Shown here piece after piece: positions 1 to 64,000 of a stretch of 64,000 bases of DNA. The notes below the pieces were generated by a model. That model did no database searches and had not been told where the DNA came from. It saw only the letters and a list, made by a program, of their open reading frames with translations. Source of the DNA: Choricystis sp. odSpoLacu1 (lineage: Eukaryota > Chlorophyta > Trebouxiophyceae); NCBI GenBank assembly GCA_958009055.1, contig OY253649.1, positions 186,001 through 250,000 of the forward strand, read 5' to 3'. Both the position numbers and the translations under genes were made by a program. How positions within the stretch are numbered: the first letter of the stretch is position 1; every line of letters begins with the position of its first letter.

Positions 1-75
1 CCGCGCCCTCGCTCTCCAACCCTCACTGCCGCAGCACGGTCACCCAGCACTCTCCCCACAACCCAACGAACTCAC

Positions 76-302
76 CGGTCCAGCATTTTCTGAATCCGCG
101 ACCGCTCCTCGGCCGCCGCGTCCACGACGGTAGCGCCCTCGCCGCCCGGCGGTGCCGCGGCGAGGGGGCGCAGGGCGCGCCTGCCAGTCACCGTGACCCT
201 GCTGGAGGGCGCGGAGGCCCGGGCGTGGGCGGGCGGGCGGCGCGGCGTGCGCGGCGGCGCGGCCAGCGCGGCTGGGGCGGTGGCAGTGGTCGGGGCGCGC
301 AT
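76..302 (-). CDS. First exon of an unidentified, probably plastid-targeted protein (partial at left edge)
   Basis: A minus-strand ATG at 302 opens 76 codons that end at a consensus donor (GTGAG, donor GT at 75-74); the rest of the gene lies beyond the left edge. The peptide is rich in Ala, Arg, Pro, Ser and Thr with almost no acidic residues for about 55 residues, as in an algal organelle transit peptide. It then becomes more ordinary (VVDAAAEERSRIQKMLDR). It is divergent from the NFU gene, with about 295 bp between the two start codons. The visible part is not enough to name the product. Confidence 0.5.
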
Positions 303-531
303 TGGGGAGGGGAAGCAGCACGCGGCACGGGAAGGTGTCAAGAGCGTGTGTGCGTGTTCGTGTGTGTGTAGGCGCGGGCTGCTGGGTGCGGGTTTGTCGG
401 GTGGGGCCGCGGCGTCGGAGGATTGTGAATGCAAGTGTTTTTTTTTCTTTTTTTTCGGCTCACTCTCCGTCGTGGCTCGCTCCCTCTCCTCGACGCCGCC
501 CTCCAACCAAGCAGCAGGCAACAGAGCGCAG

Positions 532-534
<3 letters not shown>

Positions 535-587
<53 letters not shown>
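535..587. repeat. (CA)n microsatellite just upstream of the NFU start codon
   Basis: About 26 uninterrupted CA units end ten bases before the NFU ATG, so the repeat probably lies in the 5' UTR. A similar run precedes the RBM34-like gene. Confidence 0.95.
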
Positions 588-589
<2 letters not shown>

Positions 590-596
590 CCACACA

Positions 597-1409
597 ATGC
601 GGCCCCACGCCGCCCCCCTCCACCCCCCCGCGTCCACGTCGGCGCCCGCGCCGCGCGCCCCACCGCCCCCGCGCGCTGTGCTGCGCGCTGTGCCGCCACC
701 CTCCGCCCCCCGCCCCGCGCGCACGCCTTCTCTGGCGCCTGCGGGGCGGCCCACCGGCCGCGCCGACCGCGCGTCCACCACGCGCGCCGCGGCGGCCGCG
801 CCCGACGCGACGCTCACGCTGACGGAGGCCAACGTGGAGGCCGTGCTGGACGAAGTGAGGCCGTACTTGATGGCGGGTGAGTGGATGGAGTGTGTGGGAG
901 GGAGCGGGAGAGGGAGATGGGAGGGCAGCTGTCGAGGGCTCTCAGAGACACAGCAGATGCGAAAAACCCAACCCTCACCCCCCACCCACACCCCTCACCC
1001 ACTCTCAGACGGTGGCGACGTCGAGCTCGTCGAAATCGATGGCCCCATCGTCCGCCTGCGCCTCAAGGGCGCGTGCGGTTCCTGCCCCTCCTCCACGACG
1101 ACGATGACGATGGGCGTGAAGCGGCGGCTGCAGGAGAGAATTCCAGAAATCAGTAAAGTGGAGGAAGTGGCGGCCGACGTCACCGGCCTGGAACTCACCG
1201 AACCCAACGTGGAGACCGTGCTGGATGAAATTCGGCCCTACCTCGTCGGCACGGGGGGGGGCGGCCTCGACCTCGTCTCCCTGGATGGCCCCCTCGTCAA
1301 AGTGCGCATCACGGGCGCTGCCGCCGCCGTCATGACGGTGAGGGTGGCGGTCACCCAAAAGCTGAGGGAGAAGTTTCCCGCGCTGGCGGCGGTGCAGTTG
1401 GTGGCGTGA
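597..1409 (+). CDS. NFU-type Fe-S cluster scaffold, plastid two-domain form
   Basis: Exons 597-876 and 1009-1409 give 226 aa; the 132-bp intron is a multiple of three and has GTGAGT...CTCAG borders. A transit-like Ala/Pro/Arg leader of about 70 residues precedes two tandem NifU C-terminal domains. The first carries the cluster-binding CGSCPSS (CxxC) near residue 117. The second keeps the fold ([14 protein letters not shown]) but has lost both cysteines. This is the architecture of plant chloroplast NFU1-3, which carry 4Fe-4S clusters to photosystem I and other stromal clients. The start is the first ATG after the CA repeat and lies in good context. Plastid location is inferred from the leader and architecture. 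Confidence 0.9.
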
Positions 1410-1720
1410 ATGGGAAGGGAGGGGGGGGTGGTGTGGGTTGTGACGGTGGGGGCGTCGTCGTTGCGTGTTTTTTTTTTTTCATTCTTTGTGCCTTTCCTTT
1501 TTTGCTTCTGTAGAGAGCGTTTGTGTGCGGAGTTCATGTGCCTTCTTCTTTCTCGGTGAAGCGGGGTTTGGGCGCTGGCTGGGCGCAGCAAAAACGAAAA
1601 CAAAACCCGCGGGCGCACTCTCACTCGACCGTGCATCCCGCCGTTTCCCTCTCTCCCTCCCCCTCCCGCCGTGTTGCCCTCTCCTCCCTCCACGGGCTCC
1701 CCGCACACCACACAACAGCC
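1410..1720. other. Intergenic: NFU 3' flank and FtsZ promoter/5' UTR
   Basis: No ORF with recognisable content. It holds a T-rich stretch near 1468-1500 and pyrimidine-rich sequence leading to the FtsZ ATG. Confidence 0.6.
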
Positions 1721-3591
<1,871 letters not shown>

Positions 3592-3943
3592 TGAAGCGTG
3601 TGGGTGGGCGTGAGAGAGTGTGTGTGCTTGTGTGTGCAGGGAGCAGGTGTGTGTTGAGTTTTTTTTTCGATTTCCTTTTCCTAGGCGTGGACCCTGGTGC
3701 TTTTTTACCCCCCCTCTTTCGTTACCCCCTGTTTCCATTCAAGAAAGCTGTGCCCCCCCCCCCATGACTTCCAGGGGCGTGTGTGGAGAGAAACACAACT
3801 AAAAACAACGGGGGGTGTTTGCAAAACAAAATCGATACAAAACACTTCCACGAAACTGCCGCCCTTCTCTCTCTCCCGTCACACACACACACCTCCCACC
3901 CAAAAGAAACGTCTCGCACGCGCACGACGACGCTCTCCCCATC
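3592..3943. other. Intergenic: FtsZ 3' flank and transporter promoter
   Basis: Contains T-rich and C-rich homopolymer stretches and short ACAC repeats near 3882-3892. No coding or RNA gene seen. Confidence 0.55.
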
Positions 3944-5798
3944 ATGAAGGCGTCCCCCGGCGACGCACCGCCCACCTCACCCCACCACCACCACCACCAC
4001 CACGGCGGCGGCGGCGGCACGCCACGCGAGACGGGGCCCCTCCCTGTGTCCGCCTCGCCGGCGAGGGGGCACGCCCCCCCCCGCAAAGTGTTGCGCGTGG
4101 ATGCGCAGGGGCGCACGACTTATGTGCTGGTGCGTGGGTGTGTGGGTTGGAGAGGGAGAGAAACAGGGAAAGGGGAGTGTCTTTTTTTGTTTCCTCTCTC
4201 CCACCGCCTGCCAACCTACACACAGGCCGACCGCCACACGCTGGCCCTGTCGCTGGGGGTGCCCTACCGCGACTTCCGGGTGATAGATCCCATCACGGTG
4301 AGAGGGAGAGAGAAGGAAAGGGAGACAGGGAAGGAAAGGCAACGCGCCTTCTCTTTCCATCCACACCCTCCCCTCCACCATCCAGACCGCCGCCTCCGAC
4401 GCCGCCGCCAACACCATCTTCATCCGTAGCCGCGCCATTGGCGTCGCCCTCGAAGGCGTGCGCGCCGTCGTGTGCGCGGACCAGGTGCTTGTTCTCGCGG
4501 CACCCCCCGCGGGCAGCGGGGTGGGGGGCACGCCCCCCCTCCTCCCCAGCGGCGGCGGGGCGAACACGGGCCCGCCCGCCCCCAACGCACCGTTTGTACG
4601 GGACCTGGTGGAGCGGACGGCGTGGTGGTGCGTGGAGGGACGGGAGGGAAGAGAGAGTATTGAACGCACGTGTTTCAGACACCCACAAAACTCACCCTCA
4701 AACAATCACCCTGCACCACCTCCCACTCCACCAAAACAGCTTCCCCTCCCGCGACGGCGGCCTCCCCTACGAACTGCGCGCCCTGGAGGCGGTGTTGGCC
4801 ACGGTGGCACGGCGGCTGGAGGAGGATGCAGCGGCGTTGGACAGCGACGCGGCGCCGGCGCTCGAGGCGTTGGGCGCGGGTAAGAGAAAGAAAGAGAGAG
4901 AGCGTTGTGTGTGTGTGTTGCCACTAGTTTTCTCCGCCTTTTAGACTGCACACCTCTAACAAACAACGCACCACCCTTTTCATTTTCACCAGGCGTCTCG
5001 CGGGAAGGCCTGGACCGCGTGCGCTCCGCCAAAGCGTCACTTGCCCGCCTCGCCGCGCGCGCCGCCGCCTTCAAAGCCGCCCTGGACGCCATCCTGGCCG
5101 ATGACGCCGACATGGACGCACTGTACCTGTCCCGCAAGGCGGCAGTGGCGGCCGCGGCGGCGGGTGGAGACGCGGGCGATGACGTGCAGCCCGCTGCCGC
5201 CACCCCTCAACCACCCCCTCCCCCCTCCCCCGCCACCATCTTTGTCATGGAGCGCACCCGCTCCATGCGCTCCATGCGCTCCTGGCCCATGTCCACCCCG
5301 GAGGAAGCCGCCGGCCTGCCTGCTCCCTCCTCCCGCCGCACCAGCGCGGGGGGTGCCACAGTCGACGACGACGACGACGGCGCCTCCGTTCGCACCGTCG
5401 CCTGGCTGCGCCCCCCTGACGACCCCGCCGACGTGGCGGACTGTGAAAAACTGCTGGACGCCTACCTGGCCCGCGTGGCAGCGGTGGTGGCGGGGCTGGA
5501 TGCTTTGCGCGACCGTGCGGCCGCGGCAGAAGCTTTAGCACGCCTCGACCTCGACAGACGGCGCAACGACCTCGTCGCCTTCAACATGACGCTGTCCATG
5601 GGGTCGGTCTCCCTCGCCCTCGTGTCGGCGGTGGGGTCGGCGTTTGGGCAGAACCTGTACTTTTCGGCGACAGTCACCCCCGCGTGGGCGTGGCACGCGG
5701 CGACGTGGAGCGCTGTCGCCGCCGCCGCTGCGTTGTTGGCGGGCCTGCTGGCCCACGCCAAGCGGCGTAACCTGCTGTTCATTCCAAGTGAGGCGTGA
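3944..5798 (+). CDS. MRS2/CorA-type magnesium transporter with a GQN signature
   Basis: Five exons (3944-4129, 4226-4297, 4386-4627, 4740-4879, 4993-5798) encode 481 aa. Family landmarks in order: an RVIDP segment, the exposed LPYELRALEAVL helix, a KASLARLAARAAAFKAAL coiled coil followed by DDADMDALYLSRK, and two C-terminal membrane helices. The loop after the first helix reads FGQN (Gln433), where CorA, MRS2 and ALR channels have the near-invariant GMN. A polyhistidine run of seven sits near residue 14, and an acidic DDDDD stretch interrupts the coiled coil. Expected role: Mg2+ uptake into an organelle or across another membrane; location is not shown. Splice phases agree throughout. Confidence 0.85.
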
Positions 5799-5870
5799 GA
5801 TGGAGAGAGGGGGAGTGGAAGGAGTGCGTTTCGTAAAAAATGATCACCTTTTTTCTTCATTTCTTTTCTA

Positions 5871-6786
5871 TCACAGCCTGCTCAAACCCTCCCTCCCTCC
5901 CTCCCCCGCCCTCGCCTCCACAAAGGCGCGCAGGGCGGCCACATCGGACTCCTCCAGGCGGGGGATGACGTGGCCACGGCCGTGTTCAATGATCAGAGGT
6001 GAGACACAGCCGGCTGCGAGCGCGCGCGAGAGTGAGGCCGCTGGGTCGCGCCGCCCGATCACGTGCAGCGTGGGGAACGCTAAAGGCGGCAGCTCATTGG
6101 CGTGGGTCGCGCCTCCACCCACCGCCGCTGCCACGGCGGGCGGCAGGGCGCGCGGCGGGATGCCACAAAAAAAGAGGCCAAAGGAGGGGAGGTGGGAGGC
6201 GCCAGACAGCATCGGCGAGCGCGCCTGGACCATGGAAAGCAGTATGGCGCCCAGTATGCATCCCTGTGAAAACCCAAGCACGCCGTCACAGGGCGTGGTG
6301 GTGAGGACGCGGGCCACGAGGGCGAGCGCGTCTTCAGCGCCGTCGTACACCCACCCGGAGGGAGTGCGCTCCGCGTTCCACCATTCATAGTGTGGGGGCG
6401 CGAACGGGTTGTCGTCGGTGGGGGGGCCGCGCGCGGGGTGGGGGGCGTCCAGGAAGATGGGTTCGATGCCGGCGGAGGCGAGGACGGTGTCGAGGCGCGC
6501 CATCTCGAGCTGGGGAGGGGGGGCGGGGTGGGTTGGGAGAGAGCGAGGCGCACGTGAATAGGCATCGTCAATGGGGCGCGCGACGTTTGACTGCCTCCTC
6601 CCCGCGCTCCCTCCTCGCCGCCCCCCTCCTCCCCGCTTCCAGCGTGCCGGAGGAGTCCATACCCACCACCGCCCCCGGCAACACACGCACCTGCTCCCTC
6701 AGAATCGCGCCGCTCGTCCTGAAACCATGGAGTGCCAACACCCGCAGGCGCCGCCTCGGCGGTTGGGCCCCGGGCGGCACCGCCAT
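5871..6786 (-). CDS. FSH-family serine hydrolase (alpha/beta fold)
   Basis: Two exons (6786-6691 and 6509-5871) encode 244 aa. The N-terminus VLALHGFRTSG carries the oxyanion-hole segment. The protein continues with EPIFLDAPHPARGPP and an EWWNAE motif, then the nucleophile elbow GFSQG. An acidic residue follows in IGRRDP and a late His in GRGHVIPR, completing a Ser-Asp-His triad. This matches the yeast FSH1 / human OVCA2 / plant FSH family of small carboxyl-ester hydrolases, whose physiological substrates are mostly unknown. The donor GTGCGT at 6690 joins REQ to LEM in phase 0. The 3' end converges with the transporter gene, about 70 bp away. Confidence 0.88.
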
Positions 6787-6958
6787 GGCGAGCGTGGGAG
6801 AGGTGTGTTGGGCTGCGCCCGGGCCACTGTGCGCAGCAGTGTGGAGAGAGAGGAGGAAAGAAAAAAGAAGCGCGCGCGGTTGTGTTTTCAACGTCGGTCT
6901 TCTCCGCACAACAGAAACAAGTTTCAACAGAGACCCACCACCAAAACTGAACGCCGTC

Positions 6959-7879
6959 TCACCCTCGCCGACTGCGCTTCCTGCGCTCGCCACCATTGTC
7001 GTCTCCTGATCCCCGGCCATCGTCTCGGGCGCCTCGATCCTCCTTCCGCCGCACCACCCTCGCTTCTGCCGCGGCCACGCGCGCGGCAGCCGCTGCTTCC
7101 GCCCTCCGCGCGTCATCCAACAGCGCTTCCGCGGCAGCAGCCCTCCGTTCAGCCACCGCCACCGCGCCATCAGCCGCGGCAGCCACCGCGGCCGCGGTCT
7201 CGGCTTGCAGCGCCCCCACCCGCGCCGCCACGTCCACCGCCCCCGCGCCGCCCGGCACGGCGGCCAGCGCGTCGCGCGCAGTGGCAGACTCAGCACGAGC
7301 AGCTGCAGCCGCAGACCTCAGCCGTTCAAACTCGCGGGCGGCGGACGGGTCCAGCAACAACTGGCGCGCGTTTGTGATCGCGGGCGTGGCCGCCGTCGTC
7401 ACCGCCGCCAGCGCAGCCCGCAGGGTCACATTCTCCAGCGTTTTGTCGGCCACCGCGGCGGCGGCCGCGTCGGCGGGGGACGGGTCGCCCGGGGCGGCGG
7501 TGGGGGGCGGCGGCGCAGACGCGACGGCGGCGGCAGCGGCAGCTGCTTCATCGGCGGCGGCGCGCCACCTGTCTGCGTTGGCGTGGGCGGTGGACAGGGC
7601 TTGCTCCAGCTCGGTGATGCGGGCGGTGGCGGCAGCGAGTCTGTTGGGGGTGGGGTTGAGGAAGGGTCGGTGTCGAATGATCGGTGCGCTTCGCGTTGCC
7701 GCACGCACACACTCTCTCTCTCCCCATCTCCACACGCACTGTGCTTGCAGGGCTGCCGTGTCTCCTGCAGGCGCGGCGGGTGGCATTAGCGCCGCCGGCG
7801 GGGGCGCCGCGTAAAGAGGTGCGGCGCCCGCGTCGCCATAGATGTCGCCGCCAAACAAGTCGTCGTCAGAGTCGCCCAT
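6959..7879 (-). CDS. Coiled-coil protein, possibly WTAP/FIP37-like
   Basis: Exons 7879-7740 and 7640-6959 encode 273 aa. The acidic start MGDSDDDLFGGDIYGD is followed by an Ala-rich coiled coil (LAAATARITELEQAL) running nearly to a basic tail (RRKRSRRG type). The stretch LLLDPSAAREFERLR, followed by an E/R/A coil, resembles the segment of WTAP/FIP37 just after its first coil; those proteins are subunits of the nuclear m6A RNA methyltransferase complex. The next landmark of that family (AWKFTPDS) is missing, so the assignment is tentative. Other coiled-coil families remain possible. Divergent from the RBM34-like gene, with 228 bp between starts. Confidence 0.45.
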   Translation of the reverse strand: MGDSDDDLFGGDIYGDAGAAPLYAAPPPAALMPPAAPAGDTAALQAQCVWRWGERECVRAATRSAPIIRHRPFLNPTPNRLAAATARITELEQALSTAHANADRWRAAADEAAAAAAAVASAPPPPTAAPGDPSPADAAAAAVADKTLENVTLRAALAAVTTAATPAITNARQLLLDPSAAREFERLRSAAAAARAESATARDALAAVPGGAGAVDVAARVGALQAETAAAVAAAADGAVAVAERRAAAAEALLDDARRAEAAAAARVAAAEARVVRRKEDRGARDDGRGSGDDNGGERRKRSRRG

Positions 7880-8074
7880 CGGGAAAGAGAAGGGAGTGGA
7901 GCAGGCGCTGTGCTGAGGAGGGAGCGGGCCGCAAGCGCGCTCGCAAACGAGAGAGCAACGTTTTTTCAGTGTGCCGACAAAAAAACTCGCATTTGCGGCT
8001 GCTCGCGCTCTCGTCGCTGGCACGCGACCCCCGCTGCGCGCTGTCTTTGAGCCGGCCCCACACCACACACTCGT

Positions 8075-8101
8075 CACACACACACACACACACACACACA
8101 C
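8075..8101. repeat. (CA)n run ending 6 bp before the RBM34-like start codon
   Basis: About 13 CA units, probably within the 5' UTR. Confidence 0.9.
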
Positions 8102-8107
8102 GAAACT

Positions 8108-9402
8108 ATGGGCCTGTTTGACGCCGTCCTCCCCACAGCGCCTGTGTCCGGCGGTGCCGCCGCACTCTTCGACCCAGCCTCCTCCTTCCGCGCGCCCGTC
8201 CCCTCCTCCGCCGACCGTGTCGCCAAGCGACGTGCCGTGACCAAGCACATGGCGGACGGCCAGGCAGCGACCGCCGCCAAAGCCGCGGCCGCCGCGCGTG
8301 CCGCGGTCGCGGCTGCGGACAGCGACGGCGATGACTCTTCGGCGTCGTCGTCAGCCTCTGACGCGAGCGACGACGATGACGACCTGCCGCCCGCGCTGTA
8401 CGGCACGGATGATGATGCAGATGTTGAAGGAGAAGCGGCAGCTCCCTCTCCTGCGTCGCGGCCGCGCCTCACCCCAGCTCAAGAAGCAGAGCGCCTCTCC
8501 CGCACCCTGTTTGTTGGCAACGTGCCTCCCTCCATCACCAAAGGCAAGCAACTGAAGCGCGTGTTTGCGCCGCATGGTGCGATTGAGTCGGTGCGGCTGA
8601 GGTGTGTGCGCCTGGCTCAAGGCACGTCAGTCGGCAAGCGCGCCGCCCTGGCTCGCGGCGCGGTCGACGCCACCGCCCCGCGCGCCGCGTACGTCGTCTT
8701 TCGGGAGGAGGAGGGCGCGATCGCCGCCCTGGCCGTCAACGGGGAGGAGCTGGGCGGGCGCACGCTGCGCGTGGACTGCGCGAGCGCGCGCCGCGCGCGC
8801 GCCGGCGATGGGGGCGCCCCCCCCCCCCACCCCCCCCGGCCCGCCGCCCGCCTTCGCTCGCGGCCGCACCGCCTTCGTGGGCAACCTGCGCCCCGACGTG
8901 GATGATGAGGCCGTGATGGCCGCGTTTGGGGGGGGGGGAGAAGAAGGGGGGCCCCGTGACGGGGGTGCGCTGCGTGCGCGACGCGGCGACCGGCCTCGGC
9001 AAGGGCTTCGCCTTCGTCGAGCTGGCTGACGCGGCGGGCCTGGGCGCCGCCCTGGCCAAGCATGGTACGCTGCTGGGCGGGAGGCCGCTGCGCGTGACGC
9101 GGGCGGGGGCGGGCGGCGGTGGCAGCGGCGCGCGCGGCGGGCGCGGGCGCGGGCGTGGGCGCGGCGGCGGCGACCGTGGCAGCGCGCTGGCCGCGTCGGC
9201 TCGCTCACCCGCCGCGTGGCAGGGAGTGCGCACCAAGGGCGCCAAAACCGTTGCTCGCGCAACAGCGGGCACTGCGCCCCGGTCGGCGCGCGGCGGTGGT
9301 GGCGGTGGCAGCGCGCGCACCAGCCCCGCCCGCAAACCGGGCGCAGGCGGCAAACGGCCCGCCGTGGCGGCGCGCAAGGCGGCCGCCAAGAAGGCCAAGT
9401 GA
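8108..9402 (+). CDS. RBM34/Nop12-like nucleolar protein with two RRMs (frame interrupted)
   Basis: The N-terminal third is acidic and serine-rich. RRM1 starts at RTLFVGNVPPSITKGKQLKR and carries the long insert (VGKRAALARG...AAYVVF) typical of RBM34/Nop12. RRM2 starts at TAFVGNLRPDVDDEAV and continues as GFAFVELADAA. The tail is Gly/Arg-rich and lysine-rich, ending KKAK. Family role: pre-rRNA processing and large-subunit assembly in the nucleolus. Reading requires two frame changes, one in the C-rich tract 8817-8837 (C12-A-C8) and one in the G11 run 8928-8938. No splice sites flank them, so sequence errors are the likeliest cause. The true length is about 430 aa. Confidence 0.85.
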
Positions 9403-9414
9403 GTGGTTTGTTTG

Positions 9415-9419
9415 TGTAA
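9415..9419 (+). promoter_or_regulatory. TGTAA polyadenylation signal of the RBM34-like gene
   Basis: TGTAA lies 13 bp after the TGA stop and is followed by a T run; this pentamer is the usual chlorophyte poly(A) signal. Confidence 0.55.
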
Positions 9420-9531
9420 TGTTTTTTTGTGTGCGTGTTTTTGATGTTTTGACACGGGCGGACGAGGGAGAGAGGAGAGCGGGTCGGGTCTCGACACACC
9501 CCTCAAAAACGCGTTTGTGCGCTCGCGTCAA

Positions 9532-10581
9532 ATGGGCGCGCCGTCAGAACCGCGCTGCCCGTTTCGGGCCCTGCTGGGTTTCGCACCCTCCTCCAGGGCT
9601 CCTTCCGGCGTCTGTCCCTTCTCAGGCGGCGGTGGCGCCACCCCCGCCGCGCCACCCCCGGGCGCGACCTGCCCCCTCGGCTACACCTCCTCCTCCCCCC
9701 CGCTCACCCTCCACTCCTGCGTGCGGTGCAAAGGCATCCTGCATGACGCCACCCGGGTGACGGAGTGTGGCCACATCTTTTGCGGGCCCTGCGTGCGCCC
9801 CTCATCGCTGTGCTTGTTGTGCGGCGCGAGCGTGAGCGACGGCGTGACGGCCGACGCGGCCGCCCAGGCGGCGGCTGATGCGGCCCTGGAAGCCGCAGCT
9901 GATGCCGCGTCCGACCCCGCGGAAGCGTGGCTGGCGGCCGCGTTGACGAGCGCTGCGGGGGGCGCACACGAGGCGGCGTTGGCGCGGTTGGCGCGCGCGG
10001 CACAGGCGCTGCCTGATGACGCCACGGTGGCCCGCGCCGCGGTGGCGGGCGTGCAGGGCGACTTGTTGGCCAAGGCGGGACAGGCTGATGCTGCTCAAGC
10101 CGCGTACGAGGCGGCGGTGGCATTGTTTGACGATTCTTCATCACCCTTCCCTCTCCCCCCGGACGCCGCCCACGCACTCGCCGTGTCCCTGGGCAAGCTG
10201 GGGGACGCGGTGTGGGTGCGCAGTGATGGAGACAGCGGCCCAGCCGCCGCGCGCCCACACTATGACCGCGCGCTGCGGGTGCGCCTGGCGTCGGCAGCAG
10301 CGCTCTCCTCCTGCGACGCCACCACCGCCGCCACTGCCAACCCTCTGCCCCCCGTCCCCGACGCCGCCACCGCGGCCGCCTGGACGGATGTCGGCCTGTC
10401 CGCCGCCAAGCTGGCGGACGCGGACGCGGCGGCGGGGGACGGGGAGGGCGCGGCGCGTGGCTTTGGTTTGGCCGCTCGCGCGCTCACAGCCGCGCGCGCG
10501 GCAGGGGACGCGGCGGGCGGGCACACGGCAGCGCGGGCAGCCCGGCTGGCGTCGTTTTTGGAGCAGCAGCAAGCGCAGTAG
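9532..10581 (+). CDS. RING-finger protein with TPR-like helical repeats
   Basis: A single exon of 349 aa. A C3HC4-type finger is visible at about residues 65-105: CVRC, then ECGHIFCGPC, then CLLC. The rest is an Ala-rich all-helical region with repeats such as GDLLAKAGQADAAQAAYEAAV, which fits tetratricopeptide repeats. Plants have a family of small RING-TPR proteins with the same CPF...SC..C start, of unknown function; E3 ubiquitin ligase activity is inferred only from the RING. The first ATG is at 9532. The stop is TAG, one of few in the window. Confidence 0.7.
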   Translation: MGAPSEPRCPFRALLGFAPSSRAPSGVCPFSGGGGATPAAPPPGATCPLGYTSSSPPLTLHSCVRCKGILHDATRVTECGHIFCGPCVRPSSLCLLCGASVSDGVTADAAAQAAADAALEAAADAASDPAEAWLAAALTSAAGGAHEAALARLARAAQALPDDATVARAAVAGVQGDLLAKAGQADAAQAAYEAAVALFDDSSSPFPLPPDAAHALAVSLGKLGDAVWVRSDGDSGPAAARPHYDRALRVRLASAAALSSCDATTAATANPLPPVPDAATAAAWTDVGLSAAKLADADAAAGDGEGAARGFGLAARALTAARAAGDAAGGHTAARAARLASFLEQQQAQ

Positions 10582-10588
10582 GCGTGTG

Positions 10589-10593
10589 TGTAA
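10589..10593 (+). promoter_or_regulatory. TGTAA polyadenylation signal of the RING-TPR gene
   Basis: TGTAA begins 8 bp after the stop codon, shortly before the convergent VPS23 gene. Confidence 0.5.
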
Positions 10594-10671
10594 GGAACGG
10601 CTCTAGTTTTTGAATTTTGTGAAAAACGAAAAAAAAAAAAAAAACAGAGCAACCACCACCATCCACCACAA

Positions 10672-12366
10672 TCACCGCCTCGCATTGAAGCTGCCCCCCG
10701 CCGCCAGCGGGTTGGACGCAGCGAGCACGCCGCAGCTGGACCATGAGTCGCCCTGCGGCATGGCGACGGCGCCGTCGGGGCCTCCGCCTGCGCCGCCGCT
10801 GCTGCCGCCACCACCGCCACCTCCACCCCCCCCACCCTCACCATCAGCGTGCTGCCGCGCCGCCACCGCCGCCCCCGTGGCACGCAGCGTGAACTGGCGG
10901 GCGCACAGGCCTCGCACCGCCCTCAAGTAAGCGTCTGGGGGGAGGCCCCCCGCCGCGAGCGCCCTGTCCAGCGCGTACAGTGCGTCCTCCACCGCCATGT
11001 CCTCCGCCTGAGCCGCCAGGGCGGCGGCGGACAGCGGGTCGGCGGGGGTGACGGCGGCGTCGGGGTCGATGGCCGGCCCCCCCGGTTGTGGGGCTTTGGG
11101 TTCGTGCGCTTTCAACCAGGCGTCCGCCTCCTTGGCCCGCGCGCGCAGGCCGCCGACCGCTGCTTCCAGCGCAGCCTTCTCGGCGCGCAGGGCGGCCAGG
11201 CCGGCGTCCAGGGTGGCGGCCCGGGACGCGAGGCCGGCCGCGCCGTCGGCGTCGCCCGCGGCCGCGGCGGCCACGCCCGCGTCGGAAGCAGCCAGGGAGG
11301 CCTGCAGGCGCGCCGTCAGACCCTCAATGGCGGCTTTGCGGAAGGAGGCTTGCAGCTCGGGCTTGGCAGTGGGTTGGGGGGGGAGCGGGGGCGGGGCGGC
11401 CGCCGCGCTGGGCGGACGCTGTGCGTTGGTGTTTCCGCCACCGCTCATCGCGGCCGCCATGGCGGCCAGGGCGCCGCCCCAGATGCCGCCACCCCCACCA
11501 CCGCCGCCACCAGAGGGCGAGTGGATGGGGTTGGTGAAGTTGTCTGCGGGTTGGGGCGTCGGCGTCGGCGTCGCTGCCGCCCCGCCCCCCCCCCCACCAT
11601 CATCCCACCCGGGCGGCTTGGAGAACAGGGGCGGCTCCGACCCAAACTGGATGGAGGTGTCGTGCGCGAGGTCGACCAGGTTGGAGCTGTTGTGGGTGTG
11701 GGGGGTGGGGGTGGGGGTGTGAACAAGAACAACACTCGCGAGTGTTGTTTTCCCTACTTTGCTTCTCTCTCCCTCTCTCTCTCCCTCGACCTGCACACAT
11801 ACTCACCGTCCTCCCCACGCCGCCAGGTAGGGCGTCGCCACCAGCCCCGATCCATCCACAAGCGAATGGCCCGGTTTGATGACCATCGTCACTGTTGGCG
11901 TCACGTACAGCGTCGGCGCGGCTGCCGGGTACCCCTCCCCCACCCACAGCGTGATGGGGATGTTGTACTTGACGCCCAGGTAGTAGACGGGCAGGGTGCC
12001 GGTGGCGACCAGCAGGTCGGACGTGCGGCCGTTGGGGTGGGTGTAGGCGTCGACTTTGAGGACGAGGGTGGGGAACTCCTGGCAGGTTTTGTGGTGTGTT
12101 GCGTGCGTGTGTGAGCAAACCCACATGGACGGTGTGTGTGTCAGTCGAAAGCAGGGTGGGCCATGGGGGCAGGCGGCGCGGACTGTCCATGCCGCTTTGC
12201 CCCACACCCTCCTCCTCCTCCTCCTCTCCCGCCCGCCTCTCTCACACACCTGCACCAAGTCCGCCAGGTGCCGCTTGACGGCGTCCTTTGCCGACGCGCG
12301 GTACGGCAGCGCGCGTGCGCCGCGCGCTGAGAGGACAGCGTCGAGCCATGTGGCGGGCGTGGCCAT
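10672..12366 (-). CDS. VPS23: ESCRT-I subunit TSG101/VPS23 (plant ELC type)
   Basis: Three exons (12366-12250, 12078-11807, 11686-10672) give 467 aa. The N-terminal UEV domain spans about residues 1-130, with FPTLVLKVDAYTHPNG, LPVYYLGVKYNIPITLWV and the TMVIKPGHSLVDGSG loop that binds P(T/S)AP motifs and ubiquitin. A Gly/Pro-rich linker and a coiled coil (ALRAEKAALEAAV) follow. The C-terminal steadiness box includes AVEDALYALDRALAAG and FTLRATGAA. Role: sorting of ubiquitinated membrane cargo at endosomes as part of ESCRT-I. Splice phases 0 and 2 agree. A Gly-rich tail of about 50 residues after the steadiness box is unusual. Confidence 0.93.
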
Positions 12367-12629
12367 GGCTGTGTTTGTGCGCGTGTGCGCGTGTGCGAGA
12401 GTGGTGTGTGTGGCCGCTCTGTGCTTGCGCTGGCCGCGTGCCACCCAGCCACGGCGTTTCGTTTTGGGCAAAGAAGTCGGCCCCGACGCGTTGTTCTTCT
12501 TCACACTTTGCGCACCCAATCGACCCCACTTTCCTCTTCATAGACGCCGCCTCTGCCGCCGCCCGGCGGCTGGACACCACTGCCCGCCACGTGGGCGCGG
12601 CCCCCGCGGCGCTGGTGGTCGCGGAGGAG

Positions 12630-13720
12630 ATGGTATGTGTGTGTGTGTGTGTGTGTGTGTGAATGGGGAGGGGACACAGAGAGGCAGAGGCGATCCACGC
12701 TGCCCGCGCTCCCAATAGACGGGGGGAAGCGCACACAACGCCAGGCATGCAGAGGAGGGACAGCGATCCACCCCCCAACAAAAACACACAAAAATCAACC
12801 CCTCTCTTCAGGGCATCGCTGTCCACCCCGACGTCGCCGCCGCCCTGCGCGCCCGCCGCCCCGTGGTGGCCCTGGAGTCCACCATCATCTGCCACGGCAT
12901 GCCGGCGCCGCATGGCGTGACGGCCGCGTTGGAGGTGGAGGCAGTGGTTCGCGCGGCGGGGGCAACCCCCGCCACCATCGCCATCATCGACGGCGTGCCC
13001 TCTGTAGGCTTGACACGCAGTCAAATCGAGGCTCTAGGCGATCCCGCCGCCCCCTCCAAACCGCGCAAAGTGTCGACACGCGACATCGCGGCCTGCGTCG
13101 CCGCGCGTGCGACGGGGGCCACCACCGTGGCCGCCACGTCCGCCCTCGCCTCTCGCGCCGGCATCCGCGTCTTTGTGACGGGAGGCATTGGCGGCGTGCA
13201 CAGGGGAGGGGAGGCGTCGATGGACGTGTCTGCTGATCTGATTGAACTCTCGCGCTCCCCCATCGTTGTTGTGTGCGCGGGCGCCAAGTCAGTGCTCGAC
13301 ATCCCCCGCACCCTGGAAGTCCTGGAGACGCAGGGCGTGCCCGTGGTGGCGTACGGCGTGAATGACGTGCCCGCGTTTTGGGAGGCGTCGTCCGGGTGTG
13401 TCGCGCCGGCGCGCGTCGACACACCTTCGTCTGCGGCCGCTCTCGCTGCTGCCCACTTGCGCCTGCGCCTGGGGGGGCTCGTCCTCGCTGTGCCCCCACC
13501 TCCGGGGCATGAAGCTGCGGCTGCAGCTGCGGCGGCTGCGACGGAGGCCGCGCTGGCGGAGGCTGCAGCAGCTGGTGCGACAGGCGCCGCCGCGACACCC
13601 GCCGTGCTGTCCCGCCTGCACGCTGCCACTGGTGGCGCTTCCCTGGCCGCCAACATTGCGCTGGTCAAGAACAATGCCAAGGTGGGGGCTGCGGTGGCGG
13701 TGGCGTTGGCGGCGGTGTGA
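12630..13720 (+). CDS. PUMY: Pseudouridine-5'-phosphate glycosidase (PUMY/PsuG)
   Basis: The enzyme splits pseudouridine 5'-phosphate into uracil and ribose 5-phosphate, recycling modified RNA nucleosides. Exon 12812-13720 carries the full core: VVALESTIICHGMPAPHG with the catalytic Glu, a conserved Lys before STRDIA, the GGIGGVHRGGEASMD loop with its Asp, and the AGAKSVLDIP lysine. It ends in GGASLAANIALVKNNAKVG as in plant PUMY. The start is uncertain. No ATG lies between the divergent VPS23 start and ATG 12630, which directly abuts the intron donor GTATGT. Taken as start it gives 303 aa, beginning MGIAVHPDV like bacterial PsuG. The frame is also open upstream with a presequence-like stretch but no nearby ATG. 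Confidence 0.88.
12635..12660. repeat. (TG)n run at the 5' end of the PUMY intron
   Basis: Thirteen TG units directly after the intron donor. Confidence 0.9.
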
Positions 13721-14373
13721 GAAGAGAACAACGTTAAAAGCCAAAACGAACCAATAGCTCTCGCCACACACCCGCGCGCGGCCGTGTTCTTTCCTGTGCT
13801 TCTCTCCCCGCGCGCTTCGCGGCGGGTCCCCTCTCTCGGCGCGACCTTTCCGGCGTGTGCAGGTGAGTCCCCTTCCCTCTGCCTTGGGCGCCCAATCGGG
13901 CCCCCCACGGCCGCGGGCACGCCCCCCCGCGGCGCGAGGCCGTGGGCTCCTTTTTCGCAGCCTCTTTTGTGTGTGTGCGTTGCGTTGCCGCCCTCCCCGC
14001 CGCCCGCCCGCCCCGATGGCCGCGCCAGCGCGCCCTGTGGCGCGCTCACTGGCGCGCGCGGGAGCAGTGGGCCAGGGAGAGGGGCGCGCTTCGTGCGAGC
14101 GTGTGGGCGTTTTTCAAAACCCCGCGTTTCAGGGGTGGCCCACGCTCTCCCCGCGCCCGGCCTGCTTGTTCCTCTGCCCCCGCGGTCGCGCCAAGGCGCG
14201 GCGTGCAGCACGTGGGTCGGGGCCGGGGAGGCCGGAAGGGGGCAGAGGGCGTGGGGGAACGCACGCGTTTGAGAGGATGGGGGAGGACACACCGTTGTTT
14301 GCCTCCACACACGTCTCCCCTTCTCTCACCCGTCACTCCCAGGACGCACACAGGTTGGACACCAAACCAAACC
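13721..14373. other. Intergenic plus probable 5' UTR intron of the Sel1-like gene
   Basis: A strong donor (CAG|GTGAGT, GT at 13863) and a good acceptor (CACTCCCAG, ending at 14342) frame a likely 480-bp 5' UTR intron; the first ATG after the acceptor is at 14374. No other gene seen. Confidence 0.45.
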
Positions 14374-16418
14374 ATGTCGTCCAGCTCGCCCCCCTCGCCG
14401 CGTCCGCGGCGGCCGCCCCCCCCACCGCGCAGCCCGCGTCGTCAGCCCCTCCCCCCGCCACCACCCCTGTCGACCCGCGCCACCGCGTCCTCGCCTGCGT
14501 CCTGGCGGGCGACGCCCCCCGCCTGGAGGACACGCTGTGGTCGGTCGCCCGCGGCGAAGTCGCCGCCCGAGGCGTGGCTGCGTCCGTGCGGCGTGCCGTC
14601 TTGGCGGCTCTGGACGGCCGCTCCCTCACGCCCGCCGACGGCGCCCTCGTGCGCCGCCTCGCCCCCTCCGCCCTCGCGGGCGACGGCGGCGGCGCCCTGC
14701 TGCTGGGCGTCGTCCTGTGCTTCTGCACCGGGTCGGCCGGGGCGGCCGACGCGGCGCGCGCGGCAGAGGGATACAGGTGCGTCGCGGCCGCCGCACGCGG
14801 CGGGTCGCGCGTCGCAGCGCTTCTCCTCGGCCTCTGCTGCGAGGCGGGGCGCGGCGTCCCCGCTGACGCTGACGCGGCCGCGGCTGCCTACGCGCGCGCG
14901 GTGGGGGGTGGGTACCGGCTGGCGGCTGCCTTTGCCACAGAGCTAGCGGCCGAGCGCGGCGTAGCGCCCGCCCCCGACCGGAGTGGCGACGCGGCTGCCA
15001 CCGCCGCCGTCGCCGCCTCCACCACCTCCACCGCGTCCTCGCCGCCCGCGTCCGTGGATGGCAGCTCTGCCGCCGTCAAGTGGGCGCCGCCGCGCGTGTC
15101 GGCGCACGGGGCTGTCGGGTCGCGCGGCGGCTCCGACGCCGGCGGCTCCGCCGCCGGCGACGGCGATGGCGACGCCCCCGCCCCGCCCTCCAACGACTCC
15201 TCGTCCGCGCCGTCCACCCCGGTCGGCACGGAGGCGCCCGCGCCGCCGCCGGCCGCGGGGTCGGACGACACCGCGCCGCCCGCCCCCGCCGCTGCGGCCT
15301 CCCTGGCCGACGTCGCGGCCGCCCTCGCCCTGGGCCCCGGCTCGCCCCGCGCCCGGGTGCCCGCCCCCCCGCCCGACGTGGCGGCGCTGTACGCGGCGCT
15401 GGCGGCGGGGCCGCCGCCGCCGCCGCCACCTGCCGCGGTGGGTGGTGGCGGTGGCAGCGCCCACCACCCTCCCTCCCACCACCACGCCGGCCGCACCGTG
15501 GGCACCGGGTTCTACACGCCGGCGCCGCCGCCCCCGCCCGCCCCTCCGCGCGGCGCTCGGCGCGACCCCCGCCGCCGCGGCGGCTGCCGCGGCCGCCGCC
15601 GCTGCCGCCCTGCACCACCACCGCCCCCTGCCCCCCTCCATCGGGTTGGGCGCGCAGGCCCCCGCGTTTGGGGCGACCACTCGCCCCTCGCGGCGCGATG
15701 GTGGTGGTGGTGGCGGCGGGTACAGCGCGGCTGCCGCGGCAGCGGCTGGCCTCTACCCCTATGCTCCTCCTCCCCCTCCCCCACCCCCCCCGCCCCCTCC
15801 CGGCTACGGCGCCGGCGTCGCAGCCTATGGCGGCGGCGCGGGGGCCGCCTACGGAGCCGCCTACGGTGCGTCCCTGTCCCACGCCCAACAACTCGCGCTG
15901 TTGCAGCAACAGCGCGCGCGCGCGCGGCCGCGGCCGCGCGCCACGCCGCCGCCTCTGCGCGCGCGGGCGGGGAAGCCGCCTCGTTTGACGCGCTGGCCGC
16001 GTTCGCGGGGCTGGATGGCGGGGGTGGTGGGCGCGAGCGTGGCGGGCGCAGCGGGCGCGGCGGCCGCGACTCTGCTTCTGCTGCAGTCGCGTCGCTGTTA
16101 GCCGGCGCGCGCGCGGCCGCCGCCGCGGGCGACGCTGCCGCCGCCGCGGGCGACGCTGCCGCCGCCAGCGCCTCCTCCATCGACTGGCTGGCCGGCACCG
16201 GCTCCGAGCCCAGCCTGGACGAAGCCCTGGCCGCGTCCGGCCTGGGCGGCGGCCGCCACGGCGGCGAACGCGGCGACGCCGCGCCGCCGCCGCCGTCGGA
16301 CGGCTCCGCCCCCCCGCCCTCCTACTCCCTGTTTGGGGATGGCGCCTGGGCGCCGCCCTCGGCCAGCGTGGGCGGCGGGGGCGCGGGCGACGCCGAGTGG
16401 AGGCCGGGGTCGTGGTGA
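14374..16418 (+). CDS. Low-complexity protein with Sel1-like repeats (frame uncertain)
   Basis: About 680 aa. The best-supported part is 14460-14945. There, GALLLGVVLCFCTGS, AARAAEGYRCVAAAARGGS and AALLLGLCCEAGRGVPAD form Sel1-like (SLR) helices, the repeats of ERAD and signalling scaffolds. The rest is Ala/Pro/Gly/Ser-rich with polyproline and His runs, ending in an acidic Ser/Gly tail. The natural protein seems to switch frame. The ATG at 14374 is in another frame from the Sel1 region, with a C8 run at 14416-14423 between them. The segment 15560-15900 (IGLGAQAPAFGATT, then GLYPYAPPPP, then SHAQQLALLQQQ) is in yet another frame. Sequence errors are likely. No specific function can be given. 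Confidence 0.45.
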
Positions 16419-17780
16419 TTTGTGGGAGCGCGACACGAAAAAAAAAAAAAAAAAAAACACCCCACATTGCCGGGCAGAGAGAGCCGGCGTTGATTCCGCT
16501 CTCGGCGCCCCTTCACTGACACCCCCCCCGACCCCTTTTTCACGGGGTGTACACCACACTTCAAGAAATACTTCTGAGCATGCACGTCGAAGACCCCACA
16601 CACGACGACACACCCCGGTCGGGGCGCCTTCCACACCACGCGAGGGGGTGCGACCCACCCTTTGTTTTCTTTACTCGGCAACAAGGCCCACTTTCCCTCC
16701 CTACTACCCCCCCCCTACTAACCCCCCACCCCCCACCCCCCCAACACATAGCGCGTTGGAACGCCACGGCGGCCGCCCGCCCTCCCCAAGGGATTGAGAA
16801 AAAAATTGACATGCTTTTAACCCCATTTTTTTTTCCTCTGCGCCCCGCACGCTTGCCACACCCCCTCCGCACCCGTTTTTCCCGCCGTTTTACTCGGCCG
16901 GGTCGGTGGGGGCAGAAACCAGCGAGCCGCGCGGGTTGTGGAGCCCTGGGAAACACACACGCAGCCACCGTGGCGTCCTTCGCGACGACCCCCCCCTTTT
17001 TTTTCTTTCCTCCTTTTCTTTGATTCACGCGCTTCTCGCTGCGACGCGCGCCCGTCTTTCATCTATCGAACCTCCCTGCGCCAAAAAAACACCGCTTTTT
17101 GTGGACGCCCCTCCCCCTCCCCCTTTCGACGACCTTTGGATGTGCCCCCCCCCCCCCTCGTGCCCCCACCGGCTCTTTTCTTTCATTGTGGCGGGGCGGG
17201 CGTGTTTTTGCACACACCAAAGCGGGGCCCTCTCCCTCTTTGTTCCAGCCTGGGCGTGCGCCCCCCCCCCCCCCCCAAGAAGACCCCCCCCCCCCCCCCC
17301 TTGCCCTTTTGCACAAAAAAAAACACGCCAACTTGAACGCGCCGCGGCCGTGCGCGTGTTTTGTTTTGCCCCCGCGCACACTCAGCGGTTTTCCGCCCCC
17401 GAGTCACGACGCAACACCCCACCCCCACGCCACTGCATGCTCACAAGCGCCCCCTCCCCGCGACTCCACACGTGAAGTTAAAACCGTAAACAAAAGATTA
17501 TAAGTGGAGGCCGCGGTGTTGGGGTCCAGGGCGGCTCTGGACGTGAGGGGGGTGGAAAGCAACGGGGGGTGTTGCCTGCACGCGCGTTTGGTGGTTTGTT
17601 TGCATTTTCATCTGGGGCACCCGCCCTGTTTGTTTGTGAACCCACGCATCGACGTACCCTGGTCTCCAAGGCACACACACACACTGGTGCCTTGTGTTTC
17701 CGAACTCAAAAAGCGAACACACACGGGGGTGGTGGTGCACACACACACAGAACAGCGGGGTCTTTCACAGAGTCTCCCCT
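16419..17780. other. Gene-poor 1.4 kb region with long C runs
   Basis: I see no credible exon on either strand; open frames are antisense of homopolymers. Features include A20 after the Sel1-like gene (about 16438-16457), C13 at 17145-17157, C16 at 17261-17276 and C17 at 17284-17300, with many shorter C or T blocks. On the minus strand these are G runs long enough to form quadruplex structures. It could hold long UTRs or an unrecognised non-coding RNA. Confidence 0.5.
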
Positions 17781-17880
17781 CTCTCCCCTCTCACCCTGTT
17801 CTCTCCCCTCTCACCCTGCTCTCTCCCCTCTCACCCTGCTCTCTCCCCTCTCACCCTGCTCTCTCCCCACTCACCCTGCT
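17781..17880. repeat. Five tandem copies of a 20-bp unit containing splice-donor-like sequence on the minus strand
   Basis: The unit CTCTCCCCTCTCACCCTGCT is repeated five times with one or two changes, plus partial flanking copies. Read on the minus strand each copy contains GGTGAGAG, the preferred 5' splice site of this genome. It lies just past the stop codon of the minus-strand gene ending at 17938. Confidence 0.9.
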
Positions 17881-17937
17881 CTCTCTCCTCAGTCTCCCGA
17901 AAACTTGTCCATCACACCCCCCGCCACGCCGCTGCCT

Positions 17938-18727
17938 TCACACAGGGAGCAGCCGCAGGTGCCGGTCCCCCGGCACGAAAAACACGGCCCCCCCCTCCAT
18001 CAGGTACATGCGGATGTCGACGCGCCCGTTGAACGAGTGCAACTCGCCGTCGGGGTCGAGGCCCATCGCCTCCGCTGCGCCGGGCGGGTTGACGCACGTG
18101 CCCCCACACCGGTGGCAGACATGCTTGCCCGCACCATCGCACACGGCGCACACGGAGGAGGGGGGCATGAAGGCGCCCCCGACCGCGTACCGCGCTTTGC
18201 GCGCGAGAAACGCGCGCTGCGCGGGGCACAGGCCGTCGTCGGGTTGGAACGTGAGGGCGGCCGGCAGGTCGGCCGGGTCGGCAACAGGTGCTGGTGATGG
18301 CGCGGTCGGGGCGGGGGGCGCGTTCGGGCACCAGGGCGTGGATGGATTGCAGCAGGGGCTGAGGGAGACAGGGTTAGTGGCCGTGTGAAAAAGTGCGTTT
18401 GCATTCTCCTCCCGTCGACCGCCGCCCCTGCCTCTGTGCCCCCAATTCTGCACCCCCATGCCAGCACATCAATTCCGTGCACCTGCTGAGATGAACGGGA
18501 CGCGACGAGAGGCGTTGGACACGGTGCCGCACACGCGTAACAGGCGTAGGAGACTTTTTCAACAAAACCGCATCGCCGCCTCGCGAGCGTGCCCGCCCCT
18601 CACCTGGCTGCACCGTGTGCGCCACGAAAGAGGGCGGGGATGCATTGTGGTGTGCGTGACGTGCTTTTGATGGAGTGTGCGGTCGCCCCACCAAAGGGGC
18701 GTTTTTCGTCGCGTCAGAGAGTGTCAT
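17938..18727 (-). CDS. Small protein with a DnaJ-type zinc-binding module
   Basis: Proposed exons 18727-18483 and 18358-17938 (phases agree) give 221 aa. The C-terminal half carries CAVCDGAGKHVCHRCGGTC, two CxxC pairs in the CxxCxGxG spacing of DnaJ/BSD2 zinc modules. After it comes a short domain (LHSFNGRVDIRMYLMEGG...FFVPGDRHLRLL). There is no J domain. Plant proteins with such isolated modules (BSD2, the PSA2 type) assist assembly of plastid complexes, so a plastid chaperone or oxidoreductase is possible but not shown. The N-terminal exon is basic and Ser/Thr-rich; its start and the donor GTGCAC are less certain. Confidence 0.5.
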
Positions 18728-18793
18728 GCGTTGCTCTTCTCGACGGTATCACAGGCAAAAAAACAACTTGTGGCCCAAAAAACCACGCCAGGC

Positions 18794-21198
18794 ATGGCGC
18801 CTCCGCCACGCCCAGCGCGCTTCTCTGTGGTGTTGCGCCCTCCTGACGACGTGGTGTGTGTATGTGTGTGTGTGTGTGTGTGTGTGTTGACCGGGGTGTG
18901 CGGCCGGGCCCTGCTTCCCCGACCCGCATTCGACGCTCTCCCCTCCCCTCCCCACACAGCACACCGCCCCCGTCACCTCCCTCCTGCTCCTGGACGACGC
19001 CTCCTCGTCCTCCCTCGTCACCGCGTCCCGCGACGCCACGCTGCGGCGGTGGAGCCTGCCCCCTGCTCCACCACGTGCGCCCGCGCCACTGCCGCCCCCC
19101 GCCCCCGCCGCTCTCTACACCGGCCACGCCGACTGGGTGACATGCGCGACAGTGACTGGTGCAGGCCTGCTGGCGTCGGGGTCGCACGATGGCACGGTGC
19201 GGCTGTGGCGTGCAGGCACTGATGACGCCGACGCCGACGAACGCGCGCCCTCCACCCGCCCGTTGGCCACACTAGTGGGCCACACCGACTACGTGACGTG
19301 TGTGGCAGCACCGACGGATGCGCCTGGCGTCCTCATCTCGGCGGGACTGGGCGGCGCTGTGTGCGCGTGGGACGTGTCTCACCCTCCCTCGTCCGGCCTG
19401 TCCCGCGCGGCCACGACGCCGACCCCCCTCCCCGCCGCCCGCGCCTCCGTGTACGCACTGGCGGTGGATGGTACTGGCACCACCATCCTGACGGGGTGCG
19501 CGGATGGGGAGGTGAGGGTCACTGACGCGCGTGCGGCGTGTGGTTTTTCGTTGGTCGGTCACACAGACGTCATCCGCACCGCCTCCCTGTCTCCTGATGG
19601 CACGCGCGCTCTGACAGGGTCCTCAGACCGCACCCTGCGCCTGTGGGATGTGCGGAAGAGGCGGTGTGTGTGGGTGCTGGCCCCCCACACTGCCAGCGTG
19701 TGGGCGGCGGCGGTCGCCGACCCGCCGCCGCCGCGCGGCCGGCTAACTCCCCGCCTGGCGCCTGCGACGCCTTCCACCTCTGACTGGGGGGCCCACATCG
19801 TGTCTGCTGGGCGCGATGGCTGCGTCTACAGAACGCACGCGCCGACGCGGACTGCTGAACTGGTTGCCTACTCCCCGCTCGGCTCTGCCTCCCCATTCAC
19901 CGCCCTGGCCCTGGACACCGCCCGCGCCGCCGTGTGGACGGCGACTGGAAGGGATGGCAACATCACTGCCTGGCCTTTAACCCCGTCGCCGTTGCCGCCG
20001 CCGCCGTCGCCGCGCGGTGGGGGCGTCGCGTCGCCGCGCGCGTGTGTGGGGTCGCCCCCGCCCGCACCCACGGGAGGGGTGCCGCCACCTCCCGGGGTGG
20101 CCTTTCATGTGCCGTCCTCGCCACTTGTGCGCGCCAAGCAAGCGTTTCCAACCGCGTTTTCCAACGGCAGCGTCGGCAGAGAGCGCACACCACCCTCCCC
20201 CCTCACCACCATCTCTGCGCCCCCGCCCCTCGTCGAAGCCGCCTGGCTGCCCGACAGGCGCCACTTTGTGACGCGGGCGGTGGCCGACAGCGTGGCCCTG
20301 TGGGATGTTGCTCGCGGCGCGATCGTCAAAACCCTGCCCCCCGCCACCACCCTCTCCTCCGCCCTGCGCTCCCTGTGGCGCCCCGACGCGGGCGTTGCCT
20401 GGGCCACCCTGGACACCGTGCTGGGGACGCCCCGCGTGACTCTGGGCGGGGGGGGGAGGGGGCACGTTTGGCGCAGAGTGGTATGCTTCCTCCCTCCGCC
20501 CATCCCCCTCCTCCATTGCGGACGACCTCAAAGTCAACGCTGCGGTTGAAATGGCACGTGCCTGTTTGGCGGGCGGTGAGGGCAGCGGCCTGCCGGCCAG
20601 CGCGTTGGCGATCGATCCAGCAGTCTGCCTTGCATCATCAGTCGACACGCACGGCACGCCGTGGGCCGCCCCTCCCGCCTGCCTGCAGCCCGGCGCCGAC
20701 ACCGACCTCGTCCCGGCCTGGGTGGCTGCTGCTGCATCCTCCGGCCCTCCCGCCGGCGCCGCAGACACAAAGCTGGCGTTTGTTTTGAAGCCTGATGCTG
20801 ACGCCCCCCTCCCCCTTGTCCACCCCCCCCGCCTGTCCGCGCCCCGCGTGCTGACCCTGGCCAAGGTGGCGGCTCATGCCGCGTCCGCCCTGGTGGCGGC
20901 TGGGGTGGCGGCGGCCGTGCTGCCGGCGGCGTGGGACGAGGCAGAGGAGGCGGCGTTGCGCGCGCGCTTTTTCGCGTCGGCTGCTGCCGCAGGGCCAGAC
21001 GCCCCTCCACCCCTCGAACTCTTGATGGGGGGGGCCGCCGTGCCGCACGACATCACGCTGGTGGGGGCCAAAGCCTGGCTGTGGCCCAGAGTGGCGGGTG
21101 GGGGAGGAGGGGGGGACCCCGTGTTTACGTACCGCCTTCTCGCACCAGGCGCGCAGCCCGCGCCGAGGTGGGAGGTGGCGCCACCGGCGGACGTGTGA
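18794..21198 (+). CDS. WDR48/UAF1-like WD40 protein with C-terminal DUF3337
   Basis: Exons 18794-18853 and 18960-21198 encode about 765 aa. The start RFSVVLRPPDDV resembles the N-terminus of WDR48. Seven or eight WD repeats follow (LVTASRDATLRRWSL, LLASGSHDGTVRLWRA, RALTGSSDRTLRLWDV and others). The C-terminal third contains the SUMO-like DUF3337 region (LLMGGAAVPHDITLVGAKAWLWP). WDR48 activates the deubiquitinases USP1, USP12 and USP46 and acts in DNA repair and endosomal sorting. The frame shifts in a G-run at 20448-20456, between the propeller and the C-terminal domain; the downstream frame resumes at GTFGAEWYASSL, so a base-count error in the G run is likely. The single intron carries a GT repeat. 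Confidence 0.85.
18855..18887. repeat. (GT)n run inside the WDR48 intron
   Basis: Near-perfect GT repeat with one TA interruption, next to the donor site. Confidence 0.85.
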
Positions 21199-21323
21199 GC
21201 CATTGTGTTGGAGACTCTCTGTGTGTTGTCTGTGTTCTTGTGTGCAAGGGGAAGAAACAAAACGTTTTGTTGTTTTTCACCTCTGCCTCCTTGCGAAACA
21301 ACCAATAAAAACTCTCTCTTTGC

Positions 21324-22663
21324 TCACGCCACCACCATCACCGGCCCCGCAGCCGGCACGCACACCGGCCCCGAGCAGCGCCGCCGCCTCGGCGCCACCG
21401 CCGCTAGCCGCGCCTCATTTTCCCTTTCCGCCACTGCCACCAAACGCGCCCCCTCCAGCCTGGCCCCCGCAAACTGGCCGGCCACGCTGCCCGCCAGCGT
21501 CAGCACCAGGGCCCACCGCGGCAGGTCGGTGGCCTGGCGCAGGGCGGCCACGAATGGAATCGTCGCGTGAACGGCCGCAAACCAGGCGGGCGAAAACTTG
21601 CGCGTGTGCACGCGGGCGGCGCCAAAGGGGGTGGCGGCGGTGGTGGAGGCGAGGAGGACGGCGCCTCCCTTTAACCAGACGGGGCGAGGGCGCAGGGCGC
21701 GCACAGCGGGTACGCGGGCCACGGCGGCGCGCAGCGCGACGATCGCCTGGGGGCAGGCCACGTCCCCGCCCACTGTCAGCGGGATGAGGGCGCCTATGAC
21801 GGGCCACGAGCGCAGGGGGCAGCCGGAGTCATCGGCTGGTGGAAGGCGGCGGGCTGCCAGCGGCGGCCGCGCGGAGGGCGGCGCGCGCGACGCGACGCGG
21901 GGGGGGGGCGCCGCCGCGCGCCGGGCCGCCGCCCGCCGCCGACGATGGAGGCTGTTGAGGCCGCTTGCTCGGGCGCCGGGTGCGGCGGGCGCGGCGCAGC
22001 CAGTGGAGGGGGTCGGGCTGTGTGTGTGGTGAAGGTCGAGAGAGGAAGGTGAGGGCGCGTCGCGCGAGGCGCCGTGATCCCACCGCGCCCGCCGGCAGGC
22101 CCCCCCCCCATTCTTTCCCCATTCCCGCGCATCGGGGCCCAGGCACTGCACGTGCTTCACACGCGGGGCCTCCCAGCACCAGAGCCCGTCCCACTGCCCC
22201 TCCACCCCCCCAAGAAACGCACCAACCCTCCAAACAGGGAGAATGAAATGGACGCAAACTGGGGCGCCACGGTCGCCGCCGCCCGCCTGGGAGGCAGGGC
22301 GGGCGCGTGGCGTTGACCGTCGCCAGGCACGGCGGTCGCAGCGCCCGCGTGGGGGCAGCGCGCCGCCCGCGCGGCCGCCGCGTGGGGGCAGGCCATTGCA
22401 GCAGCCGCGCTGGCGGACCGCGCCCCGCCCAGGGGCAGAGGCGCCGCCGTCCCACCGTGCATCAGCTTAAACGAGGCCAGCAACGAGTCCAGGGCGGTGG
22501 GTTCCAGGGCCACCGGGCCGCGGGCGGCGGTGGCCGGGCGCAGCGGCGCGACCGCGATGCGGGCTGCAGTTTCGTGGCCCGACGTCTCCGCCACGCGGGC
22601 CAGGAAGGGGCAGGCCGTGACCGCGAACCCAATGGCGGCTGCTGTGGCTTGGGCTGGCGCCAT
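21324..22663 (-). CDS. Unidentified membrane-associated protein (exon structure unresolved)
   Basis: An ATG at 22663 opens an Ala-rich exon (MAPAQATAAAIGFAVTACP, then TALDSLLASFKLMHGG). The 3' exon, ending at 21324, has hydrophobic segments (SWPVIGALIPLTVGG, WFAAVHATIPFVAALR, WALVLTLAGSVAGQFAGARL). I cannot fix the join. Plausible donors lie near 22222-22228, with acceptors at about 22155 or in the CACACACAG near 22014-22020. No family recognised. It is head-to-head with GET1, only 112 bp between starts. Confidence 0.4.
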
Positions 22664-22775
22664 GTTGGAGAGAGGAAAGAGCGCGCTCGCGAAGCGAACA
22701 GCGGCGTGTTTGTGCTGTCGCAAATTTGTGTTCATCGACAAATCGCGGCGCTGTTTTTTTTTCCTTTTCCTCTCT

Positions 22776-23282
22776 ATGGCGTCCCCGGAACCCCTTCTCG
22801 CCGCCCTGGCCCTCTTCGCCACGGACGTGGTCACCGCTCTGACGTCTGGTCGGTCCTCCCGGTCAGCCGCCCGCGCGCGCGCGCGCGCGGCGCGCGCCGC
22901 GGCCGCCCTGCGCCGCGACGCCAAGCGCCTGCAAGCCCCCCACACCTTTGCCGCGTGCGCCAAGCTGGAGAGGCGAGCGTTGGCGTTGGAGAAGGAGGAT
23001 GACAGGTTGGCGGGGGTGGAAGCCGCAGTCGGTGGGCGCGGCGCGCGCGTGACGACGGCCGTCAAGTTGGCTGTCTGCCTCCTCCTCGTCTTCCGTTTCT
23101 GGGGCAAGCCCGTCGCCATCCTGCCGGGTGCCGCTGGGTGGCCGGTCTCCTCCTGGCTGGCGTCCCCCCACCGCGCGCGCGGCGTGTTTGCGGGGGGTGG
23201 CGTGGCGGTGTTGCCGTGGCTCGCGGCCGCGCGCGCGGCCAGTGGGGCAGCGGTGCGAGTGTTGAGCTCGATAGTAGCGTAG
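22776..23282 (+). CDS. GET1: GET1/WRB-like receptor for tail-anchored protein insertion
   Basis: A single exon of 168 aa. A hydrophobic N-terminal helix (LLAALALFATDVVTAL) is followed by a basic, helical cytosolic segment with KRLQAPHTFAACAKLERRALALEKE, the conserved WRB/GET1 coiled coil that docks the ATPase GET3. Two C-terminal membrane segments follow (TAVKLAVCLLLVFRFWGKP and a Gly/Ala-rich one). Topology and size match the family (about 170-235 aa). Role: with a GET2/CAML-type partner it inserts tail-anchored proteins into the ER. Proteins such as the Bet1-like SNARE in this window are typical clients. Confidence 0.82.
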   Translation: MASPEPLLAALALFATDVVTALTSGRSSRSAARARARAARAAAALRRDAKRLQAPHTFAACAKLERRALALEKEDDRLAGVEAAVGGRGARVTTAVKLAVCLLLVFRFWGKPVAILPGAAGWPVSSWLASPHRARGVFAGGGVAVLPWLAAARAASGAAVRVLSSIVA

Positions 23283-23316
23283 ACGAGAGAGAGAGTGTGT
23301 GATGCGTTCAACTGTG

Positions 23317-23321
23317 TGTAA
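23317..23321 (+). promoter_or_regulatory. TGTAA polyadenylation signal of GET1
   Basis: TGTAA begins 35 bp after the TAG stop, in a GT-rich context. Confidence 0.5.
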
Positions 23322-23531
23322 AAAGAGACTTCACTTGTGTTTTTTCTCATTCGAGGCTTGACAAAAAAGCGACACACACACAAAAAGAAGAGGGGTGGCG
23401 CAGGCCACCGCTCTTCTTCCCTCACCTGGAAGGCAGCCGCTGGGACGACGGGACCAGTGATCTTCGATCGAGGCCTCAGGGTCGACCAGTCTCTTCTGCA
23501 CCCAACCTCCTCCATCTCTCGTTCTTTTTTC

Positions 23532-24699
23532 TCACAACCCGCACGCCTCCGCCACCGCCTCCCCCGCCGCCAGCCCGCTGGCCAGGGCGGCATCGATGCC
23601 CGACCGGTAGACGGGGCCACAGAACAGGTCGCCACAGGCGGCCAGGCGGCCGTCGATGGCGTGCGTCGACGGCACGCGCGTCGTTTCGAGGCCCGCGCCC
23701 CACCGCCGCGCCAGCGGTGGGGCGGAGGGGGGTGGCAGACTGAGCACCACCGCCGCCGCCGCCCGCCACAGGTGGGCCCCCACCTCGGCCAACGCTTCCG
23801 GGGGCGGGGCCGCGGGTGGAGGCATGGCGGCGGCCAGGCGGGCGCCAGCGGCACGCGTCGATACAACGACGACGACGGTGGCGCCCGCCTGGTCCGCCGG
23901 CCTCGCCGGCTTGGCGGAATCCACCACAATGGCCGCCACGTCGGGCGAGTTGAGGACGAGGGCGGCGTCAAAGGGGAGGGGGTGGGAGGCGCCGGGGAGG
24001 GCGGCGGCCGCGGTGAAGAGCGCGGCGCGGGCGGAGGTGCGCAGCGTCGCCACGACGGGCGCCGCGGCGACGTCCCCACCCAGCGTGATGCTGTTGGCCG
24101 CCCCCCGCCCCGCCACCGCGGACGCGTCCGCCAGCACCACCGCGTCGAACTGATCGGTGGCGGGGGGGGGGGGCGGGGGCGGCTTCCCCCGGTTGGCGGG
24201 CGGTGTGGCGGGGGGCGGGCGGCGCGGACGCCACAGCAAAGGGGCCGCCGACGCGGCCGCGCACGCTCGTCACGCGGTGCCCTTGCCGCACGTGGCACCC
24301 GTCCAGCAACGCAGCGATGGCATCCGCTGACGTGGGCACCCCCACCCACACCCGGCCACCGTCGCCGACGGGGACGACGCCGCCCAGGGCTTCCGACCGT
24401 TCGCGGGACGGGGTGAACGCGTTTGTTGCGGCGTCGAGCACCCCAAAACTCCCAGTCCACCGCGCCGCCGCCCCAGTGGCGGCCAGCGTCGTCATCAGCC
24501 GCTCAACCCGGTCACACGACGGCACAATCACTTGGCAGCCGTGGTCGTCGCCCCAGGGGCGGGACGAGGCGCGGCCGCCCGGCCCTCGTCGTCCCTGGTC
24601 GAACACGACGACGCTCGCGCCGCGCGCGGCGAGCGTGTGGGCGGCCGCCGCGCCCGCGGCGCCGCCGCCGATGACGGCGACGCGGATGGGGGCGGCCGC
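23532..24699 (-). CDS. Renalase-like FAD/NAD(P)-binding oxidoreductase
   Basis: About 388 aa without introns. The N-terminus VAVIGGGAAGAAAAHTLAARG is a Rossmann dinucleotide fold, followed by FDQGRRGPGGRASSR, the GG-motif of the amine-oxidase/renalase superfamily. The C-terminus GPVYRSGIDAALASGLAAGE is the usual final FAD-contact helix. Plants have an organellar relative of unknown substrate. The frame changes in a G12 run (24162-24173), between the PAPRHTARQPGEAAP segment and ATDQFDAVVLADAS, so a homopolymer error is likely. Start chosen at ATG 24699, just before the Rossmann strand; there is no clear transit peptide. Divergent from the GNAT gene, 173 bp between starts. Confidence 0.75.
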
Positions 24700-24872
24700 C
24701 ATGTAGTGAGAGTGGGAGAGGGCGCGGGAAGCGTGGGGACGGGAGGTTTCGTCTGCGTTTTTGGCCAGCGAGATGTGACGTCCTTCCCTCTCTTTTTCTG
24801 TTTTCTGGGCAGGCAATCGCTCCCAGTTCCTGTGTTTCAACAGCAAGGCACTCTCACAAAACACGCGCCGCG

Positions 24873-25553
24873 ATGCGTGCCTCCCATCGCTCCACGGGCG
24901 CGCCGTCAACCACCCGCCTCCTGGTCACCCGCGCGCCCGCACGCCCGTGCCTCCGCGCTTCCACCTCTGCCCTGGCCGACGGCGTCTCCCCCCCCGTCCT
25001 GGCGGCCCCGCCCGCGGGCGTGACGCCCCCCACCCCTCCCCCACCCACCAAGTCGGACGCCGCGTTCGCGGAGGATGGAGTGATTATTGGAAGCGGCCCG
25101 TCTGGCGTTTCCCTCGATGACTTGAACGACCTCTTCTCTCGCGTCGGCTTCCCCCGGCGTGACCCCGTCCGCCTGGCGGCCGCCCTGCGCCACTCACACG
25201 CGGTCGTGTGGGCCACCGCGGCCCGCGGGTCTCGGTGGGCAAAGGAGGGGCAGCTGCTCGCTTTCGCACGCGCCACCTCGGACGGCGCCCTGGCCGCCAC
25301 CCTGTGGGACGTGGCCGTCCACCCCGCCTGGCAGAAGGGAGGGTTGGGACGCGCCGTTGTGGAGCGCGCCACTCTGGCGGTGGTGGGGGAGGGATGGGTG
25401 GGCGCGTGGACACTGTACGCTGAGCCAGGCGTTGTTGGCCTCTACACCCGCCTCGGCTTTGTCACTGATCCTCAGGGCGTGAAGGGGATGGCGTTCCAGC
25501 GCAAGAGTGCGGCGGGGGCGGCGCTGCTGGCGAGGGCGCAGGCTGGGAAATGA
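24873..25553 (+). CDS. GNAT acetyltransferase of the plastid NSI/SNAT type
   Basis: A single exon of 226 aa. A basic transit-like leader of about 35 residues precedes the acetyltransferase core. LWDVAVHPAWQKGGLGRAVV contains the acetyl-CoA-binding QKGGLG loop (Q/RxxGxG/A). WTLYAEPGVVGLYTRLGF forms the C-terminal strand and helix. The segment LNDLFSRVGFPRRDPVRL matches the start of plant plastid GNATs (NSI/SNAT), which acetylate protein lysines or N-termini and serotonin. Substrate here is not determined. Plastid location is inferred from the leader. Confidence 0.82.
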   Translation: MRASHRSTGAPSTTRLLVTRAPARPCLRASTSALADGVSPPVLAAPPAGVTPPTPPPPTKSDAAFAEDGVIIGSGPSGVSLDDLNDLFSRVGFPRRDPVRLAAALRHSHAVVWATAARGSRWAKEGQLLAFARATSDGALAATLWDVAVHPAWQKGGLGRAVVERATLAVVGEGWVGAWTLYAEPGVVGLYTRLGFVTDPQGVKGMAFQRKSAAGAALLARAQAGK

Positions 25554-25587
25554 AACGTTTGTTTTGTTTTTTTTCGGCGTGTGTGTG

Positions 25588-25592
25588 TTACA
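25588..25592 (-). promoter_or_regulatory. TGTAA polyadenylation signal of the AAA ATPase gene
   Basis: Minus-strand TGTAA 16 bp after the TGA stop, within the short convergent gap to the GNAT gene. Confidence 0.5.
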
Positions 25593-25607
25593 AACTTGAT
25601 CACTTTT

Positions 25608-27341
25608 TCAAAACCCGCCTCGCCTCTCCGTCTGCCACTTTTCGTATGCCGCCACATCCTGCTCCGTCACGCTGGGCGCCCACCCAGCTAGCGCTGGCTC
25701 AAAGTCGGCTGCTGCGACGGTGGCGCCGCGGCGGCGCGCGGCGGAGAGAGCCGCCTCGCGCACCATCATGGCGGCGTCTGCTCCTGTGGCGCCCCGCATT
25801 GACGCTGCAACGCCTGCCAAATCAACATCATCGTCCAACGGACACCCAGCCGTATGAATGGCCAGGGCGGCGGCTAGGCCGGCTGTGTCGGGCGGGGGCA
25901 CAAGCACGTGCGCGTCCAGCCGCCCCGGCCGCAACAGCGCGGCATCCAGGGCCCACGGCCGGTTCGTGGCGGCCACGACCAGCACACCGTCCGCGGGGAC
26001 CAGGCCATCCATCTCAGACAGCAGGGTGGCCAGCATGCGGGCGCCGGCGGGGGAGTCGCCAGCGGAGGAGGCGCCGCGGGACGCTGCCACCGCGTCCGCC
26101 TCGTCCAAAAACACGACGGCAGGCGCGGCCGCCCGGGCAGCCGCAAACACGGCCCGCAGCTCGGCTTCACCCTCACCCACGTAGGCGGAGAAGAGAGAGG
26201 CGGCGGGGAGGGGGTGCAGGGATGCACGCGCCGCGGCCGCGACGGCGGCCGCGAGTGTGGATTTGGAGCAGCCAGGCGGGCCGTGCAGCAGGATGCCGCG
26301 CGCTGGCCTGTAGCCCAGGCGGGCGCACGCTTCTGGCCTCGTCAGCGGGAGTTCGATCAAGCGGCGCAATTGATTTTTGACGGTGGTTAAACCCCCAACG
26401 TCGTCCCACCGCGCGCTGGCTGCCCCAGCATCCGTCGCCAACCCCCGCGCCACCGTGGGCACGGTGGCCGCCAGCGCTGCCTCGAAATCAGAGGCCGTGA
26501 TGAGGCGGGGCGGCGTGTTGGGAGGGGCGGCGGCCGCGTCGGCGAGGGCAGTCCGCGCGGCGGTTCGCGCGAGCGCAGCCAGGTCGGCGCCCGAGCATCC
26601 ACGTGCCGCCGCGCCCACAGCCACCACATCCACGTCAGCGGCTAGAGGCAGACTCGCTGTGTGCACCGCCAGGATGGCGCCCCGTGCAGCGGGAGAGGGC
26701 AGGGGGACGGTCACCTCGCGGTCGAGGCGCCCCGCGCGGCGCAGCGCAGAGTCGAGGGCGGCCGGGCGCGACGTGGTGGCGACGACAACCACGGCCGGCC
26801 CTCCGTCGGGAGCACGGCCGCCGCCACCCCCTGCCGCCCCATCCAGCAGGGTAAGTAATTGTCCAACTACCCTCGCCTCGTGCCGGCCAGAGGTGGAGCG
26901 AGAGGGGGCGAGCGCGTCCACGTCGTCCAAAAGCAAAACAGCCCTCCCGCTCCTCCCTCTCCTCGCCGCGCGCGCCGCCCCCCGAAACGCGGCCCTCACC
27001 CTTGCCTCCGACTCGCCCAGGTGGGCCCCAAACGCTGTGCCGGGGGCCAGGGTGACGACCGGGGCGCCTGCTTCTGCGGCCACTGCGGTCACTGCCGCTG
27101 TTTTGCCGACGCCTGGGGGCCCGACCAGCAGCACCCCCCGCGGCCAGGCCACCCCCAGGGCGGCGGCCGTCGCGGTGTGGGTGGCCGGCCACACAATGAC
27201 TTCGCGCAGGGCGGCCAGGGTGGCGTCCATGGCGACGAGGGGAGGAGGGGAAGGGGTTGGGGGAGGGGGTGGGGAGGGCGCGGCGTCGCCGTTTAACGCC
27301 AGCCCACCCAGCGCCGCAGTCACAGCATCAGCCTCACTCAT
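25608..27341 (-). CDS. Tandem AAA ATPase, AFG2B/CIP111-like (D1-D2 part)
   Basis: A single exon of 577 aa from the first ATG. D1 has Walker A GPPGVGKT (residues 74-81) and Walker B LLLDDVDAL, with Asp in place of the usual catalytic Glu. D2 has GPPGCSKST, the Cys-Ser version typical of AFG2/SPATA5-type proteins, and VVFLDEADAV with an intact Glu. Arg-finger segments such as LRPGRLDAHV follow. This family drives release of maturation factors from pre-60S ribosomes. Members normally carry an N-terminal domain before D1. That domain is encoded directly upstream, in the same frame, after a single TGA (see the next entry). Either this is one gene with a nonsense codon or sequence error, or translation re-initiates at ATG 27341. 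Confidence 0.85.
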   Translation of the reverse strand: MSEADAVTAALGGLALNGDAAPSPPPPPTPSPPPLVAMDATLAALREVIVWPATHTATAAALGVAWPRGVLLVGPPGVGKTAAVTAVAAEAGAPVVTLAPGTAFGAHLGESEARVRAAFRGAARAARRGRSGRAVLLLDDVDALAPSRSTSGRHEARVVGQLLTLLDGAAGGGGGRAPDGGPAVVVVATTSRPAALDSALRRAGRLDREVTVPLPSPAARGAILAVHTASLPLAADVDVVAVGAAARGCSGADLAALARTAARTALADAAAAPPNTPPRLITASDFEAALAATVPTVARGLATDAGAASARWDDVGGLTTVKNQLRRLIELPLTRPEACARLGYRPARGILLHGPPGCSKSTLAAAVAAAARASLHPLPAASLFSAYVGEGEAELRAVFAAARAAAPAVVFLDEADAVAASRGASSAGDSPAGARMLATLLSEMDGLVPADGVLVVAATNRPWALDAALLRPGRLDAHVLVPPPDTAGLAAALAIHTAGCPLDDDVDLAGVAASMRGATGADAAMMVREAALSAARRRGATVAAADFEPALAGWAPSVTEQDVAAYEKWQTERRGGF

Positions 27342-27353
27342 GTCCAAATTCAA

Positions 27354-28018
27354 TCAACCCTCTCTTTGCACAACGGTGCGGCGGGTGACGCGAGAAACGC
27401 GGCCAGGAGGGTCGACAGCCACGACCGTCCACTCGACGCCGCGGCCGCCTGGGGTGATGACCGCTCCCGTTTCCACGGGCAGACCCACTACGGCAGCAGC
27501 TATGCCGGCCTGGGTCGCGTCGGGGGAGACGCCGGCGAGCGTGATGGAGAGCGCGGGCGGTGGGCGCGCGGCCAGTGGCGCGGCCACACACTCAAGCACA
27601 GCCCCACTCGCTGCCGCTGCCACCAAGTCAGCTGCGGTCGAGGGCGACCCTGCTGCCGTGACGCGGGCGTCCAGCAGGGCGGGCGCGCCGGACGGGGAGG
27701 GGGAGCACCAGCAGAGGAGGACGGTGGTGTGAGAGTCTGATGATGGTGAAAAGCGTGGGTGAGCGTGCGTTGTTTTTGCGTGCGTTGTTTGACTCCCGCT
27801 GTTGACGTGCCTGCCTGTGTGCTTGCAGTGGCGGCGTGGCGGCCGCACCCCTTGCCCAAGCCGCCACACGCCGCCCCGAAAAAACCACACTCACCAGCCG
27901 TCACCCGCACGCGGGCGGGGGCGCCCACCGTGAACGGGGGAGCGTCGGCAGGCAGGCAGGCGCGGGCTGAGCCGGCGGCGGGGGAGGTCGCCGGGACTAG
28001 TTGCGTCGAGCAACGCAT
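27354..28018 (-). CDS. N-terminal domain of the AFG2B/CIP111-like AAA protein, ending at an in-frame TGA
   Basis: Exons 28018-27895 and 27736-27354 (158-bp intron, phase 1) encode 168 aa. The order of segments follows the N-domain of human AFG2B (SPATA5L1): ARACLPADAPPFTVGAPARV at the start, an Ala-rich helix (TAADLVAAAASG), and a late strand, VEWTVVAVDPPG. The TGA at 27356-27354 is followed in the same frame by LNLDMSEADAV and then by D1. So the stop splits what is one protein in relatives. No intron of normal size can remove it. I list it separately because the sequence as given terminates here. Confidence 0.7.
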
Positions 28019-28242
28019 GCGAGAGAGTCGCCGACTCGAACACTCGGCTCCCACAGCTGCGTTTTTTCGTTTTTGGAGGCGGCCTCTCTCCTGCCCCTCT
28101 CCTTTCTCCCGCGCCCGCCGCTTTCCCCCGTGGCAGTCGTGCCACCCGACTCAACACACGCCCAGACTCTGGGGCCCCTGAGCTGCGTCCCGCCTCTGGT
28201 CGCGCCCCCGCGTCGGGAGCTCGCGCGCCGTCCGAAACCGCA

Positions 28243-30031
28243 ATGGAGGACGGCGCGCTGCCCGACTGGGGCGACGAGAATGCGGCCCCCATGGTGCGTC
28301 CTCCAGAGATCTTGCGCCGGCTGTGGGAGGGTGGCGTCGGTGTCGGGATGGCTGTGGCGGCGTGTGGGGTGACGCGTCGAGAGACCGTCACATCGGCGCG
28401 GCGTCCAGCGATGGATTAGAGGGGCTGACGCCCGCAATTGGCGTCTAATTGATTCCGCCGGCCACATAGAGCAGGGCGCGGGAGCGACCGCAGGAGAGCG
28501 ACCGCAGGAGGCACGCCTTGCCAGGGGGCGAAGGGGAAAACGCGCGGCGCGCGCATCCGTCGGATTTCAAAATCGCTGTTTTCAAAACAGCCCTTGTTTG
28601 ACCGCCCCGCTCGCGACACCCCACACACCCCACGTGCCCCTTGTCCCACCTCCCCTAACACAACAACCTACTCCCCCACTCACACCCTCACAGGCCTCGA
28701 AACTCACCCCCCCTGGCTTCGGCCCGCCGTCTGCCCCTCTCGGTCCGCCGCCGCCGCGCACCCTCGTCGGCCCCTCCCCCCTCGACGGCTTCGCCCACTA
28801 CACCGCCGGCCGCCCCCTGTCCGCGGGCCTGGCGCCGGACCACGCCCCCGCGCCGGGTTCATTGGCCGGCCTCGCCGCAGGCTCCGTTGGCCGCCCGCGC
28901 GCGCCCCCCCAAATCTGTTTCGACTTCACCAAGGGCGCCTGCACCCGCGGCTCCGCCTGCCGCTACTCGCATGATGTCGCCACCATCGTCGCCGTCAACT
29001 CGGCGGAGCGGGGCGCCTGCTTCGACTTTCTAAGGGGCGCATGCAGGCGCGGCCTGTTGTGCCGTTTTTCGCACGACGCAGGCGCTCCCCTGCCCCACGC
29101 CCCCGGCAGCGTGGGCGGCGTGCCCACGCCGGCGGGGCTGCCGCCGCCTCGCGTCGGGTCGGCTGGATCGGCGGGCCCAGGGCCTGGCAGTGCGGGGCAA
29201 CCACCCCTCTCCGCCGGTTTCCGCGCGGCCTGCTTTGACTTTGCGCGTGGCACGTGCGGCCGCGGCGCCGCCTGCCGCTACTCCCACGACCCGGCGGCGG
29301 CGGCCGCTGCCCTGGCGGGGCGGGGTGGCGTGCTGGGAGGAGGCGCGCCCGGCAGTGGGGGAGGCGTCTCGTCCCTCGGCCCCGCTGGCCGCGGCGCTGG
29401 CATCGAAGCCTGCTATGACTGGTCGCGAGGCCGGTGTGGGCGGGGCGCCGCCTGCCGGTACTCCCACGCCACACCCCCCGGCGCGGGCGGCGGCGTGCTG
29501 GGTCTGTCTGGCGGCCCGGTCGGTGCCTACACCCCCTCCCTCTACACCCCCTCCGACGACTCCCTGGCCCCTTACTCGTCCGGCCTGGGCCTGTCGGCGT
29601 CCGCCACGGGTGATGGCCCTCCCACCGACGCCGCCCCCGAGTGTGGCCTCACAGGGTGGACCGTCTCCGACTCCTCCTCCCTCCCCTCAATCGGCGTCTC
29701 CGGCCTCTCCCTCACCCCCGACGGCACCCTGGGCGGCGGCGACGCTGCCGTGGGCGCCCTGCTGGACGCGCTGGCCGCCTCCGCCCTGCGCGACGGCGGC
29801 GGCGCCCCCGCGACCGCGCCCGCCGCGCCGCGCCCGCCGCGCGTAAGCGAGGATGGTGGTTCCGCGGGTGACGCCGCCCCTGACGGCCGCCCCGCCAGCG
29901 CGGGCGTGCCGCGGTCGCTGTGGGGCGACGGCGGCGGCGGCGGTGAGGGCGGTGGCGGCGGGCGCGACCCGCTCGCGCCGCGGCCGGCCGCGGACCAGCT
30001 GTACCTGTGCCGCGAGATTTGGAAGCGGTGA
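28243..30031 (+). CDS. CCCH zinc-finger protein with four fingers
   Basis: Exon 1 (28243-28293, 17 codons) and exon 2 (28694-30031) encode 462 aa. Four C-x7-C-x5-C-x3-H fingers are visible: CFDFTKGACTRGSACRYSH, CFDFLRGACRRGLLCRFSH, CFDFARGTCGRGAACRYSH and CYDWSRGRCGRGAACRYSH. They are separated by Gly/Pro/Ala linkers. The C-terminal 200 residues are Gly/Ser/Asp-rich and end in LYLCREIWKR. Such CCCH fingers bind single-stranded RNA, as in splicing factors and mRNA-decay regulators; finger 1 to 4 similarity suggests internal duplication. Specific role unknown. The 400-bp intron has a duplicated GAGCGACCGCAG segment. Confidence 0.82.
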
Positions 30032-30625
30032 GAAGAAGAGGCTGCCACCACTCTCACTTCTGTTTTTGTTTCCTGCACTTTACACACACACTGTCTGCTT
30101 TTCTTTTTTTTTTCACACGCAAAAAACGTGCTGCTCCTGGAGGGACAAGCGATGAGAGAGAAACCTTTTTTCATCCCCGCTGATGGCCGCTTCTTCTTTG
30201 CACACACACTTCACACACTGAACTCAACACTGCTGGGGGGAGGGAACACACTCTGCTTTCGTTCGGGGGGACTTTGAGACGCACACGCATCCGCTGCCGT
30301 GCTGTGTGTTGTCTTTCCTTTTTCTTCTTTTCATCCCCTCATTGTGCACACACAAATCCCCTTTCCCCCCCCTTTGCACACATCGGCGGTGAGGCGGGCC
30401 GAAGCGGCGTGGGGTGCGCACCGGCCTGGCGGGTGCCCCACCGACAGACTTCCCACAAATCACCCGCTTTTTTGAAATCACCACTTTTTTCTTCAATCAA
30501 CGCCTCCCCCCTTTTGTTTCCAAAAAAACTGTGCACACAAACGTTGGATCGCGATTTCACACACGCTCGGAAAAAAAAGCATCATCTCATCATCTCATCT
30601 CTCTCTCCTGCACACACAAACCCAT
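30032..30625. other. Convergent intergenic region, CCCH and bPH genes
   Basis: Pyrimidine-rich 3' flanks with short CA repeats and a CATCTCATCATCTCATCTC repeat near 30582-30600. No gene seen. Confidence 0.55.
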
Positions 30626-31467
30626 TCACTCCTTCTTGCCCACCGTCAACGCGTCTCGCCGCTCCTCCACATACTTCCTCAACTCCAGGAAGCGAGGCAC
30701 GGCCCGGAGTTCCACCTTGTCGCCCGACTTCAACTCAATCACCATGTCCCCCCACAACCCAATGCCCCGCCCCACCGTCTTGACGGACGCCACGTCCCGG
30801 TAGTCGGCGTCCAGCTGCTCATTTTTCCAGGGCGCCGTCGTCATGACGGACAGTCGGCGGTCTGTGAACTTGTATTTGACGAACGCGGCGCGGCCCAGCG
30901 CCGCAATCGTCAGCGGCAGCCACACCAGCGTCGCCCCCAGGGCCAGGTTGACGCCGGCATCGCCCAGGTGGGGGCCGGACTCGAAGTGGACGGTCTCGCC
31001 GTCGTAGTCGGCGGGGGCGCGAGTGATGCGGGTGGAGGGTTTGGCGGGGGCGGTGGCGGTCGCGGTGGCGCCAGGCGCCTTGCGCGACTCGCCACGCGGC
31101 AACTGGCCTTTGGCGCGTTTCAGCTCGGCCAGGCGGGCTTCGAACGCGTCGTCGTCGTTGTCTGGTGGTGTGGAGAGGGAGGGAAAGAGGTGGTTGGGTG
31201 CGTCGATTGGCGTTGCTGTGCGTCGGGGAGACCGTGCGACGCCGTCCTCTACGCATTGCGCGCACGCCGATGCGCAGGAAATGCATCAGACGCACAGCGT
31301 CCATCACCTGCGTTGCGCAGGCACAACGCACACACAACACACAACCAAAACTCACCGGCAGCGCGCACGACGACGGCCGTGGCGCGGCGGGCCGGCGCCG
31401 GCCCCGCCCGGCGGGGGCGGGGGGCGATGACGGCGGCGCGTGAGGTGGCAGGGGCGATGGCGCGCAT
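30626..31467 (-). CDS. Plastid-type protein with a bacterial PH (bPH) domain and membrane helix
   Basis: Exons 31467-31356 and 31161-30626 encode 215 aa. A transit-like leader (MRAIAPATSRAAVIAPRPRR) is followed by FEARLAELKRAKGQ. A hydrophobic helix follows (LALGATLVWLPLTIAALG). The bPH-like domain carries YKFTDRRLSVMTTAPWKNEQ and VKTVGRGIGLWGDMVIEL. Similar leader-helix-PH proteins occur in cyanobacteria and chloroplasts with poorly known function. Location in the plastid membrane is inferred. Confidence 0.65.
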
Positions 31468-31732
31468 GGTTGCGGTTGCGTTTGGGAAGGAGACGGGGCA
31501 GTTGTCAAAGCAGAGAAAAACCGACGTCGATTGTGGTCGAAGCGTGTCGAAGCGTCGTGTTCGCCTGTCGCGGCACGGAGAGAGGAGGGTGAGAACTCTC
31601 CCTCCCACACCCTCCCACAGCACACGCCCTTTGCGTTCATCTGGATTCAACAACTAGACGCCCAAAGCGATACACACAGTGTTTTTCAGAAAACAGTTTC
31701 TTCCCACTCAACCCACCTTTTAACCTCCCTCA

Positions 31733-32647
31733 TCACCCGCCAATCCTCACCATCGCCCTGTTGGGAGCCGCCGCCAGCACGTCCATGCCGGCATGCGCCG
31801 CCTTCTTGCCAGCCAGCGCCAAGGCGACGAGGGACGCGACGTCGTCGTCTGACGCGCCGCCCCGGAGGGCGTCTCGCAGAGACACTTCTGCCCCGCCAAA
31901 CAGGCACACTTTCAGCGCGCCGTCCGCCAGCAGCCTCACCCGGTTGCAGCTCCCACAAAACGCGTCCGTCATGCTGGTGACAAACGAGACGGACGCGTGG
32001 GGGGAGGCGGAGGGTGGAGGAGAGGCAAAAACCCAGTCTTTCGCGACAGCCGAGTCGCCGTCGCTGCCTGCCAACCGGTCGCGCGCGGCGCCGGCGGCTG
32101 GCACCAGCCCCCCCGCACCCGCAGCCACGGCAGCTGCTTGTGCGCTTGCCAGCAGCTCTTTGTACGGAACGACAGAGTTGGAGCTCCACCCGTTGCCATG
32201 GAAAGGCATCGCCTCGATGAACCGCGCGTTGATGCCACGGTCTAGTGCCAGCCTCACAAAATCCCCGATCTCCCCATCATTCACGCCGCGTACAATGACG
32301 GCATTGACTTTGACGGGGTGGGAAAGGGGGAGGGAGGATGCTAACGCGTCCAGAGTGGACAGGACTGAGGCGTGGCCGCGCCTGCGTGTGATTCTTTCAA
32401 ATCGATCCGCCTGCAGACTGTCCAGCGACACGTTCCACAGGGAGACGCCCGCGGCCACCAGGCCGGGGACTCGCCGCGCCAGGGCGACGCCGTTGGTGGT
32501 GATGCCGAGGGAGGTGATGGACGGGAGGGAGGAGATGGAGGCAGCGAGCGATTCCAGGTCGGGGCGGAGCGTGGGTTCACCGCCCGTCAGGCGCACCTTG
32601 GTGACGCCGTGCCGTGCAAACAGGGAGGTCTGTATGGGTGTGTGTGC

Positions 32648-32678
<31 letters not shown>

Positions 32679-33296
32679 CGTCGTGTGCGTGTTTTGCCGC
32701 CTGCACCTGCTCCCCTTTCTTCAACCTAAAAACACGCACCAGCCTCAACACTTCGCCACTGCTCAACAAGTCCTCCCTCTCCGTCAACGCCACGCCGTCG
32801 GGGGGCATGCAGTAGGTGCAGCGCAGGTTGCAGCGCTCGGTCAGGGAGACGCGCAGGTAGGTGTGGCGGCGGCTGTGAGTGTGGGTGGGAGGGGGTTGTT
32901 GGCCAGGCGTCGGTGCCATTTCGTTGAAAAAAAAACTAGGGCCTCCGCAGCGCGTGCCTCCCCTGCTCAACCCTCCCCTCCGCCTCACCCAAACGAGTCC
33001 ACCAACGGGTCAGCCCCCAGCCCCGCCTCCCGAGCCGCTTCCAACTCGTTCCGCCAGTCGCGCGGCGGGGGCGCCGCGTCGGGCGGGCGCGTGGGTACGT
33101 CTGCACGCGTGCGCGCGTGCAGAGACGCCGCCACCTCCTGCACCGATGGCAGGGAGCGTTTGGAGTTTGACGCGGCCTGCATTTCGGCCAGCCGCCGGGC
33201 GTGGGCGTCGCCGTCGTCTGCCGCCGACGCGAGTGCCGCGTCAGCCGCGGCGCCGCGCCGGCCGGCGCGCAGGGCGACGGCCGCGGTGCGGCGCAT
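31733..33296 (-). CDS. CNX2: Molybdenum cofactor synthase step 1, radical SAM enzyme MoaA/CNX2
   Basis: Exons 33296-32989, 32872-32707 and 32629-31733 encode 456 aa. The first exon holds a mitochondrial-type presequence (MRRTAAVALRAGRRG) and ends in DPLVDSFG, which splices to RRHTYLRVSLTERC, restoring the canonical MoaA start. The radical SAM motif is CNLRCTYC. RLTGGEPTLRPDL follows. The C-terminal cluster ligands are CGSCNRVRL plus the Cys in ALKVCLFGG. The protein ends in GlyGly, required in MoaA. It converts GTP to the precursor of cPMP (with CNX3/MoaC) in mitochondria. All phases agree. The intron before exon 3 has a GT/GA repeat. Confidence 0.93.
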
Positions 33297-33567
33297 TGTG
33301 TGGGTGGTGGTGGGGGTGGGGGTGCACAGGGTACGTGCGACGTGTGACGTTGTGCCCCGCGCCCCCCGCACACAGCGGGCGAGAGAGGAAGAGATGTGTG
33401 TTTCGAGCGCGAACGCTCGCAGACACTCCTGCGAAACGCAAAGCGAGTGGAAGCGAGAGGCGCGCACCGCGCAAAACAAAAAACGGAACACGCGCCCCAC
33501 ACCACACACCCCAACGCAGCTGCGCGGGCTGTGACTGGAGCACGCGCCCTCGACTGACGGCGCCGCC

Positions 33568-35219
33568 ATGGAGGTGAGAGGGAGGGAGGGGTGGCACAGG
33601 AGCGCGCGCTCTCCCTGAGCAGCCGGCGTCAAAATGACTGCGCGGAAACGTGTGTGCGCCGCCCTCTCGCCGTCCTCACCTTCCCCTGGCACTCGCCACG
33701 TGCGAGGCGCCGGTGTCGGTCGCTGGTGGGGAGGGACGTGCGTCCTGCCCGGCGGGGCGCGCGTGCGTCTTTGTTTCGCGTGTTTTTTTTTTCAACGGCT
33801 CGCGCGAGTCGAGCGCTGGAGGGGGTGGCGCCGCGCCAGCGTGCCCTCGCTCACCTCCCCCACACTCCGCGCCCCGAGCGTGTGTGTGGTGGTGTGACCG
33901 ACTGCCGACGGTATGGACAGTCGTCCTTCCCTCCCGGGGCGTGCCCGCGCCGGCCGCGAATGGCTCACCCGTGCGCGCGCGCCGCCTGACTGCGGGGCGG
34001 GGCCCTGCCCCCTCCTCTCTGCCCGCCTGGGCCCAGTCACGAACACTGCGCATGCAAAACTTGACACAGCGCGCTGTGCCGCTGGATGCAGCGGCAGCGC
34101 CTGGGGCGCACTTTTTCGCATAACGTGCCCCCTTTTTTTGGCTCTCGTTTCCACTCACCACACCTTCTCCCCCATCCACACACGACACACTCAAAGCAGG
34201 AGGCCGTGCTCGACTCCATCATCGAGCGCCTCGTGGACGCGAGGTCGGGGCGGCCAGGCCGCGCGGTCGCGCTCACCGAGGCCGAGATACGGGGGCTCTG
34301 CACCACCGCGCGCGACGTGTTGATGGCCCAGCCCAACCTGCTGGAGCTGGAGGCGCCCATCAAGATTTGCGGTGAGTGTGGGATGGTGGGAGTGTGGCTA
34401 AAAGACAGGGCAAACAAAAGGTGATAAAACAAAATAACTCACTCAACCCCACCCTCCCATCCATTAGGCGACATCCACGGCCAGTACTCCGACCTCCTCC
34501 GCCTCTTCGAGTATGGCGGCTTCCCCCCGGAAGCCAACTACCTCTTTCTCGGAGACTACGTGGACCGGGGGAAGCAGAGCCTGGAAACAATTTGCCTGCT
34601 CCTGGCCTACAAATGCAAGTACCCCGAAAACTTCTTCCTGCTGCGCGGCAACCACGAGTGCGCCTCCATCAACCGCATCTATGGCTTCTACGACGAGTGC
34701 AAGCGGCGGTACAGCGTGCGCCTGTGGAAAACGTTCACCGATTGTTTCAACTGCCTGCCCGTCGCGGCGTTGGTGGACGAAAAGATTCTGTGCATGCACG
34801 GCGGCCTGTCCCCCGAGCTCAAGTCGCTGGACCAGATCAAGCGGCTGCCGCGGCCGACCGACGTGCCGGACGCGGGGCTGCTGTGCGACCTGCTCTGGGC
34901 AGACCCCGACAAAGACGTCGCGGGGTGGGGGGAGAATGATCGGGGGGTCTCCTACACGTTTGGCCCCGACTCGGTGGCTGAATTCCTGGGCCGCCACGAC
35001 CTGGATCTCGTGTGCCGCGCGCACCAGGTCGTGGAGGATGGGTACGAATTTTTCGCGCGACGCCAGCTGGTCACCATTTTCTCCGCGCCCAACTACTGTG
35101 GCGAGTTTGACAACGCGGGCGCCATGATGAGCGTGGACGACACGTTGATGTGTTCGTTCCAGATTCTCAAGCCCGCTGAGAAGAAGGCGCGCTTTTTGCA
35201 GGCGGGCGGGCGGCGGTGA
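33568..35219 (+). CDS. Protein phosphatase 1 catalytic subunit
   Basis: Exons 33568-33573, 34200-34371 and 34468-35219 encode 309 aa. Exon 1 codes only Met-Glu before a GTGAGA donor; a 626-bp intron follows. The catalytic core is complete: GDIHGQ, GDYVDRG, RGNHE (metal and phosphate binding), then HGGLSP and the [14 protein letters not shown] loop (the beta12-beta13 inhibitor-binding site). The sequence is close to plant TOPP and yeast GLC7 throughout. Role: dephosphorylation of Ser/Thr with targeting by RVxF-type regulatory subunits. The tail after the core is short ([18 protein letters not shown]) and lacks the animal TPPR phosphosite. Confidence 0.96.
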
Positions 35220-35421
35220 GAGAGAGAGTGTGGGGTTTTTACCTGTTTTCTCTTTTTGTGTGTGTTTTTCTTTTGGCAAGGAGCGCGCGCACCCCCCCAC
35301 GCCCGCACCCCTTTCCCTCTCTTACTTTGTCTTTTTTGGGGGGGTGATGTGTGTATGTGAAGCAACGAAATTTGAATTTCACACAAAAAATGATCAAGGT
35401 GGTGTTTTTTTCTTTCCCTCA

Positions 35422-36233
35422 TCACGCGCTCGGCAGCAGGTCCCCATCCGCCGCCTCCAGGCGCGCGTCCTCGGCCGCCCGCCACGCCATGAAGTCGGAG
35501 TAGGGTTTGGGGTGATGGGCCCAGCAGGGTTTGTCAAAAAAGTCTTTCACTTTGGGCACGTGGTCCTGCACGATGACGTCGCCCGGGGTGGTGGGGGAGC
35601 CCAGCTGTGTGTGCATGGATGGGGACGGGAGGAGGGGAGGGGAGGGCAGGGTTGGTTTGGTCGTCAGCGACCGACGAAAAAAAAAGGAAGAAAAAAAACT
35701 GCCGCCCTCCCTTCTCCCTCTCTCCACTCACCTCCACCAGCACCGCCGCCACCTTCTCGTGCCCCATGTTGACCGCCCAGTGCCACGCCCGGTCGCCCGC
35801 GTTGTTGGAGGCGGCCACCTTGGCGCCCGCCGCGACAAGCGTCCGCACGCCCGCCTCCCACCCACCGTACGCGGCGCAGTGGAGGGGGGTGGTACCGGCG
35901 GCTTCGACCTCGTTGGGGTTGGCGCCGGCGGCCAGGGCAGCGGCCAGGGCTGGGGGTTGTGGGGGGGATAGGAAATGGGTGGGGTGGTGTGGTGGGTGTC
36001 TGCCGCGAGCGGGCACACGAGCGCCCCTCCACTCTCCCTCCCCCCCCTTCCCTCCCCCAACCCAACCCACCCACACATTTCTCATCCTGGTTGTGGGCGG
36101 CCCGGTGCAGCGTCATGGGCCCCACCCGCCCCCGCGCCGCGTGGCAGCCGCCGCCGTCGGGCTTGCAGCCGACCGGGCCACCCCACTCCGGAAAGGGGCC
36201 GGCCACACGCTTCCACCAGGGCTCGCGCTCCAT
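35422..36233 (-). CDS. Small ankyrin-repeat protein
   Basis: Exons 36233-36077, 35949-35732 and 35604-35422 encode 185 aa with matching phases. The start MEREPWWKRVAGPFPEWGG contains several tryptophans. Ankyrin units follow: TLHRAAHNQDE, GTTPLHCAAYGGW and RAWHWAVNMGHEKVAAVLVE. The C-terminal segment (VQDHVPKVKDFFDKPCWAHH, PYSDFMAW) is not one I recognise. Ankyrin repeats imply protein binding; the partner is unknown. Confidence 0.7.
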
Positions 36234-36428
36234 GGGGGGTGGGTGAGGTGGTGCGTGTGTGAGGTGGGGTGGCGTGGGGTGGGTGTGGGACAAAGCGAGC
36301 AAAGCGTTTTTTTGTGTGTGATCTTTTTTTTGCTCTCTCCTCACCACTTTCATCCCCTGTCCACCGCGCGCCCCCCCTACCCCCCCCCCCCCCACAAACC
36401 TCACACCCACACCCCCCACCCACACCCC

Positions 36429-37640
36429 ATGCCCCCCACCCTCCTCCACCACCATCGCGGAGCGCCCCAGGGCCTGCTGCACACCGTGCGCGAGGCGGAC
36501 GAGGGCGGCGCGCGGCGCGTGTCCATGACGCACGCGTTTGTGTCGCTGCCCGCCCCCGCGGCCGGCGGCGGCGGCGGCGGGGGGGACGGCAGCGACCCGC
36601 CGGGGGAGGTGCTGGAAGCGTGCTTGGTGGAGGTGCTGCATGATGAGCAGCCGCCGCGCCTGGTGGTGAAGGCGGGGGTGAGTTGGGAGACGGAACAAAA
36701 AAAACGCGCCCCGCGAGCGCGGTCGGGGGCGGCCTGCCCACGTGTCAACCCGCCGCCTCGGGTGTGCCCAGTCACACACACACGCACACGCACCTCCCCT
36801 CCCCCTCCCCAGGAACACCGCTTCGAGTTCGCCATCGGGGCCGCCACCATCGTGGAGGAGCGGCACGTGGAGCGGCTGGTGGTGCCGAGCGACGCCGACG
36901 GCGAGGTGTTTGTCGACCCTCCCGCCTCCCGCATCCGCGTCACCCCCTGCGCCGCCGGCGTCCTGGCCGAGACCGACAAACTGGTGGACGAGTGCTCCAC
37001 CCTGAGGTGCGCGCGCGCGGCGGAGGCTGCGCGCGGCGGGCGGGGTGCGCCGTCGCCGTCTGCCGCGGCCGCCGCGCAGCAGTGGATTGACATCGTTGAA
37101 GCCATCGCCATCTGCGACGCGCAGGGCGTGTCCGTCACCCTGGCCGCGGTCGCGTGGTGGCAACATGCCGACCTGTTGACCTGGCTGGTAGATGCGGCGG
37201 CGAAGGCGGCGCCGAGCCTGGGCCCGTGGTATCGGCGCGCGGCGGACGACACGGCGCGCGAAGGTGTGGCCATCGAGCCCTCCCCCCCCGGCCACCCGCA
37301 CGCCCCACGCGGCGGAGATGGCTCCTTGTTGTGGCGCAGGGAGGCGCTGGTGGAGGACTGGAGAGACAGGTGTGATGTGAAGGCCGTGGCGGTGGTGCGC
37401 GAGCTGCGCGATGAAGCGGCGATCGTGGCCGCAATGGCGGCCCCGTTTGACCCCAACCTGACAAAAAACCCGCCCCTGCCCGAGTGGGAGGACGCCTCCA
37501 TCGCGTTCTCGGAGGGATCGGTGCCCACACTGGCGGCGCTGGGGCACGAGCGCGCGCGCGTGGCGGGGGTGCCGTCGCGCCTGCTGCCCCGGGAGCTGGT
37601 GGCGTCGGGCGTGTGGGATGAGGTGGAGGCCGAGGCGTGA
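36429..37640 (+). CDS. Unidentified protein
   Basis: Exons 36429-36677 and 36813-37640 (phase 0, GTGAGT...CCCCAG) encode 358 aa. The N-terminal half is beta-rich by eye (EVLEACLVEVLHDEQPPRLV and HRFEFAIGAATIVEERHVER). The C-terminal half is helical with Trp-rich segments (LAAVAWWQHADLLTWLVDAA). I do not recognise the family. The start is the only well-placed ATG; no targeting signal is evident. It begins head-to-head with the ankyrin gene, 195 bp apart. Confidence 0.5.
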   Translation: MPPTLLHHHRGAPQGLLHTVREADEGGARRVSMTHAFVSLPAPAAGGGGGGGDGSDPPGEVLEACLVEVLHDEQPPRLVVKAGVSWETEQKKRAPRARSGAACPRVNPPPRVCPVTHTRTRTSPPPPQEHRFEFAIGAATIVEERHVERLVVPSDADGEVFVDPPASRIRVTPCAAGVLAETDKLVDECSTLRCARAAEAARGGRGAPSPSAAAAAQQWIDIVEAIAICDAQGVSVTLAAVAWWQHADLLTWLVDAAAKAAPSLGPWYRRAADDTAREGVAIEPSPPGHPHAPRGGDGSLLWRREALVEDWRDRCDVKAVAVVRELRDEAAIVAAMAAPFDPNLTKNPPLPEWEDASIAFSEGSVPTLAALGHERARVAGVPSRLLPRELVASGVWDEVEAEA

Positions 37641-37759
37641 GGAGTGTAGGTATGTGTGTGTGAGAGAGAGAGACGGTGTGGGGAGAGACGGTGTGAGGAG
37701 AGAGGGCGCACCCCCCCCCGCGAGCTTTTTTCCTTCCCTGCCTGTTGCTTCGTCTTCCT

Positions 37760-39686
37760 TCACAACCCCACCACCCCGCCCACCGCCTGCGCCGCCCACA
37801 CGCCCCCCGCCTCCCCGAACAGTTCGTGCAGGGCGGCCGCCACATCTCCCGGCACCGCCGTCTCCCGCCACGCGGTGTGCAGGGCGGCGCGGGCGGCGGC
37901 GCGCGCGTCCGAAGGCGCCGGCGCCGGCGACGGAGCCCCTCGCCTCGACCCGCCATCCTCCGTCGGCGTCTCCCCCCGCCCCCTCCGCCCGCGCCCGTGG
38001 GACACAGCGGGCGACGACCGCGCTGACTTGGCCTTGCGGGGGGTGGGGCGCGCGTCCGCTGCCTCCGCGCCGGCGCGCCCGCGCTTGCGCGCCGCGGGCG
38101 GCGGCGACGGCGACGCCTCCGCGGCGACCGCGGCGACCGCCGCCACGCGCACGCCTGCGGGTGGGGGTGGCCCGTGGCCCACCCAGGCCGCGGTGTGTGG
38201 GCCAGCAGCACCACCGTACAGCGCCCGCCCCGCCGCCTCCAGGGCGGCCGCCCGCACGCGCGCAGCATCGCCCGCGCTCGCGTGCGCCCCCTCCGCGGCG
38301 TCCAGCGTCGCCGCGTACTCCCCCAGCGCGGGCAGCAGCAGGGCGCGCACGGCGCGGGGGCCGAGGGACGCCAGCCCCCGCACCGCGCCATAGTGGGAGG
38401 CGGGGGGGAGGGTGGGGTCGCCCAGTGCGGTGAGCATGGTGCGCGCAAAGCGGGCGGGCACGCCGCTGGTGTCGCGCCCGTAGCGGCCGCACACGGCGCC
38501 CGCCGCCTCTGCAGCCGCATCCCTGGCCCCCCAGTGTGCGTCAGACCCGGGCGCACCCAGCCGGCGAGCCACGCACACGGTGACGAGGGCGGGGAAGAGG
38601 GTGTGGAGGTAGGGGCCGAGCGCGACGCGCGGGTTGGCCGCCACCGCGCGCGCCGCCCGCATCAACGCGGTCAACGCGTCCCCGTCCCGCAGGTGGGACC
38701 GCACGCCGTCCGCCACCAGTTTGACGAGGTAGGGGGCGAGGGGGCCGAGGCCAGGGTCGGTGGCGAGGGAGTCCAGAACAGCGGCGCGCAGCGCGGCGGG
38801 GGGCGGGGGGCCGCGCGCGGGGGGGGGGCGGCGCGCCGGTGCCCGCGGCCTCGGCTGCAGCGGTGACCGCGGGCGGCGGAGTGGGTGAAGCCGGCAGCAA
38901 CGCACTCGCTGCACGCTCCAGGTAGGCGGCCAACTCTTCGGAGAGGGCGTGGCGGACGGGGGCGCGGAGGAGCGAGCCGTCGGCGGTGGCGGCGTCGTCG
39001 CCACCAGTGCCAGCAGCGGCAGCAGCAGCATCCACTTTGACCGGGGGCGGTGGCAGCACGCCTTCACCATCGCCCTCGCCCTCGCCACCAGCGCCGGCGT
39101 CGCCAGCCACGGCGTCGTCATATCCCGCCAGCGTGCCGTCGTCGGCGCACGGCGCGGCGCGGCCACGCCGCGCCCGCGCAATCGGCAGCCTCGCGTTCTC
39201 CGGGGTGGCGGGCTGGACGCCGTTGATGGCCAGCCAGTGGGGCAGCACGCTGACCTCGACGGGGGGGCGGGGGAGCGGTGTTTCGATGAGCTGAGGAGGG
39301 TGGCGGGTGAGAGAAAAGAAAAAACAAAAAAAACGACCCGCCCCCACCCACCCCCCAACCACACTCACCTCCTCAAAACTCAGTTCCGGGTCCTCCACAT
39401 AGTACAGGTCGCCATGCCCCGCCGCCCTGGCAAACCGGGCACCGTCCCGGGCGGCCGCCCAGCCAAGGAGGGGGGGCTCGCCGCGCGCTGCGAGCGCGGC
39501 GTCGACGTCGGACGCTGTCAAGTGAGCCCGCTTGCAGGCGCGCGCCACTTTGAGAGCATCCTGCACCACTTCACGCAGGCGGACGTCGGCGTGGGGGGCC
39601 AGGGCGGCGGCCGTGGACGGGGGGAGGGGGGGGGCGCCGAGAGCGTCGGCGACCGCGGCAACGGTGCCGGCCCGGATGTAGGCCAT
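37760..39686 (-). CDS. TAF6: Transcription initiation factor TFIID subunit TAF6
   Basis: Exons 39686-39369 and 39290-37760 encode about 615 aa. The N-terminal histone fold spans about residues 1-70 (VVQDALKVARACKRAHLTASDVDAAL), pairing in TFIID with TAF9. The linker has SVLPHWLAINGVQPATPEN, a TAF6 hallmark. The C-terminal HEAT-like domain includes LGPLAPYLVKLVADGV, LHTLFPALVTVCVARRLG and YGAVRGLASLG. A basic, Ser/Pro-rich tail of about 150 residues follows. Role: core promoter recognition by TFIID and possibly SAGA. The frame changes in a G10 run (38819-38828) between the linker and the HEAT domain, probably a sequence error. Confidence 0.9.
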
Positions 39687-39866
39687 TGGAGTGGGGGAGA
39701 GGAGGGCTGAGACACAAAGGAGCTGCGCAGCCTGTGGGCGCGTGCGCGCGCGGGCACGGCCGAGGGATCGGACGGCGTGAAAAAAGAGGGAGTGACCAAC
39801 GTCGATGCGGCCACACGACGTCGCCCACGAAAACGCGACACATCCACCCACCACCCCGCGCCCGCT

Positions 39867-41718
39867 ATGTACGCATTGCGCCCCCGCGTCGCCCCCGCCT
39901 CGCGGCCGCCCCTGCGCCTGGCCACTCGGCCGCGCCTGCCAGTCTGCGCGCCGTCGATCCGCTCCCCGCCCGCTGCCACCCCACCCACCCCCGTCACCCT
40001 CGACCCCGCCGTCTCGGCCGCTGAGGATGAAGTGGAGGCCGCCACAGGGGGCCAGCACTACGACTGGGCGAACGGGTGGTACCCGGTGGCGTGCCTCGAC
40101 TCGCTGCCGACCGACAGGCCGACGCGCGTCACGCTGCTGGGGCGCGATTTGGCGGTGTTCTATGATGGCAACCGGTGGGCCGCGTTTGCTGACAGATGGT
40201 GAGAGAAAGGAAGCAAAAAAGGGGGTGCGGGTGGTTGAGGGTTGTTGTTGTCGGGCGCCCGCTGACCCAAAACCACCCCACCCCTCCTCACCAGCCCTCA
40301 CCGCGCTGTCCCTCTATCCGAAGGCCGCCTCGACGTCGACGCCGCCGACCCGGACCTGCGCAACCTGGCGTGCGCCTACCACGGGTTTCGGTGGCGCGCG
40401 GACGGGGCGTGCGTGGCGGTGCCGCAGGCGGTGACTCCGGCTGCGGAAGCCAAAGCCTGTGCCTCGCCCCGCCTGTGTGCTCAGGTGTTCCCCACCGCCG
40501 CCCGGACCGACGGCTTGCTGTGGGTGTGGGCCACGCCCGGCGATTTTGAGACCGCAGCGGCCACACACCCCGGCGCACACGCTCTGCTCGACGCGCCTGA
40601 CGAGCTGGTGTTCATCACGCCCTGGTATGCGCGCGACGTTCCGTGCGAAGTGGCCGAGTTCGGCGAGAACACAATTGACCCGAGTCACGTCGCGTTTTCA
40701 CACCACAAAATCCTGGGCTCGCGCTACTCACCGCCGTGGCAGGCCATGGCGCCTGCCGGGAGGCCAGTGGTGGGGCACGAGGCGGCCAGCGGCGGCACGG
40801 ACGCTGTGGCGGAGGCGGAGGACGCGGGCGGGTTCGCCGTCAAAGTGGCGCTGCTGGGCATGACGCGGCCCAAGGTGAGACAAAACGGCGTGTGTGCCTG
40901 TGGGATGAAGGCACTCGGAAAAAAAGGGGAGAGAGAAAGAGGGCCGACCCCTCGACGCTCTTTTTCAACCCACCCCCTTTCCACCCACACAGGACGTCAC
41001 CGCTCCCCCCCCCTTCCCAACCTCTGGCACCTCCACGCTTATTTGGCGGCCTCCTGTGATGGTAAGGTACGACTTTGGCCGGACGCAGAGCCACATGACT
41101 ATTTACATGACGCCAACAAAGCCGGGCGCGATGCGTCTTTTTTTCGCCGTCTACAAGAAAAAAGCCTACACACCAAAGGCGCTGCGCGCCCTCTTCGCCA
41201 TCCTAGGCTCCCCCCTGCTCCGCTTCTACGGCCACTGGGGCAACTCAGCTGTGCTGGCGGGCGACAACCAGTTGGTCGCAGCCCAGGGCGCGCGCGTGCG
41301 CGAAGCCGAAGCGGCGGGCGGCTCGTACGCGTCCATCATGTTTTTCCCCACCTCCATGGACGCCGCCGTCGCCCGGCTGCGCGCCTGGTTCCGGCGGTCG
41401 CCCGTGACGTGGGCGCCCGGGGCGGAGCCGGCGCCGACGACGCCGCCGTCGAAACGGGACGCGATCGAACGCACTGCGCACACAGCGCTGTGCGTGCACT
41501 GCCAGAAGGCGCAGGCCAGGTTTGAAGCTCTGCGCACGGTGGCTGCTCTGGCTGCTGTTGTGGCAGCCGTCTACTTTGTGGGGGGGCTGGGCGCGGGCAG
41601 GCCGCCCGCGCGGGTTGCGGCGATGGTGGCAGCGGCGGGCGGCGGGCTGGCCGCGGTCGCTCACGCCGCGGTGCAGCGTTTCATTTACGTTGACTACGTG
41701 CACGCTGACAAGCACTGA
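39867..41718 (+). CDS. Plastid Rieske mono-oxygenase of the PAO/TIC55/PTC52 family
   Basis: Exons 39867-40198, 40295-40874 and 40993-41718 encode 545 aa. After a transit-like leader (about 45 residues) comes the Rieske domain: CPHRAVPLSEG, created exactly across intron 1, and CAYHGFRW give the Cys-His/Cys-His ligands of the 2Fe-2S cluster. The mononuclear iron site is ENTIDPSHVAFSHHKI. The C-terminus has the family CxxC (CVHC) and two membrane helices. Members include pheophorbide a oxygenase in chlorophyll breakdown, TIC55 and the PTC52 oxygenase. I cannot separate these by eye. Expected in the plastid envelope or thylakoid, receiving electrons from ferredoxin. Confidence 0.9.
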
Positions 41719-41833
41719 TTGGAGAGAGTGAAGAGAGAGAGACGGTGTTTTTTTGTGTGGAAACAAACAGGCAACAGCGGGTGTGGGCACCTCCTTCCCC
41801 CCCCCCCCCCCCTTTCGCTCTCTCTCTCTCCTC

Positions 41834-44800
41834 TCAGATCGCCACCCGCTTGGCCAACGCTGCAGCCTCCACCACCTTGATGTTGTCCGCCCCTCCATCC
41901 AGCCGCACGACACCGTCGGACGCGTGCAGGCCGATGAGCTCGCCCGCGCGCCCGGCGTCGCGCCCCTCCACGACGACGACGGCGTCCCCCTTGGCCGGCC
42001 GCTCTGGCGCCAGCGAGTCGGAGGGGACATAGCGGGAGCCAGGGACGCGGGCAAGAGCGCCGTCGGGGCCGGGAGCAACGTCCGCGACCTCCACGGTGGC
42101 GCCCGCGGCGCGCGCGACGATGACGGCCAGCGCGCCGGAGGGGAGGCGCGCGACGGCACCAGGGACCAAAGCGACACCACCGCCAGCGCGAGCCTGGGGC
42201 GGGGGCACTGCATCCCCACCAAAGCCCGGGGTGGCGGCGGTGCCGGCAGGGGTGAAGGCCGGGGTGTAGGAGGCGGCGCCCGGGACGGAGGGCGGGGGGG
42301 GGGGCGACCGCGGCGGGGGGCGCACCCCACGACGGCGTCGCGCCAAACGCGGGCGTCCCCGCGGCGCCGGGGGTGGGGGCGGCAGTTGGAGGCGGCGCAG
42401 CATCCCCACCCCCACCCCACGCGTGCGACGGCGTGGCGCCGGCGCCCCACGCGCCCCCGGGCGTGGCAGCCCCAGGGTGGAGCGGCGTCGCGCTGCCCCC
42501 CCACGAATGCAGGGGGGTCGCGCTGCCCGCCCCCCACGCGTGCAGCGGAGTCGCGCCCCCCGCTCCCGGGTGGAGGGGGGTGCGGCCAGGCTCGAGTGCG
42601 CCATATGCAGCAGCGGCGGCGGCCGGGGCGGGGCCACCCGGCCCCACACCGCCCACGCGCGACGCAAACGCGCCCCCCACGTCGGCCGGGTTCAAGTCTG
42701 CCAGCGCCACTGTGACCGTCGTCGCCCGCGCCTCCAGCTCCATGCGGACGTGGGTTTCCGTGGCGGACACGACGCGCCCCGCGTAGCCACGGTAGGGGCC
42801 CTTGGAGGCTTTCAGGGTGCGGCCGACCAGGGCGGCGTTGGGTGCCAGCGCGCGGCCGCCGCCCGCGACGGGCGCGGCGGCCGACCGCGGCGCAAAGCCG
42901 GGGCCGGAGGCGGGGGGCGCGCCAAAGGCGGTGTGGGCGGGGGACGCCATGACGGGGACGGCGGGGCCGCCCCCGCCAAAGCGGTGGGGGGCGGGCGACT
43001 TCAAAGGGAGGTGGGCGGCACCACCGCCGCCACCGCCGCGAGCCGCAGCACCAGCCGCGGCTGTAGCCGCCCCACCTTTCAGCACGCACTGCCTCCCCCG
43101 CACACACAGAAAGCCGCCATGCTCAGCCACGTCACGGCAGTGCACAAACAGGTTGCCCCGCCACGCCAGCTTGACGACGGCGGTGGCCCCCGCCGCGCGC
43201 CCCGCGGAGAGGGCGACCGCGTCGCCCGGCCCCACGGCGTTGCCGTCCCTGTCTTGAGCCACCCCGCCACGGGGGTGCAGCTTGCGCCGGATGTCGGGCA
43301 ACCGGCACGAGCGCACGTCGGGGGCGTCGGGCGTGCCGGCCGACGTGAGGACGCGGGCGGCACCGCCGCCGAGGCCGACAATCACGCCGACGATGCCGCC
43401 ATCCAGGGCAACAGCATCATGCAGTTCATACTCACCCAGCGCGTCCACCCCGGACGCGACTTCGGCTGATTCAGCGACGTCGCGCGCAAAGGCGGTGACT
43501 TCCTCGCGCCCGGCGTCCGCAAAGATGGAGACGAGGGCGCCGTCGACGCGGACGACGAGCCCCGTTGCGCCCGCGTGCGCGCCGCGCAACACTTTGACGT
43601 GGTCGCCCGGGGAGAACCATTTGGCCAGGTCGGCCGTGTCCACGGGTTGGGGGTCGACATCCTCAAACTCGCCCACGGGCTTGACCAGGGGGCGGCCGTC
43701 GGGGGCGGCGCCGAGGACGCGGCCGCGCAGGCCGGCGAGGTCGCCGCCCGTGACGACGACTTTGTCACCCTTGACATAGGTGGACGCGCCAGCCGCGCCC
43801 GCGACGCCGCCCCCGGTGCCCGCGCCCAGCAGGTCCACCAGGTCGGGGGCGGCGGAGGGACCATTGGCCCGGCGGGCGGACGGGTCGTCCTCGTCATCAT
43901 CAGCGTCCGCGGCGGCCGCGCGCGCGGCGTCGCCGCGCGCGCCGGTCGACGCGGCCGCAAACTTTTGGACTTGGTCCAGGGAGGGGACGGCGTCCAGCAT
44001 GACAACCGACTTGAGGGCGACCTCTTTGACCAGGTAGCCGTCCATGAAGCTGTGAGGAGGGGAAGGTGGGTGAAATTGTGTTTTCTCTCTCTCCCTCGTC
44101 CCTCTGCTCCTTTCCTCCTCTACCCAACTCACCGCATGTCCGTCTTGTCGCGCAGCACGTACACCTTGCGCCCCGTCTCCCGGTCGGTGTCCTCGCTCAC
44201 GTACGCGCCCAGCGCCCGTACGTCGGCCAACACAAACCCGCGCTGAGGCGGGCGCTCGCCTTTTGCGCGCGGCGCGGCACCCGCCCACTCGATGCGGGGC
44301 ACCAGGTGGATGACAGCCCGCCCGGCCGCCGGGTCGGCGGCCACGATGCGCCCCAGGTCGCCCCGGTAGGCGCCGGCGCGCACGCGCACCCAGGCACCAC
44401 GTGCCGCGCGCGCGCGCGCGGCGGCGGCGCAACTGCCAGCGCCGCCCCCATCTCGCCCAGCGGCACCAGCTTGGGCGGCTTGGACCCGTACACCGTTCTC
44501 AGGCCGCGCACTGCGTCCACCACGTGGGCTTCTTTGTGGGCCTCCACGTAGATGTAGCCCTTGAGGTGGTCGTGCGCGACAACCGCGGTCACACCGAGCG
44601 GCGCGCGCGCGGCCGCGCGGTCCACCGCCTTCTGCATCAAGCAGATGGCGGCCTCCTTCTCCTTGCCGGTGCGGGCGGCCACGAGCCAGAGCTTGGGGTC
44701 GGCGTGGGTGGGGGGGCGGCGGGCGACGCCCGAGCCCAGGGCGGCGGCCGCGCCCGCCTCCTCCTGCAGGCGGGCGGCACGTGCTTTGGCCGCGTATTGA

Positions 44801-45584
44801 GCCGCCATGCGCTCCAGCTCCTCCACGCCCTCCTCCCGTGTGGCGGCCATGGCTCTCTGGGCGGCGCGCGCCTCGATGGCGGCGGCGGCTTCCGCGACTT
44901 CGTCGCGGTCGTCTGCTACAAAGTCGTCGTCTTCCTCCTCCTCCTCCTCCTCCTCCTCTTCATCCACGGCCGCCATGACGTCCACAAAGGCGGAAGCGGC
45001 GCCTTCGCCCCCCTTGCGCCGCCTCTTGCCCGACTTGCGTTGTTTTTTGGCGGGGGCGGCGGCGGGGGCGGCTGCCCGCTTTTTGGTGGTGGCCTTGGGG
45101 GCGGGGTCGTCGTCGTCAGCGTCGTCGTCGTCGTCGGCAGAGGTGGCATCGTCTTCCTCGGTGGCGGAGGACGGGGCGGAGGGGGCGCCGGACTGGGGTA
45201 GAGGGGGTGAGGGTGAGGGAACGCGGCTTGGTTTGCGCCTCTTCCTGTGTCGTTATCCCCTCTTAGGATAACGACCGCCCCGCGTGCTGCAGCAAGCGGC
45301 ACACAAACCACCCGCGTTGGCCAGGCCCGCACCACCACCCCACCACCACCACACGAAAAACTCACCTCTTCTTCCTCCTCCTCCTCCTCCTCCACCCGCT
45401 TCTTGCCCTTGCGCGTGTCGGGCGCCACCGTCGCCCCAGCGGGGACGTTGTCGTCCTCAAACCGGGGGCCGGCGCCGCCGCCGTCGGAGGGGGCGTCCGA
45501 GTCGTCCGAGTCGGAGGGGCGTGCGACCGCAAAAAACTTGCCCTTGCCCTTGCCCTTGCCCCCCTTGGCGCCGAAGCGGGCCAT
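41834..45584 (-). CDS. SPT5: Transcription elongation factor SPT5
   Basis: Exons 45584-45366, 45192-44133 and 44049-41834 encode about 1160 aa. The N-terminus is basic then highly acidic. The NGN domain runs from PKLWLVAARTGKEKEAAICL to GYIYVEAHKEAHVVDAVRGL. Several KOW motifs follow (GAYRGDLGRIV, KGDKVVVTGGDLAGLRGRV, GDHVKVLRGAHAGATGLVV, GPYRGYAGRVV). A C-terminal repeat region has TPLH-containing units, and the last KOW is at GRDAGRAGELIGLHA. With SPT4 it forms DSIF, which controls pausing and processivity of RNA polymerase II. Two frame changes are needed, in a CG repeat at 44404-44422 (NGN to first KOW) and in a G11 run at 42294-42304. Both are probable sequence errors. Confidence 0.93.
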
Positions 45585-46025
45585 GGTGAGTGTAGGCGCT
45601 GGTGCGCGTGTGCAGATCGGGGCGCGCGTGCGGGCGGGGGGGGTGTTCAGCTGGGTGCGGCTGCGCGAATGCGAGGGGGGGACGGCGGGCTGGGCGAAGG
45701 CGCGCGCGTGTCAGTCCCGTCGGGCGTGGAGGCACGGACACACGCACACGTGCGTGTGTGGAGCCGCAGCCGGCAGTGCGGGTGCGGGTGCGAGGTCGCG
45801 CGGGGTGGGGGGCCGCGAGATCACGGCGTTTTTTTTTTGTGTGTGACGTTTTTCTTCACTTTTCTTTCCCGTCAACACACTGTTTGCATTGCTGTGCGCC
45901 TTGTGCCAAAGCTGGCGCCGCGCTGGTGAATCCCGTGACCACTCTACATACGTGTGTGCTGCCAGTCACAAACCACAAGAAAAAGCAGGCCCTCAGCCAC
46001 CCCCCAGACGCGAAGCCACAACGCC
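45585..46025. promoter_or_regulatory. Divergent promoter region, SPT5 and SDHAF2
   Basis: A 441-bp head-to-head spacer. GC-rich near SPT5, with a T9 stretch near 45830. No gene seen. Confidence 0.5.
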
Positions 46026-46517
46026 ATGCGCCGGACCGCGCTCGCCCTGGCCCGCGCCGTGCACGCCGCCCGGTCTGCAGAGTCGCTACCTGCTTCATCT
46101 GCGTCATCCCACACCCGTCTGGCCACCCGGGCTTCATCGGGGTCGCCCTATAGTGGCGACCCACCCCCCTCCTCCGACGCCCTGCGCCGCGACCTCAACC
46201 GCCTGCTCTACCGCGCCCGCCAGCGCGGCATGCTGGAGCTGGACATCATTGTGGGGCGGTGGGCGGATGAGCATGTGGGGGGGATGGATGCAGAGGCACG
46301 TGCCCAGCTGGCGGAAGTTTTAGCGGTCGAAACGCCAGACCTTTTGGCCGGCCTGCTGGGGCGGGGGCCGCCCCCGCCAGGCCTGGAAACCAACCGTGCC
46401 TACGCCGCCATGGCGGCGTCGGTGGAGGCGAGGCTGGCGAGGGCCAGTGCGCGCACGGGGGCGGGCAAGGAGTGGGTCAACGCGTGGCTTGATTTGAAGG
46501 AGCAGGGCAACCAGTGA
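46026..46517 (+). CDS. SDHAF2: Succinate dehydrogenase assembly factor 2 (flavinylation factor)
   Basis: A single exon of 163 aa. A mitochondrial presequence (MRRTALALARAVHAARSAES) precedes the family core: LLYRARQRGMLELDIIVGRW, where RxRGxxELD contacts the flavoprotein, then the WADEHV segment and a second helix pair (TPDLLAGLLGRGPPPPGLE). Role: covalent attachment of FAD to SDHA in complex II assembly. Size matches the family. Confidence 0.92.
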   Translation: MRRTALALARAVHAARSAESLPASSASSHTRLATRASSGSPYSGDPPPSSDALRRDLNRLLYRARQRGMLELDIIVGRWADEHVGGMDAEARAQLAEVLAVETPDLLAGLLGRGPPPPGLETNRAYAAMAASVEARLARASARTGAGKEWVNAWLDLKEQGNQ

Positions 46518-46579
46518 CAGGTGGTGGTGGTGGTGGGGAGTTGTTCTTTCTAGTTTCGGGTGTGTGTGTGTGTTTGGTG

Positions 46580-46584
46580 TGTAA
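46580..46584 (+). promoter_or_regulatory. TGTAA polyadenylation signal of SDHAF2
   Basis: TGTAA 63 bp after the SDHAF2 stop, in a GT-rich stretch. Confidence 0.45.
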
Positions 46585-46686
46585 AGCATGGAGGCTGTTT
46601 TGTCCACGCGAGGGAGGTTGGTGGGGTGGAAGAAGAGGAAAGGAAAAATTGGCGAGAAACGTCGAAAACTCGACACACAACCCGCA

Positions 46687-47581
46687 ATGTTTCTTTCCAC
46701 GCTGCGCCGCCGCGCAGCGGCCGCCCTCTGGACGCACGCCACCTCAGGTGGCGTGCGTCACTCCATACACACGTCTCCAGCCCTCCCTCGGACGACGCGC
46801 ATTGAAGAACAGGGACAGGAAAGAGCGCACAGGTTTAGCGAAATCACAACTTTACAGCCGTGTCGGCGCCGCCGTGCGCGCCGCCGTGCGATCAGGAGGC
46901 CCTGATCCAGCCACCAACACCGCTCTGCGTGATGCGATGGCCGCCGCCCGCGCGGCGGCCGTGCCATTGTCGATCGCCCAACGCAACGTAGACCGCGGCG
47001 CGGCCACGGCCGGTGGCGACGACGTCACACTGGGTGTCGTCGCGTCTAGCCTCCCGGGAGATGCATCCCCTTCCGTAGCCCTTCTCGTCCAAGCCAACAC
47101 AGACTCCATGGCCCGGCTGACGGCGGACGTGCGCGCCGTCATCAACAAAGCCAAGGCCGCTGGCGCGCGCGTCGTCGCCGCCGGCGGCGGGGGCGGCGCC
47201 GCCGCTGGCCTGGGGTTTCAGCGCGTCGCTGCGGTCGTGGTGGAGGGGCCTCTCTCCCCCGATGCCGTCATCGCGGCCGCCGCGGACGCGTGCGCGGACG
47301 ACGTGTCACCACATGCCGAGCGCTCAAACGCATGGCGCGTGACCGGCCCTCCGGAAGCCTATGGTGCCCTGCGAGACGCGCTGGCTGCGCTCTCCCCCGA
47401 CGCCACCGTCGCCCTGTCCGAGAGTGGGCTCGAGTTTGTGGCGACCGCGCCCGTGGTGGGGCTCGAGGGCCACGCACGGACCGCACTGGACAGCCTCGTG
47501 GACGCGCTGCTGGCGGTTGACGGCGTGGACGCGGTGTGGAGTGCGGCTGATGACGAAAACGAGGAGGAGGAGGGAGGGTAG
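46687..47581 (+). CDS. YebC/TACO1-family translational activator (mitochondrial)
   Basis: About 297 aa. ATG 46687 opens a presequence (MFLSTLRRRAAAALWTHATS) containing HSIHTS. The core starts LKNRDRKERTGLAKSQLYSR and continues with DPATNTALRDAMAAARAAAV and a complete YebC fold, ending in an acidic Glu run. TACO1 promotes mitochondrial translation (COX1); bacterial YebC helps ribosomes pass proline stretches. The presequence and core are in different frames, joined somewhere at about 46780-46810, where no intron fits; a one-base error or an unseen alternative start would explain it. The highly conserved GHSKW start of YebC is not evident, so the N-terminus is doubtful. Confidence 0.78.
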
Positions 47582-47694
47582 GGTCGTGTGGTAGGTAGAA
47601 AACTTGTCGAGTGTTGATTGTCGAGCGCCAGCCAAAACGCACCGCGCCCCGTCCTGCAGCCACCACCAGCCAAAACAGAACGGAAACCCCGGCC

Positions 47695-47699
47695 AAAAA
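47695..47699 (-). terminator. Pol III terminator of the tRNA-Met gene
   Basis: T5 on the minus strand, two bases after the mature 3' end. Confidence 0.75.
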
Positions 47700-47701
47700 G
47701 T

Positions 47702-47775
47702 TAGCGCCGCCACGGATCGAACGTGGGGCCTCCGGGTTATGAGCCCGGCGCTCTAATCCGCTGAGCTACGGCGCT
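47702..47775 (-). tRNA. tRNA-Met(CAU), intronless
   Basis: A 74-base cloverleaf on the minus strand. Acceptor AGCGCCG pairs with CGGCGCT and discriminator A. The D arm GCTCAGCGGATTAGAGC doubles as box A. The anticodon stem CCGGG/CCCGG has loop CTCATAA (anticodon CAT at 47741-47739). The T arm CCACG-TTCGATC-CGTGG contains box B GTTCGATCC. No CCA is encoded. The T-loop begins TTC as in elongator tRNAs, but the A1:U72 pair and three G:C pairs under the anticodon are features of eukaryotic initiator tRNA. I favour the elongator. Confidence 0.95.
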
Positions 47776-48125
47776 GGAGGTTTGATCAACACTCTGTTAA
47801 AAAACCATTTTTTGACCGTATTTAATGTGGTGTCAATGAAAGCATGGTGCAAAACATGGGCGCGTGCGCAGCTGGCTATGGATGCGACTGCGCGAGTGGT
47901 TGAAGGGGCACTGGGCGGTCTAGGCCGAGGCGGTGAGGGGTGGTCGGGTGTGGGGCTGAAGGCAGCGTTTCTTTGATTCTCGTTTTTTTCGTGTCAAGTC
48001 CGTCGTCAAAAGGCCACCCTGTGTTCTCCAAGCAGTCCGCCGTCTAAGCAAAAAGAATACGGTCAAATCTACACACACACTGGTTGTCACGCGACAGGCG
48101 AGAAACGGGGGCACACACCACACTA
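47776..48125. other. Intergenic: tRNA upstream flank and PLPBP 3' flank
   Basis: Less GC-rich than its surroundings, with TGTTAAAAAACC and GTATTTAATG segments just upstream of the tRNA that could be TATA-like. No gene seen. Confidence 0.5.
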
Positions 48126-48845
48126 TCAAGCATACACCCGCGCGCCAAACACGCCGCTCCCCACCCTCACGTTGGTGCTCCCCATCTCGATGGCCGCCTC
48201 ATAGTCGCCAGACATGCCCATGGACAGTTCGAGGGTGGAGGGGTCCACCCCCACCTCCGCCGCGATGGCGGACCGCACGCGGGCAAGACACTCGAAGTTT
48301 TCAGGCCGCGACGAGTAGTCAGGCATGCCGATCGTCATCACGCCGGCCAGCGTCAAATTAGGGCAGGCAGACGCCACATGCTTGGCCAGCTCGGGGGCGG
48401 CGGCGGGTTCCACGCCGTGCTTGGAGGGTTCGCCCGACGTGTTGACTTGGACGAGCACGCGCAGCGCGCCCCTGCCTGCGTCCGCCACCGCGGCATCCAG
48501 CTTGGACGCCAGCTTGGGCGTGTCGACTGTTTCAACGCAAGCTAAGCCAGGCACTTTGTCGACCAGTGTCTTGGCCTTGTTGGACTGGAGGTGGCCGATA
48601 AAGTGCCACGCGATGTCGCTCGGCAGTGTGGGCGCCTTGTCCACCAGCTCCTGCACATAGTTCTCCCCAAACACGCGCTGGCCGGCGGCATAGGCGGCCG
48701 CCACATCTTCGGCCGGCTTGGTCTTGGACACGGCGACGAGGCGGGGGGGGGAGGCCCGGCCGGCGCGGGCAGAGGCTGCCGCAACGCGCGCCGACACGTC
48801 GCGCAGGGCGGCCGCGATCTCGGCGGCGCGGGAGGCGGCGTGCAT
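48126..48845 (-). CDS. PLP homeostasis protein (PLPBP/YggS family)
   Basis: A single exon of 239 aa. The PLP-lysine motif is VAVSKTKPAEDVAAAY. It continues with FGENYVQELVDKA, WHFIGHLQSNKAK and QVNTSGEPSKHGVEP. The C-terminal phosphate site is LSMGMSGDYEAAIEMGSTNVRVG. All are diagnostic of this single-domain TIM-barrel family, which binds pyridoxal phosphate without known catalysis and buffers B6 vitamers. No targeting peptide is visible, so it is probably cytosolic. Divergent from the gene at 48980, 134 bp between starts. Confidence 0.95.
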   Translation of the reverse strand: MHAASRAAEIAAALRDVSARVAAASARAGRASPPRLVAVSKTKPAEDVAAAYAAGQRVFGENYVQELVDKAPTLPSDIAWHFIGHLQSNKAKTLVDKVPGLACVETVDTPKLASKLDAAVADAGRGALRVLVQVNTSGEPSKHGVEPAAAPELAKHVASACPNLTLAGVMTIGMPDYSSRPENFECLARVRSAIAAEVGVDPSTLELSMGMSGDYEAAIEMGSTNVRVGSGVFGARVYA

Positions 48846-48979
48846 ATGGTGGGAGTGGTGTGAGTGGGGTGGCTGGTGCGAGGTGTCGAGGAGGCGCGCG
48901 CTCGGTCCGCCTTTCTTTCTGGCAGCAAATTGTGGGAGGATTGATTTTTACTTCTGCCACGTTTTTTTTTTCTGCCCCA

Positions 48980-49762
48980 ATGCCGCGCCCACGCCCCGCC
49001 TCCCTGTTGGCGGGGCGGGCGGCGTCGTTCACCATCAGTCCCTGGCAGAGCGTGCAGCGCGGCGGAGGGACGGGTGCGTCGGCAGCAGCCGACACTGCAG
49101 CCGCTCCTCCTCTACCCGACGACACCGACACCGACGACACCCCGTCCCCACCCGCCTCCCCACCCGGCGTCGACTATGGCGACGCGGACGCAGGCACGCC
49201 AGCCGCGGGTCCCACTCTGTTCGGTGGCGGCTACCTGGCCTGGACGCCCGCCGGCGGCGTCACAGGGCACTGGGTGGACGCGACAACGCGCGCGACCGTG
49301 GCCGTGGCGGGGGCCACCCTCCCCCCGCCCCCCACCGCGGACGCGTGTCGCTGGGGGGACGACCGGCTGGTGGGGCTGGCCCTCTACCTGCCCGGCCGCC
49401 CCGACCCGGCCGCCGTCGTGCTGGCCCACGCGGGCGGCGGGGACGCGGTCGCACTGACCGCGCCCGCGCCCGACCCTCGCCCAGGGCCGACCGCGCGTGC
49501 CGCGTTGCGGCGGGCGGGGCTGGACCCGGTGCCTGGCCTCCCGCCTGTCGTGTCCTTTGTCACGCGCACACTGTTGGCGGGGGAGGATGCGAGCCGGTAT
49601 GTGGCCCGGTTTGGGGGAGGAGGAGGAGACGGAGGGCAGGGCGACGACCACCACCCTCCTCCATCCCTCATCGTCAACGTGGGCGAGTTCCGGGTGATCG
49701 GGCTGGCTCACGCGCCACCGCCCGGAGCGGACGCACTATACGACTCTGACCTGGATGGGTAG
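48980..49762 (+). CDS. Unidentified protein
   Basis: A single exon of 260 aa. A basic leader (MPRPRPASLLAGRAASFTIS) could target an organelle. A Thr/Asp/Pro-rich linker is followed by a globular part with LFGGGYLAWTPAGGVTGHWV, DDRLVGLALYLPGRPDPAAV, VVSFVTRTLLAGEDASRYV and SLIVNVGEFRVIGLAHA, ending LYDSDLDG. I do not recognise it. The ORF is open far upstream, but 48980 is the first ATG after the divergent promoter. Confidence 0.5.
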   Translation: MPRPRPASLLAGRAASFTISPWQSVQRGGGTGASAAADTAAAPPLPDDTDTDDTPSPPASPPGVDYGDADAGTPAAGPTLFGGGYLAWTPAGGVTGHWVDATTRATVAVAGATLPPPPTADACRWGDDRLVGLALYLPGRPDPAAVVLAHAGGGDAVALTAPAPDPRPGPTARAALRRAGLDPVPGLPPVVSFVTRTLLAGEDASRYVARFGGGGGDGGQGDDHHPPPSLIVNVGEFRVIGLAHAPPPGADALYDSDLDG

Positions 49763-49850
49763 AGACAGAGAGAGAGGGAGGGGGGGTGGGTGGAAAAGAA
49801 GGGGGGAGGACACTGGTCTCCGTGTTTCACACATGTTTTTTTGTGTGTCC

Positions 49851-49870
49851 ACACACACACACACACACAC
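49851..49870. repeat. (AC)n microsatellite at the stop codon of the CCA-exonuclease gene
   Basis: Ten AC units reaching the first base of the minus-strand TAG stop. Confidence 0.9.
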
Positions 49871-52188
49871 TACCACTCCATCCTGGGCCACGCCTTGGGG
49901 TCGGTCCCCCGCCAAGGCAGTTCATCCAGCAGGGCGCGCATATCAGCCACGCTGGCCAAGTCTCTCTCCACCTGCACCCGCCACACCCACTCTTTCAGCC
50001 GCCCCAGCTGTTGGCCGGGTTTGAGCCCTGTCGCCTCCATCAACGATGCTCCATCCAGCAGGCAGGCGGGGGCGGAGAGGGGGGGCAGGGCGCGCCAGGC
50101 GTCCACGAAAGCGTCCACCCGAGCAGTCGCGATCTTCCCCCCCTCCTCCCCTCCCGCCTCCTCGCCATCCGCCGCCGCCAGCGTCGCCTCCAGCAGCAGC
50201 TGCAGCGTCAACTGGCTGCCCATGGTGCATCGGAAGAGGCGGGCGGCGGCCGCGTCGGCCGCGTCGGGCAGGCGGCCGAGGGAGGCCACCGCGCGGGTCA
50301 ACCGCCGCGCTTCGTGCCGCCCCAGCCTCAGGCCGCGGGCAGCAGAGGCGGCAGCGTCGGGGGCGCACCCGGCCAGTAGAAGAGCCAGGCGGGCGACGAC
50401 GAGGTCGGGGGCGTCGCCCGCGTAAGCCTGAACAGAGGAGTCTGCCGAGCGGGTGACTTCGGCCACTGCACCATCGCGAGCCATGGCCGTCAACAACACC
50501 CCCAAAGACGCCGCATCATCCAGGGCGGCGTGAGGGCGGCCGGAGTGAGTCAGCCCCAAATCCGCCAGCATGGAGGCGAGGGAGGCTCGGGGGCGGAGGT
50601 AGTGCTCGCGGTACAACACCTGGGCGTCGCACCACGCGGCCGCCCAGGAGGGTAGCTCGATGCCCACCGCCTCCGCCTGTCTCAGCAACAAGGTGTCCAG
50701 GTCCCAGTCGCCCACTGTGACGGGCAGCAGGCGGTGCGGGTCGGCGGTGGTGGTGGTGGTGGAGGAGAGGGCGCCATTGTCGACCAGCCACGCTGTCAGT
50801 GCATCCAGGGCGGGGCCCAGGGTGGGGGCGGCATCGACATCAGCCTGCGTCACCCCTGTAAACGCCACACAGAAATCAGGCAGTATCGGGTGCAGCGTGG
50901 GCCGGACGTGGGTGTGGAAGCGCGCGGTCTCTGTGCATGTTTCCCCATCCATCAGCACAGCCCCAATTTCAATGACTTCCTGGGGCTGCGGCGAGCGAGG
51001 GGCGTCACAGGTAGCCTCCAGATCCAGGGCCAGCAGCATCGCCGGTCTGGGTGGGGCGGGAGGGGGCGGGGCGCCGGCTGCACGCGGAGACGACGACGGC
51101 GACGCCGCGCGTCCCGCCGCCACGCTGCCCGAGTGCACGTTCAGGCCGTGCGCGCGCGCGCGCTCGTGAAACCGGCGCCACGCGGTCAGCAGGTGGGCTT
51201 GAACCCGCACGCCGCGGGCGGTGGGGGAGGCGTCTAGGGTGCCGGGAACGGCGGCCGCGAGCGCGCCGTCGACCGCCATTGCGCGCAGCACGGCGTCCGC
51301 GTTGCGCCCCACCAGTATCTTGGACAACTCCTCCCACACCCGCTCCCGCGACACACGGGCTGCAGCCGCCTGCACGGGTGCAGACGCGAGGGCGGTGGCC
51401 AGCGGAGGGTCGAGGGTGCGCAGGCCGGCCGCGCCCGCGTCGAGAAAGCGGTACGCGCGCCAGACCCTCAACCCGTCGTCGGTTAAGCGTGTCGCGGGAT
51501 CGCCCACACACCGCAGCAGGCCTGCCGCCGCGTCGTCCGCGCCGCCATGCGGGTCCAGCAGCAGGCGGCGGGTGACATCCACAGCAGCTGCGTTGACGGT
51601 GAAGTCGCGGCGGGCGAGGTCGTCGACCAAGCGGGTCGCGATCGTCACCGCGTCGGGCCTCCGGCCATCAGTGTAACTGCCCTCCATCCTCAGCGTCGTC
51701 ACCTCCAGCACGGTGCCTCCCCGGCGCACGGAGAGGGTGCCGTAGGTGTCCCCCGTGCCGCGGTGGGGGACGGCGTCGGGGAAAACAGCGGCGACGGCCG
51801 AGGGAGGCAGGGACGTGCACACGTCCACCTCGCGCGGCGGCCGCCCCGCCATCACGTCCCGCACGCAGCCGCCCACCGGCCAGGCGGCGCCTCCTGCCGC
51901 GGTGATGGCGTCGAGCACGTGGCGCACGTCGCCCGGGAGGGCGTCGACCCATGCAGCCAGCGGGGGGGGCAGGGGGCGGGGCGTGATGCCGGCCAGCAGG
52001 TCGTCGTCGGTGGGAGGTGCGGCTTCGCCTGCTGCCGGCCCTGCTGCAGCGGCTGGAGGGCGGGCGAGGGGGTCGCCACTGGCGGCGCGCTTGCCGGCCA
52101 TTGTGAGGGCGGGCGGCGGGGCACGGGTGGACACAGGCGGACGCGCAAACGGGCGCGCAGTGGGAGTGGTCAGACGGGCGCCTCGCAT
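49870..52188 (-). CDS. CCA tRNA nucleotidyltransferase with an embedded ERI1/KapD-type DEDDh exonuclease
   Basis: An uninterrupted 772-aa frame (first ATG 52188) with an organelle-type leader (residues 1-30). Residues about 70-350 are a class II CCA-adding enzyme: GGCVRD (106-111), REVDVCT metal site (Glu120, Asp122; relatives have DxD), RRDFTVNA and the DDGLRVWRAYRF nucleotide-recognition helix. Residues about 383-565 are a complete 3'-5' exonuclease: LALDLEATC (Asp388, Glu390), GDWDLDTLL (Asp495) and GRPHAALDDA (His552, Asp557). Residues 565-772 return to helical body/tail sequence (LTLQLLLEATLAA, then LLDGASLMEATGLKPGQQLG). CCA enzymes add CCA to tRNA 3' ends; ERI1-type nucleases trim RNA 3' ends. 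One polypeptide could therefore trim and rebuild tRNA tails. There is no frame break at either junction. Confidence 0.88.
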   Translation of the reverse strand: MRGARLTTPTARPFARPPVSTRAPPPALTMAGKRAASGDPLARPPAAAAGPAAGEAAPPTDDDLLAGITPRPLPPPLAAWVDALPGDVRHVLDAITAAGGAAWPVGGCVRDVMAGRPPREVDVCTSLPPSAVAAVFPDAVPHRGTGDTYGTLSVRRGGTVLEVTTLRMEGSYTDGRRPDAVTIATRLVDDLARRDFTVNAAAVDVTRRLLLDPHGGADDAAAGLLRCVGDPATRLTDDGLRVWRAYRFLDAGAAGLRTLDPPLATALASAPVQAAAARVSRERVWEELSKILVGRNADAVLRAMAVDGALAAAVPGTLDASPTARGVRVQAHLLTAWRRFHERARAHGLNVHSGSVAAGRAASPSSSPRAAGAPPPPAPPRPAMLLALDLEATCDAPRSPQPQEVIEIGAVLMDGETCTETARFHTHVRPTLHPILPDFCVAFTGVTQADVDAAPTLGPALDALTAWLVDNGALSSTTTTTADPHRLLPVTVGDWDLDTLLLRQAEAVGIELPSWAAAWCDAQVLYREHYLRPRASLASMLADLGLTHSGRPHAALDDAASLGVLLTAMARDGAVAEVTRSADSSVQAYAGDAPDLVVARLALLLAGCAPDAAASAARGLRLGRHEARRLTRAVASLGRLPDAADAAAARLFRCTMGSQLTLQLLLEATLAAADGEEAGGEEGGKIATARVDAFVDAWRALPPLSAPACLLDGASLMEATGLKPGQQLGRLKEWVWRVQVERDLASVADMRALLDELPWRGTDPKAWPRMEW

Positions 52189-52557
52189 GAGAGGGGGGTG
52201 GAGGAGGCGTGTGGCGGCGCACAGCCAGCTGGGGGAGGGGAGGGGAGGAGGGTGGAATGTTAGCTCGAGCGGGGGGCAGCGACACAAGCTTCACTGCTCC
52301 CGTGTCTGTCGCACTACACGCAGGCAGCAAGCGGCATGCTGTGTGGCGTACCTCATAGCCGGGCGGCCGCCATGCGTGTGGAGGAGAAAGGGGAGGGAGA
52401 AGAGTGGCGACGAAGAAAAAACAGAACAGAAAAAACACCGTCTCTGTCGGCGCATCGGGGCACCCAAGACCAATGGTGCCGCCTTGTGCCTGCACAGCGT
52501 GCACGGCTGTGTGAACCGTCCCAAACAACACAGCCGATCAAACACGCACACGCTCGT
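52189..52557. promoter_or_regulatory. Divergent promoter region, CCA-exonuclease and helicase genes
   Basis: A 369-bp head-to-head spacer of mixed composition. No gene seen. Confidence 0.5.
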
Positions 52558-55018
52558 ATGCGGCCCGGCTTCACGCCCCGCGCCGCGGGCGGCGGGCGCA
52601 ACGCGCGCACCCCGAGCCAGCGTGGTCGTCGCCCCACCCCCACCACCCCCAAACCAAAATACCACGGCCCCCTGGCCGACATGCTGACCGCGTCCGACGA
52701 GCGCGCCGCCGCGGCAGCGGCAGCAGCAGCAGCCAAAGCGCGCGCGCGCGACGCGGTTGCGAAGCGCGTCGCCGCGGCGGCCGCCTTGCCGCTCGACACC
52801 ATTCGCCAGCTGGCTGACGACGCGGCTAGGGCACGCGCGCTGGCAGGAGGTGATGGTGAGGATGGTGAGGATAGCGACGCTTCCTCCTCCTCCTCCTCCT
52901 CCACCACCTCGCGTCGCTCCACCCGCGGCCGGGGCGCCAAGAAGACCGCGGAACGGACCGTCCTGGCCGCCCACGTCGCCGCCCTGGCCGCCGGCCTGGA
53001 CGCCGAGACGGCGGCAGAGCGGCAGGCGGCGGACGCGCGGCTGCGCGACTGGCCGCGCGATCGGTTGGCGGCTGAGGGGGTCGCGCTGTTTGGTCTGCGC
53101 GCGACGGGAGCGGGCGCGCTGCTGGGTGATTCTCTCATCAAGATCGAGACAGACGGCGACCTGCCGGACCACACGTTTGGGCCGGGGGACACCGTGCTGC
53201 TGAGTGCTGGGGAGGCTGCAGGTGTGTGTGTGGGGGGGCGGGGGGGGGTCGTTTTGTTTTTGTTTTTTCCCCAGGCCTTCCACAAACCCTCACCCTCCCC
53301 CCTCCCCCCAACCTCCACACACAGCCCTGGACGGAGCCGGCATCGAGGGCGTGCTCATGGATTACACCCCCCGCTGGTTGCGCGTCGCCCTGCTGCCCGC
53401 GTCCGCGCGCGCGCTTGCCGCGTCCCCGCCCGCCACGCGCTGGCGCCTCGACCTGCACGCCAACACCGCCCCCGCCGAACGGTGCGCGGCAGCGTTGGCC
53501 TCCTTTGCAGCCCCGCCCCCCGCCACCGGGGACGAGGCGGCGGCGGGCGTGCTGAGGCGGGCGCTGGTGGGGGCGGGGCGCGCGGAGGCGGTGGCAGCGG
53601 CCGCCGCGGCGACACCCCTGTGGGCCTCCGCCAACACACCCGGCGTCGCGGCCGCGTCCTCCCTCGTCGCCGGCCTCAACCCCGCCCAAACCGACGCCGC
53701 GCGGGCCGCCCTGGGGCGGGTGGTGACGCTGTGGCGGGGGCCGCCAGGGACTGGCAAGACGAGGACGCTGGCCGCCCTGGTCTCCGCGTTTGCCGCGTCC
53801 CCTCTGCGCTCGTCTGCCGGCCAGATCCTGGTCACCGCCCCCTCCAACGTGGCGGTGGACAACATCGTGGTGGCGCTGCTGGCGGCCGGCGTGCGCGTGG
53901 CTCGCGTGGGGGTGCCGGCCAAAGTTACGCCCGCCGCGCGGCCGGCCTGTGTCGCGGCACTCGCGGCGGCCACCCCCGCCGGCCGCTCCGCCGCCGCGGC
54001 GCGAGCGGCGGCTGCGGCCTCCCCCCCGGGCGCCGCGGGCCGTGTCGACCGCGAGCGCGCGGACGCGCTGGCGGCGGCCGCGACGGCGGCAGCGCTTGAC
54101 TCCGCCGCCGTCATCGCCGCCACGTGCGTTGGCGCGGGCGACGACGCGCTGGCCGGCCGCCGCTTCGCCCTGGTCGCCCTGGATGAAGCCACTCAAGCGA
54201 CTGAACCCGCGGCCTTGATTCCACTGCTGGCCAACGCGGGGGCTGCGCTGTTGGTTGGAGACCCAGCGCAACTACCACCCACCGTCGTGACGCGCGCGGG
54301 TGCAGCCGCCGGCCTAGGCACGTCCCTGTTTGAGAGACTCGCCAACGCAGGCGTGCCCACCCACCTGCTGGACACGCAGTACCGCATGCACCCCGCCCTG
54401 GCCGCGTTTCCCAGCGCGCGCTTTTACGGGAGAGCGTTGAAGAACGGGGTGTCTGCCTCTGCCCGCCTCCCGCCCGCCGGCCTGGCCTGGCCCCACCCAT
54501 CGATCCCGATCGCGTTTGCGCAGTGTGCTGGGCCGGAGCGGGCGGCAGGACCGTCGGCCATTCCCTCAGACGGAGGCACGACACTCGCCAACGACGCGGA
54601 AGCTGACGCCATCGCCTCCGCCGTCGCCTCCCTGCTCGCCGCCGCCGACGTGCCCGCCTCCGAGATTGGCGTCATCACCCCGTACTCCGGCCAAGCCCGC
54701 CTGCTGCGCGACCGGCTGGTGAGGAGGCTGGGCGCGGCCGCCGCTGCCTCCATCGAAGTGAAAACAGTCGACGGGTTCCAGGGCCGTGAAAAAGACGTCA
54801 TCCTGCTCTCCCCCGTGCGCGCCAACCCGGGCGCCCGGGTCGGCTTCCTGGCGGACGCGCGCCGGCTCAACGTGGCCATCACGCGCGCGCGGCGCGGGTT
54901 GGTGGTGGTGGGGGATAAAAGCACGCTGGCGAGGGACGGCACGTGGGGCGCGTGGCTTGGGGCGGTGGCAAAGGCGGGGTGTGCGGTGCGGGGTGTGGAC
55001 GAGCTGCTGGTGGGGTAG
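52558..55018 (+). CDS. UPF1-like SF1B helicase, SMUBP2/IGHMBP2-type
   Basis: Exons 52558-53221 and 53325-55018 encode 785 aa. A basic, Ala-rich leader and Ser/Asp-rich segment precede the core. Motif I is GPPGTGKTRTLAAL, Ia VTAPSNVAVDNI, II DEATQATEPAAL, III VGDPAQLPPTV, then LDTQYRMHP (IV), IEVKTVDGFQGREKD (V) and LNVAITRARRGL (VI). The N-terminal barrel begins DGAGIEGVLMDYTPRWLRVAL, as in IGHMBP2 and SMUBP2-like plant and cyanobacterial proteins. Substrate may be RNA or DNA, in translation or tRNA-linked functions; location could be plastid, given the leader. The N-terminal motif QLADDAARARALAG is unassigned. Confidence 0.88.
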
Positions 55019-55118
55019 TGTCGAGTAAACACGAGGAAAGTGAAACCGACGTCAACGTCCCTCCGCAATTGCCAGCCGTTCCCCTCTCCCGGCTCCGCCC
55101 GCACCCCTCTCCGCAACA

Positions 55119-56078
55119 ATGCGAGCCCCCAACGTCCTGCGCACACCGCGCACTCTAGGCCACCCCCCTCTGACCGCCCGCCCCGACACCCGCCGCGCGC
55201 CGCGCCGCGCGACCGTTGCGGCGGGGCCGCCGGGGGGCCAGCTGCTGGTGCGTGCGGAGTCGGCGGCCCCCCGCCTGCGTGCAATTGCGTTTGCATTGGT
55301 GACAACTCTCACACTCTCACACCTCATTTTCCCTCTCCCGCAGGTCTACGTCCCCTCCCACCCGCTCGCCAAGCACTGGCTCGCCGTCGCGCGCAACAAG
55401 GCCGCCCCCTCCCCCGTGTTCCGGTCCGCCATCGCGGAACTGGGCCGCATCCTGGTGTATGAAGCGGCGGAAGGGTGGCTGCCCATGGTGGAGGGGGAGG
55501 TGGAGACGCCGGTCGGGGTGGCAGACGCCACGTTCGTCGACCCCACCCAACCGATCAAGGTGGTGCCCGTGCTGAGGGCGGGGCTGGTGTTGTTGGAGCA
55601 GGTACGAGTTGTGTGCTGTGTGGGTGGAGCATGGAGAGAGAGAGACAGAGGAAGGCAAAGATCGAGCACTCCACCGCTCACACACCATCCCTCCACTCAG
55701 GCGTCCACCGTCCTCCCCGCCTCCGAAACCTACCACGTCGGCTACGTGCGGGATGAAAAGACGCTGCAAGCCACCCCCTACCTCAACAAGCTGCCCGCCG
55801 TGCTGTCGGGGGAGGACCGCATTCTGATTGCTGACACCATGCTCGCCACGGGAGGCACCATCGTCCAAGTTGTCGCCGACCTCGTCTCCCGCGGCGCGTC
55901 CGACGTCAACATCCGCATCGTGGCGGCGGTGGTGGCCCCCCCCGCGTTGAAAGCTTTGGGCGAACAGTTTCCCAAGCTGAAAGTGTACGCGGGCATGATC
56001 GACGCCGACGTCGACGCCCGCGGCTACATCGTGCCGGGGCTGGGTGACGCGGGCGACCGCGCGTTTGGCACGCTGTGA
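55119..56078 (+). CDS. Uracil phosphoribosyltransferase, plastid type
   Basis: Exons 55119-55247, 55344-55601 and 55701-56078 (all phase 0) encode 254 aa. A transit-like Arg/Pro/Ala leader of 40 residues precedes VYVPSHPLAKHWLAVARN, VPVLRAGLVLLEQ, the PRPP loop ILIADTMLATGGTIV and the uracil-binding C-terminus GYIVPGLGDAGDRAFGT. It makes UMP from uracil and PRPP in pyrimidine salvage. The PUMY glycosidase in this window releases uracil, so the two could act in sequence. Length fits the family plus leader. Confidence 0.94.
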   Translation: MRAPNVLRTPRTLGHPPLTARPDTRRAPRRATVAAGPPGGQLLVRAESAAPRLRAIAFALVTTLTLSHLIFPLPQVYVPSHPLAKHWLAVARNKAAPSPVFRSAIAELGRILVYEAAEGWLPMVEGEVETPVGVADATFVDPTQPIKVVPVLRAGLVLLEQVRVVCCVGGAWRERDRGRQRSSTPPLTHHPSTQASTVLPASETYHVGYVRDEKTLQATPYLNKLPAVLSGEDRILIADTMLATGGTIVQVVADLVSRGASDVNIRIVAAVVAPPALKALGEQFPKLKVYAGMIDADVDARGYIVPGLGDAGDRAFGTL

Positions 56079-56200
56079 AAGAGAGAGAGTGGAGAGGCCG
56101 CGACACACAAACCATCTGTTTTTTTTCTTTCTTCTCTGTTGTTTTTTATCAACCGCCCCTTGTCTTCACACACACACACTCTCCCCTCCCACCATCACCA

Positions 56201-57131
56201 TCAAATGCCACCATTCTCCTGTCCCCGCGCCCGCCGCGGCCGTGGCCGGGGCAGCGGAGGGCAGCCCGCATGCTCCGCCGCAAAGGCAGCAGCCAGCGCG
56301 CCGCGCGGGCGGCGCGGCGCGCGCGTGTCGCCGCCGACGGCCAGGAAGGGGTCGGCCGCCCAGGCGGCGGCGGTGTCGCTGTGGTTGATTGATTTGGGAA
56401 AGGGAAAGGGGGGAGATAGTGTCAGTGTGTGGCTGAGGATGATGACTGTTGAAGGATGGCGATTTTTTGTTGCCATGAGTGGCAGGATGTGTCTTTTTTT
56501 CTTTCACCCACACCTCACACCAAAACATCTCAACTGGTATCGCTGCACCCTGTCTACCCTGGCCAGAGGGCGCCGCTCCGTCTCCCTGGCCGACCCCCAC
56601 CACCCGCCACAGGTGGAGGGGGGGGGGGGAGCGGCGGTGACGGCGACCGCGGCGGCGGTGGCGGCGGCGGCGTGACGGTGGGGGGGCGCTTGAGGCGGCC
56701 GCAACAGTCGCACATGGGGCCGAGCGGCACAGCCTGTGTTGGGTTGATGGTAGGAGGAGGGGGGCGGGTTGTTGTGTGGGTGGGGCAGCGTTGGCCCTTG
56801 CGGACCGCCCTCTTTCCCGTTTCCCCTCCTCCTCTGTCTCACGCACCTTGACGCTCGCCGTCATCATGCGGGCCGACAACTCGTCCAGCGAGGGCGCGCC
56901 ATCGTCTGGCGGCTGCTGGCGCGGGGGCGGCGGCGACGCGGGTGGCAGCAGCGGAGACGGAGACACAGACTCTGACCGCGCCTCGGGGCTGCCGCCGCCG
57001 CCGCCGCCGCCGCCGCCGGCATCCAGCCGCGCGCCCTCCCCCGGCGGCCAAGACGCCAACCCCAGCGCGGCCGCCGCCCAGCACTCGGACCGTTCGGCCA
57101 GGGACGCGTCGACGGTGGTCGCGCACAGCAT
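56201..57131 (-). CDS. Unidentified protein (exon structure partly resolved)
   Basis: Exon 1 (57131-56847) begins MLCATTVDASLAERSECWAA, continues with a Gly run and a Ser/Pro-rich segment, and ends PSLDELSARMMTASVK at a GTGCGT donor. Exon 2 probably starts at 56733 with AVPLGPMCDCCGRLKRPP, a Cys cluster, then a Pro-rich tract whose C12-13 run makes the frame unsafe. A third segment (AAAWAADPFLAVGGDTRAPR, ending at 56201) has a plausible acceptor at about 56385. No family recognised. The ORF extends upstream of 57131 without an ATG. Low confidence beyond exon 1. Confidence 0.35.
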
Positions 57132-57421
57132 CGCTGCGGAAAGGAAGCAGGCGAACAGGGCTGGGCGCAACAACAACCGGGGCGACCAGGCGGGGAGGGA
57201 GGCGTGTGGGGGTTGAATGCTCTCCCCAGCCGACGCGGGTCGGCTGGGGTGGGTGTCGGCACCGCGGTGAGAACGAAAAAAAACAGAGTCTCGTGTGAGG
57301 GAAGATAGCCTCTCGACCGGTCAACGCCACTTTCGCTTCGTTATCTGTTCGTGTGCGCCCCGTCGTCTCTCTCCCTCCTCCACACCGTGACACACCCGCA
57401 CTCCCTCCCCTTTCTTCCATC

Positions 57422-58054
57422 ATGTACCCACCCCCGTCCAGGAGGCCGCCCCTGTTTGGCGCGGGGCCGCAGGTGCGCAGAATCCCCCGCGCGCAATGCG
57501 CTGCGCAGTTTTGATTGATGCCTGCATGCTGGCGCGCCTCTCGCGCGCCGGCCGCGCCCTCCAAGCTGTGTGATCCGACGAGCGTGCTACCGCTCATCCT
57601 GCTTTCACACTGCGGTGTCCCCTGTTTTCTGTGCGTGTGTGCCAGCCAACCCCATACTCTCTCCCTCTCCTCAGGTCGACCCCGAGTCCCTGGAGCGCGA
57701 CAACGATCGCGGCATCGACGTCCTGGGCGACCGCGTGGGCGCCCTGCGTCAGGTGAGGGATGGTTGGGGGTAGGGAGCAGTGATTGCGTCGTTAAAAAAT
57801 GAATAACACGCACTCACACCCACTCACCACCACCCTTCCGTCAGATGACCCTCGGCATCCACTCCGAAGTCGAGGGCCAGCACCGTCTGCTGGACGGCAT
57901 GTCAGACTCCATGGGCTTCGCTCAAGCGGGCCTGGCCAACGCGGCGCTCCGCTTTCGGCGCGTGTTTGAGACGCCGCGCGGGCGCCACTCGGCGGCCACG
58001 GCGGGCGGGGTGGCTGCGTTTTTGTTTTTGATCATGCTGCTGATGCGTCGGTGA
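57422..58054 (+). CDS. Bet1-like Qc-SNARE
   Basis: Exons 57422-57472, 57675-57752 and 57845-58054 (all phase 0) encode 112 aa. A short N-terminus leads to a single SNARE helix: LERDNDRGIDVLGDRVGALR, then GIHSEVEGQHRLLDGMSDSM with the zero-layer Gln. It ends in a tail anchor (GGVAAFLFLIMLLMRR). Length, single helix and LLDGM match Bet1 (plant BET11/12, SFT1-like), which mediates ER-Golgi and intra-Golgi fusion. As a tail-anchored protein it is a probable client of the GET pathway. Confidence 0.88.
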
Positions 58055-58127
58055 GTGGAATGAGAGAGCAGGGCGTGTGTAGACAACTAGAGACTTGCAA
58101 CACAAAAAAACACTGTTTTTTTTTTTT

Positions 58128-61004
58128 TCATTTCACGGGCGCGTCCCGCTTGGCCCACTCCTTGCCCTTGCGCCCGCCCGCGGCGCGGGCGGCTGCCGCC
58201 CTCACTCTCCCCCAGTCAGCCCACACCGCGTCAAAGGTGGGGGCGACCGCGATCGTGCGCGCTCCGAGCGTGAGCACGATGGCCGCCGCGCCAGCCACGC
58301 CGCCCGTCAACGCCGCCCGGGCTGCCTCCTCCAGCGCCAGCACGGCGTAGGGGGGGGTGTGCATGAAGGAGGGGGGGCACGTGATGGGTGGTGGTGGGGG
58401 GGGGAGAGGGCCGTACTCGAGGCGGGCGGTGGTCGCGCCCCCCCCCACAGCAACAGACGGAGGCGCCACCTCCTCCACCACGCGCCGCTGCTCCGCCATC
58501 ACCAGCCCTCCGTACACGCCCTCCACCCAGTCCAGGGACGCCAGGCCGCCTGGCTCTGTCGCGGCGGCTGCCACGGCGTCGGTCACCCACGTGGCGGCGG
58601 TGGCGGCGAGGCCAGCGTTGGAGACGTCGGGCCACGGGGAGGAGGACGCGTCGGTGTTGGCGGCAGCAGCCGCAAACGCCACCCTCGCCCTCCACGCGCG
58701 CCCTGCCGGCGGCTCCCCCAGGCACGCCACCCCGCCGCGACCGATGGCGGACGCCAGCGCTGCCGCGACCGCGGGCGTGGGGATGGCGGCCTGCGCGCCC
58801 GCCGTGACGACGACGCGCTTGGCCGACGCGACCCACTCGATGGAAACAGCGTCATCTTCTCCACCCCCCACATCCGCCGCCTCCACTCGCGCTGCCAGCA
58901 CCGCCAGCGGCGCCCGGTCGGCCGCCCTCGGCGTCACCAGGGCGGGCACCACCAGCAGGGGCGCATCGGCCAGGGGGTCATCCGGGCTGGCCAGGCGCAC
59001 GGTCGTCGTGGGCGCGCCGGGGGACGGGGGGAGGACAAACGCGGCCGCCTTGCCCGCGTTGCCGCGCGCGCGGCGTGTGGCGAGGCGGTCGGGGTAGGCG
59101 GCGGCCAAAAGTTTGCCGGCTAAAGAGGGCTGGGACGCTAGTTGGGCGGCAGCGGACGTGGCCAGCGCGGCACGCGCGGCTGCCGCGCGGGGTGGCGGCG
59201 CGTCTTCTGCTTCTTCTGCGTCGTCCGACGCGTCACTCCCATCGCTCACCGCTTTCACCACCTGGCGGCGCAACAGCAGGGCGGTGTCTAGCACGTCTTG
59301 GCAGGCACGCGGGTCGAGAGCCTCGGCCAGGGGGCCGGTCTCGCCCGCGAGTGCTGCGACGCGCGCCCCAGCGTCGGCCGTCGCCGCGCGCCCGCGCACA
59401 GGGTCTCGCGACGACGCCAGCGCCGCCAGCACGGCGCCCGCGTCCAGGGCGGACGCGTCGACTGACGTCAGCAGCATGCGGGCCAGGCGAGGGTGGGCGC
59501 CGACACCGGCGGCGGCAGCGCCGGCGGGGGTGAGCGTGATGCTGCGGGTGGGAGTGTCGACGTCGACCAGCCCCAACCCCTGCAACAGCCGCCACGCGGC
59601 CACCATGCCGGCTTCAGGAGGGGGGTCGAGCCACGGCAACTCTCTCCAACGATCTCCCCAGCCGGTGGCCGCCAGGGACAGCGCGGTGGGGGCGATGTCC
59701 CCGTCGGCCAGCGACGGCGGCGTGGCTGCCGCCCTCCGCGTGTGGCTCGCCTCACTCCACAGCCGCAAGCACAGGCCCGGCCCCAGCCGCCCCGCCCGCC
59801 CCCGTCTTTGATCCGCGGACGCGGCGGAGGTGGGGAGGGTGTGGAGTCTGTCCAACAGGGTGGTGGGGTCGGAGCGCGAGCGGCGGGAGAGGCCAGAGTC
59901 GATGACGACGCGGACGCGAGGCACAGTCACGCTGGATTCCGCGATGTTGGTGGCCACCACGACGCGGCGACGGCGGTCAGTGTCATCAGAAGGAGGAGGG
60001 GCCAGCACCGCGTCCTGGGCGGCGGCGGGGAGGCCGCCGTGCAACGGCAACGCGTCGATGTCACGACACTCGGACTGCAGGCCTTTCACCACCGCCCGCA
60101 CGTCGGCCGCGCCCGGCACAAACACCAGCACATCGCCCGGGTGGGTGGCCAGGGCGGAGCGAGTGGCGGTGAGGAGGGCGGCCGCCAGGTCTCGTGGGCC
60201 GGGCGGGGGGGCGCCCGCCCACATCGTTTTCACGGGGAACGCCCTCGCCGCCGGCGCGGTCACGAGGCGGGCGCGCCCGCCTAACCGATCCATCGCGGTG
60301 TCTGCCAGCCCTCCGCCTAGCGTGGCGGACGCGACGAGAACTCGATAGGGAGGCGTGTCGGCTGCGCCACCCCCACGCAGCGCTGCCGCCGCCAGCGCAA
60401 ACAGCAGGTCTGTCTCCGCCCCTCGTTCGTGCGCTTCATCCAGCATCAAGCAGCCGTAGCCCAGGCGCCCACTTGCCACGGATTTGAGGGCGATGCCAGG
60501 TGTCACCACAAGCACACGTGTCGACCGACTCACCCGCGCATCCCCACGCACGCGGTAGCCGACGGTGCCGCCCACCTGCTGGCCCAGCAGGGTGGACATG
60601 CGCCTCGCCGCCGACATGGCGGCCAGGCGGCGTGGTTCGACGACCAAGACGGAGACGCCGGCGGCTGCCAGGGCAAGGGGCACGGCTGTTGTTTTGCCGG
60701 CGCCCGGGGGGGCTTCCAGCACACAGGCACTGTGCGTGAGTAGGGCGTCGACGATTGAAGGCAGCACGGGCTCGATGGGCAGGTGGGCCCAAGGGGGTGG
60801 TGGTGTGGAGGGTGGTGCGGTGGGGCGGTCATCGTCAGCACTCGCCGACGCTCGAACGTGCGATGGCGGGCATGCGATGCCGCATCGGGCCCCACCATAG
60901 GGCAACCGAGGCTCGTGCGTGCGCGCTGGGCGGAGTGGGAGGCCGTGGGCTGGCGTGGTGGGGGTCGGGCCGCGTGGGCGCGAGAGCGACGGCACTCGGT
61001 GCAT
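58128..61004 (-). CDS. HrpB-type DEAH-box helicase, probably plastid-targeted
   Basis: A single exon of 958 aa from the first ATG. A Pro/Arg/His/Ser leader of about 55 residues is transit-like. Motifs: LEAPPGAGKTTAVPLAL (I), VVEPRRLAAMSAARRM (Ia), LMLDEAHERGAETDLLF (II), VASATLGG (III), VVVATNIAESSVTVP (V) and ADQRRGRAGRLGPG (VI). The HA2-like and HrpB C-terminal domains follow (LDWVEGVYGGLVMAEQRRV). HrpB is a bacterial DEAH helicase of uncertain role; algae and plants carry a nuclear copy of bacterial type. The ORF continues upstream of 61004 without another ATG. Absence of introns in nearly 3 kb is unusual for this window and fits bacterial origin. Confidence 0.9.
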   Translation of the reverse strand: MHRVPSLSRPRGPTPTTPAHGLPLRPARTHEPRLPYGGARCGIACPPSHVRASASADDDRPTAPPSTPPPPWAHLPIEPVLPSIVDALLTHSACVLEAPPGAGKTTAVPLALAAAGVSVLVVEPRRLAAMSAARRMSTLLGQQVGGTVGYRVRGDARVSRSTRVLVVTPGIALKSVASGRLGYGCLMLDEAHERGAETDLLFALAAAALRGGGAADTPPYRVLVASATLGGGLADTAMDRLGGRARLVTAPAARAFPVKTMWAGAPPPGPRDLAAALLTATRSALATHPGDVLVFVPGAADVRAVVKGLQSECRDIDALPLHGGLPAAAQDAVLAPPPSDDTDRRRRVVVATNIAESSVTVPRVRVVIDSGLSRRSRSDPTTLLDRLHTLPTSAASADQRRGRAGRLGPGLCLRLWSEASHTRRAAATPPSLADGDIAPTALSLAATGWGDRWRELPWLDPPPEAGMVAAWRLLQGLGLVDVDTPTRSITLTPAGAAAAGVGAHPRLARMLLTSVDASALDAGAVLAALASSRDPVRGRAATADAGARVAALAGETGPLAEALDPRACQDVLDTALLLRRQVVKAVSDGSDASDDAEEAEDAPPPRAAAARAALATSAAAQLASQPSLAGKLLAAAYPDRLATRRARGNAGKAAAFVLPPSPGAPTTTVRLASPDDPLADAPLLVVPALVTPRAADRAPLAVLAARVEAADVGGGEDDAVSIEWVASAKRVVVTAGAQAAIPTPAVAAALASAIGRGGVACLGEPPAGRAWRARVAFAAAAANTDASSSPWPDVSNAGLAATAATWVTDAVAAAATEPGGLASLDWVEGVYGGLVMAEQRRVVEEVAPPSVAVGGGATTARLEYGPLPPPPPPITCPPSFMHTPPYAVLALEEAARAALTGGVAGAAAIVLTLGARTIAVAPTFDAVWADWGRVRAAAARAAGGRKGKEWAKRDAPVK

Positions 61005-61315
61005 ACCGCTGCCGCCTCCCGCCCTGCTGCCCAGCGCCTGGCACAATGACACAGGACTGCACAGGCCACAGCGTTCACGTCACGCGGGGCGCGCGCCCAC
61101 ACGGCTTGTGGCACGCGCGGCAGGGGGCGATGGGGGGTGCCGCGAAAGGTGTAGGGCGAGCGAGGGGAAACAATGATTTTGCTGCTGCTGTTCTTTCACT
61201 CCCCTCACCCACCAATTCCGACACGGTTCCCACGCTGCTTGCCCAGCCCGGTCACCACGCCGCCACCCACTTGACCCCCCACGTCATCACCCCCACCCCC
61301 GCCACTCGTCCACAG
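61005..61315. promoter_or_regulatory. Divergent promoter region, HrpB and RAMA-CW-ARID genes
   Basis: A 311-bp spacer between start codons. The RAMA gene ATG directly follows CCACAG, so an upstream non-coding exon is possible. Confidence 0.45.
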
Positions 61316-64000
61316 ATGGCGGGCCGCGGAGATGCCGGGCGTTCCAGGACGCTGGCGCCGCTCGTGGGCGCGGGCGCCCTGCTGCCCGGCCCCAACGTCC
61401 TCAGCTGCAGCGTTGCTGGGCGCGACTATTATGCGGGTGAGTAGGGCCCCTTTTGTGGGCGTGGCGGGCGGGCGGGCGGGTGGGGGCGCGCGTGTGCCGC
61501 GCCGCTCGCTTGCCGAATCCCGCCTGCCCACCATTCGTGCGCCGTCCCCGCCGCCACGCTGCTCGGCGCGCCTTTCTGCCTCCCCCGGACGACGCGTATG
61601 ACTGCTCACAACCGAATTGTGGGGCAACCGCTGTGCCGGCACGAGGCGCACGTGCGGGCGGCGGTCCCATTCCCGCCGACCGCTCGCGGCCCAGGGCCTA
61701 GCCGCCGTTTTTCTGCGACGTTGATGCCATCGGTCGGGCTGGTGCCGCGCCCGTTTGCGGGTCCTTCCACCCCCGGAACCGCCCACACTGCACACCCCCA
61801 CTCCCGGGCGTGTGCGGGAAGGGGGTGGCGAGGGCGGCCGCGGGAGGCGCGGAGCAGAGAAGGGTACGCTCGCCTCCAATTTCGCCCGCCAATCCCTGCC
61901 CCCCTCCCCCCCTCCGCAGAGCTCGCTGTCGACGGCGCCATCCTGTTTGAAGGCTACGTGTTCAAGAGCCCGTCCGCTTTCTCCGTGTTCATCAAGCGCA
62001 AGCAGGTGGGTGGAGACGAGAGAGGTGGGAGGGTGGGAGGCCAAATGCTCCGTCGCCGCGACCTTCCCCACCGACACGCACTCGCGGTCCAGAAGCAACG
62101 CCGGGCCGCCGGACACCCACACTCACCCCTCCTCTCTCCCACACCACTCCAGAACCCGGCCCGCAAAGCGGACGACGGGTGGACCTCGTGCAAGTACCGT
62201 GGCCAACTGCTGTCCCTGTACAGGCCCCAGCTGGAGGACCTGCTTTCAGCTGGCTTGGGCGTATCAGGCCCCACGGCGTCAGGCCCCGCGTCCCCCGCGT
62301 CGCGCGGCGTCGTCGGCGCCGCCTCCACCGGCGCCCGCCGACCTCCCTCCGCCAACAACCATGCCGACTCCGAGTACGCGGGTTACGGCGATTCAGACGA
62401 CGATGGCGGGTCGCGCGGCGGGTCGCGCGGCGCGCGCCCCTGGCCGTCGCCGCGCGGGGCGCGCGTCGGGGGGGCGCCCCCGCCCTTCAGGCGGCCGGGG
62501 CGGTGCGACGGGTGGCGCCAGCAAGCTCAGGGCTGCAGCCGCTCCCTTGCTCTGGATTCAGTGCGATGAACCCACCTGTGGCAAGTGGCGCCGCGTGCGC
62601 GCGCGCGACGCGCCCTCCGACGATGAAGCCTCCTGGCTGTGCTCCATGAACCCCGACCCACGCTGGGCCTCGTGCGACGTCCCCCAAGCCGTGCCCGACG
62701 ATGAAATTGACAGGCAGCTGGAGGCGGAGGGAGGGCCCCTCCCCGGCCCCGCCGACCGCGACGGCGGCGGCGCTGTGCCCCACGCCGCCACCTGCGCCCG
62801 CCCCCCGCTCGACGACTGCACCGACGCCGACTTTGAGGATGATCTGTGCACGTTCTTGGCGGCTTCGGGCGATGCGGACGGCGCCAAAGCGCTGCGCGCA
62901 CGCACAGTCACGCTGGCGGGCGCGCCACTGGATGTCTTCGGCCTCTACCGCGCCGTCGTCGGCCTGGGCGGCCTGTACCGCGCGGAGGCGCGGTCCACCG
63001 GCACCCGCTACGGCCTGGGCGCGCAGTCAGGGCTGGACTGGGGGGGGGCTGTGTTTCCGCAGCTGCGCAACTGTACCGCTGCGACACGTGCAGCGAGTGT
63101 GGGGGCGTCGCTCGCGTCGCTCTACCGTCGCTACCTGGCCCCCTATGAACGCGCCCACGCGGCGGCCGACTTGCCGCCCCCGCCTCCACCCCCTGGCGCC
63201 GACCCGCTGGCTTTCCTGGCGGATGTCGCTTCCCAGGGCGAACCCCCGCTCCCCGGCCGCGCGGCCGCGTCCGCCCCCGCCGCCGCCTGGCGCAAGCGCG
63301 GCGGCGCCGCGTCGGACGATGACGCCGCCTCCCCCCTGGCCAAAAGGGCCAAGGGTGGCGTGGGTGGTGGCGCTGGCGGCGCCCCCGCGCCGCCCCACCT
63401 TCACAGGTGGGGCGCGCCGCGCGCGCGCCCGCCACCGTCGCTGCCGAACTTCGCGCCATCGAGACCGCCCCCGGCCGCGCCGCCCCGGGCGACCTGCTGC
63501 TGGCCCCCGACCCCGCCGACCTCAACCGCCACTGGCCGGTGGCGGTGGCGGCGGCGCGCGACCTGCCCGCCGCCGTGCTCGGCGGCGACACCGCCGGCGT
63601 CGCCCCCTCCCGCGACTTCCCGCAACGCTTGGACGCCGCCTCCGACGCGGGTCGCGTGCGGGACGCGCTGCCCGTGGTCGTGGTGGGCACGACGTCGTGT
63701 GGGTGGGTGGAGGCTGCCTCCACGCGCCCCTTCACCGCGAGCGCGGCCGCCGCGGCCGCGGCCGCCGTCGCGCCCGCCGCCCGCCGCACCGCCGACGGCG
63801 ATGAAGCCGACCCTGACGCCGACGCCGCGGACGCAGAGTGCGCGCGCGCCCTCAAGGTGGCGGCCCAGTCGGCGCGTGCCCCCGGCGCCGCGGGCCGCGC
63901 GGCGGCGGCCGCCGCCGCGCACGCGGCCGGCGCGGCCGCGGCAGCCGCCCGCTTGCTCGCCCTGGAAGGGCGCCTCCCCCTTGACGGCGCTGTGTACACG
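61316..64000 (+). CDS. Chromatin-type protein with RAMA, CW zinc finger, ARID and PWWP-like domains (partial at right edge)
   Basis: Exons 61316-61436, 61920-62005 and 62153 onward, running off the window. Residues about 8-95 form a RAMA domain: LAPLVGAGALLPGPNVLSCS, DYYAELAVDGAILFEGYVFK, SPSAFSVFIKR and DDGWTSCKYRGQLLSLYR. A CW finger follows at 62553-62690 (WIQCDEPTCGKWRRVRARD, then WLC, then WASCDVPQ). An ARID domain spans about 62820-63170 (FEDDLCTFLAASGDADGAK, PLDVFGLYRAVVGLGGLYR, LYRRYLAPYE). A PWWP-like segment lies at about 63470-63730 (PGDLLLAPDPADLNRHWPVA, then VVVVGTTSCGWVEAASTRPF). RAMA is a predicted reader of modified DNA, CW binds H3K4me, ARID binds DNA and PWWP binds H3K36me. 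Frame changes near 62468-62480 and 63358-63408 are needed. Confidence 0.78.

Follow-up and report, generated by a model that had tools for sequence, protein, structure and literature searches.

A green-algal class II tRNA nucleotidyltransferase with an ERI1/ERI3-type exonuclease inserted between neck and body, and a proposed role in trimming and rebuilding tRNA 3' ends

The window, a 64,000-nucleotide stretch of the Choricystis sp. odSpoLacu1 genome, carries on its minus strand a single open frame (49870-52290, 806 amino acids from stop to stop) in which a class II tRNA nucleotidyltransferase is interrupted by a complete DEDDh exonuclease domain. From the N-terminus onwards, the gene is divided as follows.

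49870..52188, minus strand: whole coding frame from the first ATG, 772 amino acids; stop codon at 49870-49872, frame open back to 52290
52102..52188, minus strand: residues 1-29, possible targeting leader (5 R/K, 0 D/E; pLDDT <50 in the predicted model)
51997..52101, minus strand: residues 30-64, N-terminal extension, variable in the alignment with relatives
51511..51996, minus strand: residues 65-226, class II head (motif A GGCVRD...REVD, flexible loop YTDGRRP, motif B RRD)
51814..51879, minus strand: residues 104-125, motif A region, with E120-x-D122 replacing the usual DxD
51238..51510, minus strand: residues 227-317, neck, with motif D DDGLR (D238, R241)
51151..51237, minus strand: residues 318-346, last neck helix ahead of the insertion
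51040..51150, minus strand: residues 347-383, Pro/Ala-rich linker, differing in length between relatives
50446..51039, minus strand: residues 384-581, inserted ERI1/ERI3-type DEDDh 3'-5' exonuclease (D389, E391, D496, H553, D558)
50389..50445, minus strand: residues 582-600, exonuclease-to-body junction, 9/18 identical to Mesostigma
50074..50388, minus strand: residues 601-705, where the CCA-enzyme body domain resumes (profile match, predicted model, alignment)
49873..50073, minus strand: residues 706-772, CCA-enzyme tail domain (LLDGASLMEATGLKPGQQLGRLKEWVW; profile match, predicted model, alignment)

The start at M1 is uncertain. Its context is weak (C at -3, C at +4), that of M30 is strong (A at -3, G at +4), and the database-predicted starts of five relatives (P0005, P0008-P0011) correspond to M30; the N-terminal stretches of two more distant relatives (P0024 and P0025) are longer and extend ahead of the M30-equivalent place. 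The initial annotation took the leader to suggest an organelle; with the doubtful M1 start and the stronger context of M30, the leader itself is less certain than stated there, and an organellar location is not supported. Yeast and plant CCA enzymes produce organellar and nucleo-cytosolic forms from alternative starts, and by analogy the same is plausible for the fused gene. Just upstream, 52229-52351 (minus strand) holds a GT...polypyrimidine-CAG stretch, and the similarity of P0003 and P0004 to the window, judged by eye, starts near its end, such that the gene may have a 5' intron and a longer leader.

Both sides of the insertion were assigned to a CCA-adding enzyme. Pfam matches above the curated cut-offs (PolyA_pol head, residues 103-226, E 1.3e-25; PolyA_pol_RNAbd, residues 277-317, E 1.1e-5) bear out the class II head and neck that had been proposed upstream of the exonuclease. 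Pfam returned no match after the exonuclease in the window's protein; however, a C-terminal profile built from 11 family C-termini, 7 of which were retained by the hhalign filter, matched 34 bacterial-type CCA-enzyme C-termini without an HD motif (probability 97%, E 7e-11), 73 with an HD motif (94%, E 1.4e-7) and all 107 together (96.8%, E 2.5e-10), while 10 column-shuffled controls against the 34 reached at most 0.72%. Residues 81-763 of the predicted model cover the B. stearothermophilus CCA-adding enzyme (1miv), with 382 of its 395 residues aligned. Pfam, the profile and the predicted model thus recover the head, neck, body and tail of the class II fold, and the earlier reading of CCA-enzyme-like sequence after the exonuclease, and hence of an exonuclease placed within a class II enzyme that is complete apart from it, holds on both flanks. 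Within this half, motif B RRD and the D and R of motif D are present, and eleven residues (R110, D111, D122, E162, D174, R176, R193, R194, D195, D238 and R241) are identical in 10/10 aligned members including Mesostigma. Poly(A) polymerase I is recognized by a G[RK][RK]F head signature; when the head of the fused protein (P0001) was read by eye as a candidate for that enzyme, no trace of the signature was seen and the assignment was rejected. The flexible loop YTDGRRPDAV is also present, a feature given as absent from bacterial CC-adding enzymes in the available text of PMC7014341.

The inserted domain is matched by Pfam RNase_T (residues 387-560, E 2.3e-20, above the curated cut-off), and its fold is closest to ERI1, ERI2 and ERI3, with ERI1 exoribonuclease 3 the closest solved structure (E 1e-29). 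The KapD model fits less well (E 8e-12), so of the ERI1/KapD typing in the initial annotation the ERI1 part is the better founded; the five catalytic residues that it listed (D, E, D, H, D) are all present, at positions one higher than those it gave. These five are identical in 9/9 full-length close members, the window included. In the Mesostigma protein the corresponding residues are D, Q, D, L and N, a loss of three of the five (E to Q, H to L, D to N) despite retention of the nucleotidyltransferase residues, suggesting that trimming is not required by every carrier.

A protein database search gave 22 matches, comprising the window's own protein (P0002), ten further proteins with both domains (P0003-P0012, 53-91% identical over the aligned part) and eleven CCA-type proteins without RNase_T (P0013-P0023). 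A profile search added P0024 and P0025, which from their source names we read as JGI models of Mesostigma viride (Streptophyta) and Botryococcus braunii (Trebouxiophyceae), respectively. The same domain order lies in one frame in P0003-P0006 and P0008-P0011, in P0007, which lacks its N-terminus, and in the gene model taken to be that of Mesostigma. Among the nine full-length close members, the window being one of them, identity averages 0.78 for the head, 0.76 for the neck, 0.72 for both the exonuclease and the body, 0.75 for the tail and 0.48 for the linker, the length of which varies among relatives with the reading frame kept; the exonucleases of the window and Mesostigma share 74/190 residues. 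The search for this order in other green algae that had been proposed therefore succeeded, and the fact that independent sequences conserve the protein across the exonuclease and its two junctions, together with the single open frame, confirms that the fused architecture is real, one gene encoding one protein. An intron removing the exonuclease, two separate genes or an assembly error, all raised initially as ways in which the claim could fail, are very unlikely on the same grounds.

In a tree of 128 head-neck sequences, the 12 fused rows included form one branch (100/99), within which Mesostigma (on a long branch) separates first and Botryococcus next, followed by the others with the window. 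This order agrees with the species order; Medakamo and Choricystis are placed as sister to Botryococcus in the part of PMC9871001 consulted. The fused set sits among sequences that are bacterial wherever a source is named, and its nearest neighbor, P0051, is not firmly placed (93/92). A single origin before the chlorophyte-streptophyte split would be the simplest reading of these sequences, and transfer between the chlorophyte and streptophyte lines is possible.

We also surveyed the assembly of the window (14.6 Mb in 19 contigs, with 61-80% GC along the window; the Medakamo hakoo genome is reported, in the text available, as 15.8 Mb and 72.7% GC (PMC9871001)) for enzymes that could share these activities. 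PolyA_pol was found at four genomic places, taken as three genes and unchanged at E<=10, one being the fused gene. A second gene, the paralog L005, is similar to the poly(A) polymerase of E. coli, GRRF included. The third (L006, C2:850000-856500, minus strand) is a class II nucleotidyltransferase gene that reads in two frames, which could reflect either an intron or a G-run indel introduced in assembly; it has a glycine-rich stretch where the flexible loop is expected, and no GRRF signature was seen. From its sequence it could add CCA, or it could be CC-adding. Similarity of its longer piece to the CCA-adding enzyme of Arabidopsis (9kma) is weak (E 3.9e-6 over 84 residues), and accordingly no plant-type CCA gene is evident from the genome searches, which a gene with small exons could escape; we infer that the cell may rely mainly on the fused protein for CCA addition. 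By eye, the three other RNase_T genes look like an oligoribonuclease, a REX4-like protein and a fusion of an exonuclease with a helicase. At L010 (C2:981500-985021, minus strand), a long frame carries a DEDDh exonuclease domain at residues 99-272, behind which begins a DEAD helicase that appears RecG-like by eye. An ERI1-type query of the genome matched only the fused gene, in a six-frame search that can miss intron-split genes. RNase Z-like matches also occur, and formation of the tRNA 3' end therefore probably does not depend on the exonuclease. The window's only tRNA, by ARAGORN, is a tRNA-Met (CAT) at 47702-47775 (minus strand), which is also its sole Rfam match at the gathering threshold.

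Members of this family are class II proteins by sequence and predicted fold on both flanks of the insertion; the lineage of the window has conserved the active site of the exonuclease, and the sampled fused members form one branch. With confidence a little above even, we propose that this bacterial-type tRNA nucleotidyltransferase, with its ERI1/ERI3-type exonuclease between neck and body, both trims and rebuilds tRNA 3' ends. The head, neck, body and tail would hold the tRNA by its acceptor arm while the exonuclease would shorten the single-stranded 3' overhang towards the discriminator base, whether this overhang is a trailer remnant, surplus or wrong residues, or CCA itself; the nucleotidyltransferase would next re-add CCA, such that one tRNA-bound protein would perform the cycle of RNase T plus CCA enzyme in a single chain. 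We infer tRNA as the exonuclease substrate, CCA-adding activity despite ExD, the coupling of the two activities, the order of reactions, transfer of the 3' end between the sites and the cellular location of the protein. ERI1-type exonucleases trim short 3' overhangs beside stems. A tRNA end is such an overhang, and in the portion of PMC11784652 available RNase T takes off the terminal A and LCCR4 the whole CCA, with CCA enzymes refilling the end; this combination favors the trim-and-rebuild reading. Points against it are the ExD and DDxxR variants described below, the degenerate exonuclease of Mesostigma, the RNase Z-like genes and L006 as a second candidate for CCA addition.

Several other explanations were weighed against this proposal. 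An assembly error or a gene model joining two genes would account for P0012, which loses its frame inside the exonuclease, and for the short P0025, in which the exonuclease starts at the same place and then diverges, leaving the frame early, with RNase_T not called by Pfam. More simply, these breaks reflect a frameshift or a retained intron in those two records, and the shared order in one frame across so many members, with linkers of different lengths that still keep the frame, leaves this explanation with almost no probability. It is also improbable, although it deserves to be taken seriously, that the exonuclease performs general ERI1-family work (such as trimming the 3' overhangs of 5.8S rRNA or other stem-loops) and is merely joined to a CCA enzyme without any tRNA cycle. 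The closest solved relatives (ERI3, ERI1 and ERI2) are consistent with this, and the fused copy may cover those duties as the sole ERI1-like exonuclease found in the genome; however, a separate intron-split ERI1 may have been missed, and an insertion inside a tRNA-binding enzyme, with a junction still recognizable in Mesostigma, suggests more than chance joining.

The degenerate Mesostigma exonuclease would also fit a domain that is mainly structural or RNA-binding, with catalysis secondary, which we consider distinctly improbable because a merely structural insert would not be expected to keep all five catalytic residues in every full-length close member. Slightly less remote, though still doubtful, is the view that it is the nucleotidyltransferase that is weakened or repurposed, serving chiefly as a tRNA-binding platform that brings the exonuclease to the ends of tRNAs due to be turned over or degraded. 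Motif A keeps GGCVRD but carries ExD (E120 and D122) in 12/12 distinct readable fused members as opposed to the DxD of well-studied enzymes; of 118 other proteins, 115 have D at the same position, 1 has E and 2 are unclear. The templating motif is DDxxR, not EDxxR, in 12/13 members, with its first residue E in 100 of the 118 others and unread in 18; among the aligned members, this residue is D rather than E in 9/10. Judged from sequence, these changes may lower or alter nucleotidyltransferase activity, and the human E164D substitution, the same kind of motif D change, has reduced function, giving poorer growth under RNase T stress in the section of PMC11784652 available. Against the platform role, the eleven nucleotidyltransferase residues are invariant, Mesostigma has lost residues from the exonuclease and not from this half, ExD also occurs outside the family in P0021 (RELDV), a divergent CCA-like protein without RNase_T, and the genome searches showed no plant-type CCA gene that could replace it.

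A bolder version of the trim-and-rebuild reading, which we regard as unlikely, is that the fused protein combines template-independent RNA polymerization with a proofreading exonuclease of its own, as a CCA enzyme that would remove its misadded or damaged 3' residues and retry. A trim-and-retry cycle proposed by Reichert and coworkers has exonucleases remove misincorporated 3' nucleotides from uncharged tRNAs before the polymerase tries again, and in the available text of the 2014 review the enzymes involved are called unknown (PMC4284800). The fused protein would suit this role and, if the proofreading reading is true, would be the physical form of that cycle; however, the recombinant CCA enzymes tested there did not restore truncated tRNAs or perform editing, which argues against a simple transfer of the editing idea.

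CCA addition is a requirement of all cells and, to our knowledge, trimming before or against it is carried out by separate enzymes wherever described. A single green-algal protein with both halves would make tRNA end turnover or quality control testable in one purified enzyme; the intact exonuclease of the window's lineage and the degenerate one of Mesostigma form a natural pair for comparison, and an ExD active site in every readable member tests a rule on the nucleotidyltransferase superfamily.

Among known systems, the class II CCA-adding enzymes (1miv, human TRNT1 4x4w and Arabidopsis 9kma) have the same head, neck, body and tail fold and share motifs A, B and D and the flexible loop with the algal protein, which differs by some 250 extra residues (linker, exonuclease and junction) between neck and body, by ExD and DDxxR, and by a sequence nearer to bacterial enzymes than to the Arabidopsis enzyme. 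The solved ERI1-family DEDDh exonucleases (ERI3, 3'hExo/ERI1 and ERI2) are separate proteins, in contrast to the algal domain inside a tRNA nucleotidyltransferase. The halves are known from existing enzymes, and the insertion appears to be new and undescribed; in agreement with the initial annotation, the titles and abstract openings listed by literature searches, which cover few subscription papers, yielded no CCA-adding enzyme joined to an exonuclease. The E. coli CCA enzyme with its HD phosphohydrolase domain and the bacterial A-adding enzymes with N-terminal DHH/CBS domains likewise combine a nucleotidyltransferase with a second hydrolytic domain, but this is not a DEDDh exonuclease and does not lie between neck and body. 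P0062 (635 aa), a metagenome-type bacterial CCA enzyme with N-terminal RNase_T and HD domains and 13 member sequences in its cluster, does join exonuclease and CCA enzyme in one chain; its exonuclease is DnaQ/PRK06195-like and N-terminal, its motif A retains DxD, and its domain placement and position outside the fused clade indicate an independent fusion. RNase T is another DEDDh exonuclease. Together with the CCA enzyme in E. coli, as with LCCR4 in T. brucei, it represents a functional parallel described in the available part of PMC11784652, in which an exonuclease trims the CCA end prior to its re-addition, with trimming and CCA addition on separate proteins there and on a single chain in the alga.
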